Source: Candidatus Desulfofervidaceae bacterium (GTDB taxonomy: Bacteria; Desulfobacterota; Desulfofervidia; Desulfofervidales; Desulfofervidaceae). From it: a stretch of 63,467 nt of DNA. Positions 1 to 63,467 of this stretch are shown in pieces (positions within the stretch are counted from its first letter, which is position 1; each line of letters begins with the position of its first letter). Below the pieces are notes generated by a model, which saw only the letters and a list, made by a program, of their open reading frames with translations, was not told the origin of the DNA and ran no database searches. The position numbers and the translations under genes were made by a program. The DNA is taken from positions 1 through 63,467 of the forward strand of contig JAMOPI010000006.1 in NCBI GenBank assembly GCA_027064585.1, given 5' to 3'.

Positions 1-68
1 TCTTTTAACCTTTGTTGAAACAAACTTAGTTGTCCTTTATCAGGTCCTTTCCCTTTCATTTTGATGTC

Positions 69-524
69 CCAAATTGCAAGGTTTTAAACTGATTTTTAGC
101 ATATCTTTGCATTTTTGTCAGCCTTATATCAAGAAAAATGTGTGATAAAATGGTAGGTTAGAGCGTTTTTCAGGGATGACTATGTAATTTGTGGATACCT
201 TTTTCTCTTCTGCTCGTTTAGCGGTCAAGGCCAAGCCCTGCGGGTGGCCTTAGGCCAACAGTGAGATGCCCTCGCTTCGGCGCTGACTTTTTATTTGAGG
301 TTGGAAGGAAAAAGGAAAATTTCTTGTTCCCCTTCCTCCTTCCGATTTTTTTCTTTTTTAGTCAAGGGCAAGCCGAAGGGCGCAGCCTGGTCTTTGAAGC
401 AGGTCGAAGCGAGCGTAGACCCTTGACCACCTAACAAGGCCCTGGCGTATAATTTTTTGTAAGTAAGGAGGAAGGGAAATTCATCAATTTTTGTGGAATA
501 CTATAAATCAATCACGGATTTTGG
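69..524 (-). repeat. Composite hairpin repeat, copy D (inverted orientation)
   Basis: This copy is the reverse complement of the element at 10378-10870. Its right end, CAATCACGGATTTTGG at 509-524, equals one terminal inverted repeat of that copy. Reading on the minus strand, it then carries hairpin module 1 (about 361-457, GTCAAGGG/CCCTTGAC arms) and hairpin module 2 (about 211-283, GGTCAAGGCC arm). The left end is decayed; CCCAAATTG at 69-77 may be the remnant of the other terminus, so that boundary is tentative. It fills most of the 593 bases before the trp leader. I see no protein-coding gene in 1-560. Confidence 0.6.
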
Positions 525-559
525 CTTATGTTCAAATTTCAAACAGCCTTGTAATCCCC

Positions 560-587
560 TTGACTTTTTGCTTATAGTTGCTATAAA
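560..587 (+). promoter_or_regulatory. Sigma70-type promoter of the trp operon
   Basis: TTGACT at 560-565 and TATAAA at 582-587 are separated by 16 bp, a good housekeeping match. The start of transcription is expected near 594, which coincides with the ATG of the trp leader peptide, so the leader may be read from a leaderless mRNA. Confidence 0.6.
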
Positions 588-593
588 AGAGCC

Positions 594-644
594 ATGTTAA
601 AGATCCGGAATTGGTGGTGGCTCCTTCAGGGTGCTATGGAGTGA
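594..644 (+). CDS. trpL: trp operon leader peptide (16 residues, three Trp)
   Basis: A 16-codon reading frame, MLKIRNWWWLLQGAME followed by TGA, has three consecutive TGG codons at 612-620. It lies between a promoter and an attenuator terminator, just ahead of trpE. This is the layout of ribosome-mediated trp attenuation: when tRNA-Trp is scarce, the ribosome stalls on the TGG run and the antiterminator (633-648 with 679-694) can form. I see no strong Shine-Dalgarno site; the predicted transcript start is at or next to the ATG. The peptide has no role of its own beyond sensing. Confidence 0.85.
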   Translation: MLKIRNWWWLLQGAME

Positions 645-694
645 GCCCGCCACCAGAGGAAATAGACATAAAGGCCGTGGGTTAGCTCCATAGC
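633..694 (+). promoter_or_regulatory. trp attenuator: antiterminator stem
   Basis: Bases 633-648 can pair with 679-694, giving a 16-position stem with one mismatch (643/684) and two G-U pairs. It uses 679-682, which are also the inner half of the terminator's 5' arm, so the two structures exclude each other. An upstream 1:2 pairing, GGTGGC 616-621 with GCCACC 649-654, can form when the ribosome finishes or leaves the leader peptide, because it covers the Trp codons. Confidence 0.75.
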
Positions 695-719
695 GCTTGA
701 CCCGCGGCCTTCGTTTTTT
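673..719 (+). terminator. trp attenuator: intrinsic terminator
   Basis: GGCCGTGGGT at 673-682 pairs with ACCCGCGGCC at 700-709 (one G-U), followed by TTCGTTTTTT at 710-719. It lies between the Trp-codon leader and trpE and competes with the antiterminator. Confidence 0.85.
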
Positions 720-724
720 AAAGA

Positions 725-750
725 GGCCGTGGTAGATCCACGGTCTTTTT
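725..750 (+). terminator. Second terminator-like hairpin directly before trpE
   Basis: GGCCGTGG 725-732 pairs with CCACGGTC 738-745 around a 5-base loop and is followed by five T residues (746-750). It sits four bases before the trpE Shine-Dalgarno GGAGGT (755-760). Its 5' arm repeats the first bases of the attenuator arm. It may be a tandem terminator, a remnant of a duplicated attenuator, or a hairpin affecting trpE translation. Confidence 0.6.
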
Positions 751-764
751 GTTTGGAGGTAAAA

Positions 765-2234
765 ATGATTAAACCAGATTTTGCGACCTTTAAACAGTTG
801 GCCCAAGAAGGGAATTTTATCCCTGTCTATACTGAACTTCTGGCCGATATGGAAACGCCAGTTACAGCGTATCTTAAGTTAAAAAATGAGTATTTTTCTT
901 TTCTTCTAGAAAGTGCCGAGGGCGGAGAACGTTGGGGACGATATAGCTTTCTTGGCTTTAATCCCCTTTTGACCATTACCTATATGTATCCAGAAATGAC
1001 AATTGAGGGGCCGGTAAGGACATATCATTACGCCGAGGTAAACGATCCCTTGCCCCTTTTACGAGAGGTAATTCAGAGATTTAAACTTATTCCCTCTCCT
1101 GATCTTCCACGTTTTCAAGGGGGATTAGTGGGTTACTTTGCTTATGATGTTGTGCGCTGTTGGGAGCGTTTGCCCAATAAAGCAAAAAAGGATTTGCCCA
1201 TTCCTGAGGCTATCTTTGTCCTCCCTCAGGATCTTGTTATCTTTGACCACTTTAAGCACAAGATGCAGGTCATTACCTTTGCCTATGTGGATAGAGATGA
1301 GGATTTATCTGAGATCTATCAAAGGGCACAAGAACGTTTAAAAGGTCTTATCAAACAACTTAAGGCCTCTCTTAGTTTGCCTTCTTTCCCCTTTTCCTTT
1401 GACCAGGTAATTTCTAATTTTACCAAAGATGCCTTTGAAGAGGCTGTAGCCAGAGTAAGGGATTATATTTGGGCGGGGGATGCCATTCAGGTAGTCATTT
1501 CGCAGCGCCTTGGGGCTACATTTGAGGGAGACGATTTTGCCCTTTACCGGGCCTTACGCAGTCTTAATCCTTCTCCTTATATGTTTTATATTGATTTTCA
1601 TCCCCTAAAACTCATTGGGGCTTCACCTGAAATCTTGGTGAGATTAGAAGACGGACTTATCACCGTACGGCCCATTGCCGGTACCCGTCCCCGCGGCAAG
1701 ACGGAAGCCGAGGACAAGGCTGCCGAAGAAGACCTTCTGGCTGACCCCAAGGAACGGGCCGAACACATCATGCTGGTGGATCTAGGACGAAACGATGTCG
1801 GACGAGTGGCTGAGCCAGGCAGCGTGCGGGTAACGGATCTAATGGTTATTGAGCGCTATTCTCATGTAATGCATATTGTTTCCAACGTCGTTGGCCGGCT
1901 TAAGGCAGGCGAGGATGCTTTTTCTGTCCTAAAGGCCACCTTTCCTGCCGGTACCGTTAGTGGCGCTCCTAAGGTGCGGGCGATGGAGATTATTGATGAA
2001 ATAGAACCTACCCGCAGAGGACCTTACGCTGGGGCGGTAGGATATTTCAGTCTTTCTGGGAATATGGACTTTTGTATTGCCATCCGTACGCTGATGGTGT
2101 GGGAAAACAGTCTTTATATCCAAGTAGGTGCTGGAATTGTAGCCGATTCAGTTCCGGCACGGGAGTATGAAGAAACGGTGAACAAGGCTAAGGCCATGCT
2201 CAAGGCCATAGAGTGGGCAAAGGAGGGATTATAA
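765..2234 (+). CDS. trpE: Anthranilate synthase component I
   Basis: Converts chorismate and glutamine-derived ammonia to anthranilate, the first committed step of tryptophan synthesis, together with TrpG. The protein is 489 residues when started at ATG 765, preceded by GGAGGTAAAA; an upstream GTG at 729 lies inside the terminator hairpin and is unlikely. The N-terminal LLES motif (the feedback Trp site in this family) is present, as are the chorismate-binding motifs IAGTRPRG, DLGRNDVGR and GAPKVRAMEIIDE. The stop codon directly abuts trpG, implying translational coupling. It is controlled by the leader attenuator upstream, and probably by feedback inhibition by Trp. Confidence 0.96.
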   Translation: MIKPDFATFKQLAQEGNFIPVYTELLADMETPVTAYLKLKNEYFSFLLESAEGGERWGRYSFLGFNPLLTITYMYPEMTIEGPVRTYHYAEVNDPLPLLREVIQRFKLIPSPDLPRFQGGLVGYFAYDVVRCWERLPNKAKKDLPIPEAIFVLPQDLVIFDHFKHKMQVITFAYVDRDEDLSEIYQRAQERLKGLIKQLKASLSLPSFPFSFDQVISNFTKDAFEEAVARVRDYIWAGDAIQVVISQRLGATFEGDDFALYRALRSLNPSPYMFYIDFHPLKLIGASPEILVRLEDGLITVRPIAGTRPRGKTEAEDKAAEEDLLADPKERAEHIMLVDLGRNDVGRVAEPGSVRVTDLMVIERYSHVMHIVSNVVGRLKAGEDAFSVLKATFPAGTVSGAPKVRAMEIIDEIEPTRRGPYAGAVGYFSLSGNMDFCIAIRTLMVWENSLYIQVGAGIVADSVPAREYEETVNKAKAMLKAIEWAKEGL

Positions 2235-2810
2235 ATGCTGGTGCTTATAGACAACTATGATTCCTTTACCTATAATTTAGCCCAATATTTTCAGATGCTA
2301 GGGGAGGAAGTAAAGGTCATTCGCAATGATGCTATCAAAGTGGAAGAAATTACCGCTTTTTCCCCAGACTATTTGGTTATCTCCCCAGGTCCCTGTACAC
2401 CTAAAAAGGCTGGCATTTCTATAGAGGCCATTAAATATTATGCAGGCAAATTGCCTATTTTAGGGGTATGTCTTGGGCACCAGGCCATTGTAGCTGCCTT
2501 TGGGGGACGCATTGTGCAGGCTAAAACCATCATGCATGGCAAGACTTCAGATATCTATCACGATGGAAAAACCATTTTTACCAACTTACCCAATCCTTTT
2601 GTCGCCACACGCTATCACTCACTGGTGGCCGAAAGAGAAAGCCTGCCGGCATGTCTGGAAATTACTGCCTGGACAGAAGATGAAGAAATCATGGGCGTAA
2701 GGCACAAGGAGTTTTTGATTGAAGGCGTACAATTTCATCCTGAATCTATCTTAACCAAAGAAGGGTTGAATTTGCTTAAAAACTTCTTAGAATTGGGCAA
2801 GAAAAGATGA
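2235..2810 (+). CDS. trpG: Anthranilate synthase glutamine amidotransferase component
   Basis: Class I glutamine amidotransferase of 191 residues that supplies ammonia to TrpE. The nucleophile Cys79 lies in GVCLGHQ and the catalytic His/Glu in VQFHPES near residue 170; the N-terminal [12 protein letters not shown] is typical of TrpG/PabA. The ATG follows the trpE stop with no gap, and AGGAGGG at 2221-2227 is its ribosome-binding site. Because no pab genes are visible nearby, the subunit could also serve p-aminobenzoate synthesis, as in organisms with one shared amidotransferase. The 3' end overlaps the next gene by 4 bp. Confidence 0.95.
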
Positions 2811-3622
2811 AACGGGTCTGCCTTTTTTTAAGTATTGCCGGTGCCTTACTTACTTTAATTGAAATCCTTTTGCAGATCAAAGGGACTAGCCTTTGCCATA
2901 CTAGCGGTTGTAAACTGGCAGCGAGCTTTGCCCGCAGTGAGATGGCTGTATTAGGAGCAGGACTTGCCTTTTTTGTTTTGCTTTCCTTGCTTTTTTTCTT
3001 AGAGAAAAGGTTATTTTTCATCCAGCTTCTTCTTAACATAACCCTCATTACCGGCCTGGCGATAGAGGGGTATTTAGTTGGCTTTCAGCACTTTGTTATG
3101 CATGAATTTTGCGCCTTTTGTTTAATTGTCTGTGGGCTTATCTTTTTGATCGCCTTCATTTATGCCTTTACCTATCGCCAAGCCTATCCCATTTTAGGCA
3201 TAGGTGTTTTCTTGGGCGTCTTTATCGCCACTTATCTTGTTTCTCCCCCTGTTTTCTCGCAAAATCTACAACAACTGGCTACCAAGCACTATGTAAGGGG
3301 TACACCAAAGGCGAGGTGGTTTTTGTTTAAAGAAGAAAACTGTTCCCATTGTAAGAAAGTTTTGCAATATATTTTACATAAGTACCAGGGCAACTTTGAT
3401 CTCTATGTCTGTGAGGCGCAAAGATGTGCTTTATTCCTTAAAAAGCTTGGTATAAACGAAGTGCCTGTGCTTTTAATTGACAAAGGGACAAAAAAAGAAA
3501 TCCTGATAGGAGACAATTGTATTATAGCCAACTTAAAGGAAAAAGAAGGGAGAGAGCTTTTTGCCCCTATTTTCCCACAAGAAGAGGGAGGCGTATGTGG
3601 GCTAGAAGAGCCATGTCAATAG
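2807..3622 (+). CDS. VKOR-family membrane protein fused to a thioredoxin-fold domain
   Basis: A 271-residue fusion. Residues 1-145 form a multi-helix membrane domain of the vitamin K epoxide reductase (VKOR) type, with the loop cysteine pair C30/C35 and the quinone-site pair CAFC (102-105). Residues about 165-271 form a thioredoxin-like domain with CSHC (179-182). In known bacterial VKORs this arrangement makes periplasmic disulfides and passes electrons to quinone, replacing DsbB/DsbA. The gene overlaps trpG by an ATGA and precedes trpD, so it is transcribed in the trp operon, with no obvious functional link. Periplasmic orientation is inferred. Confidence 0.82.
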
Positions 3623-3631
3623 GAGGAAATC

Positions 3632-4651
3632 ATGTTTAAAGAGGCGCTAGAAAAAATAATGGCGAGACAGGATTTAGAAGAAGAGGAAATGTATCAGTTA
3701 ATGTATCGGCTTATGTCTGGCGAATTCACACCGGCCCAGATTGCTGGACTTTTAGTGGCCCTGCGCATGAAAGGAGAAACAGTAGGTGAGATCACCGGCG
3801 CCGCAAGGGCTATGCGGGAAAAGGCAGAGAGGCTAGAGATAGACGGAGAAATTGTAGATACCTGTGGTACAGGTGGAGATGCTAAGGGTACTTTTAATGT
3901 TTCTACGGCAACTGCTTTTGTCGTGGCTGGGGCGGGATTAAAGGTAGCCAAACATGGTAATCGCTCGGTTTCCAGCCAATGTGGGAGTGCCGATGTCCTT
4001 GAGGCCTTAGGGGTAAGGATTGATCTACCACCAGCAGAGGTAAAAGAATGCATTGAACGGGTAGGCATAGGCTTTCTCTTTGCCCCTAAGTTTCATCCAG
4101 CGATGAAACATGCCATCTCTCCCCGGCGGGAACTTGGCATACGCACGATCTTTAACATTCTTGGGCCTTTAACTAATCCGGCCTGTGCTACTTATCAGCT
4201 TATGGGGGTGTATGATTCCAAGTGGCTTGTCCCTTTGGCCGAGGTGCTGAAAAGACTTGGTCTTAAGGCGGCCATGGTGGTGTATGGAGAGGGTGGGTAT
4301 GACGAAATTACTATTACCGGACCGACAAAGATAGCTGAATTTAAGGATGGTAAAATAGAAACTTATGAAATTTCGCCTGAAAAATGCGGGTTAAAATCAG
4401 CTACGGCCGAGGAGATAAAAGGAGGGAATAAAGAAGAAAATGCCCAGTTGATCAGAGAATTACTCTCTGGTAAGAGACAGGATGCGTGTCTGGACATGGT
4501 CTTACTAAATGCAGCTGGAGTCTTTAAAATTGCAGGAAAGGCATCCAGCTGGGAAGAAGGAATTGAATTAGGGCATGAAATTATAAATACAGGTAAAGCC
4601 TTAGAAAAACTGGAGGCATTGATAGAGACAACGCAGGCATGGAAAGAATAG
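3632..4651 (+). CDS. trpD: Anthranilate phosphoribosyltransferase
   Basis: Transfers the phosphoribosyl group of PRPP to anthranilate, the second step of the tryptophan branch. The 339-residue length is normal. The PRPP-binding DTCGTGGD, the NVSTATAFV loop, the KHGNRS motif and the second metal-site DE in GYDEITITGP are visible. GGAGGAAA precedes the ATG. The remaining trp genes (C, F, B, A) are not in this window, so the pathway is split. It overlaps the following gene by 13 bp. Confidence 0.95.
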   Translation: MFKEALEKIMARQDLEEEEMYQLMYRLMSGEFTPAQIAGLLVALRMKGETVGEITGAARAMREKAERLEIDGEIVDTCGTGGDAKGTFNVSTATAFVVAGAGLKVAKHGNRSVSSQCGSADVLEALGVRIDLPPAEVKECIERVGIGFLFAPKFHPAMKHAISPRRELGIRTIFNILGPLTNPACATYQLMGVYDSKWLVPLAEVLKRLGLKAAMVVYGEGGYDEITITGPTKIAEFKDGKIETYEISPEKCGLKSATAEEIKGGNKEENAQLIRELLSGKRQDACLDMVLLNAAGVFKIAGKASSWEEGIELGHEIINTGKALEKLEALIETTQAWKE

Positions 4652-5196
4652 CCTATTTGGACATAGATGGAGTAGTGGCCAACACGGGCCAGGCGGTAAT
4701 AGACCTTGTGCGCAAGGAGTTTAAAAAACCCTGGGTGAGGGTAGAGGATATTAAAGAGTATGAAATCCCCAAACTGCCTTGGCTTACAGAGGAAGAGGTA
4801 GAGAGACTTCTTATTCGTTTTGGTGATCCAGAATTTTATTATTACATTCAACCCATGCCAGAAGCAGCCGCGGCAACGGCCCTTTGGTACAAAAAGGGCT
4901 GGCAAATTGTCTTTGTAACCGCCCGCCCACCGCATCTTTATGAAGTTACCCTTTACTGGCTGCGAAAACACGGTTTTGTCTTTGACAGTTTGATCATGAG
5001 TCCTCCTTTTGATAAGGTCAATCACTGTGCTAATCATGCTACGTGTTTTTTGGTAGAAGATCGGCCAGATGTACTCTATCATATTGCTACGCAAAGACCT
5101 AAACTGAAACTTTTTCTTTATGATCAGCCTTGGAATCAAGCGATAGAACTCACGATTGCTACCCGGATAAGGAGTTTAACGGAGATAGAATTGTAA
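4639..5196 (+). CDS. HAD-family 5'(3')-deoxyribonucleotidase (NT5C type)
   Basis: A 185-residue protein with the HAD nucleophile motif LDIDGVVANT at the N-terminus, a motif II-like VFVTARPP and a C-terminal LVEDRPD motif. This pattern matches the NT5C 5'-nucleotidase family, which dephosphorylates deoxyribonucleotides; the exact substrate cannot be read from the sequence. The start lies 13 bp inside the end of trpD, so it is translationally coupled to the trp operon. It is the last gene of the operon and faces the converging glgA. Confidence 0.75.
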   Translation: MERIAYLDIDGVVANTGQAVIDLVRKEFKKPWVRVEDIKEYEIPKLPWLTEEEVERLLIRFGDPEFYYYIQPMPEAAAATALWYKKGWQIVFVTARPPHLYEVTLYWLRKHGFVFDSLIMSPPFDKVNHCANHATCFLVEDRPDVLYHIATQRPKLKLFLYDQPWNQAIELTIATRIRSLTEIEL

Positions 5197-5228
5197 GGTT
5201 TTGAGAGTTAAGTGAGAAGGCTAGCAAG

Positions 5229-5259
5229 TTATCTTTGTAACCGCCCGGCCACTGCATCT
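5229..5259 (+). repeat. Intergenic near-copy of an upstream coding segment
   Basis: These 31 bases match 28 of 31 bases of 4907-4937, which lies inside the preceding nucleotidase gene, in the same orientation. No other part of the gene appears to be copied. The 99-bp gap between the converging genes shows no clear terminator. Confidence 0.6.
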
Positions 5260-5295
5260 CACTTGTCACTCATCATCCGTCACTTGTTTTCATTA

Positions 5296-6738
5296 TTAAA
5301 TAAGCCCCCTATACACCTCCAGATAGGCCTGAGCCGATTTTCCCCACGAAAAGTCACTACGCATCGCATTTTGCATGAGGTTATACCAGACAGACTTTTT
5401 ATTTTGAAAGCAATCAACCGCCCTTTTTATAGCCTGCCAAAGGGCATCGGGATGATAATCGTTAAACTTAAAACCTGTGCCTGTGCCTTTTTCCACATCA
5501 GCATCTTCTACTGTATCAGCTAGACCACCAGTATTACGAACAATAGGGATAGTACCATATTTGAGACTGTAAAGTTGAGTAAGCCCACAGGCTTCATAGC
5601 GAGAAGGCATAAGAAATATGTCTGCCCCAGCGATGATTTTATGGGCCAAAACCTCGTTAAAGGCGATTTTTACATACATTTGGTAAGGATAAGAAGAAAA
5701 CATTTGGGCAAGGGCCTTTTCATATTTCTTTTCTCCAGTACCTAGAATAATGAGCCCTATTCCTCGGTGCATCATTCTTTCTATCAAGGGCAACAAGAGA
5801 TCAATCCCCTTTTGGTCTACCAGTCTTGTTACCATGCCAAACAAGGGCCGTTGCATCAAATCAAGCGGCAGACCACATGTTTGTAAGAGATCCTGTTTGC
5901 AAACTCGCTTGCCTGTTAGGTCTTCTTTAGAAAAATGGGCTGCGATGTAAGGATCGGTTTCTGGGTTCCACTCGCGGTAATCTACCCCATTTAAAATGCC
6001 CTTTAATTTACAGGCATAAACGCGTAATACCCCATCCAGGCCAAAGCCATATGCTTGCGTTTGAATTTCTTTGGCATAAGTGGGACTTACGGTTGTAAGG
6101 AAGTCAGCGAAGATAATACCCCCTTTTAAAAAATTTACCTGTCCCCAAAATTCAAGTCCATCTATAGAAAACAAATGCGACGGCAGGTTGAGGGTAGGAA
6201 AGATCTGGGACGGGAAGACTCCCTGGTAACCTAAATTATGAATGGTAAGTAAGGTCTTGATGGAAGAAATTACCGGATGAGAGAAGTATCTTGTCTTTAG
6301 ATAAACCGGCACTAGCGCACTTTGCCAATCATGACAATGAAAGATATCCCATTTTTCCCCTAAGGCCTCAACCGCGGCAAGGACTGCCTGGGCAAAGAAG
6401 GCAAACCTTTCTCCATTGTCAAAGTACCCACCTTTATTTGTTCCATAGATAAAAGAACGGTCAAAAAATTCATCGCGCGCAATGAGAAAGAGCCGGATGT
6501 TTTCTTTAAGCTGTAACTGATAAACATCTACCGTTAGCTGCCGCCAACCAAAGGAAACAGGAATGTCTTCTTTAATAAGGGTAGGCCCTTTTTCTTTTAT
6601 CCAAGAATAAAAAGGAATAACGATATCTACTTGAACGCCCAAATCTACCAATACCTTAGGGAGGGCTTCACAAACATCACCCAACCCTCCACTCTTGGCT
6701 AAAGGAGCTACTTCAGGAGTAATGAAGAGAACTTTCAC
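5296..6738 (-). CDS. glgA: Glycogen synthase (ADP-glucose type, GT5)
   Basis: Elongates alpha-1,4-glucan from ADP-glucose. It has 480 residues, the normal length for bacterial GlgA. The N-terminal KSGGLGDV motif binds the ADP-glucose phosphate, and the C-terminal EACGLTQLYSLKYGTIP segment is the GT-B donor-site signature. The start ATG overlaps the stop of the small upstream gene (6735-6932) by 4 bp, so the pair is co-translated. It implies glycogen storage; no other glg genes are in the window. Confidence 0.94.
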   Translation of the reverse strand: MKVLFITPEVAPLAKSGGLGDVCEALPKVLVDLGVQVDIVIPFYSWIKEKGPTLIKEDIPVSFGWRQLTVDVYQLQLKENIRLFLIARDEFFDRSFIYGTNKGGYFDNGERFAFFAQAVLAAVEALGEKWDIFHCHDWQSALVPVYLKTRYFSHPVISSIKTLLTIHNLGYQGVFPSQIFPTLNLPSHLFSIDGLEFWGQVNFLKGGIIFADFLTTVSPTYAKEIQTQAYGFGLDGVLRVYACKLKGILNGVDYREWNPETDPYIAAHFSKEDLTGKRVCKQDLLQTCGLPLDLMQRPLFGMVTRLVDQKGIDLLLPLIERMMHRGIGLIILGTGEKKYEKALAQMFSSYPYQMYVKIAFNEVLAHKIIAGADIFLMPSRYEACGLTQLYSLKYGTIPIVRNTGGLADTVEDADVEKGTGTGFKFNDYHPDALWQAIKRAVDCFQNKKSVWYNLMQNAMRSDFSWGKSAQAYLEVYRGLI

Positions 6739-6932
6739 TTTTTCTTAAACTCTTTTAAACAATCCTTCCGCCAAAGACAATTCTCTTCTCCACAGTGCTG
6801 CACGCGCTCTGTACCAAAGCAAGGTATATTGCCTTCCTTTGCCTGGATTTCACGGATGAGCTCGGCCTTTTTCTTGCGACTAATCTTGATCCCCATCTTC
6901 TTTGCCATTGCCTTGACTTCTTTTAGTGTCAT
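6735..6932 (-). CDS. Small SAP-like protein with a C-terminal four-cysteine cluster
   Basis: A 65-residue basic protein. Residues 1-32 (LKEVKAMAKKMGIKISRKKK) resemble a SAP or Rho-N-type helix-extended-loop-helix nucleic-acid-binding fold. The C-terminal half has four cysteines with spacing C-x8-C-x4-C-x5-C that could bind a metal or Fe-S cluster. It is preceded by GAGGTGCAACC and followed by glgA with an ATGA overlap. Its function is unknown; nucleic-acid binding is inference. Confidence 0.65.
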   Translation of the reverse strand: MTLKEVKAMAKKMGIKISRKKKAELIREIQAKEGNIPCFGTERVQHCGEENCLWRKDCLKEFKKK

Positions 6933-6957
6933 GGTTGCACCTCTATTTTAATAAAAA

Positions 6958-8856
6958 TTACTCTTTGGGTTTGATTAATAACAACCGTTCACCCATTTTG
7001 ACTTGATCCCCCTCTTTGACAAATACCTTTTGTATCGTTCCTTTTACGCGGGATTCAATGGGGGTTTGCATCTTCATGGCTTCAAGAATGATAATAGTAT
7101 CGCCGGGTTTGACCATATCTCCTACTTTAGCTTCAATCTTTTGCACAGAGGCATTAAAGGGGGCCCGAACATCTCCAATTTCAGCCAAAGCCTCTATTTC
7201 TTCTTTGGTTATAGCAGGAGTAGAAGAGGTCTCCTTTTTCTCTTCATCTTCACTGACAATCACAATCGGGTGAAAATCAATAACAAAATGAGTAGCCTTT
7301 TTACCATCAGCGTAATGGGTTGGACCTACTTCTATGATATGTGACTTTCCTGTGTAGTCTGTAAAGCTGATTTTTTCTCCTACCTTGAAACCACCCCGCC
7401 TAAACCAGATTTGGGGTGGCAGAACATAGGTTTTACCAAACTTTTCTTCAAACTTAAAGAAGGCAACGGCGTCATTGGGGTGCTGTAAATAGAGCACTAG
7501 CTCTTCTATACTGGCCTCACGCCCTATCTTTTCCTCTAAGGCCTTCTTCTCCGCTTCTAGATCTACCGGTTCTATTTTCTGCAGCCCACCTTCCTGCTCT
7601 ACAATCCTTTGCCAATCAGGGCCAAAGACTTTGCGGTAAATTTCCTTGCTCGGCCGATAAAAAGGAAAAGGCCCGTATCTTTCTAAAAGTAGATTCTTTA
7701 AATCTCCCGTTGGATTACCATAGCGCTCGCCAGAGAGGACATTGTTTACGGCCGTTGTCCACAAGATCTGAGAACCAGGCGTTACACTCCACCAATTACC
7801 CAATTCCCGCTGGACCTTAGGCAATTCTTCTAATAGTATCTGAGGCATCAGATGTAAAAAACCGCCCTTTTCTGCCTGCTCCAGACTGCTACCCATGGCC
7901 CCGCCTGGTAGCTTATGAATTTGCACGGTGGGATCAAATCCTTTATATTGAGATTCAAAGTCTATGTAGGCTAGACGCTCCTTTCTTAAAACTTGGGATG
8001 TCCCAATGACTGCGTCCCGATCAATACCTTCGGCCTTAAGACCATAGGATTCCAGCGTGTCTATTACGGTTAAGATAGGAGGCGGGCCATAAAAACCAGT
8101 AAGGGCATGGTCACCAGCGTCTACAATTTTAGCCCCGTTTAAAACGGCACTAACAATCCGACCAATATCATTACCATCTGTATTGTGGCCATGGTAGTGA
8201 ATAATTAGGTCAGGAAAGGCCTGTTTGATGGCATTAACCAAACGACCGATTCTCTCTGGAGTCCCTAGGCCACCGTGATTTTTGATACAAAGAATGATAT
8301 CTTCACCCGTAACGTCTAAAATTTCTCTTACCTTATTGACATAATATTCATCTGTATGTTCCGGCCCCGTAGAAAAACAAATACAAGGTTCAAGAAGCTT
8401 ACCAGCCTTCTTTACTTCTTCAAAAACAGGAATCATATTGGGCACATAATTAAGAAAGTCAAAGACCCGCCAGACTTCTACATATTTGGCAAATTCCCTT
8501 ACGGTTAATCGTATAACGTTTTCAGGATAAGGCCGGTAGCCAAAAAGATTTACCCCCCGACAGAGGGTCTGAAACATGGTGTTAGGCATTTCTTTGCGTA
8601 AGAGCTTAAGTTTTAAAAAGGGATTAACCTGCTTGCGCAGCATGTCCACATGGACAGATGCCCCACCGGTAATTTCTAAGGAAAAATAACCGGCCTGCTC
8701 CCGGTAAGGAGCTGCCAGAAGGTCGGTATGAAGTAAAATCCGATTTTTAAAATCAGACTGGGAAAGATCTCTTTGGGTATTGGTTATATAATACCCTTTA
8801 GCCCTGCGAACAGCATCAAGAATTTCCTTCACCGACATGGATCTTGTAACACGCAT
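6958..8856 (-). CDS. pycB: Biotin-dependent carboxylase carboxyltransferase/biotinyl subunit (PycB-like)
   Basis: A 632-residue protein with an N-terminal HMGL-type TIM-barrel carboxyltransferase, a conserved carboxylase domain and a C-terminal biotinyl domain with EAMKMQ. With the neighbouring biotin carboxylase it most likely makes oxaloacetate from pyruvate. The metal-site aspartate (D30 in QRDLSQS), the lysine in CIKNHGG and HGH in YHGHNTDG are kept, but the usual RDAHQS and KDMAGL contexts are altered, so substrate specificity is less certain. A 2-oxoglutarate carboxylase is an alternative. ATG 8856 is chosen over GTG 8862 because GGGAG lies 5 bases upstream. Confidence 0.82.
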   Translation of the reverse strand: MRVTRSMSVKEILDAVRRAKGYYITNTQRDLSQSDFKNRILLHTDLLAAPYREQAGYFSLEITGGASVHVDMLRKQVNPFLKLKLLRKEMPNTMFQTLCRGVNLFGYRPYPENVIRLTVREFAKYVEVWRVFDFLNYVPNMIPVFEEVKKAGKLLEPCICFSTGPEHTDEYYVNKVREILDVTGEDIILCIKNHGGLGTPERIGRLVNAIKQAFPDLIIHYHGHNTDGNDIGRIVSAVLNGAKIVDAGDHALTGFYGPPPILTVIDTLESYGLKAEGIDRDAVIGTSQVLRKERLAYIDFESQYKGFDPTVQIHKLPGGAMGSSLEQAEKGGFLHLMPQILLEELPKVQRELGNWWSVTPGSQILWTTAVNNVLSGERYGNPTGDLKNLLLERYGPFPFYRPSKEIYRKVFGPDWQRIVEQEGGLQKIEPVDLEAEKKALEEKIGREASIEELVLYLQHPNDAVAFFKFEEKFGKTYVLPPQIWFRRGGFKVGEKISFTDYTGKSHIIEVGPTHYADGKKATHFVIDFHPIVIVSEDEEKKETSSTPAITKEEIEALAEIGDVRAPFNASVQKIEAKVGDMVKPGDTIIILEAMKMQTPIESRVKGTIQKVFVKEGDQVKMGERLLLIKPKE

Positions 8857-8867
8857 TTTCACTCCCT

Positions 8868-10322
8868 TTAAACGGCATAAGGATTGAAACCCCGATGATG
8901 AATCTCGGCAATCAACCGGGCAATCTTGGTTACCTCTGGTTCATCTTCTTTATATTCAAGCAAATGCGGATGGGTTTCTAAATAATCGGTCGTAAATACA
9001 CCCTTTTGAAAATCAGCGTCATCTACGATTTGAAGATAAAAGGGAATGGTGGTCTTTGGTCCTAGGATGACAAATCCTTTAAGTGCCCGCTTAAGCCGGT
9101 GCACAGCTTCTTTCCAGGTTAACCCATATACCGTCAATTTGACCAAGAGAGAATCGTAGACCTGAGGTATGACATAACCAGGATAGCAGCATCCATCTAG
9201 CCTTACACCAAAGCCACCAGGGGAGTAGTAAACAAGTACCTTTTTCCCAGCCTCAGGCATAAAGTTATTTTTGGGATCCTCGGCGTTAATCCGCATTTCA
9301 ATAGCATAACCTCTGAGGATAATGTCATCCTGGGTGAAAGGAAGGAGATTGCCAGCGGCAATGTCCAATTGGGCTTGAACAATGTCTACCCCACTGATCA
9401 TTTCGGTAACGGTATGTTCCACCTGTAAACGGGTATTTATCTCTAAAAAGTAGAACTGATCATCCTTGACCAGAAACTCTACTGTACCTGCATTAACATA
9501 GCCAACCTTTTTGGCGGCCATTACCGCTGCTTGACATATCTTTTGGGTCAGCTCTGGGTTATTTAGCATGTCCGGAGCAATTTCCACTAGCTTTTGATGC
9601 CGCCTTTGGATAGAACAGTCCCTGGTACCAAGATGGATAATGTTTCCATAATCATCTCCTAGAATTTGCACCTCTACATGCTTAGGAGAGGGCAAAAACT
9701 TTTCCAGATAAATCCGGGGATCATTAAAAGCTGCTTTTGCTTCTGACTGGGCAATAGGAAGTTGGGCCTTTAATTCTTCCTCTGATTGGACCATGCGGAT
9801 ACCACGTCCTCCACCTCCGGCTACGGCCTTAATTACCACCGGATAACCGTGCTTTCTGGCAAAGGTAACAGCAATCTTTTCTCCTTTCTCACCCAAAGGT
9901 AATGGTTCCGTGCCAGGCACTACAGGCACACCAGCCTCTTGCATCAACTTGCGGGCCAGAACCTTATCGCCCAACTGCTTTATTACAGGAGTGGGAGGGC
10001 CAATGAAGACAAGACCCGCTTCCCGACAGGCGGCTGCAAAATTGGGATTTTCAGCTAAAAATCCATAACCTGGATGAATAGCCTCAGCCCCTGTCTTTTG
10101 GGCTGCCTCAATCATCTTTTCAATATTGAGATAATCCCGACAGGGACCGTCTCCTATCCAAACAGCTTCATTGGCCTGAACCACATGCCGGGCTTCGCTG
10201 TCAGGGGTTTCGTAAACAGCTACAGCCTCACTTCCCCATTCCTGAATGGCCCGAATAATACGTGAAGCAATTTCTCCCCGGTTAGCAACTAAAACCTTTT
10301 TAAATTTCCTTCTTCTCTCCAT
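8868..10322 (-). CDS. pycA: Biotin carboxylase subunit (PycA/AccC family)
   Basis: ATP-dependent carboxylation of biotin for the partner at 6958-8856. The 484-residue protein starts KKVLVANRGEIASRII; the glycine-rich ATP-grasp loop GGGGRGIRMV, EKFLPSPKHVEVQI, LGTRDCSIQRRHQK and EINTRLQVEHTVTE are all typical. ATG 10322 fits the family N-terminus and follows GGGAGG closely; a TTG at 10346 would add 8 residues with no visible ribosome-binding site. The gap to pycB is 11 bp. The enzyme could feed oxaloacetate into the rTCA cycle encoded at 38857-62248. Confidence 0.92.
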   Translation of the reverse strand: MERRRKFKKVLVANRGEIASRIIRAIQEWGSEAVAVYETPDSEARHVVQANEAVWIGDGPCRDYLNIEKMIEAAQKTGAEAIHPGYGFLAENPNFAAACREAGLVFIGPPTPVIKQLGDKVLARKLMQEAGVPVVPGTEPLPLGEKGEKIAVTFARKHGYPVVIKAVAGGGGRGIRMVQSEEELKAQLPIAQSEAKAAFNDPRIYLEKFLPSPKHVEVQILGDDYGNIIHLGTRDCSIQRRHQKLVEIAPDMLNNPELTQKICQAAVMAAKKVGYVNAGTVEFLVKDDQFYFLEINTRLQVEHTVTEMISGVDIVQAQLDIAAGNLLPFTQDDIILRGYAIEMRINAEDPKNNFMPEAGKKVLVYYSPGGFGVRLDGCCYPGYVIPQVYDSLLVKLTVYGLTWKEAVHRLKRALKGFVILGPKTTIPFYLQIVDDADFQKGVFTTDYLETHPHLLEYKEDEPEVTKIARLIAEIHHRGFNPYAV

Positions 10323-10377
10323 AGCCTCCCTTTTTACTTTAAACAAAGGAAGGTGTCAAGATAAAGGAATTTCTAAA

Positions 10378-10870
10378 CCCAAAATCCGTGATTGATTTTT
10401 AAAGAAGGATATTTGAGATGAGGAAGGAATAAAGAAAAAAATGCCAGCATTATCCCTTCTCCTTTTTAGGAAATTATATGCCAGGGCCTCGGTTATACGG
10501 TCAAGGGTCTTCACTCACTGCGTTCGTTCCGACCTGCCCTTTGGGCAGGCTGCGCCCTGCGGGCTTGCCCTTGACCGCCCTCGGCCCTGGCAAAAAGAAA
10601 AAGCGGAAGGAGGAAAGGGGAAAAAGAATTTTTCTTTTCCTTCTGGCCTCAAAAAGAAAAAAGCGCCGTAGCGAGCGAGGTCAAGGCTGGCCGAAGGCCA
10701 CCCGTAGGGCTTGGCCTTGACCGCATAAGCGAGCGAAGGCGCTATAATTATGACTGGGCTTGAGGGGAAGATGAATGTTTTTCACCTTTTAGGTGAAAGG
10801 CGTTTTTAAAAAAAATCGCTTTATGATAAGCAACTTGTGGGGTTGTTGAAGGACAATCACGGATTTTGGG
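10378..10870 (+). repeat. Composite hairpin repeat, copy A (complete, 17-bp inverted ends)
   Basis: The 493-bp element is bounded by CCCAAAATCCGTGATTG (10378-10394) and its exact reverse complement (10854-10870). Inside are two long hairpins. Module 1 (10480-10591) has a 9-bp outer stem GCCAGGGCC/GGCCCTGGC, a 10-bp inner stem CGGTCAAGGG/CCCTTGACCG and a 7-bp top hairpin CCTGCCC/GGGCAGG. Module 2 (10663-10742) has GGTCAAGGC/GCCTTGACC. A small hairpin, TTTCACCT/AGGTGAAA, lies near 10790. TAAA flanks both ends (10374-10377, 10871-10874), a possible target duplication. It has no credible gene; it resembles a MITE or a structured-RNA repeat. Other copies are at 69-524, 26121-26400 and 35694-35991. 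Confidence 0.8.
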
Positions 10871-10971
10871 TAAAATTTGTGGTTGACATTTATTAATTCC
10901 CCCATGCCTATTTTTCCTTGACAACTAAGGCTAAATATTAAAGAATGAAAAAAATATTAAAAAGTTAATCA

Positions 10972-11045
10972 TGTATAAAAGGTTTTACGGTTTTCAACAA
11001 GATCCTTTTAGTGTCGTTCCTAACCCTGATTTTTTGTATCTGAGT
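10972..11045 (+). pseudogene. Remnant of the 5' end of an ExeA/GspA-like ATPase gene
   Basis: After ATG 10972 (ATG TAT AAA), shifting the frame by one base gives RFYGFQQDPFSVVPNPDFLY followed by LS (from 10980). This closely resembles the conserved N-terminus of ExeA-family AAA ATPases (FFGL..DPF...PDP.FL.LS). The ATG and this segment are out of frame by one base in an A run, and similarity stops at about 11045, where the archease gene begins on the other strand. It is therefore a frameshifted, truncated relic. The rest of 10871-11053 shows nothing recognisable. Confidence 0.5.
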
Positions 11046-11053
11046 CTTTTCCT

Positions 11054-11479
11054 TCAGATGTCAAACAATACTTCAGCTACAAATAACTCTTCTTCTTTTT
11101 GAAGCTTAAAGTTATGATAAGTAATGGCCTTTATGGCCGTTTTTAGAGGATGACGCTTGTCATCGTATTTCTCACCCTTTATCTTTGCCTCTAAACGAAA
11201 GGGCTGCCAGTTGAGGATCTCAATTTCACGGCCAATAAAACCCTTGGCATCAAATAGAAAGAGCAATTCGTCTAGCCAATTAAAAAAACATTCTTCTAAA
11301 TCTGCTCCTTCTACCTTAACAAAGTGGGTCTTTTTACACCTAATGGTGTTAATGTCAGTAATTACATCAAAAAAGGCCTTGGCGGCATTGACAAAAAGTT
11401 CCTTTTCATCCCTGCCCCAAATCCTGATAGCTAAATCAGCCGTATGTTCTAGAATTTTGTAAAAATCAGACATTGACAC
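11054..11479 (-). CDS. Archease (RtcB RNA ligase-activating protein family)
   Basis: A 141-residue protein with the archease signature EHTADLAIRIWG at the N-terminus, a central WLDELLFLFD and the C-terminal AITYHNFKLQ. Archease helps guanylylation and turnover of the RNA ligase RtcB; no rtcB is in this window. The start is MSMSD or the in-frame MSD two codons on. It overlaps the upstream TIM-barrel gene by 14 bp and probably belongs to the era-usp-isomerase operon. Confidence 0.9.
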   Translation of the reverse strand: MSMSDFYKILEHTADLAIRIWGRDEKELFVNAAKAFFDVITDINTIRCKKTHFVKVEGADLEECFFNWLDELLFLFDAKGFIGREIEILNWQPFRLEAKIKGEKYDDKRHPLKTAIKAITYHNFKLQKEEELFVAEVLFDI

Positions 11480-12293
11480 TGCACCTTTTTAAGTAACAAT
11501 ACACCTTGTCAGGAAGGGTATTAAGATATTTTAAGCTGTCCCAGAAGGCTTCCTCCGTATGAGGTTCAAGGGTGATTAGAGGGTAGCGATCATACTGTTT
11601 AAGCTTAGAAAATAAAGAAAGGAAGTCAATATTCCCCTTGCCCAGTCCAAGATGTTCATCCCTGTGTCCGTGGTTGTCATGAAGGTGTAGTTGTTTTATA
11701 TAAGGGAAAAGCGTTTCCCATTTACTTAGGGTGCTGCGCGTAAAAGCAAAGACATGACCGAGGTCAAAACATACACCCAAAAAAGGAGAAGATAATCTTT
11801 GCAAAAGCGCTAAAAACAGCTCTGGATCTGGTTCAAAAACATTTTCCCAATTAAGGTTCACTTTATATCTTTCGGCCAAAGGCATCAGCTCTTGCCAGGT
11901 CTTTAGACTACTTTCAAGCCATTCCTTTTTATGTGAGTCATGGATGCGGGGATCAAATCCTAAGTGGGTGACGATGGCATAGGGAGTAAAGATAGGGATA
12001 AGCTCAAGTACCTGTTTTAGCCTTTCCTCAGTGGCCTGCCGAATCTTTTCATCCAGGGCCCCAGGAGAAAGATCAAAAAAAGGGGCGTGGAAGGTAACCT
12101 TAAGGGCATGGCTTTTTAACTCTTGGGCTAGGGCCTTAAATTCATCCTCTGGCCACTTGTCTAGAAGCTGAGGAGAAAAATAGAGTTCTGGGTTAAGCCT
12201 ATAGCTAAGAAAAAAATCAAGATACCTTTCCCGGAATAATTCGTAGGGTGCGTTGATGAAAAAACCTTGCAATAAACTTAATCCACGATCCAA
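11466..12293 (-). CDS. Sugar phosphate isomerase/epimerase-like TIM-barrel protein
   Basis: A 275-residue protein of the xylose isomerase-like/AP endonuclease family 2 fold. The metal-site pattern includes THLGFDP, NLNWENV, GVCFDLGH, HLHDNHGHRDEHLGLGKG and LEPHTE. The family covers isomerases, epimerases and endonuclease IV-like enzymes; the substrate cannot be assigned. The most likely start is TTG 12293 behind GAGGGG, overlapping the stress-protein gene by 16 bp. It lies between usp and archease genes in one transcription unit. Confidence 0.72.
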   Translation of the reverse strand: MDRGLSLLQGFFINAPYELFRERYLDFFLSYRLNPELYFSPQLLDKWPEDEFKALAQELKSHALKVTFHAPFFDLSPGALDEKIRQATEERLKQVLELIPIFTPYAIVTHLGFDPRIHDSHKKEWLESSLKTWQELMPLAERYKVNLNWENVFEPDPELFLALLQRLSSPFLGVCFDLGHVFAFTRSTLSKWETLFPYIKQLHLHDNHGHRDEHLGLGKGNIDFLSLFSKLKQYDRYPLITLEPHTEEAFWDSLKYLNTLPDKVYCYLKRCSVNV

Positions 12294-13138
12294 ATTGCCC
12301 CTCTTTTTAAATTTTCTGTAATTTTAACTGAAACACTTCCTAAAAAGAAGGATTTTATTTTTGAAACACCCCGTCTGCCCATAGCGATAGTGCTGATTTG
12401 GTGTTGTCTTTGATAACCAATAATCTGCGTTGCAATATCGCCCCCATGTACTATTTGTCTTTTTATTTTTTCTTTTGGTACCCCGGCCTTTATAAGCATC
12501 TCTTCTGGCTTGTCCATAAAAAGAGGTTCTTCTGTATGGGAGGTAACATGGAGGAGAATTACTTCTATATCGGATCTTCCTGAAAGAATAAATCCTACAT
12601 GATCCACAGCCCGCATGGCACTAGGAGAACCATCTAAAGCTAAAAGCACCTTGGGGGAGACAAAATAATCAGGCACAAACCAAATAGGTACCGTCTTTGA
12701 GGAATGAAGAATTTCTTCACTTACGCTACTTTTAAAAATCCTTTCCAAACCACTTATATTCCGCCAACCAAGAACAAGGGCATCATAAAGATCATGCTCA
12801 GCAAAAAAGAGTAATTCCTTAGAAAGCCCCATGTGCCTGGGAGCAACTACCGTTTCAATACGAGTCTCTTCCCAACTTGCCGTAAGAAAAATTTCCTTTG
12901 CCTGTTTAAAAACGGCATCTACTTCTTTTTGGTATTTTTCTTCTAATTTAGCCTTATACGCCCTTTGATATTTGTCTAGTTTTTCTTCCTCTTTAAATAA
13001 GGTCTCTGGCAAGGCCGGTAGCACATAAATTAGACTAACGGTAAATTCAGGGTCAGCCCTAAACATGTCGGCTACGTATCTCACCGCATGCAATGCCTCT
13101 AACGATCCATCTACCCCAATTAAAACCTTCTTTTCCAT
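12278..13138 (-). CDS. Universal stress protein with two UspA domains
   Basis: A 286-residue tandem UspA protein. Domain 1 begins KVLIGVDGSLEALHAV and domain 2 begins KVLLALDGSPSAMRAV. The second domain keeps the ATP-binding G-x2-G-x9-G-S pattern in GRRGVSKIKSFFLGS, while the equivalent in domain 1 is degenerate (WRNISGLERIFKSS). One functional and one lost nucleotide site is common in tandem Usp proteins. It follows era with a 1-bp gap and is probably a cytoplasmic stress or nucleotide-sensing protein. Confidence 0.88.
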   Translation of the reverse strand: MEKKVLIGVDGSLEALHAVRYVADMFRADPEFTVSLIYVLPALPETLFKEEEKLDKYQRAYKAKLEEKYQKEVDAVFKQAKEIFLTASWEETRIETVVAPRHMGLSKELLFFAEHDLYDALVLGWRNISGLERIFKSSVSEEILHSSKTVPIWFVPDYFVSPKVLLALDGSPSAMRAVDHVGFILSGRSDIEVILLHVTSHTEEPLFMDKPEEMLIKAGVPKEKIKRQIVHGGDIATQIIGYQRQHQISTIAMGRRGVSKIKSFFLGSVSVKITENLKRGAIWIVD

Positions 13139-13139
13139 T

Positions 13140-14036
13140 TTAATCTACCTTTAATCCTAATTGTCCCCAAACCCTTGGATCACGCCGCCAGTTAGATTGA
13201 ACCCTTACAAACAGGTCTAAAAAGACCTTTTTCCCCAAGATAAGTTCAATTTCTTCCCGTGCGGCCTTACCAATGCTCTTTAGCTTTTGTCCGCCCTTAC
13301 CAATGATAATTCCCTTTTGGGAGTCTTTTTCTACATGGATGGTAGCGTTTATGTAAATCATGTCTTTCTCTGGTATTTCTTTAAATTCTTCTACCGTAAC
13401 GGCCACACTGTAGGGAATTTCGTCCCTAGTGCTACAGATAATCTTTTCGCGGACGATCTCAGCGACAATTTGGCGTTCTGTCTGATCGGTGATGAAGTCT
13501 TCAGGATAATACTGTGGCCCTTCTGGCAGATACTGTAATATCTCCTTTAGGACATCCTCAAGCCCGGCCTGCTTCTTAGCCGAGATGGGAATAAGGGCCT
13601 TAAAGGGATAGAGCTTACTAAACTCGTCAATAATGGGCAAAAGCTCTGGCTTGGCAATCTTGTCTATTTTATTGATTAATAAAATGCATGGCTTATCTAC
13701 TTGCGTGAGGTAGGTAGAAATAATATGGCGGCCGTCTGCTAATCCCTTAGGGAAAGGTTCAATCATCAATAAAATTAAATCAACCTCTTGCAGGGTTTCT
13801 ACGGCTAGCTGGACCATGTATTTATTATAAGGAATGCTTGCATCGTGAATGCCAGGGGTATCTACAAAGATAACTTGGGCGTTTTCCAAATGGAGAATGC
13901 CTCTAATCCTATGTCTTGTCGTTTGTGGTTTGGGTGAGGTGATGGCTACCTTTTGCTGTAACAAGGCGTTAAGCAAGGTTGACTTTCCTACATTGGGCGC
14001 GCCAATAATGGAAACAAAACCTGATTTAAAACTCAT
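13140..14036 (-). CDS. era: GTPase Era
   Basis: A 298-residue GTPase needed for 30S ribosome maturation. G1 GAPNVGKST, G3 DTPG and G4 NKID are present, and the C-terminal KH domain carries IIIGKGGQKLKSIG, which binds the 3' end of 16S rRNA. The start is preceded by AAAGGAGGTTTT. It is the first gene of a minus-strand unit continuing into usp, the TIM-barrel gene and archease. Confidence 0.97.
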   Translation of the reverse strand: MSFKSGFVSIIGAPNVGKSTLLNALLQQKVAITSPKPQTTRHRIRGILHLENAQVIFVDTPGIHDASIPYNKYMVQLAVETLQEVDLILLMIEPFPKGLADGRHIISTYLTQVDKPCILLINKIDKIAKPELLPIIDEFSKLYPFKALIPISAKKQAGLEDVLKEILQYLPEGPQYYPEDFITDQTERQIVAEIVREKIICSTRDEIPYSVAVTVEEFKEIPEKDMIYINATIHVEKDSQKGIIIGKGGQKLKSIGKAAREEIELILGKKVFLDLFVRVQSNWRRDPRVWGQLGLKVD

Positions 14037-14120
14037 AAAACCTCCTTTGATTGTTTTTAATTTTGCAATGTTGCATAATGTTATGGGAATATGTTAAATT
14101 TACTTTAGTAACTTGCGTGG

Positions 14121-14211
14121 GACCGAAGGCGGAGCAACATATCTGCCTGTTAAGTGAGTGGATCCGTAGGCTGAAGCAAGGTAACGAAGTTAATGCAGAG
14201 TGCCCGCGGTC
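14121..14211. other. G+C-rich segment with nested inverted repeats (possible structured RNA)
   Basis: In the 185-bp gap between era and the restriction-modification island, GACCG (14121-14125) can pair with CGGTC (14207-14211). This encloses a second stem, GGCGGA (14128-14133) with TCTGCC (14142-14147). The segment is clearly richer in G+C than the island beside it. It matches no RNA family or tRNA that I recognise. It could be a small structured RNA, an island boundary or chance. Confidence 0.2.
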
Positions 14212-14221
14212 GCCATAAAGT

Positions 14222-15169
14222 TTAGTTATGGTCATTTTCTCCATAATATTCAAATAGTGAAGGCATTTCAGGGTATTTCTTAAGTTTTATTCCCCTTTTT
14301 TCTATTTCTTTTGGGTCTGAAGGAATTATAAATGCCTGCTTTATTTTCTTCCAATCTTTATCCCTCAATGTAATTATCTTTCCCAAGTATATACTAACAT
14401 AACAATTATTGATCTTAGTGGGTTCAGTGGACTCTAATTTTTTCTTTGTTATTTCTATATACTTAGTGTCTATATCAATTGCTATATATTTCCTTCCCAA
14501 CCTTTTCGCAGCAACTGCCGTTGTTCCAGTTCCAATAAAGGGATCAAGGACGATATCCTCTTCCTCAGTGGTCATTAAAATTAACCTTTCTAATAATGGA
14601 ACCGGCAATTGGCAAGGGTGTTCGTCTCTTCTTTTTTTATGCCTTATTCTATGAATATCCGTCCATACATCGGAAATTAATGGTCCATATGGATGCATTT
14701 GATTTTTCTTCCCTCCATAGTCTTGCAGGATAATCCCACATTTTCTACATCTTGAATGCATTCCCCGAATGTCATAAAACTTGAATCCTTTTGGCTGTTT
14801 TGTATACCACAAAATGCCGTAATGGTTCGGCAAGAGTGTTTTTCCCAACGGTGCACCCATTGCATTCCATGCTATCCAGTGTCTGAAATAAGCAATTTCA
14901 TTAAGATATGACGCAAAGTAGGTAAGCCATCTTGGGATATTATGAACAAATATTGAGCCTGTTGGTTTAGTAATTCTAACCATTTCCTTTAGCCATAATT
15001 TGCACCATTCTATATACTCATCCACATCTTTTTTATCGTAATAGCTGTTGTATTTTTTACCTAAATTAAATGGCGGATCGGCGAAGGTCATATCTACTGA
15101 ATTATCCGGGATTTGACGCATTAGTTCTATTGCATCTCCTTGTATCACCTTGTTAATAAAGGCTTTCAT
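14222..15169 (-). CDS. Beta-class DNA methyltransferase (adenine-N6 or cytosine-N4)
   Basis: A 315-residue methyltransferase with the catalytic motif DPPFNLG near residue 31 ahead of the AdoMet-binding motif DPFIGTGTTAVAAKRLG near residue 214, the order of beta-class enzymes. A CRKCG motif and a second CxxC-like region lie in the middle target-recognition part. It overlaps the nuclease gene by 17 bp. It most likely protects host DNA from the adjacent restriction enzyme. The base modified cannot be decided from DPPF alone. The gene is distinctly A+T-rich. Confidence 0.88.
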   Translation of the reverse strand: MKAFINKVIQGDAIELMRQIPDNSVDMTFADPPFNLGKKYNSYYDKKDVDEYIEWCKLWLKEMVRITKPTGSIFVHNIPRWLTYFASYLNEIAYFRHWIAWNAMGAPLGKTLLPNHYGILWYTKQPKGFKFYDIRGMHSRCRKCGIILQDYGGKKNQMHPYGPLISDVWTDIHRIRHKKRRDEHPCQLPVPLLERLILMTTEEEDIVLDPFIGTGTTAVAAKRLGRKYIAIDIDTKYIEITKKKLESTEPTKINNCYVSIYLGKIITLRDKDWKKIKQAFIIPSDPKEIEKRGIKLKKYPEMPSLFEYYGENDHN

Positions 15170-16130
15170 TTTTATATCCCATTGCAGATGTTAACAAATT
15201 CTTAAATTCTTTAATCTCATCTGCTCTAAAAGTAAACACAAAATCGTATGCCTTAACCATTCTTGCTAAATCTCCTCTTCTTACATACCACCCAATTCCG
15301 TCTACAAAACCAATGAATAGTGAATTTGGATAGTGCTTTTTAATCGCTTCCGCTACTCTCTGTTCAGTTTTAGCTTTATCTCCCATTCCTGAACTTGTAG
15401 TAACTACATAAGAGCATTCAATAATTATTTTTGGTGAGCTTTTACTTGGAATTATAAAATCTAGGGTTCGTGGTATTTTCTCCAATTTCCCTCTTTCAAA
15501 TGGATATCGTAACTCCTTCAGGATTTTTTCAATAACAATTTCAGGATTATTGCCTTTGCTTGCTGCATAAGAGCCTTTAGTTTTATAGCGTATTATTGTG
15601 TCTATTAAAGATTCTGTTGAGAAATTAAGCTTATTTATATCAAGTTTCTTAAATTCAAAGAGTGGTATGACCCTTCTCAAAATTGGAACTGTTGAACCTT
15701 TGAAAAATAGATTGACTATGCCCTCAGCGAATTTTTTGTTACTTCGCACGTAGGATTTAATTTTCTCTAAAGTCCATTCTCTTTCAAAATCTTCTTTCGG
15801 CCAGTGATTTTTATTTACAATTCTATTTAACTCTTTGTCATCCACAACTCTAATAAAGGTCATTAAGCGGAGTAAACTTTCTTTTGAGAATCCTGTAAGG
15901 GTTAACAGAGCGTCTAATCCATCTTCTATGTTCATAATATGTTCTATAAAAATTTCTTCTTTCAAACCTTCTTGTTCAACTTTGTTTTTGAGAATAAAGA
16001 GATTCTGTGCTAATGAGGATATATAGGCTTCATACTCTTCCTCAAATTCTACATTCTGGAAGTAAAATGTATTTTTTTCTATTACAATTTTAAACTTTGT
16101 TTCATCATCTGGAAATTTAGAATTCGCCAC
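15153..16130 (-). CDS. DpnII/MboI-like type II restriction endonuclease
   Basis: A 325-residue protein between two methyltransferase genes. The C-terminal part has RTLDFIIPS, then IIIECSYVVTTSSGMGDKAK, then FVDGIGWYVRRGDL. These resemble the D...E-x-N/S nuclease core, the SGG/GDK segment and the DGxGW motif of the DpnII/MboI endonuclease group. The first 150 residues are not recognised. The recognition site is unknown; GATC is only a guess from the resemblance. The gap to the upstream methylase is 1 bp. Confidence 0.7.
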   Translation of the reverse strand: MANSKFPDDETKFKIVIEKNTFYFQNVEFEEEYEAYISSLAQNLFILKNKVEQEGLKEEIFIEHIMNIEDGLDALLTLTGFSKESLLRLMTFIRVVDDKELNRIVNKNHWPKEDFEREWTLEKIKSYVRSNKKFAEGIVNLFFKGSTVPILRRVIPLFEFKKLDINKLNFSTESLIDTIIRYKTKGSYAASKGNNPEIVIEKILKELRYPFERGKLEKIPRTLDFIIPSKSSPKIIIECSYVVTTSSGMGDKAKTEQRVAEAIKKHYPNSLFIGFVDGIGWYVRRGDLARMVKAYDFVFTFRADEIKEFKNLLTSAMGYKNESLY

Positions 16131-16131
16131 C

Positions 16132-17412
16132 TTATTTCTCCTTTCTGAAGATTAGCACAAATTCCTCATGCATTGTGTTCCTTATTCCTTTTATCGGTTT
16201 TTTTATTGCTCTGATAAGAGTTAATCCATGTGCCAAACCAAATTCTTTAATCTTATTCTCAAGCCTTATACCTCCTGTCTGTATATCGTTTGAGCCGATT
16301 ATTATTACAGCATATTTGCCTATCTTGAGAGTTCTGGAAATCTCTGACATGACTCTGTTCATATCATCAAAATATTTTTGTAATTTTTCTTTTCTACTCT
16401 TACCATTTAATCCAATCATCTCGCTCTTTAATTTATCAACATCAAATCCTAAATATTCCAATTGCGGCCTATCATTTTCAGCATAATCAATTGCAAATGA
16501 ATAAGGTGGAGATGTTATTACACTATCTACTGAGGCATCCTTTATCATTGATAAATCCCGTGCATCACCAAATTCTACTTTCCCTTCACCCAATTTAAGA
16601 TTTAATTCTTTGGAAATTTTAAAAAAACTTTTTACTTGTTTAATATACCTATTTAATACTTGCGGAAATAGTTGTTCAATACTCTTTGTAATCCTCCGAG
16701 CATATCCCATACTATCAAGAAATGCTAGTAAGAATAATCTCTTAATCTTGCTTTCTTCATCCTCTGAAAAAAGGGAGTCTTCTTTTACCCGTTTTGTTTT
16801 TAAAAATTCATTATATATTTCCTTTAGATTTTTTGACATTTCGTCCAATAGTTCTAAATCTAAGCTCAACGATTCCAACTTAACCTTAGACATAAAGCTC
16901 GCAAATGGATTTTTATCTATACCTATTGAATTAACGCCAATTAATGCCGCTTCAACATTCAATGTTCCACTTCCACACATAGGGTCTAATACAGTTTCGC
17001 CTTCCTTAATGCCTAATATATTCATTAAAGCCTTAACCATTTGAGGGTGAAATTTCCCTCTATATGGAAATAATCCGTGAGTGGCATATCCAGTTGAATA
17101 TATCCCGTTCATAAAATAGGATATCGTGGTTTTTGAACGATTTTCAAATAGTGCTTTACTTGTTTCCTTGCATATTTTAGAGTGAATTGTTTCTATTCCA
17201 TCTATAGACTTAAAATAAGCACCTCTCTTTATTAGTTCTTCTTTTGAGAGTATTTTTGATTCATAATAAGCAAATTCTAACTCAAAAATTTCTGTTACAC
17301 TGGGTAACAACTCAAAACCATTAGGAAATAACATTTCGGAAATTGTCGGTAAACTTAGAGAATATAAACTATTTCCAGCATCAAATGAAAGTGCAATTCT
17401 TTTATTGGTCAT
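16132..17412 (-). CDS. Second DNA methyltransferase of the R-M island (TSPPY type)
   Basis: A 426-residue protein with the AdoMet motif DPMCGSGTLNVEAALIG near residue 146 before the catalytic TSPPYSFAIDY near residue 305. This order and the TSPPY motif favour a cytosine-N4-type or Trm11-like methyltransferase. It is the first gene of the three-gene island, and it is A+T-rich. Two methylases beside one nuclease recall DpnII-type systems, or enzymes with asymmetric sites that need one methylase per strand. An RNA methyltransferase is possible from the fold but unlikely from the context. Confidence 0.75.
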   Translation of the reverse strand: MTNKRIALSFDAGNSLYSLSLPTISEMLFPNGFELLPSVTEIFELEFAYYESKILSKEELIKRGAYFKSIDGIETIHSKICKETSKALFENRSKTTISYFMNGIYSTGYATHGLFPYRGKFHPQMVKALMNILGIKEGETVLDPMCGSGTLNVEAALIGVNSIGIDKNPFASFMSKVKLESLSLDLELLDEMSKNLKEIYNEFLKTKRVKEDSLFSEDEESKIKRLFLLAFLDSMGYARRITKSIEQLFPQVLNRYIKQVKSFFKISKELNLKLGEGKVEFGDARDLSMIKDASVDSVITSPPYSFAIDYAENDRPQLEYLGFDVDKLKSEMIGLNGKSRKEKLQKYFDDMNRVMSEISRTLKIGKYAVIIIGSNDIQTGGIRLENKIKEFGLAHGLTLIRAIKKPIKGIRNTMHEEFVLIFRKEK

Positions 17413-17496
17413 TTATTTCCCTCTTATTTAAAAACTTTTCCAAAACACGGCAGACATTTTGCTTACTTATCTATATACGCAATGTGGATACCCTTT

Positions 17497-18978
17497 CTAA
17501 TTCTTTTCTGCACTTTTATTTTCTTGAACCTTTTTTAATACCTCCATAAAATCGCTCATAAATTTAGATGACTGCAATAAGTATGGGGCATGCTCTAAGG
17601 CCTGTTGAAAGTAAGTAGCCGCTTTTTTGTAATGTCCAGCTTTTTTATAACATACGGCTGCCTGACATAAAATTTGCGGACTATTTTTGATACTGGGCTG
17701 GACCATAAAGGCCTTTTCTAAAAACGCCGTTGCCCTTTGGTATTGGCCAATGTCCATCAGTTGTCTTGCCACAAAGAGATAAGGATGAATCTTGGTGCTT
17801 GGCCGGTTGAGTCTTGCTCCAGGAATGGTAACAATAACTGCAGGGATGCCTAGGACTTTATGAGTAGTCTCCACAACGTAGGCCCTAAAACTCTGTTGTT
17901 TCAAGAGGAAAAGAAGATGTTCTATTTCCACTTTAAAATCAGGGGAAGAAAACCGAGGAAGCATTTCAAAGGAAATTGTCTCTCCCTGAAATAAAAATTC
18001 CACCTCTGCCTTTGTCTTGAAGAGAGGAAAGCAATAAGTAGGACCCCCAGACTGTTTTTGGATCGTTTCCCGATAAATAATCTGGGCCCGATGTTGGACC
18101 AATTCCGTTAAGGCCCGAATTAAGGCGAATTCTGGGTTCAAATGTGTCCCGGCAGCAGCATAAAATTTAAGCGTAGGCACAATGGGGTTAGGGTCATGAC
18201 TTATAACCGCTATTGTCGGGATCCCAAGGTCTAAAGAAAAATCCTTAAAAATGAGTTCAATGCCTGCCTGTGTAATTTTCTCTATCAACGCCTTGGCTAA
18301 ATTTCCTTTAATCGTTTGGGGGTCTATTGTAGGCACAACCAGCTTTTCTTCTATTACGGTAGAGACACAATGTCTTTCTATGACTTCACATAAGGCCTGA
18401 AGGATAGCTTCTTCTTTACTATTGCCTGCTGCCCAGCCTGTTGTTCCATAAATGCGGTGAAACCAATGCAATGGTAAAAGAACTTCTTCCCCTTCTATAA
18501 GATCAAATCCTTTGGCCCACGACAAAGGCACTTCTTTTAAAGCCAGGAGGGTATCTGTTTCCCTATAAACGGATGAAAACGGATAAAGGAGATAGTCTAG
18601 CAGAATGGCCTTAGCTTGAACTTCAGCATATTTTGTGATCAAAAACCGATCAAGCCTTTTTAAAAAAGAAAAACCACTGAATCGTTCCACCAATTCCATT
18701 AAAGCGCTAGCCTTAGCTTGTTCCTGGTTAATGCCTTTGCCAAAAGTGCCCTTAGCCGGTATTTGAGGAGAAAGCTTTGGGTTTAAAATACACGTATATA
18801 CCGGGATGCCAATTTTATCATATTGTGCCAAAGAAAAAATTTCAGCTAATATGGGCAAGGTAGATGACTGCAATTTAGAAAGGGCAAGGGTGATGGTGTC
18901 CGCAGGCAAACTCGCCTTATCTTGGCCATAAGTATACTGTTTTAAAGATGATTGAAGCAAAATTTCCTCCTTACTCAT
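17497..18978 (-). CDS. YcaO-domain protein with C-terminal TPR repeats
   Basis: A 493-residue protein. Residues 1-390 form a YcaO domain with the family motifs KGINQEQAKASALMELVERF, TGWAAGNSKEEAILQALCEV and IERH. YcaO enzymes use ATP to activate backbone amides (azolines, thioamides), or act with RimO in E. coli. Residues about 400-480 carry about two TPR units (YKKAGHYKKAATYFQQALEH). No precursor peptide, cyclodehydratase partner or TfuA gene is next to it. This makes an E. coli-like stand-alone YcaO more likely than a peptide natural-product enzyme. The role is unproven. Confidence 0.8.
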   Translation of the reverse strand: MSKEEILLQSSLKQYTYGQDKASLPADTITLALSKLQSSTLPILAEIFSLAQYDKIGIPVYTCILNPKLSPQIPAKGTFGKGINQEQAKASALMELVERFSGFSFLKRLDRFLITKYAEVQAKAILLDYLLYPFSSVYRETDTLLALKEVPLSWAKGFDLIEGEEVLLPLHWFHRIYGTTGWAAGNSKEEAILQALCEVIERHCVSTVIEEKLVVPTIDPQTIKGNLAKALIEKITQAGIELIFKDFSLDLGIPTIAVISHDPNPIVPTLKFYAAAGTHLNPEFALIRALTELVQHRAQIIYRETIQKQSGGPTYCFPLFKTKAEVEFLFQGETISFEMLPRFSSPDFKVEIEHLLFLLKQQSFRAYVVETTHKVLGIPAVIVTIPGARLNRPSTKIHPYLFVARQLMDIGQYQRATAFLEKAFMVQPSIKNSPQILCQAAVCYKKAGHYKKAATYFQQALEHAPYLLQSSKFMSDFMEVLKKVQENKSAEKN

Positions 18979-18996
18979 AAAATAAATATATGAGTA
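18972..18996. promoter_or_regulatory. Inverted repeat over the YcaO start codon
   Basis: TACTCATA (18972-18979) and TATGAGTA (18989-18996) are perfect 8-bp inverted repeats separated by 9 bp. They cover the ATG of the ycaO-like gene and part of the 112-bp divergent region shared with the flavoprotein gene. The size suits a dimeric repressor site, but the bound protein is unknown. Confidence 0.35.
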
Positions 18997-19090
18997 TTCT
19001 TTTTATAGCAAATACACTTGCTTATCAAGTATTTTCTGGTAAAACTAAGGTTGATTTTATAGTTTTTTAAGAAAAGGAGTGTGTTTTTAA

Positions 19091-20176
19091 ATGATTATTC
19101 CTAAGTTAAGGATTGGTGTTTATGAAGTTGAGGTGCCTATTGTCCAGGGAGGAATGGGAGTAGGGATCTCCCTTCATTCCTTGGCCAGTGCTGTAGCCAA
19201 CGCTGGAGGAGTAGGAGTGATTTCCTCAGCGGCTGTTGGCTTTTTAGAACCAGACTTTGACAAACATCCGCAGTTAGCTAATCAGCGGGCCCTAAAAAAA
19301 GAAATCGCTTTAGCTCGGCGGCTTGCTCCTGGAGGCATAATTGGTGTGAACATCATGGTTGCCCTGACCGATTATGAAGACTTAGTCATAGCGGCTTTGG
19401 AAGCAGGGGCAGACATCATTTTTTCAGGGGCAGGGCTTCCTCTTAATTTGCCTGCCTTAAAACAGAAGTTCCCTTATAGCAAAACGGCTTTAGTGCCCAT
19501 TGTTTCTTCTGCACGCGCGGCGATGCTTTTATGTAAAAAGTGGTTAAAGAGTTACAATTATCTCCCTGATGCCTTTGTCTTAGAGGGGCCAAAGGCAGGA
19601 GGGCATTTGGGCTTTTCTTTAGAGGATCTTATTACAAAAAAATATCGTTTAGAACAACTTTTAGTGGAGACCATTAAGGCCATTGCTCCCTATGCCCAAG
19701 AGGCAGGCAGAGAGATCCCAATCATTGTGGCTGGTGGTGTTTATACGGGAGCAGACATTGCTAGATTTTTAAAGCTAGGGGCCAGTGGGGTTCAGATGGC
19801 GACACGCTTTGTCGTTACCGAAGAATGTGATGCTTCGGAGGAATTTAAAAAGGAACACCTGCGGGCGAAAAAAGAAGATATTATATTTATCCATAGTCCA
19901 GTAGGACTACCTGGCCGAGCAATTAAAAATAAGTTTTTAGAGGCTGTAGAACGGGGTGAAAAGGTACCATTTCGCTGTCTGTATCATTGTTTAAAAACCT
20001 GTAATCCTAAAAAATCACCCTATTGTATCTCTCTGGCCCTCATCAATGCCCAAAAAGGTAATCTAGATGAGGGTTTTGCCTTTGCTGGTAGCAATGCCTA
20101 CCGGTCAAATAAGATCGTGAAGGTAAAAGAATTAATAGAGGAATTGGTGGAGGAGATGAAAAAGAACATGGCTTGA
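19091..20176 (+). CDS. Nitronate monooxygenase/FabK-like flavoprotein
   Basis: A 361-residue FMN TIM-barrel protein of the 2-nitropropane dioxygenase family. IVQGGMGVGISLHSLASAVA, GGVGVISSAA, EGPKAGGHLG and VAGGVYTGADIARFLKLGA are the flavin and active-site motifs, and the C-terminal Cys-rich CLYHCLKTCNPKKSPYC is typical of one clade. Members act as nitronate monooxygenases or enoyl-ACP reductases; the Cys-rich clade in anaerobes is poorly characterised, so the reaction is uncertain. The ribosome-binding site is AAAAGGAG. It is divergent from the YcaO gene. Confidence 0.82.
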   Translation: MIIPKLRIGVYEVEVPIVQGGMGVGISLHSLASAVANAGGVGVISSAAVGFLEPDFDKHPQLANQRALKKEIALARRLAPGGIIGVNIMVALTDYEDLVIAALEAGADIIFSGAGLPLNLPALKQKFPYSKTALVPIVSSARAAMLLCKKWLKSYNYLPDAFVLEGPKAGGHLGFSLEDLITKKYRLEQLLVETIKAIAPYAQEAGREIPIIVAGGVYTGADIARFLKLGASGVQMATRFVVTEECDASEEFKKEHLRAKKEDIIFIHSPVGLPGRAIKNKFLEAVERGEKVPFRCLYHCLKTCNPKKSPYCISLALINAQKGNLDEGFAFAGSNAYRSNKIVKVKELIEELVEEMKKNMA

Positions 20177-20262
20177 CAAAGTTGGTTTAAAGGAAGTAAT
20201 ACAGGCCTAAATTTTGTTTATTCTGGAAAAGTCAAATTGGAAAAAATTTTAAGGAGGTAAGA

Positions 20263-22506
20263 ATGGACATCTGGAGTAGCAATTTGGGTTACCCCCGCAT
20301 GGGCGCAAAGCGGGAGTTAAAGAAGGCCCTGGAGGGCTATTGGCAAAGAAAGGTAAGCCAAGAAGAACTTGAAAACACAGCCCTTATGTTACAGCGGCAA
20401 AATTGGCAAACCCAAAAGGAGGCAGGGATTGACTTTATCCCGGTAGGTGACTTTTCCCTCTATGACCATATGCTAGATATGGCTGTCATGCTTGGCCTTA
20501 TTCCAGCCCGGTTTCGCAAAGATGGTCTTAAGGCCGATTTAGATACCTATTTTACCATGGCCAGAGGGGCAAAGGACATTCCTCCTTTAGAGATGACCAA
20601 ATGGTTTGACACCAATTATCACTATTTAGTGCCTGAGTTGGATACCAAACCAAGCCTTTTGGTAAACTGGGCATTAGAAAAGAGCAAGCTAGCGAAAGAG
20701 TTGGGTATTAATCCCAAACCGGTTTTAGTTGGTCCCTATACCTTTTTGAAGTTAAGCAAGGAGGCAGGAGTAAGCCGTAAAGAAATCCTGAGTGATTTGC
20801 TCTCGGTTTATAAAGAAATTTTAAACCAACTAGCCAAAGAGGGCATAGAATGGGTACAGATGGATGAGCCGGCCTTGGTGCTGGATATGGAAGAGGAAGA
20901 AATTAAGCAGGTAGAGGACATTTACAAACAATTAAGTACGCTTGGCCTTAACATTGTCCTTCAAACATATTTTGGTGGGGTTAGCTTTTATGAACGGGTA
21001 GTCAGTCTACCAGTGCAGGCCATAGGTCTTGACTTTGTCCGCACCGAGGAGAACCTTGAAAATCTAAAAAAGTTTGGCTTCCCGCAAGATAAAATCCTTG
21101 GCATTGGTCTGGTCAATGGCCGTAATGTCTGGCGTACAGATATCAAAAAGGCCTTTAACCTGGCTAAAGAAATCATAGAAACGGCCAAACCAAAGGGCGT
21201 ATTCATTCAACCAAGCTGTAGCCTTCTCCACCTACCAGTAACGGTAAGTCTTGAGACCCAGCTTCCGGAAGAAATCAGAAATATTCTCGCTTTTGCTCAA
21301 GAGCGGTTGGCCGAGGTTGCCCTTTTAACCAAAGCCCTCAAAGAGGACCAACTTTCTCCTGATGCCTTTACGCATGAGGTTGAAGTGCATGCCTTGCCTG
21401 AGGTTAAAGAACGGGTGAAAAAACTAAAAGAGGAAGATTTTAGACGGGTTGATCCCTATGAGGTGCGGGTACAAAGACAGCAGGCCGTATTAAACTTGCC
21501 CTTATTTCCTACCACTACCATTGGCAGCTTCCCTCAAACAAAAGATGTGCGGCAGATGCGGGCCAAGTTTAGACGGGGAGAAATCAGCGAGGCTGAATAT
21601 GAGCAGTTTATTCGTGAAAAGATGGCCTTTTGTATCGGTGTTCAGGAAGGGCTAGGATTGGATGTTTTGGTGCACGGTGAATTTGAGCGCAGTGATATGG
21701 TGGAATACTTTGCCCAGAAGATGACTGGTTTTATCGTTACTAAACACGGCTGGGTGCAATCCTATGGTTCAAGGTGTGTGCGTCCACCTATTATCTACGC
21801 CGATGTCAGCCGTCCTGCGCCAATGACAGTAAAAGAGATTACCTATGCCCAGAGTCTGACGAAAAAGCCGGTTAAAGGTATGCTCACCGGGCCAGTAACC
21901 ATTTTAAACTGGTCTTTTGTCAGAGAAGACATCCCACGAAGCGAGGTCGCCTATCAAATTGCCCTTGCCTTGCGGGATGAGGTGTTAGACCTAGAGAAGG
22001 CTGGTATTAAGATTATTCAGATAGACGAACCAGCAGTAAGAGAGGGATTACCCTTGAAAAAGAAAGATAGACCTGCTTATCTGGACTGGGCTGTCAAGGC
22101 CTTTCGCCTTACGCATGCAAAGGTCAAAGCAGAGACTCAAATTCACACGCACATGTGTTACGCCGAGTTTCAAGACATTATAGAGGCTATTGACGCCATG
22201 GATGCCGATGTTATTTCCATTGAGTGTTCGCGTAGTCAGGGGGATATCATCAGCAGCTTTGAGGAATATCATTATAAGAAAGGTATTGGTCTAGGTGTTT
22301 ATGACATCCACAGCCCACGTGTACCCAGCGTAGAAGAGATGCTGGCCATTTTGCGCCGTTGTCTCAAGGTCTTAAGCCCCAAGCAACTTTGGGTAAATCC
22401 AGACTGCGGTCTTAAAACCAGGCAGTGGGAGGAAGTTATTCCTTCTCTCCAAAACATGGTAACAGCAGCTAAAAAATTGAGGGAGGAAATTGGAAGTAGG
22501 ACATAG
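20263..22506 (+). CDS. metE: Cobalamin-independent methionine synthase
   Basis: Transfers the methyl group of methyl-tetrahydropteroyl polyglutamate to homocysteine. The protein is 747 residues, full length for the two-barrel MetE. The N-terminal GYPRMGAKRELKKALE and C-terminal TTTIGSFPQT are present. The zinc-site residues are visible in HTHMCYAEF and NPDCGLKTR, with a glutamate between. AAGGAGGT precedes the ATG. No S-box, cobalamin or other riboswitch is evident in the 86-bp upstream gap. A B12-independent enzyme is somewhat unexpected in a likely B12-dependent anaerobe. Confidence 0.96.
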   Translation: MDIWSSNLGYPRMGAKRELKKALEGYWQRKVSQEELENTALMLQRQNWQTQKEAGIDFIPVGDFSLYDHMLDMAVMLGLIPARFRKDGLKADLDTYFTMARGAKDIPPLEMTKWFDTNYHYLVPELDTKPSLLVNWALEKSKLAKELGINPKPVLVGPYTFLKLSKEAGVSRKEILSDLLSVYKEILNQLAKEGIEWVQMDEPALVLDMEEEEIKQVEDIYKQLSTLGLNIVLQTYFGGVSFYERVVSLPVQAIGLDFVRTEENLENLKKFGFPQDKILGIGLVNGRNVWRTDIKKAFNLAKEIIETAKPKGVFIQPSCSLLHLPVTVSLETQLPEEIRNILAFAQERLAEVALLTKALKEDQLSPDAFTHEVEVHALPEVKERVKKLKEEDFRRVDPYEVRVQRQQAVLNLPLFPTTTIGSFPQTKDVRQMRAKFRRGEISEAEYEQFIREKMAFCIGVQEGLGLDVLVHGEFERSDMVEYFAQKMTGFIVTKHGWVQSYGSRCVRPPIIYADVSRPAPMTVKEITYAQSLTKKPVKGMLTGPVTILNWSFVREDIPRSEVAYQIALALRDEVLDLEKAGIKIIQIDEPAVREGLPLKKKDRPAYLDWAVKAFRLTHAKVKAETQIHTHMCYAEFQDIIEAIDAMDADVISIECSRSQGDIISSFEEYHYKKGIGLGVYDIHSPRVPSVEEMLAILRRCLKVLSPKQLWVNPDCGLKTRQWEEVIPSLQNMVTAAKKLREEIGSRT

Positions 22507-22516
22507 TGGTAAATAG

Positions 22517-22603
22517 ACTGTTTGGGATAAAGCCGCCATAGAAATAGACAAGCGGGTAAAACAGGGGATGGGTAACCTTGACTTGCTGGAGAGTTTAATT
22601 TAA
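22517..22603 (+). pseudogene. Possible 3' remnant of an unidentified gene
   Basis: Between metE and cstA, a frame opens after a TAG and reads AAIEIDKRVKQGMGNLDLLE then SLI and TAA. The amphipathic, protein-like composition suggests the last codons of a lost gene. There is no start codon with a ribosome-binding site and I cannot name the family. Chance is quite possible. Confidence 0.2.
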
Positions 22604-22636
22604 GACAAGATAAAAATTCTTTATGAGGAGGAGGCG

Positions 22637-24346
22637 GTGACGGCCAATTTAATTGTTATTACGGGAGTAATACTTTATTTTGTTTGCTACAAATTTTATG
22701 GCCATTATCTGCAACGAAACGTTGTCAGGGTAAGTGAAGCGCCTACACCAGCGGTGCGGCTCCAGGATGGGGTAGACTATGTTCCCGCCAATAAGTATGT
22801 GCTTTTTGGCCATCATTTTGCTTCTATTGCTGGGGCTGCTCCCATTGTCGGCCCAGTTATTGCTTTGGCTTGGGGGTGGTTACCTGCCCTTCTTTGGATC
22901 TGGTTGGGTAATATTTTTATCGGTGCGGTCCATGACTATCTTTCCTTAATGAGTTCTGTGCGTTATGATGGCCACTCGGTGCAATGGGTTGCTGGTCGTG
23001 TAATTAAAAAGCGGACTGGTTATATCTTTGCCTGGTTTATCTTCTTTGTCCTTATTCTCGTTGTGGCTGCCTTTGGAGCGGTGTTGGGTAAAATCTTTGT
23101 GGCCAAACCGCAGGTACCCTCTGCCTATTTATTGAAGATCATTGCCGCCCTGATCCTAGGGGTGTTGCTTTACCGAATTAGACTTCACTTTGGCCTTTCT
23201 ACCCTTATCGGTATTGGCATGCTCATTCTGGCCATCTGGTTAGGTATGCAAATTCCTATTAAGGCCAATTATCAAACCTGGATGATCGTGTTTTTTCTGT
23301 ACATTATCATTGCTGCTTCCATTCCAGTTCATGTCCTCTTACAGCCCAGAGACTATCTTAATGCTTGGCTCCTGATTGGCGGACTTGTGCTAGGGGCCAT
23401 GGCCGTAGTTTTTTCCTTTGGTAAAATGCAGCTTCCAGCCTTTACTACCTTTAGTGCTCCCCTGATTGCTGGTAAACCTACTCCCTTTTGGCCAGTAGTA
23501 CCCCTAATTATTGCCTGTGGTTCCCTTTCTGGCTTTCATGCCCTCGTTGCCTCTGGGACAACCTCAAAGCAGCTTTCACGGGAAATAGAAGGACTTTTTA
23601 TTGGCTATGGTTCCATGCTGACTGAAGGCTTCCTTTCTACCTTAGTCGTGGCGGTTGTAGCTGCCTATGGTTTTACCATATTTTCACCTGAAGTAGCTGC
23701 TACCTTGAAAGGCAATGCAATGGCCTTTGCTACACATTATAAAAAGGCCGTTGATAGTAGTGGTGGACCAGTGGGTGTGTTTGCTAAGGCCTATGGTCTA
23801 GCCGTTTCTTCGGTGTTTCATTTGCCAAAGGAATTTATTACGATCCTTGCGGCCATGTGGGTGGCCAGCTTTGCCATGACCACCCTTGACACGACCAACC
23901 GCTTGGCCCGTTATACCCTTACCGAACTCTGCGAGCCATTAAAAAATGCTGCCCCTAGTGTCTTTAGCCTTCTTACTAACCGCTGGATAGCCTCTATCAT
24001 CCCCGCGGCCATTGGTATTGGCTTAGCCTGGACAGGGGCGTGGTCTATTATCTGGCCGGCCTTTGGTGGGGCCAACCAGATGCTTGCCTCTATCGCCCTC
24101 ATTACCATTGCTGCCTGGGTGATGCGGGTGCAAAGACATAAAGGGCTTTTTTGTCTCATTCCAGCCCTGTTGCTTTGGATTACGGTTACCTTAGCGATGC
24201 TGTGGTATCTCTTTGTCGCCGTGCCTGTATTTATGAACAAAAATCCTATACAAGCTTATGCCATCGGGGCGATGATTGTCATTATGCTTCTTTTAAATTT
24301 CTTACTTATCTATGACTTTATTACTTCAAAAGGCAGACTAAAATGA
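22637..24346 (+). CDS. cstA: CstA-family carbon starvation/peptide transporter
   Basis: A 569-residue inner-membrane protein with about 16 hydrophobic segments. CstA hallmarks include the N-terminal FYGHYL, the conserved FGHHFASIAGAAPIVGPVIA and the central SGTTSKQL. Family members take up peptides or pyruvate during carbon limitation. The start is GTG 22637 behind GAGGAGG. The length is that of the shorter anaerobe form, not the roughly 700-residue E. coli form. The 3' end overlaps the next small gene by 4 bp, starting a four-gene coupled unit. Confidence 0.93.
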   Translation: MTANLIVITGVILYFVCYKFYGHYLQRNVVRVSEAPTPAVRLQDGVDYVPANKYVLFGHHFASIAGAAPIVGPVIALAWGWLPALLWIWLGNIFIGAVHDYLSLMSSVRYDGHSVQWVAGRVIKKRTGYIFAWFIFFVLILVVAAFGAVLGKIFVAKPQVPSAYLLKIIAALILGVLLYRIRLHFGLSTLIGIGMLILAIWLGMQIPIKANYQTWMIVFFLYIIIAASIPVHVLLQPRDYLNAWLLIGGLVLGAMAVVFSFGKMQLPAFTTFSAPLIAGKPTPFWPVVPLIIACGSLSGFHALVASGTTSKQLSREIEGLFIGYGSMLTEGFLSTLVVAVVAAYGFTIFSPEVAATLKGNAMAFATHYKKAVDSSGGPVGVFAKAYGLAVSSVFHLPKEFITILAAMWVASFAMTTLDTTNRLARYTLTELCEPLKNAAPSVFSLLTNRWIASIIPAAIGIGLAWTGAWSIIWPAFGGANQMLASIALITIAAWVMRVQRHKGLFCLIPALLLWITVTLAMLWYLFVAVPVFMNKNPIQAYAIGAMIVIMLLLNFLLIYDFITSKGRLK

Positions 24347-24621
24347 CACCTTCCTTTTGGCAGCAGTTAAAAGAGGGATTTTCCCAGTTTACACAGGGAT
24401 TTAAAGAAGCAAGTATAGAAAGAATAGAGGAAGAATTAGGGGAGATGGAGAACGCCTTTGCCCTTTTGTTTTATGCCAGCCTAAGTGGTCTGCCTGCTCC
24501 CCCTCCCTTTTTAGGGCTAAGCCTTTTGCCTTATTTAGAAAGGGAGCTCCATTTAATGTTTGAAAAATCCATCCTTCTAGATGATAAACTGGCCCAATGG
24601 GCCGACCTAGTAGAACTATGA
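24343..24621 (+). CDS. Small conserved-looking protein between cstA and the ArsA-like gene
   Basis: A 92-residue acidic protein, probably alpha-helical and cytoplasmic. It has an amphipathic N-terminus (FWQQLKEGFSQFTQGFKEAS), an acidic EELGEMENAF stretch and a central proline-rich GLPAPPPFLG. I do not recognise a family. Overlaps of 4 bp with cstA and with the ATPase gene argue that it is real and works with them, perhaps as an adaptor. That role is inference. Confidence 0.6.
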   Translation: MTPSFWQQLKEGFSQFTQGFKEASIERIEEELGEMENAFALLFYASLSGLPAPPPFLGLSLLPYLERELHLMFEKSILLDDKLAQWADLVEL

Positions 24622-25526
24622 AGAAAATTTTCTTTTTTCTTGGCAAAGGGGGGGTAGGTAAATCCACCCTTTCAGCCAGTTTGGCGTATTATCTCAACAC
24701 GAAAGGAAAGCGGACCTTTTGGGCCTCCATTGACCCAGCCCATAATTTATGCGATATTCTTTCCCTTCCATCCTTTATGGGAACCAAGCAGATAACACCA
24801 AATCTGTGGGTAGAAGAAGTGGACATAAATGCCTATTTAAAACGTTTTTTAAAAGAAATCCAAGAAAAAACTTATCATACTTACCGTTACCTACAGGTCT
24901 TAAACTTGGATAAGATGTTTAATGTCATCAAGCATACTCCAGGTATGGAAGAATTTGCCTGCCTCTATGCCTTAAAAAATATTATAGACCAGCATCAGGA
25001 TAAGGATTATTTGATCATAGATACTCCCCCTACAGGTCTCATGCTTCGTATCTTTAGTCTTCCCTTTGTTACCAGACAGTGGTTAAAGGAACTTAAACGC
25101 TGGCGTAAGGCTATCCTCGCCAGGCGGAAAATGGTGGCTCATATCAAAGGGGAGAGTTACTTTCCACCCGAAGTGGCCTTAGCCGAAAATGAAGACAAGG
25201 TAATGGAGAACCTTTCTGCCCAGCAGAGGACAATGCAATTTTTTGCATCCCTTTTTACAGACCAAGAAAAAACGGTGCTTATTCTGGTTTTAAATCCAGA
25301 CAAACTATCGGTATTAGAGGGGAAGCGGATTCTAGATACACTTAAATCATTTGGTGTTTATATTCGTCTGGTGCTTTTTAATAAGGCGGGACTTCTGCCT
25401 AGACCTAAAGAGCTGGATCTTTTAAAGGACTTGCCCCAAAAAGAGATCCCTTATATGAAACATACTTTGGACCAAAAGGTTTTTTTACAATTAGGCCGTA
25501 TGTGGGCAGAAGATGTCTGTAAATAG
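24618..25526 (+). CDS. ArsA/GET3-family ATPase
   Basis: A 302-residue soluble P-loop ATPase of the SIMIBI class. It has the deviant Walker A GKGGVGKSTLS near residue 10, switch I-like SIDPAHNLCDIL and the DTPPTGLMLRIFSLP motif typical of ArsA-type proteins. The start ATG 24618 overlaps the preceding stop (ATGA); an upstream ATG at 24597 would add 7 residues. ArsA proteins energise arsenite export or target tail-anchored membrane proteins. With cstA upstream and a membrane-anchored protein downstream, a role in transporter regulation or membrane-protein handling is possible. Confidence 0.8.
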   Translation: MKKIFFFLGKGGVGKSTLSASLAYYLNTKGKRTFWASIDPAHNLCDILSLPSFMGTKQITPNLWVEEVDINAYLKRFLKEIQEKTYHTYRYLQVLNLDKMFNVIKHTPGMEEFACLYALKNIIDQHQDKDYLIIDTPPTGLMLRIFSLPFVTRQWLKELKRWRKAILARRKMVAHIKGESYFPPEVALAENEDKVMENLSAQQRTMQFFASLFTDQEKTVLILVLNPDKLSVLEGKRILDTLKSFGVYIRLVLFNKAGLLPRPKELDLLKDLPQKEIPYMKHTLDQKVFLQLGRMWAEDVCK

Positions 25527-26136
25527 CCAGATATTTTTGATTTTACTTGTATTTTCTCTCGGCCTCATTGGTGTCTATCACTGGGGCATGCGCTATAATT
25601 TGCGTCTCTGCCGAAAGTGGGCCCATATCTTAGAAGAATTCTTTTCTCCTCAAGAAAAAGAATATACCTGGCTGGGTGGAGTAATTGGGTTTACGGCTGA
25701 GTATAAGGTACCTCCATTTCGCCAGGTAAAAGTTGTCTTGCGCCTTGTGCCCCGACACAGCCTCCTTTATTGGCCCTTTGCCTTCTTTATGGGCAGAAGG
25801 GACTGCCTGCAAATCTTGTTTTATCTACCCCAGGGCGTCAAAGAAGAGGTGCACCTTATCCGGAAAAGCTTGCGTATACCTCACATTTCCAATCAGGCCA
25901 AATTAAAAAGGCAGAGACTTCACTTACAGGGGATGCCTTTTATTCTCCTATTTGAAAAGGAACCACCTGCCTTTGTGCAAAGCATTGCTGCCCATTGTCT
26001 TTCTGGACTAAAACATCTTGCCTTCACTAAAGAAAATAATATATGTTACTTGGAGTTATTTCTTAAGGAAAAGGAGCTAGGTAAGCTTATAAAGGCATGT
26101 CTTGACATTCTCCTTAAACTCAAGATTCACGATTGA
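25513..26136 (+). CDS. Membrane-anchored protein of unknown function
   Basis: A 207-residue protein with one N-terminal membrane helix (IFLILLVFSLGLIGVYHWG), followed by a soluble, basic region. A second hydrophobic patch is LLYWPFAFFMG. I recognise no domain. It overlaps the ATPase gene by 14 bp, completing a cstA-small-ATPase-membrane protein unit. Its last codons and stop (26134-26136) lie inside the left terminus of repeat copy B, so the original C-terminus may have been changed by that insertion. Confidence 0.6.
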   Translation: MSVNSQIFLILLVFSLGLIGVYHWGMRYNLRLCRKWAHILEEFFSPQEKEYTWLGGVIGFTAEYKVPPFRQVKVVLRLVPRHSLLYWPFAFFMGRRDCLQILFYLPQGVKEEVHLIRKSLRIPHISNQAKLKRQRLHLQGMPFILLFEKEPPAFVQSIAAHCLSGLKHLAFTKENNICYLELFLKEKELGKLIKACLDILLKLKIHD

Positions 26137-26400
26137 TTTATAGTATTCCGCAAAAATTGATGAATTTCCTTCCAACCTCAAATGAAAAGTCAGCGCCGAA
26201 GCGAGCGGGGCCAAGGCAGTTTGTCAGCCACCCCCCAGGGCTTGGCCTTGACCGCATGCGCGAACAAAGGCACTACAATTATAATTGGGCTTGAGGAAAA
26301 TATGAATGTTTTTCACCTTTTAGGTGAAAGGCGTTTTTTTAAAAACCGCTTTATTACAGCTTACTTGTGAGCTTTATTGGAGAGCAATCATGGATTTTAG
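26121..26400 (+). repeat. Composite hairpin repeat, copy B (module 1 deleted)
   Basis: The left end CAAGATTCACGATTG (26121-26135) and the right end CAATCATGGATTTTAG (26385-26400) are decayed forms of the inverted ends of copy A. The left part (TATAGTATTCC.CAAAAATTGA) matches copy D. Hairpin module 1 is missing, with the junction at a CCTTCC repeat, while module 2 and the TTTCACCTTTTAGGTGAAA hairpin remain. It overlaps the end of the preceding gene and lies 25 bp before the phe promoter. Confidence 0.75.
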
Positions 26401-26425
26401 GACATTCCCAAAAGTTGACTTTTAA

Positions 26426-26453
26426 ATGACAATTTGATACTAAAACATATAAG
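26426..26453 (+). promoter_or_regulatory. Promoter of the phe leader-pheA operon
   Basis: ATGACA (26426-26431) and TATAAG (26448-26453) are each 5/6 matches to the sigma70 boxes with a 16-bp spacer. Transcription would start near 26460, just at the Shine-Dalgarno GGAGGGG (26460-26466) of the leader peptide. Confidence 0.5.
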
Positions 26454-26469
26454 TTTAACGGAGGGGTTA

Positions 26470-26538
26470 ATGGCTGCAGGGATAAATCTAGATTTCTTTT
26501 TTTATTTTATGATCTATCCCCCGCGTTCACGGCCTTGA
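26470..26538 (+). CDS. pheL: phe operon leader peptide (22 residues, Phe-rich)
   Basis: A 22-codon frame with a good Shine-Dalgarno (GGAGGGG) encodes a peptide containing LDFFFYFMIY: four Phe codons and a Tyr within five codons (26494-26508). It stops at TGA 26536, inside the antiterminator 5' arm. It lies directly before a strong terminator and pheA, the arrangement of ribosome-mediated Phe attenuation. Stalling at the Phe codons would leave 525-535 of the transcript free to pair with 558-568 (last three digits of the coordinates) and block termination. Confidence 0.85.
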   Translation: MAAGINLDFFFYFMIYPPRSRP

Positions 26539-26568
26539 GGGGTAGTTTAGCCCATCTAGGCCGTGGGC
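26525..26568 (+). promoter_or_regulatory. phe attenuator: antiterminator stem
   Basis: CACGGCCT (26528-26535) is perfectly complementary to AGGCCGTG (26558-26565), and the helix extends to 26525/26568 with two G-U pairs. The 3' arm is the 5' arm of the terminator, so the two are mutually exclusive. A competing upstream hairpin, CTATCCCC 26514-26521 with GGGGTAG 26539-26545, can enclose the antiterminator arm. Confidence 0.75.
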
Positions 26569-26596
26569 CAAAGGCTCACGGCCTTTTGTTTTTTAT
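26558..26596 (+). terminator. phe attenuator: intrinsic terminator
   Basis: AGGCCGTGGGCC (26558-26569) pairs with GGCTCACGGCCT (26573-26584), a 12-bp stem with one G-U and an AAA loop, followed by TTTTGTTTTTTA. It is 14 bp upstream of the pheA ribosome-binding site. Confidence 0.88.
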
Positions 26597-26610
26597 AGGG
26601 AGGTTATAAA

Positions 26611-27696
26611 ATGAGTGAAGAAAGGCTTAACCAATTACGTAAAAAAATAGACACCCTGGATGCTCAAATTGTAGACCTAATTAGTCAACGGGCCAATATT
26701 GCCTTAGAAATCGGTAAGCTCAAGAGCAAAGGAAACTTAAATTTTTGGGATCCCAAAAGGGAAAAGGAGATCTTTTCCCGCTTAAAATCCTTAAACAAAG
26801 GACCATTGCCTCATCAAGCCATTATTAACATTTTTCATGAAATTATTACTGCTACCAGAGAACTGCAACGTCCTACCAAGGTGGCCTTTCTAGGACCAGA
26901 AGCTACTTTTAGTCATATGGCCGCCATTAAACATTTTGGTAAAACTGCCCTTTTTTATCCCCTGCCCAGCATTAAGGATGTCTTTTGGGAGGTAGAAAAG
27001 GGGAGTTATGACTATGGGGTGGTGCCGGTGGAGAATTCTACTGAGGGCGTGGTGGCCTATACATTAGATATGTTTATGCAATCAGAATTGAAGGTGGCGG
27101 GTGAGATTTATCTACGCATTAGCCATTATCTGGCAGCTGCCTTTCAGGAAAAAGAGAAGATCAAGAAGATATATGCCCATCCCCAGGCCGTAGCCCAGTG
27201 TCGCAATTGGCTTTCATACCACTTTCCTCATATTCCTATTTATGAAACCCAAAGTACCTCTCTAGCCGCCCAAAAGGCAAAAGAAGACCCCGAGGCTGCT
27301 GCCATTACGACGAAACTGGCTGCAGAAAGATATGGTCTTTACATCTTAGAAAGACATCTTGAAGACTTCGCCCATAATACGACCCGGTTTTGGATTATTG
27401 GGCAAAGGGTGCCCAAACCTACGGGCAGCGATAAGACCTCTTTACTCTTTGCTACACCTGACCGTCCCGGTGCTCTTTATCGTTGTTTAAAGTCCTTTGC
27501 CGAACAAAATGTTAATCTAACTAAGTTAGAATCAAGACCGATGAAAAACCTTCCTTGGCAATATTTGTTTTTTGTGGATTTAGAAGGTCACTGCACAGAT
27601 GAACCAGTAAAGGCAGCCTTGGAGGAGTTGAAAGAAGTTTCAGTTTATATCAAATTACTTGGGTCTTATCCCAGGGCCTTAGATGAAAATATTTAA
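26611..27696 (+). CDS. pheA: Bifunctional chorismate mutase/prephenate dehydratase
   Basis: Converts chorismate to prephenate and on to phenylpyruvate. The 361-residue P-protein has three parts: an AroQ chorismate mutase helix bundle (residues 1-85, LNQLRKKIDTLDAQIVDLIS), a prephenate dehydratase domain (about 92-275, starting VAFLGPEATFSH and ending with the catalytic HNTTRFWII), and a C-terminal ACT domain (TSLLFATPDRPGALY, then the ESRP motif) for feedback inhibition by Phe. The start follows GGGAGGTTATAAA. It is regulated by the Phe-codon attenuator. Confidence 0.97.
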   Translation: MSEERLNQLRKKIDTLDAQIVDLISQRANIALEIGKLKSKGNLNFWDPKREKEIFSRLKSLNKGPLPHQAIINIFHEIITATRELQRPTKVAFLGPEATFSHMAAIKHFGKTALFYPLPSIKDVFWEVEKGSYDYGVVPVENSTEGVVAYTLDMFMQSELKVAGEIYLRISHYLAAAFQEKEKIKKIYAHPQAVAQCRNWLSYHFPHIPIYETQSTSLAAQKAKEDPEAAAITTKLAAERYGLYILERHLEDFAHNTTRFWIIGQRVPKPTGSDKTSLLFATPDRPGALYRCLKSFAEQNVNLTKLESRPMKNLPWQYLFFVDLEGHCTDEPVKAALEELKEVSVYIKLLGSYPRALDENI

Positions 27697-27707
27697 AGGA
27701 GAGGACG

Positions 27708-28205
27708 ATGAAAATCATGGTTTTAGGCATTGGTAATATCTTAATGCGAGACGAAGGTGTGGGCGTAAAGACCATAGAATATTTACAAAAAATGAGTCTC
27801 CCCAAAGAAGTAGAACTTTTAGACGGAGGGACTTCTACACCCCTTTTATTTCCATACTTTACAGAAATAGATCACCTCATCGTCATTGATGCCGTTAAAG
27901 GGAATATGCCTCCAGGAAGTATCTATCGACTTGGGCTTGAAGACCTTGTTCCTCCTGATGATAGTCCTGTTTCTCTTCATGACCTGGGACTGGTGGATGC
28001 CTTAAACATGGCGGCTGTCGCAGGCAAATGTCCCAAAAGCGTTGTTATCTTTGGCATAGAGCCTAAAATTATAGACTGGGGTATGGAATTAAGTCCAGAG
28101 ATTGAAGCTTGTATCCCTAAAGTAGCGGAGTTGGTGCTAGAAGAAGTGGAAAAGATAATTAACTCGGCTTCGCGTAGCTGTGTAGACCAGAAAGGAGAAA
28201 GTTGA
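27708..28205 (+). CDS. Hydrogenase maturation endopeptidase (HyaD/HycI family)
   Basis: A 165-residue protease that trims the C-terminus of the [NiFe] hydrogenase large subunit after nickel insertion. The family motif VLGIGNILMRDEGVGV is at the N-terminus; the other metal-site residues fall in VIDAVKG and SLHDLG. It starts 11 bp after pheA behind AAAGGAGAGGACG and may share its transcript. A candidate client is the Mvh-type hydrogenase whose small subunit starts at 62574. Its end overlaps the converging ccsA-like gene by 47 bp. Confidence 0.92.
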   Translation: MKIMVLGIGNILMRDEGVGVKTIEYLQKMSLPKEVELLDGGTSTPLLFPYFTEIDHLIVIDAVKGNMPPGSIYRLGLEDLVPPDDSPVSLHDLGLVDALNMAAVAGKCPKSVVIFGIEPKIIDWGMELSPEIEACIPKVAELVLEEVEKIINSASRSCVDQKGES

Positions 28206-28992
28206 CACCAAAATAAGTGAACAAGACCGAGGCAAAGCCTACAATGGAGATAAAGGCCAGTTTCTTTTCCCCCCATCCCTTTACTAAACGACAGTGAAGG
28301 AAAATGGCGTAGATAAACCAAGTAATTAAAGACCAGGTTTCTTTAGGGTCCCAGCTCCAATATTTCCCCCAGGCCTTATCTGCCCATACGGCCCCGGTAA
28401 TGATTCCGACCGTTAAGAGAGTAAAACCAAAGGCGACCGTTTGGTAAACCAACTCATCTAGTTGCGTCTTTGTAGGAAAAATGTTCCAAAATTTGCTGTC
28501 TGGCTTTTTCAGTAAGTAAACAATACTTAACCCACAAGAGATAGCAAAGGCTCCATAGGCCAAAAAACAGGTAATGACATGGACGATTAACCAATTACTT
28601 TTAAGGGCTGGCAAAAGTGGTTCAATGCGGCTGTTTACGTCTGGTGAAAAAGAGGCATAAGCCATCGTCAAAAAGCTAAACGGCAGGACAAAGGCTCCAA
28701 GGAGATAATTTTTATATTTTCTTTCAATCACCAAATATAATAAGGCAATACACCACGCAAAAAAGATAAGGGATTCATAAAGGTTAGAAAGAGGGGCGTG
28801 GCCAATGCCCATTTTATGAGACTCTATCCAGCGCAAGATGATTCCTATTGTATGGACAATAAGGGTAAATGCCGTTGCACCTGTAGCCAATTTTTGAATG
28901 GCCCTTTTGCGGAAGACCAATAAAATAAGATAAAGTAACCAACAACCAAGATAAAGAAAGGTGACATAGCTCAGAATCTTTACATTCCACAT
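28159..28992 (-). CDS. ccsA: Cytochrome c assembly protein (CcsA/CcsB-ResC type)
   Basis: A 277-residue membrane protein with about eight helices and the haem-handling tryptophan-rich motif WGKYWSWDPKETWSLITW. The conserved LSNLYESLIFFAWC segment near residue 80 is typical of CcsA/ResC of system II cytochrome c maturation, which presents haem to apocytochromes outside the membrane. The partner ResB/Ccs1 is not in this window. It overlaps the end of the hydrogenase protease gene tail-to-tail by 47 bp. Confidence 0.92.
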   Translation of the reverse strand: MWNVKILSYVTFLYLGCWLLYLILLVFRKRAIQKLATGATAFTLIVHTIGIILRWIESHKMGIGHAPLSNLYESLIFFAWCIALLYLVIERKYKNYLLGAFVLPFSFLTMAYASFSPDVNSRIEPLLPALKSNWLIVHVITCFLAYGAFAISCGLSIVYLLKKPDSKFWNIFPTKTQLDELVYQTVAFGFTLLTVGIITGAVWADKAWGKYWSWDPKETWSLITWFIYAIFLHCRLVKGWGEKKLAFISIVGFASVLFTYFGVNFLLSGLHSYAKPS

Positions 28993-29025
28993 TTCCAGTA
29001 GCCTTTTTTTCCAAACTTATCGCAA

Positions 29026-29235
29026 CTATGCTTCTTCTTTAGACTTCTCTTCAGTCTTCTCTTCTAGCTCCTTTTCTGGAGTAACATCAATGGCCTTATC
29101 TTCCTTAAAGGCCTTTTTAAAGTTACGGATACCCTGTCCTAGGCCAGCACCTATTTCTGGCAAACGGCTGGCCCCAAAGATAATAAGAACAATTAAAAGA
29201 ATGACTAAAAGCTCTGGTAAACCAATCCCAAACAT
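29026..29235 (-). CDS. tatA: Sec-independent translocase component TatA/E
   Basis: A 69-residue protein with an N-terminal membrane helix ([18 protein letters not shown]) and the FGxxxLPEIG hinge ([20 protein letters not shown]), followed by an amphipathic helix and a charged tail. It forms the pore of the twin-arginine pathway that exports folded redox proteins. The start is ATG 29235. The gene lies upstream of, and in line with, the ccsA-like gene; both serve exported redox proteins. Confidence 0.93.
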
Positions 29236-29318
29236 TCATTTCTCCTTTAAAGGAGTTTTAAGAAACCGTGCTTCACAATAGCACTCATTTAGATGAGTGT
29301 CAATATGTTTGTCCCCCA

Positions 29319-29347
29319 TTGACAAATAGCTCTTTTTTTGCTAAAAA
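29319..29347 (+). promoter_or_regulatory. Promoter of the PxxKW protein gene
   Basis: TTGACA (29319-29324), a 17-bp spacer and TAAAAA (29342-29347). A short hairpin, CACTCAT/ATGAGTG, lies about 20-35 bp upstream. The same box pair and spacing occur before hrcA. Confidence 0.45.
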
Positions 29348-29394
29348 GCCGCCCGTTTTGACCCTGGAATAAATCCTTTTAAGGAGGTTGAAAG

Positions 29395-29688
29395 ATGTTG
29401 GAATGTGTGACGGTTAAAAAAGGTATTCGTTGCCCTTTTATGACCCCTAAGGGATGTGCTTTCAACGGAGGTTGTTGCCATCCCATCGTTGAGCAATGTG
29501 AGGGATGTGCTCACATTATGGAGACAGAAGCAGGAAAGTATTGCCGTATCTGTCCTGACCCTGCTGCCAAATGGCGGCTTGGTCGCTGTAATTTTGCCAC
29601 TCATGTTAAGAACGGTAATGGCAAAAACGGCAATGGCAAGTGGATCAATCCCTTAAAGGCCTCTAAACGCAAGGCAAAGGCCAGATAA
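29395..29688 (+). CDS. PxxKW family cysteine-rich protein
   Basis: A 97-residue protein with ten cysteines between residues 4 and 65 (for example GCAFNGGCCHP and CEGCAH) and the diagnostic PDPAAKW. The C-terminal 30 residues are Gly/Asn/Lys-rich and basic. The family is known mainly from sulfate-reducing and related Desulfobacterota and has no established function; metal or Fe-S binding is a fair inference from the cysteines. TTTTAAGGAGG precedes the ATG. Confidence 0.85.
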   Translation: MLECVTVKKGIRCPFMTPKGCAFNGGCCHPIVEQCEGCAHIMETEAGKYCRICPDPAAKWRLGRCNFATHVKNGNGKNGNGKWINPLKASKRKAKAR

Positions 29689-29725
29689 GGTTGACATTCT
29701 ATCCTTTCCCTGCTACCCACAGGGC

Positions 29726-31276
29726 ATGCAGTCCCAAAAGGAACAAAAGGAAATTGCCCGGGCAGCAGGTATTTATACCTTAGGCACATTTTTAAGTCGG
29801 ATTTTAGGATTTGGGCGTGAGGTGGCCATCGCTTATTTTTTAGGCACAGGTATGGCTGCCGACGCCTTTTTTGTTGCCTTTCGTCTGCCCAACCTCTGGC
29901 GGCGCCTTTTTGCCGAAGGGAGCATGGTCATTGTTTTTGTGCCGGTTTTTACTGAGTATCTAACCACCAAGTCTAAAAAAGAAGCCATATACCTGGCCCG
30001 CATTGTCTGGACAATCCTGGCCCTAATACTATTGTTTTTAAGCTTCTTAGGGGTTTTCTTTGCCCCCTGGCTGGTCAAACTTATTGCCCCTGGATTTGAG
30101 CGCATACCAGCAAAGTTTCATCTGACTATTAATCTTACCCGTATTATGTTTCCCTATGTGTTTTTGATTTGCTTGGCGGCCCTAGCCATTGCTATCTTAA
30201 ACTCGCTACGCTATTTTGCTACCCCGGCCTTTAGCTATTCCCTCCTCAATCTTTCCATGATTCTTTCTCTTGTCCTTGCCCACAAGTTTGGCTGGGTAAG
30301 TGTCTATGCCCTAGCGATAGGCGTAATGGTGGGTGGTTGTTTACAACTTGGTTTACAATTACCCTTCCTATTTAAAGAAGGTTTTTCTTTAAAACCTGTT
30401 CTTTATTTCCATCACCCGGCCTTAAAAAAGATTCTCAAACTTATGCTTCCTGCCGTCTTTGGTGCAGCCGTCTACCAATTGAGCATTTTTATCAACACCA
30501 TTTTGGCCTCTTTTCTTCCGCAAGGGAGTGTATCCTATCTTTATTACGCCGATCGCCTTGTCCAATTCCCTTTGGCCCTCTTTGCCTTTTCCTTTGGCAC
30601 AGCCTCTTTGCCTTCCCTTTCGGCCCAAGCGGTCAGAAGGGATTATGAGGAATTTAAAGAGACCCTTTTGTTTGGGTTAAGAAGTGTAATCTTTTTGGTC
30701 TTTCCAGCTTCCCTTGGCCTTATTGTGTTAAGATGGCCCATTGTCAAGCTTTTCTTCCAACGGGGTGCCTTTACGGCCTTTTCTACAAAGGCTACAGCCC
30801 AAGCCCTTTTTTACTATGCCTTGGGTCTTGTCTTTTTCAGTGCCTTGCGCTTTTTAAATAACGCCTTTTATGCCTTACAAGATACAAAGACGCCGGTCAA
30901 GGTAAGTGCCTTTTGTTTAGTTTTTAATGTTATTTTAGGTATCTTGCTTATGCGGCCTTTAAAACACGCCGGTTTAGCCCTTACGACTTCGCTTGTGGCA
31001 GCCATAGATGTTTGCCTTTTGGCCTTTTTATTAGAAAGGCGTATCGGAGAGATATTCACTAGGAAGTTTTATCTTTCTCTCTTTAAAATAGGTCTTGCTA
31101 GCCTAGGTATGGGAGGCTGCTTATGGGCTTATCAGCATTGGCAAAGGAGTGAGCTTTGGCAATTGATAGGAGGAATTCCCCTAGGTATTCTGACTTTCTT
31201 TTGTTTTGCTTTTGTGTTAAAATGTGAAGAGTTTACGGTTGCTAAAAAGCTCTTATGGAAGAGGTTAAAGGAATAG
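29726..31276 (+). CDS. murJ: Lipid II flippase MurJ
   Basis: A 516-residue polytopic membrane protein of the MOP superfamily with about 14 helices. The N-terminal segments TFLSRILGFGREVAIAYFLG and ADAFFVAFRLPNLWRRLFAEG are characteristic of MurJ/MviN. It moves lipid-linked peptidoglycan precursor across the inner membrane. Upstream, CAGGG and ATG 29726 fit a weak ribosome-binding site. Its stop abuts the GTG of the next gene. Confidence 0.95.
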   Translation: MQSQKEQKEIARAAGIYTLGTFLSRILGFGREVAIAYFLGTGMAADAFFVAFRLPNLWRRLFAEGSMVIVFVPVFTEYLTTKSKKEAIYLARIVWTILALILLFLSFLGVFFAPWLVKLIAPGFERIPAKFHLTINLTRIMFPYVFLICLAALAIAILNSLRYFATPAFSYSLLNLSMILSLVLAHKFGWVSVYALAIGVMVGGCLQLGLQLPFLFKEGFSLKPVLYFHHPALKKILKLMLPAVFGAAVYQLSIFINTILASFLPQGSVSYLYYADRLVQFPLALFAFSFGTASLPSLSAQAVRRDYEEFKETLLFGLRSVIFLVFPASLGLIVLRWPIVKLFFQRGAFTAFSTKATAQALFYYALGLVFFSALRFLNNAFYALQDTKTPVKVSAFCLVFNVILGILLMRPLKHAGLALTTSLVAAIDVCLLAFLLERRIGEIFTRKFYLSLFKIGLASLGMGGCLWAYQHWQRSELWQLIGGIPLGILTFFCFAFVLKCEEFTVAKKLLWKRLKE

Positions 31277-31912
31277 GTGAAGGAAGTTCTCCCTGTAGAA
31301 CGGTTAAAATCTATTTTACATTCCCCTCAGGCCGTAATCAATTTTCTGCGCCAAGTAGCTGGTTGCCAGTGTCCGCAGGAGGTGCTAAGGAAGGCGAAGA
31401 TTACATTTGTTGCCCGTCCTTTGCTTAATTATTTTCTAGAGATGGCAAAGAGGTTAAAACATGTACCTCGTCTTACCGAAATGGAAAGGATTACCAATGT
31501 TTACTTAGGCTTGCCAGAGGATCTAAAATGGCCACGCAATAAAAGGGGATACCTGCGACATCCCAAAAGTTGGACGAAAAAGTTTTTGCGCAAACACTAT
31601 ACCGAAGAATATGTGCAGACCCTTTCATTCTTGCGTAAGTTAGTCTTTGTAGAATATGAGGTGGTGATAGACGTTCCTAAGCGGGCATTTTTCTTCATTA
31701 AGGCCGCCCAGGTGCCATTTTCGTTGACACAGATAGAAAAGGCCTATGCCTGTGCCGAATTATTGAGAAGGTTATGTCAATATGACCGGTTCCGTTTGCT
31801 TACCATTACCACACCCCGCATGGCGGTGGGGTTGGATAAGATTGACAAGGCCATCTCTTGGCAGGAGTTGGGAGAGAAAGGTGGATATCTGGTTAAAGCT
31901 TCAACAGATTAG
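31277..31912 (+). CDS. Uncharacterised protein between murJ and the site-2 protease gene
   Basis: A 211-residue basic protein beginning with GTG immediately after the murJ stop. It has no membrane helix and no motif that I recognise; a WPRNKRGYLRHPKSWTKKFL stretch is rich in basic and aromatic residues. Close packing (0 bp from murJ, 32-bp overlap with the protease gene) supports expression in the murJ-queE operon. I cannot assign a function. Confidence 0.55.
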   Translation: MKEVLPVERLKSILHSPQAVINFLRQVAGCQCPQEVLRKAKITFVARPLLNYFLEMAKRLKHVPRLTEMERITNVYLGLPEDLKWPRNKRGYLRHPKSWTKKFLRKHYTEEYVQTLSFLRKLVFVEYEVVIDVPKRAFFFIKAAQVPFSLTQIEKAYACAELLRRLCQYDRFRLLTITTPRMAVGLDKIDKAISWQELGEKGGYLVKASTD

Positions 31913-32513
31913 CATTATGGTTCCACCTATCCTTATGGCCGTTACGGTGCATGAGCTTGCCCATGGTGTGGTTGCAAGCATAAAAGGAGATCCTACCCCT
32001 TATCAAGCAGGTCGTTTAACCATTAATCCCCTGAAACATTTAGACTTTTGGGGAACAGTTGTTTTCATTGTAACAGGCATGATTGGGTGGGCAAAGCCGG
32101 TGCCTGTTAACGCTGCCCATTTCAAGAACCCGAAAAAAGACATGTTTTGGGTGGCTTTAGCTGGTCCGGCCGCTAACGTCCTTTTGGCCTTTATCTTAAG
32201 TGTAGCCTACCACATTATGGGTAAAATACCAGCCCCTGAAGGTTTTTGGTTTAATGTAGTTGCTCCTATTTATTTAATGTTAAAAATAGGGGTAATTCTT
32301 AATTTAGGTTTGGCCTGTTTTAATCTTATTCCTCTTCCTCCTTTGGACGGTAGCCACTTACTTGCTGCCTTTTTACCAGATAAGTATCTTGGGTCATTTA
32401 AAGAGCTGGAAGTATATAGCATATTTATTCTTCTTGTTTTGATCTTTACGAGGGTAATAGATTACTTGGTCATTCCACCCCTTCATTTTTTGGTAAAGCT
32501 ATTTTTGGGCTAA
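31881..32513 (+). CDS. Site-2 protease family (M50) membrane metallopeptidase
   Basis: A 210-residue compact intramembrane zinc protease-like protein. The zinc motif HELAHG is near residue 24, the GPAANVLLAF segment follows, and the third ligand lies in PLPPLDGSHLL. The start is taken as GTG 31881 (GGAGAGAAAG upstream), since translation from 31782 would add 33 residues with no family likeness. It belongs to the small group without PDZ or CBS domains, whose substrates are generally unknown. Confidence 0.85.
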   Translation: MDIWLKLQQISIMVPPILMAVTVHELAHGVVASIKGDPTPYQAGRLTINPLKHLDFWGTVVFIVTGMIGWAKPVPVNAAHFKNPKKDMFWVALAGPAANVLLAFILSVAYHIMGKIPAPEGFWFNVVAPIYLMLKIGVILNLGLACFNLIPLPPLDGSHLLAAFLPDKYLGSFKELEVYSIFILLVLIFTRVIDYLVIPPLHFLVKLFLG

Positions 32514-32514
32514 T

Positions 32515-33153
32515 ATGTATTTAAAAGTAACTGAACTTTTTTACAGTATTCAGGGAGAGAGTTCTTACTTGGGCTATCCCTGTAGTTTTGTGCGTTTGAG
32601 TGGATGTAACCTTCGTTGCCGCTATTGCGATACGACTTATGCCTATACTGAGGGTAAAAATTATGAATTAGAAGAAATTATGCGCTTTATCCATTCTCAT
32701 AAAACGAAACTAGTAACCATTACCGGGGGGGAACCCTTATTGCAAGAAGGGGTTATTCCCCTTGCCGATGGTCTTTTGAAAAAAGGCTACACGGTGCTTA
32801 TAGAGACAAATGGTAGTTTGCCTATTGCCCTCTTGCCTAGAGGTGTAATCCGCGTTATGGACATTAAATGCCCTGGTAGTGGTATGACAAACTTTATGTA
32901 CTGGGAAAATATTCATGATTTGCAGCCTATAGACGAGGTTAAATTTGTCATTTCTGACCGTTATGATTATCAATGGGCCAAGAATATTATTACTAAGTAT
33001 CAGCTTCTTAAGCGGTGCCAAGTATTATTTTCGCCTGTGTTTGAACAACTGGACTTACGTACCTTAGCTGAATGGATTTTAACCGATGAGCTTGAAGTAA
33101 GACTCCAACCCCAGTTGCATAAATTTATCTGGGGAGGAAAGAGAGGGAAATAA
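32515..33153 (+). CDS. queE: 7-carboxy-7-deazaguanine synthase (radical SAM)
   Basis: A 212-residue enzyme of queuosine/7-deazaguanine synthesis that converts 6-carboxytetrahydropterin to 7-carboxy-7-deazaguanine. The N-terminal ELFYSIQGESSYLGYPC and the modified radical SAM motif CNLRCRYCDTTYAY are diagnostic. It starts 1 bp after the protease gene and its stop overlaps the start of the next gene. Other que genes are not in the window. Confidence 0.94.
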   Translation: MYLKVTELFYSIQGESSYLGYPCSFVRLSGCNLRCRYCDTTYAYTEGKNYELEEIMRFIHSHKTKLVTITGGEPLLQEGVIPLADGLLKKGYTVLIETNGSLPIALLPRGVIRVMDIKCPGSGMTNFMYWENIHDLQPIDEVKFVISDRYDYQWAKNIITKYQLLKRCQVLFSPVFEQLDLRTLAEWILTDELEVRLQPQLHKFIWGGKRGK

Positions 33154-34049
33154 TGTTAGTTAAAGACATTATGAAGAGAGATGTATGTACTGTTGGAATG
33201 GAGGCAACTTTAGGCACGTGTGCTAGGATTATGGCTGAAAAAAAGGTAGACTCAGTAGTGGTTGTAGAAAATGATAAACCAATTGATATTATTACCGAAT
33301 CCGATGTGGTAAAAGGAATATGGCTCTTTAATTTTGTGGACGTTCCTCTAAAGGAAATCCTGCAAAAATTAAAAAGAGAAAGAAAATTAGTTACTGCCTT
33401 GGAGGATACTACCTATTACCAAGCTTTTCAGATCCTACGTAAGCATGGCATTAAACATTTAGTTATTGTGGACCAAAAGAAACACCTTAAAGGTGTTATT
33501 TCTTATGCTGATTTTATTGAATTTCTCAATGATTTTTCGGTCAAGGATTATCTGACTTCTGTTTATAATAAGCGCTTTTTAGAGTTTGCATTGGACAAAC
33601 TTAAGGCAGAGGGAGCAAAATTTTCGGTTATATTTATTGATTTGGATAACTTTAAAGAAGTAAATGATAATTATGGCCATCGGGTAGGGGATATTTTGCT
33701 GAGGGAAATAGCGAGTTTTTTTCAAAGTAAGATTAGGAGTACTGATGTTTTAGTGCGTTTTGGTGGTGATGAATTCATCATCTTGGCCTTAAATACACCA
33801 GAAGAAGGGGCTAAACACTTGGCCCAGAAATTGCTTGATCTACTTGTGCAAAAGACGTGGCATATCCTTGGGCACAAGATTAAAATCAAATTTAGTGCAG
33901 GAGTAGCTACAGATGGAAAGTTCCCAGACATCTGGGGTGTTATTGAGGCAGCAGATAAGGCCCTTTATCAAGCCAAAACAACAGGAAGGGGAAAAGTCTG
34001 TGTTTATAAAGAAGAAATGGCAGGGGTGGAACCATGGAATTTAAAGTAA
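33153..34049 (+). CDS. CBS-pair diguanylate cyclase
   Basis: A 298-residue cytoplasmic protein. Residues 1-128 form two CBS domains, a module that usually senses adenine nucleotides; residues 130-295 form a GGDEF domain with an intact active site, FGGDEFII. An RSTD five residues before GGDEF fits the inhibitory I-site (RxxD). It should make c-di-GMP from GTP, gated by energy status and product. It overlaps queE by 1 bp and the macro-domain gene by 16 bp. Confidence 0.88.
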   Translation: MLVKDIMKRDVCTVGMEATLGTCARIMAEKKVDSVVVVENDKPIDIITESDVVKGIWLFNFVDVPLKEILQKLKRERKLVTALEDTTYYQAFQILRKHGIKHLVIVDQKKHLKGVISYADFIEFLNDFSVKDYLTSVYNKRFLEFALDKLKAEGAKFSVIFIDLDNFKEVNDNYGHRVGDILLREIASFFQSKIRSTDVLVRFGGDEFIILALNTPEEGAKHLAQKLLDLLVQKTWHILGHKIKIKFSAGVATDGKFPDIWGVIEAADKALYQAKTTGRGKVCVYKEEMAGVEPWNLK

Positions 34050-34585
34050 AGGATACCACAATTAAAATTATAAAAGGTGATATTACCCAATTAGTGGCTG
34101 ATGCCATTGTCAATGCGGCTGGAGAAGATTTAATTATGGGAGGCGGTGTAGCCGGGGCCATTTTGCGGGCAGGTGGCTATGAGATTCAGGCAGAGTGCCA
34201 TAAATTGGCCCCGATAAAGGCGGGTGAGGCCGTTATTACCACAGGGGGTAAGCTTAAGGCCCGTTATGTCATCCATGCGGTAGGGCCTCGCTGGGGAGAA
34301 GGACAAGAGGAAGAAAAACTAAAAAATGCCGTTTTAAACAGCCTAAGGTTGGCCGAAGAATATAAGCTTAAAAGCATTGCCTTTCCTGCCATAAGCACCG
34401 GTATCTTTGGTTGTCCTAAAGAATGGGCCGCTGAGATTATGTTACAAACCACGATAGAATATTTGCACCAGAAAGATTCCTCGCTTGAAAGGATAATCTT
34501 TTGCCTTTACAGCCAAGAGGCTTATGAAATTTGGTGCCGCAAGGCGGAAAAGATGAAAACAAGCTTATCTTTACAAAAATCGTAA
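34034..34585 (+). CDS. Macro-domain protein (ADP-ribose binding)
   Basis: A 183-residue single macro domain. GDITQLVADAIVNAAGEDL, then MGGGVAGAI, and a later FPAISTGIFGCP form the ADP-ribose pocket. Family members hydrolyse O-acetyl-ADP-ribose or remove ADP-ribose from proteins or nucleic acids. The gene overlaps the cyclase by 16 bp and ends the operon, followed by a terminator hairpin at 34621. The exact substrate is unknown. Confidence 0.9.
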   Translation: MEFKVKDTTIKIIKGDITQLVADAIVNAAGEDLIMGGGVAGAILRAGGYEIQAECHKLAPIKAGEAVITTGGKLKARYVIHAVGPRWGEGQEEEKLKNAVLNSLRLAEEYKLKSIAFPAISTGIFGCPKEWAAEIMLQTTIEYLHQKDSSLERIIFCLYSQEAYEIWCRKAEKMKTSLSLQKS

Positions 34586-34620
34586 TAACTTTACAAAAAA
34601 CACATAGCATTTATAAGATG

Positions 34621-34647
34621 AAAATGGCGAAGCCATTTTGATTTTTT
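34621..34647 (+). terminator. Intrinsic terminator between converging genes
   Basis: AAAATGGC (34621-34628), a GAA loop and GCCATTTT (34632-34639) are followed by GATTTTTT. It ends the murJ-macro operon; on the other strand the A run makes it a weaker terminator for the TPR gene. Confidence 0.7.
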
Positions 34648-34649
34648 AA

Positions 34650-35651
34650 TCATTCATTATTCTGTCCATCCACCATCTTTTGATATCTCTTTATCCAGCC
34701 GTAGATCTTAACCTTTTCAGGATGACGTAAAAGGGCTTCTTGAAGAGTAGAAAGAAGCTCAGGAATGCGATTGCGTCGTTTATAAGCAGCAAATAAGGCA
34801 CTTCTTACAGGATGATCATAGGGATTGGTCAGAAAGAACTGCTTAAGTTGGTCAATCCCAGCGTCTACCTGTTTGGGATCATCACTTTTCACCAAACAAA
34901 AGGCTAGATTTAGTGGTGCCTCTTGATTCTCAGGATCTATTTTTAAGACCTGCTGGTAAAGGGAAATGGCCTCTTCAATTTTTCCTCTCTTCTTAGCTAG
35001 TTGGGCTTGAGTCAACAACAATGTTACATCCCTCTGCGCTGAAGGCAAACGTCCAATGGCCTCAATTTCCTTTTCCCACTTCTTCTCTCCCTTTAAATAC
35101 CGTTTTAACAAAAGGATTTCCTTTTTGATTCTGGTATCCTTAGGGTTTTCTTTAAGCAAAATTTCATATACCTTAATTGCGTCTTCGTATCGTTTAAGGG
35201 CTTTAAGTATCCTCGCCTTTAATCGCCGAATGTAAGAATTGTCTTGTAAAGAATAAGGGACTGACTGTAAAATCTCCCATGCTTCTTTATATTTTTTTGC
35301 CTTTATATAGGCCTCTAGAAGCCAGTAGAGGAAGGCTGTCGTCTTAAACTGCGTAAAAAGGTAGTTAAAGACCTCTATTGCTTCATTGGCACATTGTTTT
35401 GTCCCCTTCGCTAATAAGATCCTACCCTTTATACTTAAGACATACCGGTCTGTTGGCCTCTTCTTTAGCAATTCATGACAAAGCCTTTCTGCCTTTTCTA
35501 TTCCTCCCTTTTTTAAAAAAAGCTCCGCTTGGAGTAAACGGGTATAGAAATCATCTGGATCTCTTTGCAGCATTTCATAAATATGCTTTTCGGCTTCTTC
35601 TAGGTTTCCTAAACGAATAAGCTCTCTTAGCTCAAAAAACCTGTTTTTCAT
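34650..35651 (-). CDS. TPR-repeat protein
   Basis: A 333-residue soluble protein made of about seven tetratricopeptide repeats (for example NLEEAEKHIYEMLQRDPDDF, KKGGIEKAERLCHELLKKRP, RYEDAIKVYEILLKENPKDT, KIEEAISLYQQVLKIDPENQ). There is no signal peptide or catalytic domain. It is probably a scaffold for protein interactions. It is a single minus-strand gene bounded by the terminator on one side and repeat copy C on the other. Confidence 0.85.
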   Translation of the reverse strand: MKNRFFELRELIRLGNLEEAEKHIYEMLQRDPDDFYTRLLQAELFLKKGGIEKAERLCHELLKKRPTDRYVLSIKGRILLAKGTKQCANEAIEVFNYLFTQFKTTAFLYWLLEAYIKAKKYKEAWEILQSVPYSLQDNSYIRRLKARILKALKRYEDAIKVYEILLKENPKDTRIKKEILLLKRYLKGEKKWEKEIEAIGRLPSAQRDVTLLLTQAQLAKKRGKIEEAISLYQQVLKIDPENQEAPLNLAFCLVKSDDPKQVDAGIDQLKQFFLTNPYDHPVRSALFAAYKRRNRIPELLSTLQEALLRHPEKVKIYGWIKRYQKMVDGQNNE

Positions 35652-35693
35652 TCTAACTTCAGAATGGTTTTATTTATAAACAATGTCAAGGGT

Positions 35694-35991
35694 CAAGATC
35701 CGCGCTCTCTTTTTTAGGATAACATTTAAACAAAATTACCCTTCTCCTTCTAAAAAATTATATGCCAGGGCCTCGTTTATACGGTCAAGGGTCTTCACTC
35801 GCTGCGGTCGTTACGACCTGCCCTTTGGGCAGGCTGCGCCCTGCGGGCTTGCCCTTGACCGCATGAGCGAGCGAAGGCGCTACAATTATAATTGGCCTTG
35901 AAGAAAAAGTGAGTGTAGACCTTTAGGTAAAAGATCTTTTTAAAAAAATGTTTTATTATGAGATACTTGCAGATCAAGCGCGGATTTTGGG
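35694..35991 (+). repeat. Composite hairpin repeat, copy C (modules fused)
   Basis: The left end has AAGATCCGCGCT (35695-35706) and the right end AGCGCGGATTTTGGG (35977-35991). The termini match copy A except that both carry CGCGC in place of the CGTGA core, so they remain complementary to each other. Hairpin module 1 is complete (35763-35861), but it joins directly to the tail of module 2 at the shared CTTGACCGCAT sequence. The 467-bp gap between the TPR gene and hrcA otherwise holds only the hrcA promoter. Confidence 0.75.
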
Positions 35992-36059
35992 AGGGTGAAA
36001 TATTCAAAAAGTAAGTTATGAAGAAGGTCAAACTTTTATCCCTGTGATATTTTGCCTAC

Positions 36060-36088
36060 TTGACAATGTTTGCGTAGATGCTTAAAAA
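36060..36088 (+). promoter_or_regulatory. Promoter of hrcA-grpE
   Basis: TTGACA (36060-36065), a 17-bp spacer and TAAAAA (36083-36088), 30 bp before hrcA. I looked for the CIRCE operator (TTAGCACTC-N9-GAGTGCTAA) and did not find it in this gap, so autoregulation by HrcA is not evident here. Confidence 0.45.
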
Positions 36089-36118
36089 TCCTTTAGTAAT
36101 TAAGAAAGGAAACTGCTG

Positions 36119-37162
36119 ATGTTGGATTTTGATCTCTCTGAACGGGATAAACAGATTCTGCACGCGGTGGTAAGCATGTATATCCAGACAGGTGAGCCTG
36201 TTGGCTCAAGGGCAGTGTGGAGACGTTATAAGCTGCCTATGAGTCCAGCGACCATCCGTAATATTATGGCTGATTTAGAAGAAATGGGATTTTTCTATCA
36301 ACCCCATACTTCAGCCGGCAGGGTGCCAACGGAGTTAGGACTTAGATTCTACATTGATGCCTTATTGAAGAAAAGACCCTTGCCACGGCAAAACAAGCTA
36401 AAGATAAAACAAGATTTAAAGGGAGTACAAAGTGAATATGATATTGACAAAGTTTTACAGGAAAGTTCACGTTTGCTTTCTTTATACTCCCATCAAACTG
36501 GCATTGTCATCGCTCCCAAGTTTTCTCGCATTATTTTAAAACAAATTGAATTTGTGCGCCTAAATAGACACCTAGTTTTGGCCATTATTGTAGGTTCTAC
36601 GGGTGTGGTTTATCACCGGCTCATCCCCAATGTAAGTCAGATTTCGCAAGATGACTTGAATAAATTTGCCAACTATCTAAACGCTAATTTTTGTGGACTT
36701 ACCCTGGGTGAGGTCAGAAAGCGGCTTATTGAGGAGATGAAGAAGGACAAGGCCGAGTTTGACGCCATTTGGGGGAAGATTGTCCATTTAGGTAAATCTG
36801 TTCTTAAGCCAGAAAAGGAAAATGTTTATATTGAAGGCACGGCCAATATTTTAAATTACCCTGAATTTTCTGATGTAGAGAGAATGAAGGCCCTTTTAAA
36901 GGCCTTTGAAGAAAAGGGGATTATTGCGCGCCTTCTAGAAAGGACCATGGAAGAGGCGAGAGTGCAGGTATTTGTGGGAGGGGAGATCACGGCCGAAGGA
37001 CTGAGTGATTGTAGTGTTGTGGCCTCACCTTATACCCATGGAGATATAGTTTTAGGTTCGGTGGCCGTTATCGGTCCCATGCGTATGAATTATGCTGAGG
37101 TTATTCCTTTAGTAGAATATACAGCGCAGGTATTAAGTGAAATTCTGACTAAAACTGATTAG
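36119..37162 (+). CDS. hrcA: Heat-inducible transcription repressor HrcA
   Basis: A 347-residue repressor of chaperone genes. The N-terminal winged helix (LSERDKQILHAVVSMYIQTG, SPATIRNIMADLEEMGF) and the HTSAGRVPTELGLRFYID segment are highly typical; the C-terminal GAF-like domain ends PMRMNYAEVIPLVEY. It is preceded by AAGAAAGGA. It lies 13 bp before grpE in the usual hrcA-grpE order, but dnaK does not follow. Confidence 0.96.
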   Translation: MLDFDLSERDKQILHAVVSMYIQTGEPVGSRAVWRRYKLPMSPATIRNIMADLEEMGFFYQPHTSAGRVPTELGLRFYIDALLKKRPLPRQNKLKIKQDLKGVQSEYDIDKVLQESSRLLSLYSHQTGIVIAPKFSRIILKQIEFVRLNRHLVLAIIVGSTGVVYHRLIPNVSQISQDDLNKFANYLNANFCGLTLGEVRKRLIEEMKKDKAEFDAIWGKIVHLGKSVLKPEKENVYIEGTANILNYPEFSDVERMKALLKAFEEKGIIARLLERTMEEARVQVFVGGEITAEGLSDCSVVASPYTHGDIVLGSVAVIGPMRMNYAEVIPLVEYTAQVLSEILTKTD

Positions 37163-37175
37163 GGAGAGGAGGAAA

Positions 37176-37700
37176 ATGGATAAGGAGAAAAAGGCCAAAA
37201 AGACAAAGGCAGAGTTGGAAAAGGAGCTCCAAGATGCAAAGGTTAAATTAGAAGAAAAGACAAAAGAGGCCCAGGAGCATTATGAAAACTGGTTGCGGGC
37301 CATGGCTGAATTGGACAATGTGCGCAAGCGGGTTGAAAAAGAACGTTCAGATTACTTCAAATTTGCCAATGAGCAGTTAATTAAAAACCTTCTGCCTGTA
37401 TTGGATAATTTAGAACGGGCCATCTTACACGCAGAGGAAAGTAAGGATGTTAAGGCTTTGTTAGAAGGTGTAAAATTAACCCTTAAGATGATGCAGGAGT
37501 GTTTAGAAAAGTTTGGGGTAAAACCAGTAAAGGCAGTAGGAGAAAAATTTAATCCTCATTTTCACGAGGTTGTGCAGGTGGAAGAAAAAGAGGATGTGGA
37601 AGAAGAAACGATCATTAAGGAATACCAAAAGGGCTATCTTTTGCATGACCGCTTACTGCGTCCTTCTTTAGTTGTCGTGGCTAAGCCAAAGTCTGCATGA
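37176..37700 (+). CDS. grpE: Nucleotide exchange factor GrpE
   Basis: A 174-residue DnaK co-chaperone. The N-terminal half is a long charged coiled coil; the core NLLPVLDNLERAI and the C-terminal beta domain (GEKFNPHFHEVVQVEE, GYLLHDRLLRPSLVVV) are conserved. GGGAGAGGAGG precedes the start. Its stop overlaps the ATG of the next gene by 4 bp. Confidence 0.97.
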   Translation: MDKEKKAKKTKAELEKELQDAKVKLEEKTKEAQEHYENWLRAMAELDNVRKRVEKERSDYFKFANEQLIKNLLPVLDNLERAILHAEESKDVKALLEGVKLTLKMMQECLEKFGVKPVKAVGEKFNPHFHEVVQVEEKEDVEEETIIKEYQKGYLLHDRLLRPSLVVVAKPKSA

Positions 37701-38854
37701 AAAGATATCTTTGTTTTGTATATCCTTTACTATTCCTTTTTATCTGGGTTTGTTCTGCGTTTGCCTTTTTACCTTGGTTTAAAACGAGGGATAAAATTGG
37801 CTGTCTGGTACCCCTAGATGGGGCCAACCAAACCATTGGTCTTTCTGTCCTTAAAGGGCTTTCTTTAGGTATAGAGGCCTTAAATGAAGATACATCTCTT
37901 TCTCTTTATGTCTATAATACGGCCTCTGACCCTTTTTGGGCCTGCCAGCAATTAGAAAGAATGGTCAAGGAAGGCTGCAAGGTAGGAGTAGCTTTGTTAG
38001 GGCAAAAGACAATGAAGGCCGTTATTAAAAAGGCCCAAGCACTTCATTTTCCTTTAATCGTTATGAGTTCAGAAGATAGGATCCCTTTGGGGGATTCCGT
38101 TTATCTGGACTTTGTTACCCCGAGGGTGCAGTTAGAAAATCTGGTCAACTTTGCTATAAAAAATCTAGGGGCTTCTTCGTTTGTTGTTCTTTATCCCCAG
38201 AACGATTATGGTTATCAGTATGCCTTTCTCTTTGCCCACCTAGTTGTTCAAAACGGGGGTAAGATTCAAAAAATGATTGGTTATCCCCCTCACACAACGG
38301 ATTTTGCTCCCTTTATCAAACGGATTATCGGTTTTAAGGTGGCCGAAGCCAAACCAGAAGAAATGTTGCTTCATCCCCCCCAATTCCCTTTTGATGCCGT
38401 CTTCATCCCTGATACACCCCTTACTTCTACTTTTATTATCTCCCAATTCGCTTATTATAATGCCCGCAATCTTATCTTTCTTGGAACATCCCTTTGGGCA
38501 GAAGAGGGTTTTGTCCAGAAGGTTAAAGACTACTGTCAGGCCGTTTATTATCCTGTTGGCTTTACTTCTATGGCTTCTCAACCTTGGGTAGAAAGTTTTG
38601 TAAAAGAATACAAGCGGACCTTTAAGGTTTTACCTAATTATCTTTCGGCTCAAGCCTATGAAATTGGCCGTATCCTTATTTATCTTGCCAAAGTGGCAGA
38701 CCTTAACATGGAGAAGGCCAGTACCTATATCCAAAGTTTCCCCGGGATAACAGGGATTACTACCTTTTTGCCCAACGGAATGATAAAAAAGAGAATTTGG
38801 ATTATAGAAAGTAAAAAAGGAGAAAAAACGGCCTTTCTAGCTCCGGAATTTTAG
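37697..38854 (+). CDS. Periplasmic binding-fold protein (type 1, LivK/LppC-like)
   Basis: A 385-residue protein with an N-terminal signal peptide (about residues 1-24, hydrophobic stretch then SAFA) and a type 1 periplasmic binding fold: IGCLVPLDGANQTIG, GLSLGIEAL, FVVLYPQNDYGYQYAF and LSAQAYEIGRIL. It resembles the branched-chain amino acid/amide receptor and penicillin-binding-protein activator families. No lipobox cysteine is seen and no ABC permease genes follow. The ligand is unknown. Coupling to grpE by an ATGA overlap is unusual. It ends 2 bp from the end of the converging rTCA cluster. Confidence 0.75.
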   Translation: MKRYLCFVYPLLFLFIWVCSAFAFLPWFKTRDKIGCLVPLDGANQTIGLSVLKGLSLGIEALNEDTSLSLYVYNTASDPFWACQQLERMVKEGCKVGVALLGQKTMKAVIKKAQALHFPLIVMSSEDRIPLGDSVYLDFVTPRVQLENLVNFAIKNLGASSFVVLYPQNDYGYQYAFLFAHLVVQNGGKIQKMIGYPPHTTDFAPFIKRIIGFKVAEAKPEEMLLHPPQFPFDAVFIPDTPLTSTFIISQFAYYNARNLIFLGTSLWAEEGFVQKVKDYCQAVYYPVGFTSMASQPWVESFVKEYKRTFKVLPNYLSAQAYEIGRILIYLAKVADLNMEKASTYIQSFPGITGITTFLPNGMIKKRIWIIESKKGEKTAFLAPEF

Positions 38855-38856
38855 AA

Positions 38857-40656
38857 TTAATCCCCATAACAATACAAGCCACAGTTAAGACACCGCTCTG
38901 CCTCCTTTAAGGCCGTTTCCTCATCAAAGCCAAGTTCTATCTCTTCAAAGTCATTCACCCTTTCAGCCACTGATCTTTCAGGCATTGGTTGTCTGGGTAT
39001 AGAGATAACTTTTTGGTTATCTACTTCTATATCCGTCAGTGGCTCTTTTAACATTTCCGGTGGAGGTGTAATTTCTTTCTTTTTAAGATAAAGGTGAATG
39101 CTTCTCGCCGCCAAACGGGCGGTGCCAATGGCATCTACGACACGCTTTGGCCCTAAGACCGCATCCCCCGCAGCAAAGATAAAGGGGATATTCGTTTGGT
39201 AAGTGTCAGGATTGACTACCAAGGTACCCCGACGGCTGATTTCCAAATCTTTACCAATGGGATCGTCTTTTAAAATGCTCGTATTTGGTCTCTGGCCAAT
39301 AGCGGTAATTAAGGTATCTGTTTCTAATTTAAACTCTGAACCTTCTATCGGCACAGGCCGTCTGCGGCCACTACTATCTGGCTCACCTAATTGCATTTTT
39401 ATACACTCTACCATCTTTAGCCGGCCATTTTCACCAATAATGCGCACCGGATTAGTCAAAAACATAAACTTAACCCCTTCGGCCTCAGCTGCCTCTATCT
39501 CTTCTTTAGAGGCAGGCATGGCATTCCGGTCACGCCGATAGGCAATGATTACCTCTTTTACGTTACTCAAGCGAATAGCCGTTCTTGCCGTATCTACAGC
39601 CACGTTACCACCACCAACTATAACTACTCTTGGCCCAATCGCTGGTTGTTTCCCTTCAGCTACCTCTTTAAGAAACCTTACTCCTTTAATGACGCCTTCT
39701 AAATCTTCTCCCTCTATACCCATTTGTCTAGGCATCCAGGCACCGGTGGCAATAAAAATGGCCCCATAGCCCTGATCTTTAAGGTCTTTAAGCGTAAAAT
39801 CCCTACCCAAGGCCATATTTGTCTTTACTTCTATTTCCAGACGTAAGATGTCTTCTATCTCCCAATCTAATACCGTTTGCGGTAGCCGGTAATCAGGAAT
39901 ACCATAACGCAGCATTCCTCCCAATTTGGGCATGGCCTCAAAGATAGTCGGTTTATGCCCCAAACGACGCAAAAAGTAGGCACAGGCAAGTCCACCTGGG
40001 CCACCCCCGATGATGGCTACCTTATGTCCCGTATCTGGGGCCACAAAGGGAGTAAAGTGCTCATTTTTTTGGTAAAAATAGTCAGCAACAAAACGCTTTA
40101 AATAATTAATGGCCACCGGCATATCTATCTGGTTACGCCGACATCGCGCTTCACATGGCCTTGGACACACCCTGCCTAGCGTTAAAGGCAAAGGAAGGCG
40201 GTTTTTAATAATGGTTAAGGCGCCATGATAGTCCTTTTCTTTTATCTTTTGAATAAAACGTGGTATTTCTACCTGTGCCGGACATCCCTGTTCACAAGGG
40301 GCCAAACAGTCATTATGGCGATGAAAACGCAAAATAGGGCTAACAGGCGAAACAAGCTCTAACACATTTTGCGGACAGGCCCTAACACATTTACCGCAGC
40401 CAATGCATTTCTCTAAATCAACAACCGGTAGACCCTTTTCGCCAATTTGAATAGCATTCCTTGGACAGGCCTCTACACAGCTACCAAGTCCCAAGCAGCC
40501 TATGGGACAAACTAAGTTGACGCCATATTTCTCTACGGCCTCTTTGCAATTTTTAACATCATCTGGATAAGAAAACTTACGCTCTGCGCGTTTACCTCCA
40601 CGGCATTTGACAAAGGTATATCTGGGAATTTTCCTTTTAGGTTTGGCCTGCGGCAT
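38857..40656 (-). CDS. Ferredoxin-domain plus GltD/NfnB-like FAD/NAD(P) oxidoreductase
   Basis: A 599-residue iron-sulfur flavoprotein. Residues about 45-105 carry RnfB-like Fe-S motifs (CPIGCLGLGSCVEACP and CIGCGKCVRACP); residues 115-200 are the GltD-type Fe-S domain (CEQGCP, CPRPCEARCRR); residues 212-560 have the FAD loop IIGGGPGGLACAYFLR and the NAD(P) loop VIVGGGNVAVDTARTA; the tail ends CLNCGLYCYGD. It is the last gene of the rTCA cluster and overlaps its neighbour by 20 bp. A ferredoxin-NAD(P)H exchange role serving the NADP-dependent isocitrate dehydrogenase is a sensible inference. No gltB is present. Confidence 0.82.
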   Translation of the reverse strand: MPQAKPKRKIPRYTFVKCRGGKRAERKFSYPDDVKNCKEAVEKYGVNLVCPIGCLGLGSCVEACPRNAIQIGEKGLPVVDLEKCIGCGKCVRACPQNVLELVSPVSPILRFHRHNDCLAPCEQGCPAQVEIPRFIQKIKEKDYHGALTIIKNRLPLPLTLGRVCPRPCEARCRRNQIDMPVAINYLKRFVADYFYQKNEHFTPFVAPDTGHKVAIIGGGPGGLACAYFLRRLGHKPTIFEAMPKLGGMLRYGIPDYRLPQTVLDWEIEDILRLEIEVKTNMALGRDFTLKDLKDQGYGAIFIATGAWMPRQMGIEGEDLEGVIKGVRFLKEVAEGKQPAIGPRVVIVGGGNVAVDTARTAIRLSNVKEVIIAYRRDRNAMPASKEEIEAAEAEGVKFMFLTNPVRIIGENGRLKMVECIKMQLGEPDSSGRRRPVPIEGSEFKLETDTLITAIGQRPNTSILKDDPIGKDLEISRRGTLVVNPDTYQTNIPFIFAAGDAVLGPKRVVDAIGTARLAARSIHLYLKKKEITPPPEMLKEPLTDIEVDNQKVISIPRQPMPERSVAERVNDFEEIELGFDEETALKEAERCLNCGLYCYGD

Positions 40657-41173
40657 TTTTTACCCCTGATTTACGGAAGTTTTCAGCATAACGTATATAA
40701 TTCAGGGCTGATTCTTTAAGATGGGCAACTTCTTCTGGAGTCAATTCCCGTTTTACGCGGGCTGGTATCCCCACAACCAAGGTACGACGTGGCACAATCA
40801 TTTCAGGTGGCACCACCGCCCCTGCGCCAACAATACACTCTTCATTTAAAACCGCCCCATCTAAAACAATGGCCCCCATGCCAATTAAAACCCGATCTTT
40901 GACTGTACATCCATGAAGAATCACGCCGTGGGCAATTGTTACTTCATTACCGATAACAAGGGGATGTGTGTCATGGGTTACATGTAGCAACGCACCGTCC
41001 TGTACATTAGTCCGTTCACCAATCTTGATATAATGCACATCCCCACGAATAACGGCATTAAAGCAAACGCTAGATTCAGCTCCAATAGTAACATCACCGA
41101 TAATATCAGCACTTTCTACAATAAAGGCCGTAGGATGAATTTGTGGTGTCTTGTCCAGATAAGGTAGAATCAT
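40637..41173 (-). CDS. Gamma carbonic anhydrase-like hexapeptide-repeat protein
   Basis: A 178-residue left-handed beta-helix protein with hexapeptide repeats. The putative metal-binding histidines are in HVTHD and IAHGVILHG, with the conserved VIRGDVHYIKIGERTNVQDG, as in the YrdA/CaiE/gamma-CA group. In a CO2-fixing gene cluster a carbonic anhydrase role (CO2/bicarbonate for the carboxylating steps) is attractive, but many members of this family are inactive. It starts 2 bp after sucD. Confidence 0.78.
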   Translation of the reverse strand: MILPYLDKTPQIHPTAFIVESADIIGDVTIGAESSVCFNAVIRGDVHYIKIGERTNVQDGALLHVTHDTHPLVIGNEVTIAHGVILHGCTVKDRVLIGMGAIVLDGAVLNEECIVGAGAVVPPEMIVPRRTLVVGIPARVKRELTPEEVAHLKESALNYIRYAENFRKSGVKNAAGQT

Positions 41174-41175
41174 GA

Positions 41176-42054
41176 TTATAACCCCATTACTTCTTTTACC
41201 GTCTTACCCAAGGTGCCTAAATCTTCGGCCACAAAAATGCCTGCTTCTCTAAGGGCCTTTATCTTACTCTCCGCTGTTCCCTGACCACCAGAAATAATGG
41301 CCCCTGCATGTCCCATGCGCTTACCTGGTGGGGCTGTTCTGCCTGCAATAAAGGCCACCACTGGTTTTTTAAAATTGGCCTTTATCCATGCCGCTGCCTC
41401 TTCTTCGGCCGTACCGCCAATCTCACCCACCATCACCACACCTTTTGTTTCTTCATCTTCATTAAAGCGTTTAAGTAAGTCAATAAAGTTCGTCCCAGGA
41501 ATCTGATCGCCACCGATACCAATACAGGTGCTCTGCCCAAGGCCGGCTAAGGTTAATTGATAATCAATTTCATAGGTAAGGGTTCCACTTCTAGAAATTA
41601 CCCCAATAGGGCCAGGGGTATGAATATGTCCTGGCATAATGCCCATTTTGCACTTAAAAGGTGGACAGATAAGCCCTGGACAATTGGGTCCGATAACGAC
41701 TACATCTGGATGCTCTACCAGATAACGCTTGACCTTCATCATGTCCAGGGTAGGAATACCCTCGGTAATGCAAACAATTAGCTTGATACCCGCATCTACT
41801 GCCTCATAAATGGCATCGCAGGCGAAGGGTGCGGGTACAAAGATGACGGAGGCATTGGCCCCAGCCTCTTTTACCGCCTCTTCCACCGTATTAAATACCG
41901 GTACTCCTTCTACCTTTTCTCCTCCCTTGCCTGGTGTTACACCCGCTACCACCTTTGTGCCATAGGCAAGCATTTGCTGCGTGTGAAAGCTGCCTTCTTT
42001 ACCGGTGATTCCCTGCACCAAAACCCTTGTATTTTCATTAATCAATATGGCCAT
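41176..42054 (-). CDS. sucD: Succinyl-CoA synthetase alpha subunit
   Basis: A 292-residue CoA-binding subunit of the ADP/ATP-dependent ligase that makes succinyl-CoA from succinate in the reductive cycle. [20 protein letters not shown] is the CoA-site N-terminus; the phosphohistidine is in [32 protein letters not shown] precedes the ATG, and it follows sucC by 3 bp. Confidence 0.96.
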
Positions 42055-42057
42055 GGC

Positions 42058-43215
42058 TTACTCCTTTTTCCCTAAAATCTCTACAATCTTTTTGGCGGCA
42101 TCACTTATGTCCTTGGCCACGACAAAGTTTAGACCAGATTCATTTAACATCTGCCTTCCCTTTTCTACATTTGTACCTTCAAGTCGTACCAAAACAGGTA
42201 TATTGATATCCACCTGTTTGGCCGCTTCAATGACGCCCTGGGCCAAAACATCACAGCGTAAGATGCCGCCAAAGATATTGATGAAGATCAGCTTTACATT
42301 GGGATCAGAAAGCAGAATTTTAAAGCCCTGCGTAATCATTTCTACATTTGCCCCACCACCGACATCCAAGAAGTTGGCTGGCTCTGCCCCGGCCAGTTTA
42401 ATTACATCCATCGTTGCCATCGCCAGTCCGGCCCCATTAACCATAATGCCCACGTTGCCGTCTAGACGGACATAGTTTAAGCGATATTTCATCGCTTCAT
42501 ATTCAAGGGGATCAAGCTCATCTGGATCAAGCATCTCTTTAATATCTGGATGCCGATAAAGGGCACTGTCATCAAAATTAAGCTTGGCGTCAATGGCCAA
42601 AAGACTGCCTTCTTCCGTAAGAATTAAAGGATTAATCTCCGCCAACGAGCAGTCATAGCTGACAAAAAGCTTATAAAGGGCCATAAGTAGTTTAGCTGCC
42701 TCTTTGACAGGCATTGCGGCCTTAAAAGATAGTTTTCTTGCCTGATAGGGCAAAAGGCCCAAAAAGGGATCAATGGCTTCTTTAAAGATCAACTCTGGCT
42801 TTTCTTGGGCCAGTTCTTCTATTTCCATTCCCCCGGCTGGACTAACCATTAATACAGGTCTATTTTGACTGCGGTCTATGACCATACCGACATAGTATTC
42901 CTTCTGAATATTGGCCGCCTTTTCTACCAATACCTTTCTGACAATCTTTCCCTGCCCGCCGGTCTGATGCGTAACTAAGGGTTTACCCAGTATATTTTCG
43001 GCAATTTGCTCGGCCTCTTCCAAAGTCTTAGCCAACTTTACTCCACCTGCCTTTCCTCTTCCCCCAGCCTGAATCTGGGCCTTAATCACTACTGGCAATC
43101 CAAGTTCATCCACCGCTGCCTTTACCTCTTCTACTGTGGTGGCCAATCTTCCTTCAGGCACGGGAATGCCAAATTTTTTAAATAATTCCTTGGCCTGATA
43201 TTCGTGGATTTTCAT
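42058..43215 (-). CDS. sucC: Succinyl-CoA synthetase beta subunit
   Basis: A 385-residue ATP-grasp subunit starting [20 protein letters not shown]. The [19 protein letters not shown] loop, LAEINPLIL and [12 protein letters not shown] are the nucleotide and substrate motifs. It pairs with SucD downstream. The gap to frdA is 85 bp, one of the larger gaps in the cluster, and could hold an internal promoter, though none is clear. Confidence 0.96.
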
Positions 43216-43300
43216 GGTTTCACTCCTGTATGCCTATTTCTTTTCCTTAATGGAAACTAAGCTGTTTTTTTGAGATTAAGAAACTATATGCTAAAATCTT

Positions 43301-44968
43301 TTAATTCTCCGAATCCAATGCTCCTTTGGCCTTTACCTCCGGATTCCGATAATCAGGCAGAATAAGAGGTGTCTTTTGCGTTGGCTTTATCCCTTCAGCT
43401 TCCAAGGCCTTTAAATACTCCTCTAGGTGTTTCAAACTTAAGGTCTTTACTTCTCCCCGCTGTTTAGCAAAGGTAGCCGCCTTCATCCCGGCCCGACGAC
43501 CAAAAACGTTGATATCTAGCAGGGAGTTACCCATCAAGCGGTTGTCCCCATGCACGCCACCAGTTACCTCGCCGGCCGCAAAAAGCCCAGGCACGGTTGT
43601 CTCTCCCCATTCATTGATCGCTAGACCACCATTTTGATAATGCAAGGTAGGAAAAACCAGCATGGGCTCTTTGGCAATATCAATACCGTAACGTTTAAAC
43701 TGTAAATATTTCCCAGCCAGGGCCTTGGCGACTGTGCCTTCGCCCCAAATCATGTCAATCATCGGTGAGTCAAGCCACACCCCCACGCGTCCAGTTGGGG
43801 TGATAATCCCTTTATCCCTTTCTAAACATTCACGGATGATCAAGGCTGATTCCACATCGCGTGGTTCTAAGGGATGACAAAACCGTTCGCCTTCACAATT
43901 AACTGGTTCTGCTCCTAAGGTGCGGACCTTTTCGGTAATAAGCATACCTGCACACTGTTCTGGAAAGGCTGCCCCTGTAGGGTGAAACTGGGCATATTTT
44001 AAGTTGCGCAATTTAACGCCTAAACGATAACCCAAAACTAAACCATCTCCTGTTGCGCCATAGTGATTAGTAGTGGCAAAGCCATGCAGGTGTAAACGGC
44101 CATAACCACCTGTGGCCAAAATGACGGCCTTGGCCTTTACGACTAAAAATTCTTGATTGTCCAGGTTATACAAAATAGCCCCACCAATTTGTCTGTCTTC
44201 GTCTAATAAAAGTTCCACGGCGGGACAAAATTCAAGTACTTTAATCTCATCCGGCCGGTTGCGCACTTCATCCCTTAAAACCCGCATGATTTCAGAACCG
44301 GTTATATCGGCCGAGGAGTGCATTCGCCTGCGGCAGAGTCCACCCCCCTTTAATTCCTTCATCGTGCCATCGGGCTCTTTGTCAAACATTACCCCCAAGT
44401 CTTCTAGCCATTTAATCACAATCGGGGCATCCATAACCAAAGCGCGCACTAAATGTTTGTCGTTAGTGAAGTGTCCACCACCAATAGTGTCTAAAAAGTG
44501 ATAATAGGGTGAATCATAAGGTAGATCAGCCGCCTGAATACCACCTTCGGCCATAACCGTATTGGCATCACCATGACGCAGCTTGGTCGCCAGGATGACC
44601 TTACACCCTTCTTCTGAGGCCAAAAGGGCCGCGGCACTACCTGCTCCGCCCCCACCAATAACTAAGACATCGGTTTCTTCATCTGGAGATTTAAGCCTTT
44701 CACTAAAACTGGCTGGATCTATCCAAGGGCGACCCTGCAAAATTTCAATTAATTCTGGTTGTAGAAGTTCTCCTTTATTTGGTCCTACTTGTAAGGGTTT
44801 ACGTCCTTCAGGCTGATAATCAGGGTGATATTTTTGCAAAACCTCATCATACTCATCAGGCGAAAGCTTGGGGAAATACTGCTGCTTTTTTGCCTGTTCC
44901 AAACGTTTAGGCCTTGTTTCTTCTACCTTGGCCAGACTTTCTTGTAAGCTTTCTGGATATCCACTCAT
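43301..44968 (-). CDS. frdA: Fumarate reductase/succinate dehydrogenase flavoprotein subunit
   Basis: A 555-residue FAD subunit. The dinucleotide loop is VLVIGGGGAGSAAALLA, the FAD-linked histidine region is RHGDANTVMAEGGIQAA, and the catalytic HSSADITGSE and HPTGAAFPE segments follow. In this cluster it should run as fumarate reductase. The start is ATG 44968, just behind GAGGAG and 2 bp after frdB; a further upstream start would overlap frdB. There is no membrane anchor subunit (FrdC/D) nearby, so the enzyme is probably soluble or docks on another complex, for which the cluster's Hdr subunits are candidates. Confidence 0.92.
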   Translation of the reverse strand: MSGYPESLQESLAKVEETRPKRLEQAKKQQYFPKLSPDEYDEVLQKYHPDYQPEGRKPLQVGPNKGELLQPELIEILQGRPWIDPASFSERLKSPDEETDVLVIGGGGAGSAAALLASEEGCKVILATKLRHGDANTVMAEGGIQAADLPYDSPYYHFLDTIGGGHFTNDKHLVRALVMDAPIVIKWLEDLGVMFDKEPDGTMKELKGGGLCRRRMHSSADITGSEIMRVLRDEVRNRPDEIKVLEFCPAVELLLDEDRQIGGAILYNLDNQEFLVVKAKAVILATGGYGRLHLHGFATTNHYGATGDGLVLGYRLGVKLRNLKYAQFHPTGAAFPEQCAGMLITEKVRTLGAEPVNCEGERFCHPLEPRDVESALIIRECLERDKGIITPTGRVGVWLDSPMIDMIWGEGTVAKALAGKYLQFKRYGIDIAKEPMLVFPTLHYQNGGLAINEWGETTVPGLFAAGEVTGGVHGDNRLMGNSLLDINVFGRRAGMKAATFAKQRGEVKTLSLKHLEEYLKALEAEGIKPTQKTPLILPDYRNPEVKAKGALDSEN

Positions 44969-44970
44969 CT

Positions 44971-45750
44971 TTACTCCTCTATAATCAAATATTTTGTTTC
45001 TTTTGGCCGCCAATTGGGGTCATAAGGCTCTGGTTCCCATTCCCTTTCTTTATAACGTTTTTTAAGCTCTTCATCTGAAAGGTTCATGAGTTCATCCATC
45101 ATCCAGTCAAATTTACCCGCCTTGATTTGCTCTACGCGTTTTGCTAAATGCTTTGCCTTGGGCTGAATGTATTTTGCATAAAGGCGTCTGGCAAGCATGG
45201 CTACATGAAAGTGTTGAATTTCAGCCGGACAGCGCAGACTGCACATGCCGCACATGATACAACTATGAGAAATCTCAGCCGCCGCCTTAATATCTCCCCG
45301 AATAAGGGCTTGAATATAATCCATAACAGGAATATCCATAGGGCATGCCTTCGTACAGGTATTACAAGCCAGACAGCGAAAGGTCTCAGGATACAGCTTT
45401 TCAATCGTACCTATATCTGGGCTAAGTTCATTAATGTCATAAACGGCCTTGTTCGCTGGGACAAAGGGAATCTGAGTTAAATACATATTGGGCTCTACCG
45501 TCGTTTGGCAGGCCAAACCAAAACGTAGCCGGTAGTCATCTGCCAAGCGATAAACCGTCACACACGCCCCACAAATACCTGCCCGGCAACCACATCCTCT
45601 AGTCAAACGATAACCCGCGTATTCTAATGCCTTAAGAATCGTTAACCCTTCTGGCACCTCATAACGTTTCCCCATAATAAAGATAGGGATCATTTTAGTG
45701 CCAGGCGGAACAATCGTTCTGTCCCCTACGGTATATTTAAACTCTGCCAC
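44971..45750 (-). CDS. frdB: Fumarate reductase iron-sulfur subunit
   Basis: A 259-residue subunit with an N-terminal plant-type 2Fe-2S domain (GCGCRAGICGACV) and a C-terminal double-cluster domain (CLACNTCTKACP, CIMCGMCSLRCP). The start is placed at GTG 45750, which has AGGAGG six bases upstream right after the korBC stop; a longer frame from 45813 would overlap korBC by 53 bp. It lacks the fused CCG/HdrB domain of archaeal TfrB; separate HdrB and HdrC genes occur upstream in the cluster. Confidence 0.9.
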   Translation of the reverse strand: MAEFKYTVGDRTIVPPGTKMIPIFIMGKRYEVPEGLTILKALEYAGYRLTRGCGCRAGICGACVTVYRLADDYRLRFGLACQTTVEPNMYLTQIPFVPANKAVYDINELSPDIGTIEKLYPETFRCLACNTCTKACPMDIPVMDYIQALIRGDIKAAAEISHSCIMCGMCSLRCPAEIQHFHVAMLARRLYAKYIQPKAKHLAKRVEQIKAGKFDWMMDELMNLSDEELKKRYKEREWEPEPYDPNWRPKETKYLIIEE

Positions 45751-45760
45751 CTTTGGCCTC

Positions 45761-47236
45761 CTAAACGATTTCTCCCTTTTTAACTTTTTCTCCGTATTCA
45801 TAGCCCGCCGCAAATGCCTTTAAGTTAAACTCTTCTGTTCCTTTTGGCACAGACATCTTTAAGGCTGCCTTAACCGCCTCTAGGCTAAAAAAGTCAGTTA
45901 GGGCTGAGATAAAGCCAAGCATGACAATATTGGCCACTACTGTTCTTCCTACCTGTTCAGCAATGCGTGTTGCCGGCACGGCGTAAGCCTTAACCCCTTC
46001 TGGTAGATTAGATGGTTTTACTAAATCTTTATCAATAAACACCACACTATTCGGCTGAATATCTTTTCTGTATTTTCTAAATGCCCCTTGGGCCATAATA
46101 ACCATAACATCTGGTTTTTTAACATAAGGAAAGTCTATTTTTTCAGACGAAATAATTACACAGGAAGCTGAGGCGCCGCCTCTAGCCTCTGCACCATATT
46201 CCTGCGTATAAGCGGCTTCATTGCCATCAAATACGCAGGCAGCACGGCCTATGATAAGGCCTAATAAGGCAATTCCCTGCCCACCTAAACCTGCTAGTTT
46301 AATTTTGACTTCTTTTATCTGTTTTGGCTTGGGAATTTCTAACGTCTTTTTCTCTTTCTCTTTATCTTCCGGCAGTTCCACTTTACCATCACCTCTAAAT
46401 TCACTTATCCCTACTTTTGAGCTTAAACATTCACGCATAGCACGCATATAACCAGGTGCATTTCTATCGGCAAAAACACCACAAAGAATAGGCGTATCCA
46501 TCTGAATAAGGGCATCTTTTGGGTCTGGATTTTCCTTTATGACCGTATGTTCTAAAAAGAATTTTACCATGTCTTTGCCGGTGCGGAGTTTATTCCGCCG
46601 CCCCCAGTTAACAGGGCAGGCAGAAATGACTTCAATAAAACGAAATCCTTCTTTCTTAAGGGCATCTAAAAATGACCTTTTGATATAATGGGAATGGGCA
46701 GAAGTCCATCTTGCTACATAATTTGCCCCGCAGGCCGTAAGTAAGGCCGGTAAATTAAAAGGTGTTTCATAGTTGCCATAAATGCTTGTTGTAGTCTTTG
46801 TATGGCTGGGGGTTGTTGCCCCCATTTGTCCACCTGTCATACCGTAATTGAAGTTATTAATGCAGATGACGATCAGATCCATGTTCCTTCTGGCTCCATG
46901 GATAAGATGATTACCACCAATTGTAGTCAGATCCCCATCTCCGCTAAATACAATTACGTTTAAGTCTGGATTACTCAATTTTAATCCTGTCGCAAAGGCA
47001 ATAGGACGACCATGCGTAGTGTGAAAACCATCAAGCCAAAAGTAACCAGCTGCCCTGCCTGAACATCCAATACCAGAAACAACGGCTACTTTATTTAAAT
47101 CTATTTCATCCTTGACTTCTGTCAGTGCCTCCGCGATATTACTAATGGTTGCCCCAATGCCACAGCCAGGACAAAAGATATGGGGCATCCGATCTTCTCT
47201 GATAAGTTCTCCCATTGGATGTCTTTTTACGCCCAT
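45761..47236 (-). CDS. korB: 2-oxoglutarate:ferredoxin oxidoreductase, fused beta-gamma subunit
   Basis: A 491-residue fusion. Residues 1-270 are the thiamine diphosphate beta subunit: CPGCGIG and the diphosphate motif GDGDLTTIGGNHLIHGARRN with NNFNYGMTGGQ. After a charged linker (about 285-305), residues 308-491 are the gamma subunit (IKLAGLGGQGIALLGLIIG, YGAEARGGASASCVI). It carboxylates succinyl-CoA to 2-oxoglutarate with reduced ferredoxin. In most bacteria beta and gamma are separate genes. The 2-oxoglutarate assignment rests on the rTCA context. It lies 11 bp after korA. Confidence 0.9.
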   Translation of the reverse strand: MGVKRHPMGELIREDRMPHIFCPGCGIGATISNIAEALTEVKDEIDLNKVAVVSGIGCSGRAAGYFWLDGFHTTHGRPIAFATGLKLSNPDLNVIVFSGDGDLTTIGGNHLIHGARRNMDLIVICINNFNYGMTGGQMGATTPSHTKTTTSIYGNYETPFNLPALLTACGANYVARWTSAHSHYIKRSFLDALKKEGFRFIEVISACPVNWGRRNKLRTGKDMVKFFLEHTVIKENPDPKDALIQMDTPILCGVFADRNAPGYMRAMRECLSSKVGISEFRGDGKVELPEDKEKEKKTLEIPKPKQIKEVKIKLAGLGGQGIALLGLIIGRAACVFDGNEAAYTQEYGAEARGGASASCVIISSEKIDFPYVKKPDVMVIMAQGAFRKYRKDIQPNSVVFIDKDLVKPSNLPEGVKAYAVPATRIAEQVGRTVVANIVMLGFISALTDFFSLEAVKAALKMSVPKGTEEFNLKAFAAGYEYGEKVKKGEIV

Positions 47237-47247
47237 AACTTACTCCT

Positions 47248-48393
47248 CTATATAATCTGTTTTAACTCGGCCAATACCTTTTCTGGATCGTGCACTTCGC
47301 CGCCGGCATTAGGGAACAAAAAGACCTTACATCTGTCCTTGACGACGCGTTCCACCTCAAAGAATGTTTGCCCAAGATTGATCTCTACACAGACAAAGGC
47401 CTTAATTCTCTCTGCCAGCTCTATAATGCGTTTTTCTGGAAATGGCCACACCACAATCAAACGCAACATTCCTATTTTTAAGCCTTCTTTTCTTGCCCAT
47501 TTAACTACCGTCCGACATACCCGTGTAGAAATACCAAAGGTAACAAGAACAACTTCTGCATCTTCGGTCATAAATTCCTCATATTCCCATATTTTGTCTG
47601 CGTTCTTTCTAATTTTATCCACCAACCTTCTTACTAACTTATTATGCGTCTTTGCACTTAAATCAGGATAGCCCTTTTCATTATGGGTTAAGCCCGTAAC
47701 ATGGATTCTATACCCCTCACCAGCAACCGCCATTTCTGGCACAAGATCCTTTCCTGCCTTAAAGGGCAAGAACTTTTCTGGCGGCAAAGTAGGTCTTTTG
47801 CGGTTAACAACCTTGATTTCTTCCTTAGGAGGAATGAGCACCCTTTCCGAAACATGGGCTACACATTCATCGCTCAATACTACTACTGGCACACGCCAAG
47901 TTTCCGCTAAATTGAATGCCTTTATGGTAAAATCAAAACATTCCTGTGGTGAAGAGGGAGCGATTGCGATAATTTCATAATCTCCATGACTACCCCATCT
48001 TGCCTGCATGACATCTGCTTGTCCCACCGCGGTTGGCAGTCCTGTAGACGGGCTTCCTCTTTGGACGTTTACAACGACACAAGGTGTTTCTGTCATGGCA
48101 GCCAAACCCAAATTTTCCTGCATCAGACTAAATCCAGGCCCAGAAGTGGCCGTCATTGGCTTTGCCCCTGCCCATGACGCCCCTACTAGGGCAGCCATAG
48201 AACCCAGCTCATCTTCCATTTGGATATAAATACCTCCTACCTGTGGTAAGCGCGCCGACATCCTTTCGGCAATCTCATTTGAGGGTGTAATTGGATATCC
48301 TGCATAAAAACGACAGCCGGCCGCAATTGCCCCCTCTACACAGGCATGATTACCACTTAAAAAGTGAATTCCTGTTAAAACATCCTTACCCAT
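47248..48393 (-). CDS. korA: 2-oxoglutarate:ferredoxin oxidoreductase alpha subunit
   Basis: A 381-residue alpha subunit with the pyrimidine-binding N-terminus GNHACVEGAIAAGCRFYAGY, PITPSNEIAE, and the MEDELGSMAALVGASWAGAK and TSGPGFSLM motifs. It belongs to the four-component KOR/VOR group (alpha, beta, gamma and the delta-like ferredoxin at 48411). With KorBC it performs the first ferredoxin-dependent CO2 fixation of the cycle. Confidence 0.92.
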   Translation of the reverse strand: MGKDVLTGIHFLSGNHACVEGAIAAGCRFYAGYPITPSNEIAERMSARLPQVGGIYIQMEDELGSMAALVGASWAGAKPMTATSGPGFSLMQENLGLAAMTETPCVVVNVQRGSPSTGLPTAVGQADVMQARWGSHGDYEIIAIAPSSPQECFDFTIKAFNLAETWRVPVVVLSDECVAHVSERVLIPPKEEIKVVNRKRPTLPPEKFLPFKAGKDLVPEMAVAGEGYRIHVTGLTHNEKGYPDLSAKTHNKLVRRLVDKIRKNADKIWEYEEFMTEDAEVVLVTFGISTRVCRTVVKWARKEGLKIGMLRLIVVWPFPEKRIIELAERIKAFVCVEINLGQTFFEVERVVKDRCKVFLFPNAGGEVHDPEKVLAELKQII

Positions 48394-48410
48394 TGCCTTC
48401 CCCTTGTTGA

Positions 48411-48674
48411 TTAATTTTCATCCTCTACATAAATGGCAAAATCAGGACATACCTGCCGACAAAAGCCACATCGTATACATTCTCCTTCTTTTTCTGGCGG
48501 GATAACCGGGTAGTGATATCCTTTCTCGTTATAGTCATCTGAAAAAGACAATACTTGTTTAGGACAGTATTCAATACAAAGTCCACATCCTTTACACCTT
48601 TCGGCAAAAACAATAGGTTTTCCCTTTGGGATCTTTAGCTTATCCAAGTTTAAAAGCATTCTCTTTTTAATCAT
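48411..48674 (-). CDS. korD: 2[4Fe-4S] ferredoxin subunit of 2-oxoglutarate oxidoreductase
   Basis: An 87-residue dicluster ferredoxin with CKGCGLCIEYCP and CIRCGFCRQVCP motifs. Position just before korA and a size like VorD/KorD support its role as the delta subunit that brings electrons to the enzyme. ATG 48674 overlaps the hdrA stop by 8 bp and follows GGAAGACGAGG. The direct link to hdrA suggests electrons may pass from HdrA to this ferredoxin. Confidence 0.9.
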   Translation of the reverse strand: MIKKRMLLNLDKLKIPKGKPIVFAERCKGCGLCIEYCPKQVLSFSDDYNEKGYHYPVIPPEKEGECIRCGFCRQVCPDFAIYVEDEN

Positions 48675-50643
48675 CCTCGTCTTCCTTTAATAAAGCATGT
48701 ATTTGCGCCTTAAGCTGATTTAAAGTAAAACCAGCCACATTGATGCCTTCTTTTGGACAAGTAGCCATACAACAACCGCAGCCTTGGCAAAGGGCCTTTT
48801 TTACCTCTACATGCTTATGACCATCTTCTTCTACTACCAAGGTTATGGCATCAAATGGACAGACATCAACACAATAGGCACATCCATCACAGTTTTCTAA
48901 ATTTACTTCTGCCTTAATAGGTTCAAGCGAAAGTTCTTCTTGGGAAAAGAGGCCTAACACCTTACTTGCCGCGGCACTGGCTTGTGAAACCGTATCTGGA
49001 ATATCCTTTGGTGCTTGGGCTGCCCCTGCTAAATAAATTCCCATGGCCGAAGATTCTACCGGTCTTAATTTAGGATGAACTTCATTTAAAAAGCCAAATT
49101 CATCAATAGGCGCTTTTAATAGTTTGGCCAAGTCAGCCGTATTTTTACTTGGGACAATGGCCGTTGCCAGCACAACCATATCTGCTTCTATTTCCACGGC
49201 CATACCACTTAAGGTATCCACACCCCATACTACTAATTTATCTTTCCTTTGAAAAACTTTAGATACCTTCCCGCGGAGATAGACTATCCTTTCTTCTTCC
49301 ATTACCCTTTGCACAAATTCTTCATATCTCTTACCTGCCGCCCGTACATCTATGTAAAAGACATAGGCTTCTCCATCAGGTACCGCATGTTTATAAAGCA
49401 GGGCATGTTTGGCTGTATACATACAACAAATTTTGGAACAATAAGGACAGCCATGTTCTGGATCACGGGAACCCGCACATTGAATAAAAACTACCCGTTT
49501 AGGGATCTTACCGTCAGAAGGTCTCCTTACAATACCTCCCGTCGGACCCGAGGCCGAAAGTAACCTTTCAAATTCAAGCCCAGAAAGCACATCAGGATAT
49601 ATACCACCGCCATATTCCTTTAAGGCTTCCAAAGGCAGTAAATCATATCCTGTGGCCAAGACAATAGCGCCTACTTCTATTTCTATCTCTTTGGGTTCCA
49701 TCAAATAATTGATGGCCTTAGGACCACAGGCGTGATAACATTGCTCGCAGACAATGAGCCTTTTGGTATTAAGGCAGTGTTCTAAATCAATGGTATAAAC
49801 CAAGGGCACGGCCTGCGGAAAGGGCACATAAACGGCCTTACGGGCCCCTAAACCCTGGTCAAACTCATTAGGCACAATGACCGGACAGGCCTCAGCGCAA
49901 TCCCCACAACCAGTGCACTTATCTGGATCAACATAACGCGGTTTCTGTTCAATGGTTACCTTATACTGCCCCACTATACCTTCAACATTCTTTACCTCTG
50001 CATAGGTAAATAGATGGATATTAGGGTGTCGGGCTACTTCTACCATGCGCGGGGTAAGAATACAGGAAGAGCAGTCAAGGGTAGGGAAGGTTTCACTTAA
50101 TTGAGCCATGTGTCCCCCTAAAGAGGGAGACCTTTCTACTAAATATACCTCAAAGCCACCATTAGCAATATCAAGGGCTGCCTGAATACCTGCAATACCA
50201 CCACCTATAACTAAAACTTTCCTTGTCAGAGGCACTGTAATAGGCGCTAACGGCTTGGCCAAGCTGACTTTTGCCACCGCTGCACGAATAATCTCAAGGG
50301 CCTTCTCTGTGGCCTCTTCTGGTGCATCATGATGGACCCAGGAACATTGTTCTCTAATATTCGCAATTTCTAGCAAATAGGGATTAAGCCCTACTTCTTC
50401 TACCGCACGCGCAAAGGTGGTTGCATGCATTTTGGGACTACACGCCGCAATCACGACATGGGTAAGCTCTAGTTCTTTTATCTTCTGCTGGATTTCCTTC
50501 TGGCCCGGTTCACTACAAAGATAGACATAGTCTGTTGCATAGGCCACGTCCTTAAGCTTTGCTGCTTCCTCTACCAGTCTTTTTATATCCAAAACACCGG
50601 CAATATTTTTCCCACAATGACAGATAAATACCCCAATACGCAT
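48667..50643 (-). CDS. hdrA: Heterodisulfide reductase subunit A-like iron-sulfur flavoprotein
   Basis: A 658-residue HdrA. The N-terminal GVFICHCGKNIAGVLDI, FAD loop VLVIGGGIAGIQAALDIANG, the HdrA signature FPTLDCSSCILTPRMVEVAR, an inserted CTGCGDCAEACP cluster and a C-terminal ferredoxin domain (CDGCAYCVDVCP, CQGCGCCMATCP) are all present. In methanogens HdrA performs flavin-based electron bifurcation with HdrBC and MvhADG. Here it sits between fumarate reductase/fumarase-side and KOR genes, so it may split H2 or NAD(P)H electrons between ferredoxin and a higher-potential acceptor such as fumarate. Confidence 0.93.
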   Translation of the reverse strand: MRIGVFICHCGKNIAGVLDIKRLVEEAAKLKDVAYATDYVYLCSEPGQKEIQQKIKELELTHVVIAACSPKMHATTFARAVEEVGLNPYLLEIANIREQCSWVHHDAPEEATEKALEIIRAAVAKVSLAKPLAPITVPLTRKVLVIGGGIAGIQAALDIANGGFEVYLVERSPSLGGHMAQLSETFPTLDCSSCILTPRMVEVARHPNIHLFTYAEVKNVEGIVGQYKVTIEQKPRYVDPDKCTGCGDCAEACPVIVPNEFDQGLGARKAVYVPFPQAVPLVYTIDLEHCLNTKRLIVCEQCYHACGPKAINYLMEPKEIEIEVGAIVLATGYDLLPLEALKEYGGGIYPDVLSGLEFERLLSASGPTGGIVRRPSDGKIPKRVVFIQCAGSRDPEHGCPYCSKICCMYTAKHALLYKHAVPDGEAYVFYIDVRAAGKRYEEFVQRVMEEERIVYLRGKVSKVFQRKDKLVVWGVDTLSGMAVEIEADMVVLATAIVPSKNTADLAKLLKAPIDEFGFLNEVHPKLRPVESSAMGIYLAGAAQAPKDIPDTVSQASAAASKVLGLFSQEELSLEPIKAEVNLENCDGCAYCVDVCPFDAITLVVEEDGHKHVEVKKALCQGCGCCMATCPKEGINVAGFTLNQLKAQIHALLKEDEDD

Positions 50644-51464
50644 CAGATATTCTCCAATGTTTTTGTCAAACCAAAGGCATCGGTCATGATTTCGGTAAAA
50701 TAAAATATCGGCATAGGCTTAAAGCCCGGATAAAGCTTTTTTATTTCTTTTTGCCTATTCTTTAAGTTGAAGTAACACAAGGGACAGCTCGTTACTACCA
50801 AGTTTGCCCCGTTTTCTCTGGCATTTTCTAGAATACGATAGACCCTTCTGGCCACAATCTCTGGCTTAACCGCCGTGTGATAACTGCCACAACATTCTAC
50901 CTGATAAGGAAAGAATACAGGCTTTGTCCCTAAGGCTTGCATGATATTCTCTAAAATGTAAGGTTGTTCACAATCGTCTATACCTACACTTTGCGGTCTT
51001 AACAAAAGGCAACCATAATAACAGGCAACCTTTAAACCAGATAGATCCTTTTTGACAGCACTTTTAAGCTTTTCTGTGCCTAATTCCTGCAAAATAGTTA
51101 AAAAGTGTTTGACTTCTACATTTCCTTTATAATCAGGTTCCTCGTCCATAAAGTTGTTTATTTTTTCAAGCCTTATCGAATCTGCCTTGACAAACAAATT
51201 TGCCTGAGCCAGGGTGTTATAACATACAGAACAAAGGGTAGTAAGCGTAGAATATCCTAACGCTTCGGTACGGGCCAGCGTGCGTATAGGTGCAACCTGC
51301 CTCATCAAGTCGTCTTCAGCGAGTGAATATACTGTTCCACAACAGGTCCAATTAGGCAGTTCCTTTAGGTTTATGTCCAATGCATCTGCTACTGCCAGGG
51401 CTGAGTCTTCCAGTTTTTTAGCCGTGGTTTTTAAAGTGCATCCAGGAAAGTAGGCTATTTCCAT
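50643..51464 (-). CDS. hdrB: Heterodisulfide reductase subunit B-like protein
   Basis: A 273-residue protein with two cysteine-rich CCG-type domains: PGCTLKT and WTCCGTV in the first, YGCLLL and VECCGSYHT in the second. These ligate the noncubane clusters of HdrB. The same domain occurs at the C-terminus of TfrB and in the FrdE subunit of Hydrogenobacter-type soluble fumarate reductases, so it could link the Hdr module to FrdAB. It abuts hdrA with a 1-bp overlap and lies 18 bp after hdrC. Confidence 0.92.
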   Translation of the reverse strand: MEIAYFPGCTLKTTAKKLEDSALAVADALDINLKELPNWTCCGTVYSLAEDDLMRQVAPIRTLARTEALGYSTLTTLCSVCYNTLAQANLFVKADSIRLEKINNFMDEEPDYKGNVEVKHFLTILQELGTEKLKSAVKKDLSGLKVACYYGCLLLRPQSVGIDDCEQPYILENIMQALGTKPVFFPYQVECCGSYHTAVKPEIVARRVYRILENARENGANLVVTSCPLCYFNLKNRQKEIKKLYPGFKPMPIFYFTEIMTDAFGLTKTLENI

Positions 51465-51482
51465 ATTTTGCTCCTTTTGCCC

Positions 51483-51875
51483 TTATGCCGTGAGCTTACG
51501 CAGGGCCCCAATTAAGGCAATTTGGGGAAGTGTTTCTTTAACCATCTCTTTGGGAGAGATCTCATCGCTTTTACGTGTGCGAAAGATGGCCAATCTTACT
51601 CCTTCCATCAACCGTGTAAGGCTTACGCCTTTAGGACACCGCGCCGTGCATGTAAAACAACTTGCACAAAGCCAAATAGTACGGCAGTTAAGCAAAGGCT
51701 CAACGGCTCCCAATTGCAATAAACGGATGACCTGGTTAGGTAACAAGTCCATCTCTGCACTCATTGGACAGCCTGCCGAACACTTCCCACACTGATAACA
51801 GGCAAAAACATTTTGCCCACTTATTTCTTCTACTTTTTTTAACCAATCCTCTTGTTTTTTAAGGACAAGGCGCAA
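51483..51875 (-). CDS. hdrC: Heterodisulfide reductase subunit C-like ferredoxin
   Basis: A 130-residue protein with two 4Fe-4S motifs, CYQCGKCSAGCP and CASCFTCTARCP, in the HdrC arrangement. I place the start at TTG 51875, which has AGGAG seven to eight bases upstream and overlaps the fumarase beta gene by 17 bp; the ATG starts at 51935 or 51917 would overlap it by 59-77 bp. It is the usual electron conduit between HdrA and HdrB. Confidence 0.87.
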   Translation of the reverse strand: MRLVLKKQEDWLKKVEEISGQNVFACYQCGKCSAGCPMSAEMDLLPNQVIRLLQLGAVEPLLNCRTIWLCASCFTCTARCPKGVSLTRLMEGVRLAIFRTRKSDEISPKEMVKETLPQIALIGALRKLTA

Positions 51876-52425
51876 TTTGGTACTCCTTTTTTCCTTGTTC
51901 GTAGATATCGTTTCCATATATATCATTTCCGACAAATAAAGGCAAATTTTTAACCACTAATCTGTAAATCGCCTCTGCCTCTAGCTCTGGATAGGCCACG
52001 ACTTCAGCCTCCTGGACACATTGGGCAAGTAAGGCACCTGCTCCACCCGTAGCGACAAAATATATGCCTTTATATTTCTGTATGGCCTCAAGTACAGCCT
52101 GACTACGTTTCCCTTTACCAATCATGCCTTTAAGCCCATGCTCTAAAAGCAGGGGTGTATAGACATCCATGCGGGAACTCGTCGTTGGTCCAGCTGCGCC
52201 AATGGGCCTACCAGGTGGGGCTGGGGCAGGGCCAACATAGTAAACCACCTGACCTTTAAGATCAAAGGGCAATTCTTTACCTTCTTTAAGCAAGGCTACC
52301 AGGCGTTTGTGCGCAGCGTCTCTGGCCGTATAAACAACGCCATTTAATAGGACCCTATCTCCCACCTTCAATTCTGCGATTATCTCTTCTGTTAAAGGTG
52401 TCTGTAAATATTTTGCTTCACTCAT
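51859..52425 (-). CDS. fumB: Fumarate hydratase class I, beta subunit
   Basis: A 188-residue C-terminal-domain subunit of the two-subunit [4Fe-4S] fumarase. VGDRVLLNGVVYTARDAAHK and the GPTTSSRMD motif are conserved, along with GKG(K)RS and YFVATGGAGALLAQC. It pairs with the alpha subunit 26 bp upstream to hydrate or dehydrate malate/fumarate. The enzyme type is oxygen-sensitive, in line with an anaerobe. Confidence 0.93.
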   Translation of the reverse strand: MSEAKYLQTPLTEEIIAELKVGDRVLLNGVVYTARDAAHKRLVALLKEGKELPFDLKGQVVYYVGPAPAPPGRPIGAAGPTTSSRMDVYTPLLLEHGLKGMIGKGKRSQAVLEAIQKYKGIYFVATGGAGALLAQCVQEAEVVAYPELEAEAIYRLVVKNLPLFVGNDIYGNDIYEQGKKEYQIAPCP

Positions 52426-52451
52426 TAAACCCTTCCTTACCTCTTAATATT

Positions 52452-53303
52452 TTATAAACACGCCTTTTTTACCCGATGCGCATGACACTGCACATTTACG
52501 GCCACCGGTAAACTAGCAATATGGCAGGGAAAGACCTCTATGTGCACATCTAAGCAGGTTACCCTTCCACCCAAACCTAAAGGGCCATAGCCAAGGTCGT
52601 TAAGCACCTTAAGCCATTTCATCTCCAGGGCCGCTAGCCGATTATTGTCATGCCATTTCCCTAAAGGACGCAAAAGGGCCTTTTTGGCCAAAAGGGCTGC
52701 CTTGTCTATTGTGCCCCCAATACCGACACCGACAATCAACGGTCCACAGGTATTCACCGCTGCTTCTTCTACGGTCTTGCACACAAATCTTTCTATACCT
52801 TCTAAGCCTGCGGCCGGTGTCAATACCGTCGCCGTAGATTTATTCTCACTGCCTGCCCCCTTGGGCATGACGATAATTTCTACCTTATCTCCTGGCACGA
52901 TTTCATAGTGGATAATGGCTGGAGTGTTGTCTTTAGTATTTTCCCGCGTTAGGGGATGACAGACGGACTTGCGTAAATATCCTTCTTTATAGCCCTGTCT
53001 TACCCCTTCATTAATGGCCTCTTCTATACTTCCACCGATAAAATGTACTTCCTGCCCAACCTTTAGAAAGACAATGGTGATACCTGTATCCTGACAGATA
53101 GGAAGACCTGTTTCTTTAGCAATGTCTTTATTTTGGAGGAGTTGCTTGATTATTTCCCGGCCAAGAGGAGACTGTTCTACCATATAGGCCCGCTCTAGGG
53201 CGGCCTCCACATCTTCATTCAAGTACACACAAGCCTCTTGGCACAACCGCTTTACCACTTCCGTGAGCCGTTCTACTTTAATTTCTCTCATATCTTCATA
53301 CAC
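52452..53303 (-). CDS. fumA: Fumarate hydratase class I, alpha subunit
   Basis: A 283-residue N-terminal-domain subunit. ICQDTGITIVFLKVG contains the first cluster cysteine and PKGAGSENKSTATVLTPAAG is diagnostic; further cysteines are in NTCGPLIVG and the C-terminal region. It overlaps the malate dehydrogenase gene by 16 bp. In the reductive direction it dehydrates malate to fumarate. Confidence 0.94.
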   Translation of the reverse strand: MYEDMREIKVERLTEVVKRLCQEACVYLNEDVEAALERAYMVEQSPLGREIIKQLLQNKDIAKETGLPICQDTGITIVFLKVGQEVHFIGGSIEEAINEGVRQGYKEGYLRKSVCHPLTRENTKDNTPAIIHYEIVPGDKVEIIVMPKGAGSENKSTATVLTPAAGLEGIERFVCKTVEEAAVNTCGPLIVGVGIGGTIDKAALLAKKALLRPLGKWHDNNRLAALEMKWLKVLNDLGYGPLGLGGRVTCLDVHIEVFPCHIASLPVAVNVQCHAHRVKKACL

Positions 53304-54220
53304 CCAATCATTTCTTTAATGGCCTTGGCCCCTTCTTGCATTTGTTTCATTTCTTCCGGGGTCAGATCTAACTCTATAATTTTTTCAACCCCTTCTTTAC
53401 CTAAAATGACCGGTACACACAAGGCACAATCATTTAACCCATATTCTCCTTCTAAACATACAGAACAAGGCATAATAACCCTTTCATCCCTTAAGATAGC
53501 CTCTACCATTTCGGCAATGGCCATGGCTGGGGCATAATAGGCACTGCCCACTTGTAAAAGGCTTACTATCTCTGCCCCGGCCAAGCGTGTCCGTTTAGCA
53601 ATCTCTTCCAGCTTATCTTTTTGTAAAAGTTTGCTTACAGGGACACCATTAATATTCGCCAACCGCAAAAGGGGCATCATATATTTTTCTGTATGTGCCC
53701 CAATGACCATCGCGGTAACGTTTTGAGGGGAAATGCCCAACTCCATAGCAATAAAACTGCGTAACCGGCTAGAGTCAAGCATGCCTGACATGCCCATAAT
53801 GCGCGTCCGCGGCAGATCCAGTGCCTTACAGGCGGCATAGGTAAGGGCATCTACAGGGTTAGTAACAACGATAATTATAGCCTCTGGCGAATGTTTTATA
53901 ATTTCCTTAGCTACACTAACCACAATATCTCCGTTAATACCAAGTAATTCCTCTCTTGTCATACCTGGCTTCCTAGGTACGCCAGCGGTAATGACCGCAA
54001 TGTCTGAGTAAGCCGTCAGGGTATAATCGGTTGTCCCCTTAATTACACCCTGAAAGCCATTTAGGGGAGAGGCCTCCCAGATATCCAAGGCCTTCCCCTT
54101 GGCCACTTCTTCCTTTTTGTCTAATAAGATAACATCTGCCAAGTCCTTTTGGACAATGCACTGGGCAGTGGTGGAACCGACCATGCCTGCTCCAATAATG
54201 CTCACTTTATATCGTCTCAT
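53288..54220 (-). CDS. mdh: Malate dehydrogenase (LDH-like)
   Basis: A 310-residue NAD(P)-dependent dehydrogenase of the LDH-like MDH group that reduces oxaloacetate to malate. The dinucleotide loop is VSIIGAGMVGSTTAQCI; ITAGVPRKPGMTR, VTNPVDALTYAA and the catalytic histidine in VIGAHTEKYMMP follow. The start is ATG 54220 (MRRYKV), preceded by GAGGAGAAGGGGA; an upstream in-frame ATG at 54268 adds 16 residues outside the family pattern. Confidence 0.95.
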   Translation of the reverse strand: MRRYKVSIIGAGMVGSTTAQCIVQKDLADVILLDKKEEVAKGKALDIWEASPLNGFQGVIKGTTDYTLTAYSDIAVITAGVPRKPGMTREELLGINGDIVVSVAKEIIKHSPEAIIIVVTNPVDALTYAACKALDLPRTRIMGMSGMLDSSRLRSFIAMELGISPQNVTAMVIGAHTEKYMMPLLRLANINGVPVSKLLQKDKLEEIAKRTRLAGAEIVSLLQVGSAYYAPAMAIAEMVEAILRDERVIMPCSVCLEGEYGLNDCALCVPVILGKEGVEKIIELDLTPEEMKQMQEGAKAIKEMIGCMKI

Positions 54221-54318
54221 TCCCCTTCTCCTCTCATCATTCATGTATTTAACGCTCTTCCATCCCACTTCTAAATTACTTTCTGCTGTCTTCCCAAGCT
54301 ATTAGGTTACCTACTTGT

Positions 54319-56529
54319 CTATATAGAGTCAATAATTTCGTTAAACGTCTTGCTTGGTCTCATGGCGGCCCCTGTTTTTTCCTCGTCAGGATGATAGTAA
54401 CCACCAAGGTCCTTTGGTGAACCCTGGGTTGCATCAATTTCGGCAAGTATCTTTTCTTCGTTTTCAGCAAGGGCCTTGGCTACAGGAGCAAACTTTTCAG
54501 CAAGTCCTTTGTCTTCCGTTTGTGCGGCAAGTTCTTCTGCCCAGTAGCGGGCAAGATAGTAGTGGCTCCCGCGCGTATCAAGCTCACCCACGGTTCTCTT
54601 GGGCGTCTTATCATTTTTAAGATATTTTCCAACTGCCCTTAAGAGGGTGCTTGCTAGGATTAAGAGTTTCTTATCCTCTGCCTGCCTGTAAGCAAGGGTT
54701 AAGGCCTCTACAAAGGCAAGGAATTCACCAAGGCTATCCCACCTTAGGTGTCCTTCCTTCTGGAACTGCTGAATGTGTTTGGGCGCACTTCCACCCGCAC
54801 CTGTTTCAAAGAGGCCACCACCAGCAATAAGAGGAACATTTGAAAGACACCTTGCGCTTGTGCCAACTTCAATGATCGGAAAGAGGTCTGTCAGGTAGTC
54901 CCTTAAAACATTCCCTGTGACAGCGATGGTATCCTTTCCTTCTCTGAACCGTTTAAGGGTAAACTTCATCGCGTCTTGAGGTGGCTTAATGTGGTATTCA
55001 ACACCTGAGAGGTCATATTTTGCAAGCTCTTCTTGAACCGTCTTGAGAATTTCCCTATCGTGAGCCCTAAACTGGTCAAGCCAAAACACGATTGGATATC
55101 CTGTTTCTTTTGCCCTTCTTACGGCAAGTTTAATCCAGTCGCGAATGGCAATGTCTTTTGTGATGCAACTTCTGTAGATGTCTCCTTTGTTTACTTTATG
55201 TTCAATGAGGATGTTTCCTTCTGCGTCAACAATTCTCATGATGCCATCATCAGGTGGGAAGAATGTCTTGTCATGACTTCCATATTCCTCAGCCTTCATT
55301 GCCATAAGGCCAACATTTTGAACAGTGCCCACTTTTGTCGGGTCAAACTGTCCGTTTACCTTAACGTCTTCAACGACTTCTCTATACATGGTAGCGTAAC
55401 ACCTGTCAGGCACAGTAATCACGCAGTCATCCGTTTCACCGCTTGGCCCCCAGCCTTGAAGGCCGTTTTTGATGATGGTAGGAATAGAATTGTCAATGAT
55501 GACATCGTTTGGCCTGTGAAGGTTGGTTATACCCTTGTCTGAATCAACCATGTAAAGCCTTGGGCGCTTTTTGTAGATTTCCTCAATGGTCTTTTTGATC
55601 TCTTCCTGCTTTTCTTTTGGCAGCTTTTCAAGCTTCCTCTCAAGATCTATAAGCCCAAAATTTGGATTAAATCCTATCTCTTCAAGCTCTTTTCCGTACT
55701 TTTCAAAAAGCTCCTTAAAGTAAACCCTGATGGCATCTCCAAAGATAACCGGATCTGACACCTTCATCATCGTTGCCTTCACATGCAGCGAAAAAAGGAT
55801 ATCTTTTCCCTTGGCGTCTTGAAGGACAAGCTCATAAAACTCCCTTAACTTTTCTCGGTTCATAAAGGTTGCATCTACCACATCACCTTTACCTACCTCA
55901 ACTTCTTTGAAAACGGTTACCTTTCCGCTTTTGTCAACAAATTCATACCTTATCTTTGTATCTTTCTCTATGGTTACTGATTTTTCATTTTGGTAAAAAT
56001 CACCGCAGATCATATGCGCAACATAACTTTGACAATTTGGCCTTACTGCCTTCATCCAGTTGCGCTTTTGGGCAGTTTGTCTGGCGTATTCCTTAACAGG
56101 CGATGCTATTCTTCTGTCAGAATTACCCTGCCTTAAAACAGGATTTACGACACTACCAAGACACTTTGCGTATTTTTCTTTTATCTTCTTTTCTTCTTCT
56201 GTTTTGGGCTCTTCGGGATAGTCTGGAAGGTCAAAACCCTGGGATTGAAGTTCCTTAATTGTATCAATTAGCTGTGGCACTGTCGCCGAAATATTTGGAA
56301 GCTTCACGATATTTGCTTCGGGCTTCCACACAAGCTCTCCAAGGTAGGTAAGGTCATCTTCGGCATAGCCAAATTGGGCAAGCACCCTCCCGGCCAGAGA
56401 AATATCTCTGCGTTCAATCTCAACCTCAGCACATTTCGTAAAGGCCTTTACGATAGGCAAAAGAGAGTATGTGGCCAGAAGCGGAGCTTCATCTGTTTTT
56501 GTCCAGATAATTTTTGCCTTTTTAGGCAT
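54319..56529 (-). CDS. icd: Monomeric NADP-dependent isocitrate dehydrogenase
   Basis: A 736-residue monomeric ICDH, not the common 400-residue homodimer. Recognisable segments include IIWTKTDEAPLLATYSLLPI, GNSDRRIASPVK, RPNCQSYVAHMICGDF and FWLDQFRAHD. Monomeric ICDH is also the form used by green sulfur bacteria in their rTCA cycle, where it reductively carboxylates 2-oxoglutarate. Leucine is coded largely by CTT with few TTA codons, unlike the flanking genes, and an IS607-type recombinase gene lies 10 bp upstream, so the gene may have arrived by transfer. Confidence 0.95.
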   Translation of the reverse strand: MPKKAKIIWTKTDEAPLLATYSLLPIVKAFTKCAEVEIERRDISLAGRVLAQFGYAEDDLTYLGELVWKPEANIVKLPNISATVPQLIDTIKELQSQGFDLPDYPEEPKTEEEKKIKEKYAKCLGSVVNPVLRQGNSDRRIASPVKEYARQTAQKRNWMKAVRPNCQSYVAHMICGDFYQNEKSVTIEKDTKIRYEFVDKSGKVTVFKEVEVGKGDVVDATFMNREKLREFYELVLQDAKGKDILFSLHVKATMMKVSDPVIFGDAIRVYFKELFEKYGKELEEIGFNPNFGLIDLERKLEKLPKEKQEEIKKTIEEIYKKRPRLYMVDSDKGITNLHRPNDVIIDNSIPTIIKNGLQGWGPSGETDDCVITVPDRCYATMYREVVEDVKVNGQFDPTKVGTVQNVGLMAMKAEEYGSHDKTFFPPDDGIMRIVDAEGNILIEHKVNKGDIYRSCITKDIAIRDWIKLAVRRAKETGYPIVFWLDQFRAHDREILKTVQEELAKYDLSGVEYHIKPPQDAMKFTLKRFREGKDTIAVTGNVLRDYLTDLFPIIEVGTSARCLSNVPLIAGGGLFETGAGGSAPKHIQQFQKEGHLRWDSLGEFLAFVEALTLAYRQAEDKKLLILASTLLRAVGKYLKNDKTPKRTVGELDTRGSHYYLARYWAEELAAQTEDKGLAEKFAPVAKALAENEEKILAEIDATQGSPKDLGGYYHPDEEKTGAAMRPSKTFNEIIDSI

Positions 56530-56539
56530 GCGCTCCTCC

Positions 56540-57106
56540 TTATTTATATATTTTTTGACTAAAGGCCGTTACTACGGCCACTAAGTCATCCGCAATTTCT
56601 TGCTTTAAGTCGGCTTTGACACCTCCTGCAACTTCTACCTTCACCCTGTATATCTCAAAAAGTCGCAGCAGATATGCCAATCCAAATCTAGCCAACCTTT
56701 CTTTGTCCTCTACGATAACTTTCTTAATCATACCCTGCTTGGCTGCGTTGATCAGCCGCCAAATTCCCTTGCGGTTTTCATTTAATCCACTTGCAATTTC
56801 TGTTACTTCCAGCACAACCTTATACTCCTTTTTTTGGCAATATACCTTTAAATCTTCTACTTGCCTTTCCAAATAATCTAAGTATCTCTTTTTAGAAACA
56901 CGTGCATAAATAGCAACCGGAATCTCCTTTTTTTCTTTTTCCGCTGTCTTTTCTTCCGCAACTAAGCGTTCAATATCTTTTTGGCAGTATCTTTCTTTCC
57001 CCCTTGGCGTTAGGTGAACGGATAATTTTTTTTGTTCCCTCCATTCTAATAACTGTTTATGTGATATGCCGTACTTTTTTTCTATCTGCTTTGGAGTAAG
57101 CAACAT
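56540..57106 (-). CDS. IS607-family serine recombinase (TnpA-like), embedded in the rTCA operon
   Basis: A 188-residue protein. Residues 1-45 are a MerR-like winged helix (LTPKQIEKKYGISHKQLLEW); residues 63-185 are a small serine resolvase catalytic domain with the nucleophile Ser71 in IYARVS and the ERLARFG motif. The length and both domains fit intact IS607 TnpA. No tnpB is adjacent, and the gene abuts aclA (0 bp) and icd (10 bp) in the same direction. It may be a stranded transposase or a domesticated recombinase or regulator. Confidence 0.88.
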   Translation of the reverse strand: MLLTPKQIEKKYGISHKQLLEWREQKKLSVHLTPRGKERYCQKDIERLVAEEKTAEKEKKEIPVAIYARVSKKRYLDYLERQVEDLKVYCQKKEYKVVLEVTEIASGLNENRKGIWRLINAAKQGMIKKVIVEDKERLARFGLAYLLRLFEIYRVKVEVAGGVKADLKQEIADDLVAVVTAFSQKIYK

Positions 57107-58978
57107 CTATTTTCCTTGCTCTCCAATGTTTCTTGCCGGTTCAATGGCATACAATATGTCATCCCATGGATGACGGTAGAGTGGAGTCTTAAGCCGTTTT
57201 TGGTCTAAGATATGGCCGATAATACCAATACTTCTTCCAAGTACAAAGATGGCATTTAAGGTACCAGCCTCTATAATCTCATCAATTTCCTCTGCTTTAA
57301 AACCACAGCTATTGAGCATATCTACAAAGAGCACACCAATGCAGCCATCTACATTCAGAATTAAATTACCCCGTTTGGTCGTTGTAATTTTTTCCACCTT
57401 TAAGGCATAGTCCAAATATTTAGTCTGCGGGAAGTTGTTTTTGGCGTAATTCTTAAGCAATTCTACCCGCTTGTCTGGATTGGTTACGCTTTTAATTCGG
57501 TGACCAATGCCTGGAATCAGGATACCAGCCGCCTTCATCTCATCTACCATTTGCCGCGGTGTCTTACCTTCATTACAGAATTTGCGGAAGTAATAGGCGG
57601 CCCCGTCTATGGCACCACCAAACCGGGGGCCAATGGTCAAAAGACCACTCACCAGGGAAGAGACTAAGTCTTTCCCTGCCCTCGCCGTAACAATGGCATT
57701 ATGCGCACCAGAGACACATGGACCATGATCAGCGACAATCTTAAGGCACATTTCTATAAATTCGCTGGCCCACTTAGGCAGGCGACACTTGAGCCATAAG
57801 AGACCAATGACATCGCCTAAAGAATATCCTTTCTCTACTACTTCACTGATAGGCACATTTACATAAGTGGCCTCTTCGCCCCGATCGTCACTGATGGTGC
57901 AAATAAAGTTGGTAGGCCGTCTTACTTTGCCCTTGGCCTGGGCGACAGCAAAGTCTTCAGGTACAGGTGGTACTTCAGGCTCAACAATTTCTGGAATTTG
58001 TCCTTTGGCCTTTAGATCTTCAAAGGTTTCCCTAATGACCCGTCTTAACTCGTCAAAGGAATTGGGTACAATCACCCCGGCTTCTCTAAAGGCATTATTC
58101 TTAGCATCTGCTGTTTCTAAATCGCCTCTTGCTCTTGCCTTGGCATGACCAAATTGTACCTCACTGGCAAAGAGCTTGGCACAGGTACCAATACACCAGG
58201 CAACTATAGGTTTGGTAATCTTACCTGCCTTTATGGCCTCAATGACCGCATATTCGTCCGTTCCGCCTAGCTCTCCCAAAAGGACAATCATCTTGATATT
58301 TGGATTGGCCTCATAACGTAGGCAGTGATCAATAAAGGTAGATCCAGGGTAAAGATCACCACCAACGGCTACGCCTTCATAGACACCATTGGTTGCCTGC
58401 GAGATAATGTTATTTAATTCATTAAATAAACCACCTGAAGTAGAAACAAAGGCGACACTACCTGGCCGATAAAGTTTACAGCGAATAATGTTTTCAAGGG
58501 TGCCAGCGGCATTGCCGATTTTGAAGGCCCCAGCCGCAATTGCACCTACCGTAGCTGGTCCAATAATCCACTTTTTTTTCTGCTTGGCAATGGCGGCCAA
58601 TTTACGCGCATACCTTTCTGGTACACCCTCAGCAATAATGGCAATGGTGCGAATGGTATCGGTCTCTAGGGCATCAAGGGTTGTTGGATAGGCTGAACGA
58701 TGGGAAGAAAAGTTGATCATGACATCGGCATTGGGGTGTTTGGCGACTGCCTCTTCAAAATGCCTATAAACAGGAATCAAAATCTCTTTATTTCCCCAAA
58801 AACACTTGTGATAACCATTGCTCCGTGTTGGGGCGACGATCGCTGCTACACTGGGCGTTTCGCGCCGGCAGATGTAGTCAAAGTCCAGCATCCGTTGCAC
58901 TGCCCTTGTCTGATATCCATAAACAATTGCCTGTGTATTTTTATCAAACAAAATGTAATCTGGTTTGGGTTTTGCCAT
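57107..58978 (-). CDS. aclA: ATP-citrate lyase alpha (large) subunit
   Basis: A 623-residue subunit. The N-terminal half is a succinyl-CoA synthetase alpha-like CoA-binding and phosphohistidine domain ([26 protein letters not shown], active histidine in [10 protein letters not shown]); the C-terminal half is a citrate synthase-like domain ([35 protein letters not shown]). With AclB it cleaves citrate with ATP and CoA to acetyl-CoA and oxaloacetate, the hallmark step of the classic rTCA cycle. The aclB-aclA order is that of Chlorobium. Confidence 0.96.
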
Positions 58979-58993
58979 CTTTATTTTCCCTCC

Positions 58994-60265
58994 TTACTTT
59001 TCTTCTAATGCCAATTTGACAATACGGGTCATATGGGTTTCAGGGCCATAGACTTCTATCGGCAAATCCAATTTTCTACCTGCTTCCTTTATTTTTGCTA
59101 AACCCTTCTCGTAATTTGGCCCACCCCGACGGACATATATTTTAGCATTTACATTCTTAAGTTTATCCTTATAATCTTCTAGAGCCTTAATAATTCCATC
59201 AAATGTCTTGGCTACATCGGTAAAATTGGCAATTCCACCACCAATGATTAAGATTTTTGGTCTTCCTTGCGGATCCTTCTCCCTTGTCATCAAGTCTAAG
59301 ATGGTCTTGGCATATTCATAGGTCTCATCTGTCGTTGGATTACCACTATATTCACCATAGTTTCCTAACTCTTGGGCCGCCCCTAGGTCAGAGATGGTAT
59401 CAGTGTAAACAACACTGGCTCCACCACCAGCCACCATTGTCCATATACGGCCTTTGGGATTGAGAACCGTTAGCTTTAAAGAAGAACCACTTTTTGCATC
59501 TAACTGTTTTATATAGGCCTCTTCTTTTGTATACTTCCGTCCAAACGGCGTAGGAAATTCAATTTCTCCCCATTTTTCTGCACATTCAAATTGGGCTGTA
59601 TCATCTAGTCTCGCTACGGCATCTAAGGGATAAATTAAGTTTTGTTTGATGGTAAAGGGATTAAACTCTAAATAAGTGAAATGATAGTCTACAAAGAAGT
59701 TATAAATGACTTCAGCAAACTGGGCAAATGTTTCCTTTTCTTCAATTTCTTTAGGCACGGCATTTTTGATAATCTTAGAAATTTCTTCTTTCTTTGCCAA
59801 AATAGGTATAAAGGCTTCATTTACCTTATCCCACATTTCCTCTATCTCTATACCACCTTCAGCCGACATATAGATACGATCCCCTTCCCGTTCGGTTGTG
59901 ATGGCCAAATAATATTCCTTCTCATGGGGGATAAAGGGTTCTACTAAAAAGCAAGTTAAGGCATCGCTTACCCTGCCAATGGTTACTTCTTTTCCCATGT
60001 GTTCTCCAATCCAACTCTTTACCTCATCTAAAGTGGCATTAACCAATACTAGACCGTGTTTTCCTCTCTTGCCGAAGAGTTGATCTGGTTTGGCCACCAA
60101 CTTAGTATCCTTTAACCAGGGATTTTCCTTTTCTAATATGGCCCAATCTGTTTCTGGTGTTACCAAGACTGCTTTAAAATCATAACTTAGTCCCTGCATA
60201 TAATCCTTTAAGTATTTTGCCAAAAGCCTTTTGGCATCGTATTCTCTAATTCCTCTTTGTGCCAT
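58994..60265 (-). CDS. aclB: ATP-citrate lyase beta (small) subunit
   Basis: A 423-residue ATP-grasp subunit homologous to SucC. The N-terminal IREYDAKRLLAKYL, the LVAKPDQLFGKRGKHGLVLV segment, YLEFNPF and MVAGGGASVVYTDTISDLG are typical of the ACL N-terminal module. It is needed for citrate phosphorylation by ATP. It lies 15 bp before aclA and 45 bp after the aconitase gene. Confidence 0.95.
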   Translation of the reverse strand: MAQRGIREYDAKRLLAKYLKDYMQGLSYDFKAVLVTPETDWAILEKENPWLKDTKLVAKPDQLFGKRGKHGLVLVNATLDEVKSWIGEHMGKEVTIGRVSDALTCFLVEPFIPHEKEYYLAITTEREGDRIYMSAEGGIEIEEMWDKVNEAFIPILAKKEEISKIIKNAVPKEIEEKETFAQFAEVIYNFFVDYHFTYLEFNPFTIKQNLIYPLDAVARLDDTAQFECAEKWGEIEFPTPFGRKYTKEEAYIKQLDAKSGSSLKLTVLNPKGRIWTMVAGGGASVVYTDTISDLGAAQELGNYGEYSGNPTTDETYEYAKTILDLMTREKDPQGRPKILIIGGGIANFTDVAKTFDGIIKALEDYKDKLKNVNAKIYVRRGGPNYEKGLAKIKEAGRKLDLPIEVYGPETHMTRIVKLALEEK

Positions 60266-60310
60266 TGTCTTCCTCCTCTACCTTACTTTTACACACTTCC
60301 CTTTTATAGG

Positions 60311-62248
60311 TTACTTCTTACTCGCCATGTAATTTAAAGTCCCACCGGCCAGTAGGATTTCCTTCTGCCGTTCAGACAAATTGTAGGTTACCGTAAAGGA
60401 TGTGTTTTTTGTTTTATTAATGACGGTTATATCCTTTCCTTCCTTAATTTGTTCCCTTATATCTGGAATTTCTATTTCATCTCCCTGCTCAATCTCATCG
60501 TAATCAGCTTCATTCTTAAAGATCAATGGCGCAATGCCAAAATTGACCAGATTGGCTGCATGAATGCGTTCAAAGGACTTGGCGATAACAGCCTTTACAC
60601 CTAAATACATGGGGCAAATCGCTGCATGTTCCCTTGAAGAGCCCTGCCCATAGCTTAAACCACCGACAATGATGTTATGCTTACCTGCTTCTTTATTAGC
60701 CCGTGCCCGCTTATGAAATTCGGGATCAATTACTTCAAAGACGAACTCTGAATATTTAGGCACATTAGAACGATATTTCATCCGGCTACCGGCAGGAATA
60801 ATATGGTCAGTAGTAATCTCATCGCCCACCTTAATTGTTACCACGCCATCAATCTTTTCTGGCATGGGTTCATTCTTGGGCGGTTCACCAATATTTGGCC
60901 CGCGGTAGATTTCTATCCTTTCAGGTTCAGGTGAAGGCGGAATAAACATACTATCATCAATCAAAAACTGCTCTGGCAGCTTGATTTCTGGATAAGGCAA
61001 GTCCAAGCTGCGCGGATCAGTAATCTTACCCGTAATTACGGCTGCGGCTGCTGTTTCAGGACTTACAAGATACACCTGAGCAGACTTAGTTCCACAACGG
61101 CCTAAGAAATTGCGGTTGTTTGTACGTAAAGAAATGCCGTTGCTCCGTGGGGCCTGGCTATTACCAATGCAGAAACCACAGGCACACTCAGCAATCCTTG
61201 CGCCAGCGGCAATCAATTTATCCAAGGCCCCATTCTGGGCCAGCATGCGTAATACCTGTCTTGAACCAGGAGCCACGACAAAACTGACATCAGGATGACA
61301 CCGTTTACCATCCAGCATCTCGGCCACAATCATAAGATCCCGATAAGAAGAATTGGTGCAACTACCTATACATACCTGATCTACAGGCAATCCAGCTATT
61401 TCTTCTACACGTTTAATATTGCCTGGACTGTGTGGACAGGCAATCAATGGTACCAACTCGCTCAAGTTAATTTCTACTTCCTTATAATATTCTGCATCTG
61501 GATCTGGTTCTAAGGGTACCCAATCAACCTCTCTTGCCTGTGCCTTCAAAAACTCCCTGGTAATCTCATCGCTAGGGAAGATAGAAAAGGTAACGCCACA
61601 TTCCGCACCCATGTTAGTAATGGTTGCCCGTTCTGGAACAGTCAGTGTCTTTACACCATCACCTGTGTATTCAAACACACAGCCAACATTACCCTTCGTG
61701 CCAAAGATTTCTAGCACCTTTAAAATGACATCCTTAGCACTGACCCAAGGCTGAAGTTGGCCGGTAAGATTGATACGAATAACCCTTGGACAGGTAAGAT
61801 AAAATGGACCTCCCGCCATAGCCACGGCTACATCCAGCCCACCGGCACCAATCGCTACCATCCCGATGCCTCCAGCCGTAGGCGTATGGCTATCTGAACC
61901 AAGTAAGGTCTTGCCCGGTTTGGCAAACCGCTCTAAATGGACTTGATGACAAATGCCATTCCCTGCACGGGAGTAGATAATGCCATACTTGGCTGCAATC
62001 GTTTGCAGGTATTTATGATCATCTGGGTTCTCAAAACCCGCCTGAATGGTATTGTGGTCTACATAACTAACGGAGATTTCTGTTTTGACTTTGGGTATCC
62101 CCATTGCCTCAAACTGGAGATAACACATTGTCCCTGTAGCATCTTGGGTTAACGTTTGATCTATTTTGATCCCAATTTCTTTTCCTGGCACATATTTACC
62201 TACAGCCAAATGAGTTTCTAAAATTTTTTGTGTCAGCGTTCTTCCCAT
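60311..62248 (-). CDS. acnA: Aconitate hydratase
   Basis: A 645-residue [4Fe-4S] aconitase of the shorter type common in Desulfobacterota and related anaerobes. LGSDSHTPTAGGIGM, the cluster ligands in IGSCTNSSYRD and CGFCIGN, and the C-terminal swivel motif GLSYGQGSSREHAA are present. It interconverts citrate and isocitrate. It is the first gene of the minus-strand rTCA cluster, with GGAGAGAGG before the ATG. Confidence 0.95.
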   Translation of the reverse strand: MGRTLTQKILETHLAVGKYVPGKEIGIKIDQTLTQDATGTMCYLQFEAMGIPKVKTEISVSYVDHNTIQAGFENPDDHKYLQTIAAKYGIIYSRAGNGICHQVHLERFAKPGKTLLGSDSHTPTAGGIGMVAIGAGGLDVAVAMAGGPFYLTCPRVIRINLTGQLQPWVSAKDVILKVLEIFGTKGNVGCVFEYTGDGVKTLTVPERATITNMGAECGVTFSIFPSDEITREFLKAQAREVDWVPLEPDPDAEYYKEVEINLSELVPLIACPHSPGNIKRVEEIAGLPVDQVCIGSCTNSSYRDLMIVAEMLDGKRCHPDVSFVVAPGSRQVLRMLAQNGALDKLIAAGARIAECACGFCIGNSQAPRSNGISLRTNNRNFLGRCGTKSAQVYLVSPETAAAAVITGKITDPRSLDLPYPEIKLPEQFLIDDSMFIPPSPEPERIEIYRGPNIGEPPKNEPMPEKIDGVVTIKVGDEITTDHIIPAGSRMKYRSNVPKYSEFVFEVIDPEFHKRARANKEAGKHNIIVGGLSYGQGSSREHAAICPMYLGVKAVIAKSFERIHAANLVNFGIAPLIFKNEADYDEIEQGDEIEIPDIREQIKEGKDITVINKTKNTSFTVTYNLSERQKEILLAGGTLNYMASKK

Positions 62249-62573
62249 TGCCTCTCTCCTTAAATTTTAACTTGCGGTGATTTACTCTTTATCACTTATT
62301 TACCCAAGAGGGTAGAGGTGAATCGACGAGAAAACGAAATGAATTTGTGATTGGCGTTCATGTCAAATAAAAGGGTAAATTTCGTTTGGCAGACATAAAA
62401 TAAACCGGACTGCTACCGCTCATCCGTAATTTTAATACGCTTATCTCCTAAATAAAGAGGAAGAAAAATATGGCAATAGATAGAAAAAAATAATGCACAG
62501 TAGATTTTCTTGATTTTTTAAAAAGTTTAAGCTATGTTTAAAAATTGAATTTGATTTAAGGAGGTCATTAAAA
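62249..62573. other. Divergent control region between the rTCA cluster and the hydrogenase gene
   Basis: The 325-bp gap separates acnA (minus) from the hydrogenase gene (plus). It contains a perfect 9-bp inverted repeat, AAACGAAAT (62332-62340) and ATTTCGTTT (62379-62387), 38 bp apart, which might be an operator pair or an RNA stem. A plus-strand promoter is proposed at 62510-62538. No convincing minus-strand -35/-10 pair is seen. No coding sequence is supported here. Confidence 0.45.
62510..62538 (+). promoter_or_regulatory. Candidate promoter of the hydrogenase operon
   Basis: TTGATT (62510-62515) and TATGTT (62533-62538) are separated by 17 bp, about 35 bp before the ATG and upstream of AAGGAGG. 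Confidence 0.4.
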
Positions 62574-63467
62574 ATGCCAGTGAAGGTGATAGAGGAGTGG
62601 TTTAATTCATGTTCGGGATGTGAGATTAGTCTTTTGAACCTGGGGGACAAGCTGGTAGAGGTACTGCCAGAGCTTGAGTTTCTGCACATACCGGTGCTGA
62701 TTGATCACAAGTATTATGGGCAAACTGGTGAAGGAAGCCAGCTTGAGATTCCAGAAGCGGATATAGCCATTGTTTCGGGTGGGATACGCAATGAAGAGCA
62801 CAAAGAAGTGCTTGAAGAGATCAGGAAGAAATGTAACACGTTGATTGCGCTTGGCACTTGTGCTACCGATGGAGGTATTCCTGCGCTTATTAACATGTGG
62901 ACGAGAGAGGAGGCGCTTAACTACATTTATTCTACTATTACCACGGATAAGGCATCTCCTCCGAACCAAGTGCCGGCTTGGTTAGATAGGGTTTATGCGG
63001 TGGATGAGATTGTGAAGGTAGACGTTTACATTCCTGGTTGTCCTCCACATCCGCAGAACATTGCCGATGCATTAACAGCCCTTTTAAAGGGTGAGAGCTG
63101 GAGTTTACCAGAGAGGAGTGTATGTGATACATGTCCGACGAGGCGAGAAAGGAAGCGGGCAAGTGGTCCCCTTAAGCGTTCCTTGGAAAACCTGGAATTT
63201 GATCCGGAGCAGCCGATAAACAAGATGCGTTGTATTATGGAGCAAGGATTTATCTGTTTAGGGCCGGTGACAAGGGCTGGATGCAGAGGGGATAGTGATG
63301 CGCCACGGTGTATCAAGGCCCGTATTGGTTGTCGTGGCTGTTATGGACCGATTAGGAAGGGAGCGCGGCCTTTGGTGGACATGCTCAATGCCTGGGCCTC
63401 TGTGGGGGTAGATGTAAGGAATATTCCGGACAGAAGGGGGCTATTAAACAGATTTATAGGTGCACAT
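62574..63467 (+). CDS. mvhG: Methyl-viologen-reducing-type [NiFe] hydrogenase small subunit (partial)
   Basis: The frame is open for 298 residues to the window edge, about the full length of MvhG. The ligands of the proximal cluster are in FNSCSGCEISLL, LGTCATDGGIPALI and YIPGCPPHPQNIADAL; C-terminal cysteines in ICLGPVTRAGCRGD and IGCRGCYGPI fit two further clusters. This is the electron-relay subunit of group 3c hydrogenases, which in methanogens partner HdrABC. AAGGAGG precedes ATG 62574. The divergent position to an hdrCBA-containing cluster supports a joint role. The large subunit and MvhD should lie just beyond the window. Confidence 0.88.
   Translation, partial: MPVKVIEEWFNSCSGCEISLLNLGDKLVEVLPELEFLHIPVLIDHKYYGQTGEGSQLEIPEADIAIVSGGIRNEEHKEVLEEIRKKCNTLIALGTCATDGGIPALINMWTREEALNYIYSTITTDKASPPNQVPAWLDRVYAVDEIVKVDVYIPGCPPHPQNIADALTALLKGESWSLPERSVCDTCPTRRERKRASGPLKRSLENLEFDPEQPINKMRCIMEQGFICLGPVTRAGCRGDSDAPRCIKARIGCRGCYGPIRKGARPLVDMLNAWASVGVDVRNIPDRRGLLNRFIGAH

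Follow-up and report, generated by a model that had tools for sequence, protein, structure and literature searches.

Upstream of trpE in the window, by which we mean the whole stretch of 63,467 nucleotides analysed here (Candidatus Desulfofervidaceae bacterium, contig JAMOPI010000006.1), a short frame rich in Trp codons is followed by two terminator hairpins, which raises the question of how a ribosome on that frame could govern both. Our answer is a ribosome-mediated trp attenuator controlling two terminators in series, a statement to which we assign a probability of about 0.55. The coordinates of the features on which it is built are collected in Table 1.

Table 1. Features of the trp leader and the genes that follow it, in positions of the window
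Feature	Position	Strand	Detail	Basis
Promoter	560..587	+	-35 TTGACT 560-565, 16 nt spacer, -10 TATAAA 582-587	read from sequence
Leader peptide frame MLKIRNWWWLLQGAME	594..644	+	16 codons; ATG 594, TGA 642-644	sequence
Protector hairpin 1:2	612..655	+	Trp codons pair with GCCACC 649-654	fold -26.0 kcal/mol, z -3.4
Antiterminator 2:3	633..694	+	633-642/685-694 and 644-650/677-683	fold -28.4 kcal/mol, z -5.7
Terminator 1, hairpin 3:4	671..719	+	673-682/700-709, T6 714-719	fold -26.2 kcal/mol, z -5.5
Proposed relay helix 4:5	702..732	+	702-709/725-732	7-8 of 8 pairs in four species
Terminator 2, hairpin 5:6	721..754	+	725-732/738-745 extended by A-U pairs, T-tract 746-754	fold -17.7 kcal/mol, z -6.0
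Shine-Dalgarno GGAGG of trpE	755..759	+		sequence
trpE, anthranilate synthase component I	765..2234	+		PF04715 + PF00425
trpG, anthranilate synthase component II (GATase)	2235..2810	+		PF00117
trpD, anthranilate phosphoribosyltransferase	3632..4651	+	named from its neighbours trpE and trpG	PF00591 + PF02885

The leader frame reads ATG TTA AAG ATC CGG AAT TGG TGG TGG CTC CTT CAG GGT GCT ATG GAG TGA, with its three consecutive TGG codons at 612-620, just as the sequence-only reading had described it. Because the TTGACT-16-TATAAA promoter ends 6 nt upstream of the leader ATG, transcription is expected to begin with the A of that codon or a neighbouring base (predicted start 594 or adjacent). The frame has no apparent Shine-Dalgarno sequence; judging from these letters, the leader transcript is probably leaderless, with its +1 at the leader ATG, and we infer that the frame is translated from this leaderless transcript. 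Promoter-like -10 boxes also cluster 6-9 nt upstream of the leader start codon among 78 trp leaders surveyed. Because its rules are strict, a pattern scan for promoters and terminators detected neither the promoter nor the two terminators.

We compared the locus with those of a same-genus relative (G001) and two same-family relatives (G002 and G003), whose TrpE proteins are 78, 70 and 69% identical to that of the window. All three retain hairpin 1, hairpin 2 and the GCTATGGAG/CTCCATAGC pair (with one or two changes in G002), and the four species share TTGACT and a spacing of 5-6 nt between the -10 box and the ATG. The sequence-only reading had made attenuation depend on conservation of the leader codons in close relatives; the three TGG codons are invariant in the four species, and attenuation stands. 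In the order-level relative G005, no such leader was found directly upstream of trpE.

Five helices can be computed in the window, and they alternate over six segments as 1:2, 3:4 and 5:6 versus 2:3 and 4:5. As a whole, the region 594-766 folds at -80.0 kcal/mol, compared with -51.3 +/- 3.9 kcal/mol for shuffled sequences (z -7.3), and the z-scores of the separate helices range from -3.4 to -6.0. The antiterminator had earlier been placed at 633-648/679-694, which is right in outline: its core pairs GCTATGGAG (633-641) with CTCCATAGC (686-694), with further pairs at 644-650/677-683. Terminator 1 was likewise recovered where it had been read, at 673-682/700-709 with a T run (T6) and an overlap with the antiterminator at 679-682; with the further pairs counted, bases 677-682 are common to 2:3 and 3:4, and the two helices are mutually exclusive. 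Helices 2:3 through 5:6 are conserved in the four species, with 8-9 of 9 core pairs kept in 2:3, 9-10 of 10 in 3:4 and 8 of 8 in 5:6; the exact pairs of 1:2, in a fixed register, are only partly conserved. Terminator 2 sits directly upstream of the trpE Shine-Dalgarno sequence, and its 5' arm (arm 5, 725-732, GGCCGUGG) is complementary to the 3' arm of terminator 1 (arm 4, 702-709, CCGCGGCC). In G003, hairpin 1 is kept, but AATTCATTT follows where the U-tract is expected, and thus hairpin 2 is the only one of the pair that seems capable of termination in this species.

Taken together with the position of the leader, the conserved Trp codons and the conserved, mutually exclusive helices support ribosome-mediated trp attenuation, which is by far the best reading of the locus, and Trp-dependent attenuation at this leader is very likely from its sequence. 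The label of a classical attenuator, which the sequence-only reading had used, holds for the type of control and not for the simple four-segment form with one terminator, since the leader has six segments, two tandem terminators and a probably leaderless frame. Similarly, the compact leader of about 125 bases is accurate for an RNA ended at terminator 1 and omits terminator 2, as the full leader, to trpE, measures 171 nt.

Pairing probabilities were calculated with a ribosome masking the leader up to 629 or 632 (over the Trp codons) or up to 655 (over the stop codon), and with RNA polymerase about 9 nt ahead of the free RNA end. The leader TGA falls inside segment 2, and masking to 655 gives 3:4 a probability of 1.0. 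With the ribosome at the stop codon or with no ribosome, 3:4 is at 1.0 and 5:6 at 0.97-0.99 (free end 742-745, with the polymerase in the second U-tract), and 4:5 is at about 0 unless the ribosome is stalled. With a stalled ribosome in the window, 2:3 is computed at 1.0 to 0.76, 4:5 at 0.98 to 0.73 and 5:6 at 0.00 to 0.25. When arm 4 is blocked in addition, 5:6 returns to 0.97-0.99, suggesting that arm 4 would be what keeps terminator 2 open. Even with a stalled ribosome, 5:6 is computed to win once transcription passes 748-750, and the relay must therefore act within a short kinetic interval. The three relatives give the same switching pattern up to the emergence of the final 1-2 nt of arm 6; in G001 and G002 the margin is narrower.

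These calculations describe a mechanism in which charged tRNA-Trp, when sufficient, would let the ribosome read to the TGA and cover segment 2, whereupon hairpins 3:4 and 5:6 would both form and transcription would end. When charged tRNA-Trp is short, the ribosome would stall at the Trp codons and 2:3 would form, leaving arm 4 free to capture arm 5 as it emerges; with 4:5 in place, 5:6 would form too late and RNA polymerase would continue into trpE. We infer that ribosomes act in this way in vivo, and the disarming of terminator 2 by the 4:5 relay is, on balance, probable.

Our survey covered 231 regions upstream of trpE, taken from the phylum and from named distant relatives, a set chosen by similarity to the TrpE of the window and including a few duplicate genomes, such that its proportions are indicative; 77 of the 231 carried a curated W-rich leader. 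Tandem terminators were present in 55 of these 77 leaders (53 with two and 2 with three), and the other 22 had one. The distinct tandem cases number 52 and span at least 19 families. Three lineages, represented by G003 (L085), G170/G145 and L147/L149, keep the first hairpin without a U-tract, meaning that in those lineages hairpin 2 alone can terminate and that 2:3 must be linked to 5:6. In one family (f8: L089, L154, G256, G140, G277 and G353), the leaders contain W-C-W-W or a similar run, and their first hairpin, GGGGCCCC, is unrelated to the GCCGTGG second hairpin that follows it; the two terminators of a leader thus need not be copies of each other.

The strongest competing explanation is that attenuation acts at terminator 1 only, while terminator 2 is a partly efficient, unregulated fail-safe that lowers leakage and the complementarity of arm 4 is a by-product of similar arms (for example, through hairpin duplication). 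We consider this a serious possibility, with the relay somewhat more likely. A single terminator suffices in 22 of the 77 leaders, and on average 5:6 is stronger than 4:5 (-19.2 versus -14.6 kcal/mol), both of which sit well with a fail-safe. However, a strong unregulated terminator just before trpE would block expression during starvation too, regulation rests on hairpin 2 alone where the first hairpin has no U-tract, and the computed 5:6 probability in the window depends on arm 4.

Comparison among leaders bears on both explanations. When arm 3 was treated as sequestered, 4:5 outcompeted 5:6 in 36 of the 52 distinct tandem leaders, compared with 21.4 +/- 2.7 after swapping of hairpin 2 between leaders (p 5e-5). 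At the level of families, 5:6 has a mean probability of 0.32, versus 0.54 when the partner comes from another family (p 0.004). The control pairing 3:6, which plays no part in the relay, was likewise better with its own partner than with a swapped one, and its complementarity is as leader-specific as that of 4:5, as a fail-safe with similar arms would have it. Positions favouring 4:5 over 3:6 outnumbered the reverse by 12 to 3, or about 5 to 3 by family. Since 3:6 behaves like 4:5, the comparative data fit the relay and do not separate it from similarity between the hairpins. Equilibrium folding of whole leaders predicted control of terminator 2 in 12 of 52 leaders, with 5.9 expected from swaps (Wilcoxon not significant), and is a poor test because control of terminator 1 also goes unpredicted in most leaders.

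It is far less probable that hairpin 2 mainly serves as the site of a trans-acting factor, whether a protein or the attenuated leader RNA itself, that would also act at a GCCGTGG hairpin before trpB2. This idea draws on the rarity of the GCCGTGG hairpin per genome in the family and on its recurrence, outside trpE leaders, upstream of trpB2. The spacer between the arms varies, at 4-5 nt before trpE versus 6-9 nt before trpB2, which disfavours a dimeric DNA-binding protein and, with it, hairpin 2 as a protein operator. Moreover, the U-tracts fit termination, and the trpB2 cases are orthologous, hence one event, with two other chance-like matches in G000. Finally, to regard the whole leader as chance sequence with no regulatory role is scarcely credible given that four species conserve the TGG triplet, the promoter spacing and the mutually exclusive helices, and that many families have W-rich leaders.

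The trpB2 gene encodes a 451-amino-acid second tryptophan synthase beta chain and is present in three genomes, all of which have a terminator-like GCCGTGG...CC[A/G]CGGC hairpin between rplQ and trpB2 (G000:C33 2588-2609, L118; L116 in G001; L114/L119 in G004). Its role could be that of a terminator under regulation, or the trp leader RNA could target it in trans. In G000 and G004 (L118 and L119), the final codons of rplQ contain CCACGGCC(TT), a stretch that is complementary to the hairpin's 5' arm and is not retained in G001; from this complementarity, the 3' end of rplQ is a possible antiterminator for that hairpin. We rejected the GCCGTGG hairpin as a general genome terminator for the family of the window, where it is rare per genome. 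In 14 other genomes of the phylum, counts of a looser GCCGTGG pattern were high in some and near those of the reversed control in others, indicating that the motif itself is not trp-specific there.

Downstream of the leader, the genes are ordered trpE-trpG-x-trpD. We took the start of trpE as ATG 765; the mechanical listing of open reading frames begins it at GTG 729. Between trpG and trpD, x (2807-3622) encodes a 271-amino-acid membrane protein with a CxxC-type C-terminal part, for which Pfam gave no family match. The remaining trp genes are split off at L265 (G000:C31 20500-27300), where a trpC-like frame and a membrane protein are followed by trpF-like and trpB frames; the scanned part of L265 yielded no WW leader frame.

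Underlying the window leader is a trp attenuator of the Yanofsky type. The E. coli-type trp attenuator (trpL) places a short frame of Trp codons before trpE, followed by a protector, an antiterminator and a terminator that are mutually exclusive. The window leader shares this Trp-codon frame and the three exclusive helices with trpL (Rfam Trp_leader) and differs from it in its second terminator, its possible 4:5 helix, its lack of an apparent Shine-Dalgarno sequence and its lack of an Rfam match. For the window and 18 related loci alike, Rfam searches at gathering and permissive thresholds returned nothing above chance, Trp_leader included. In the his attenuator of Salmonella and E. coli, six segments pair as A:B, C:D and E:F versus B:C and D:E. 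As in the window leader, alternating helices relay the position of the ribosome along the segments; the his leader uses His codons and terminates at its last hairpin alone, whereas 3:4 terminates too in the window leader (lineages like G003 excepted). On his attenuation, PMC3896937 cites Johnston et al. 1980.

Trp attenuators outside Enterobacteria are already known. In S. meliloti, attenuation by trpL is experimentally established and the leader transcript starts at the ATG (PMC7298713); with this case and the 77 W-rich leaders found here, an occurrence outside Enterobacteria, which the sequence-only reading had singled out, is unremarkable. The scheme for S. meliloti trpLE(G) depicts a single terminator (PMC7298713) versus the two in the window. 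Two adjacent Rho-independent terminators follow the leader peptide of the ermK attenuator (as cited in PMC4335068), where, according to that citation, the signal is macrolide-stalled ribosomes, and its sequence and gene are unrelated to those of the window leader. A second tandem terminator with antiterminator potential is found in the rimP leader of some Gammaproteobacteria, which has no leader peptide and for which a response, probably to NusA, has been proposed (PMC2965389). Within the open-access literature, we found no description of tandem terminators in trp leaders or of apparently leaderless leader frames in this group.

More tentatively, and at somewhat less than even odds, we extend the proposal beyond the window: one stalled ribosome on a leaderless transcript may disarm two serial terminators through 4:5, this may be a common form of trp attenuator in the phylum, and the first terminator may have become a pure relay hairpin in some lineages. 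Coupling two terminators would have a multiplicative effect on repression and could make the tryptophan response sharper, with a single stalled ribosome having to release both. If the coupling of the two terminators is true, these leaders would offer a short natural system with many sequence variants in which the cotranscriptional passing of a signal along an RNA chain can be tested.
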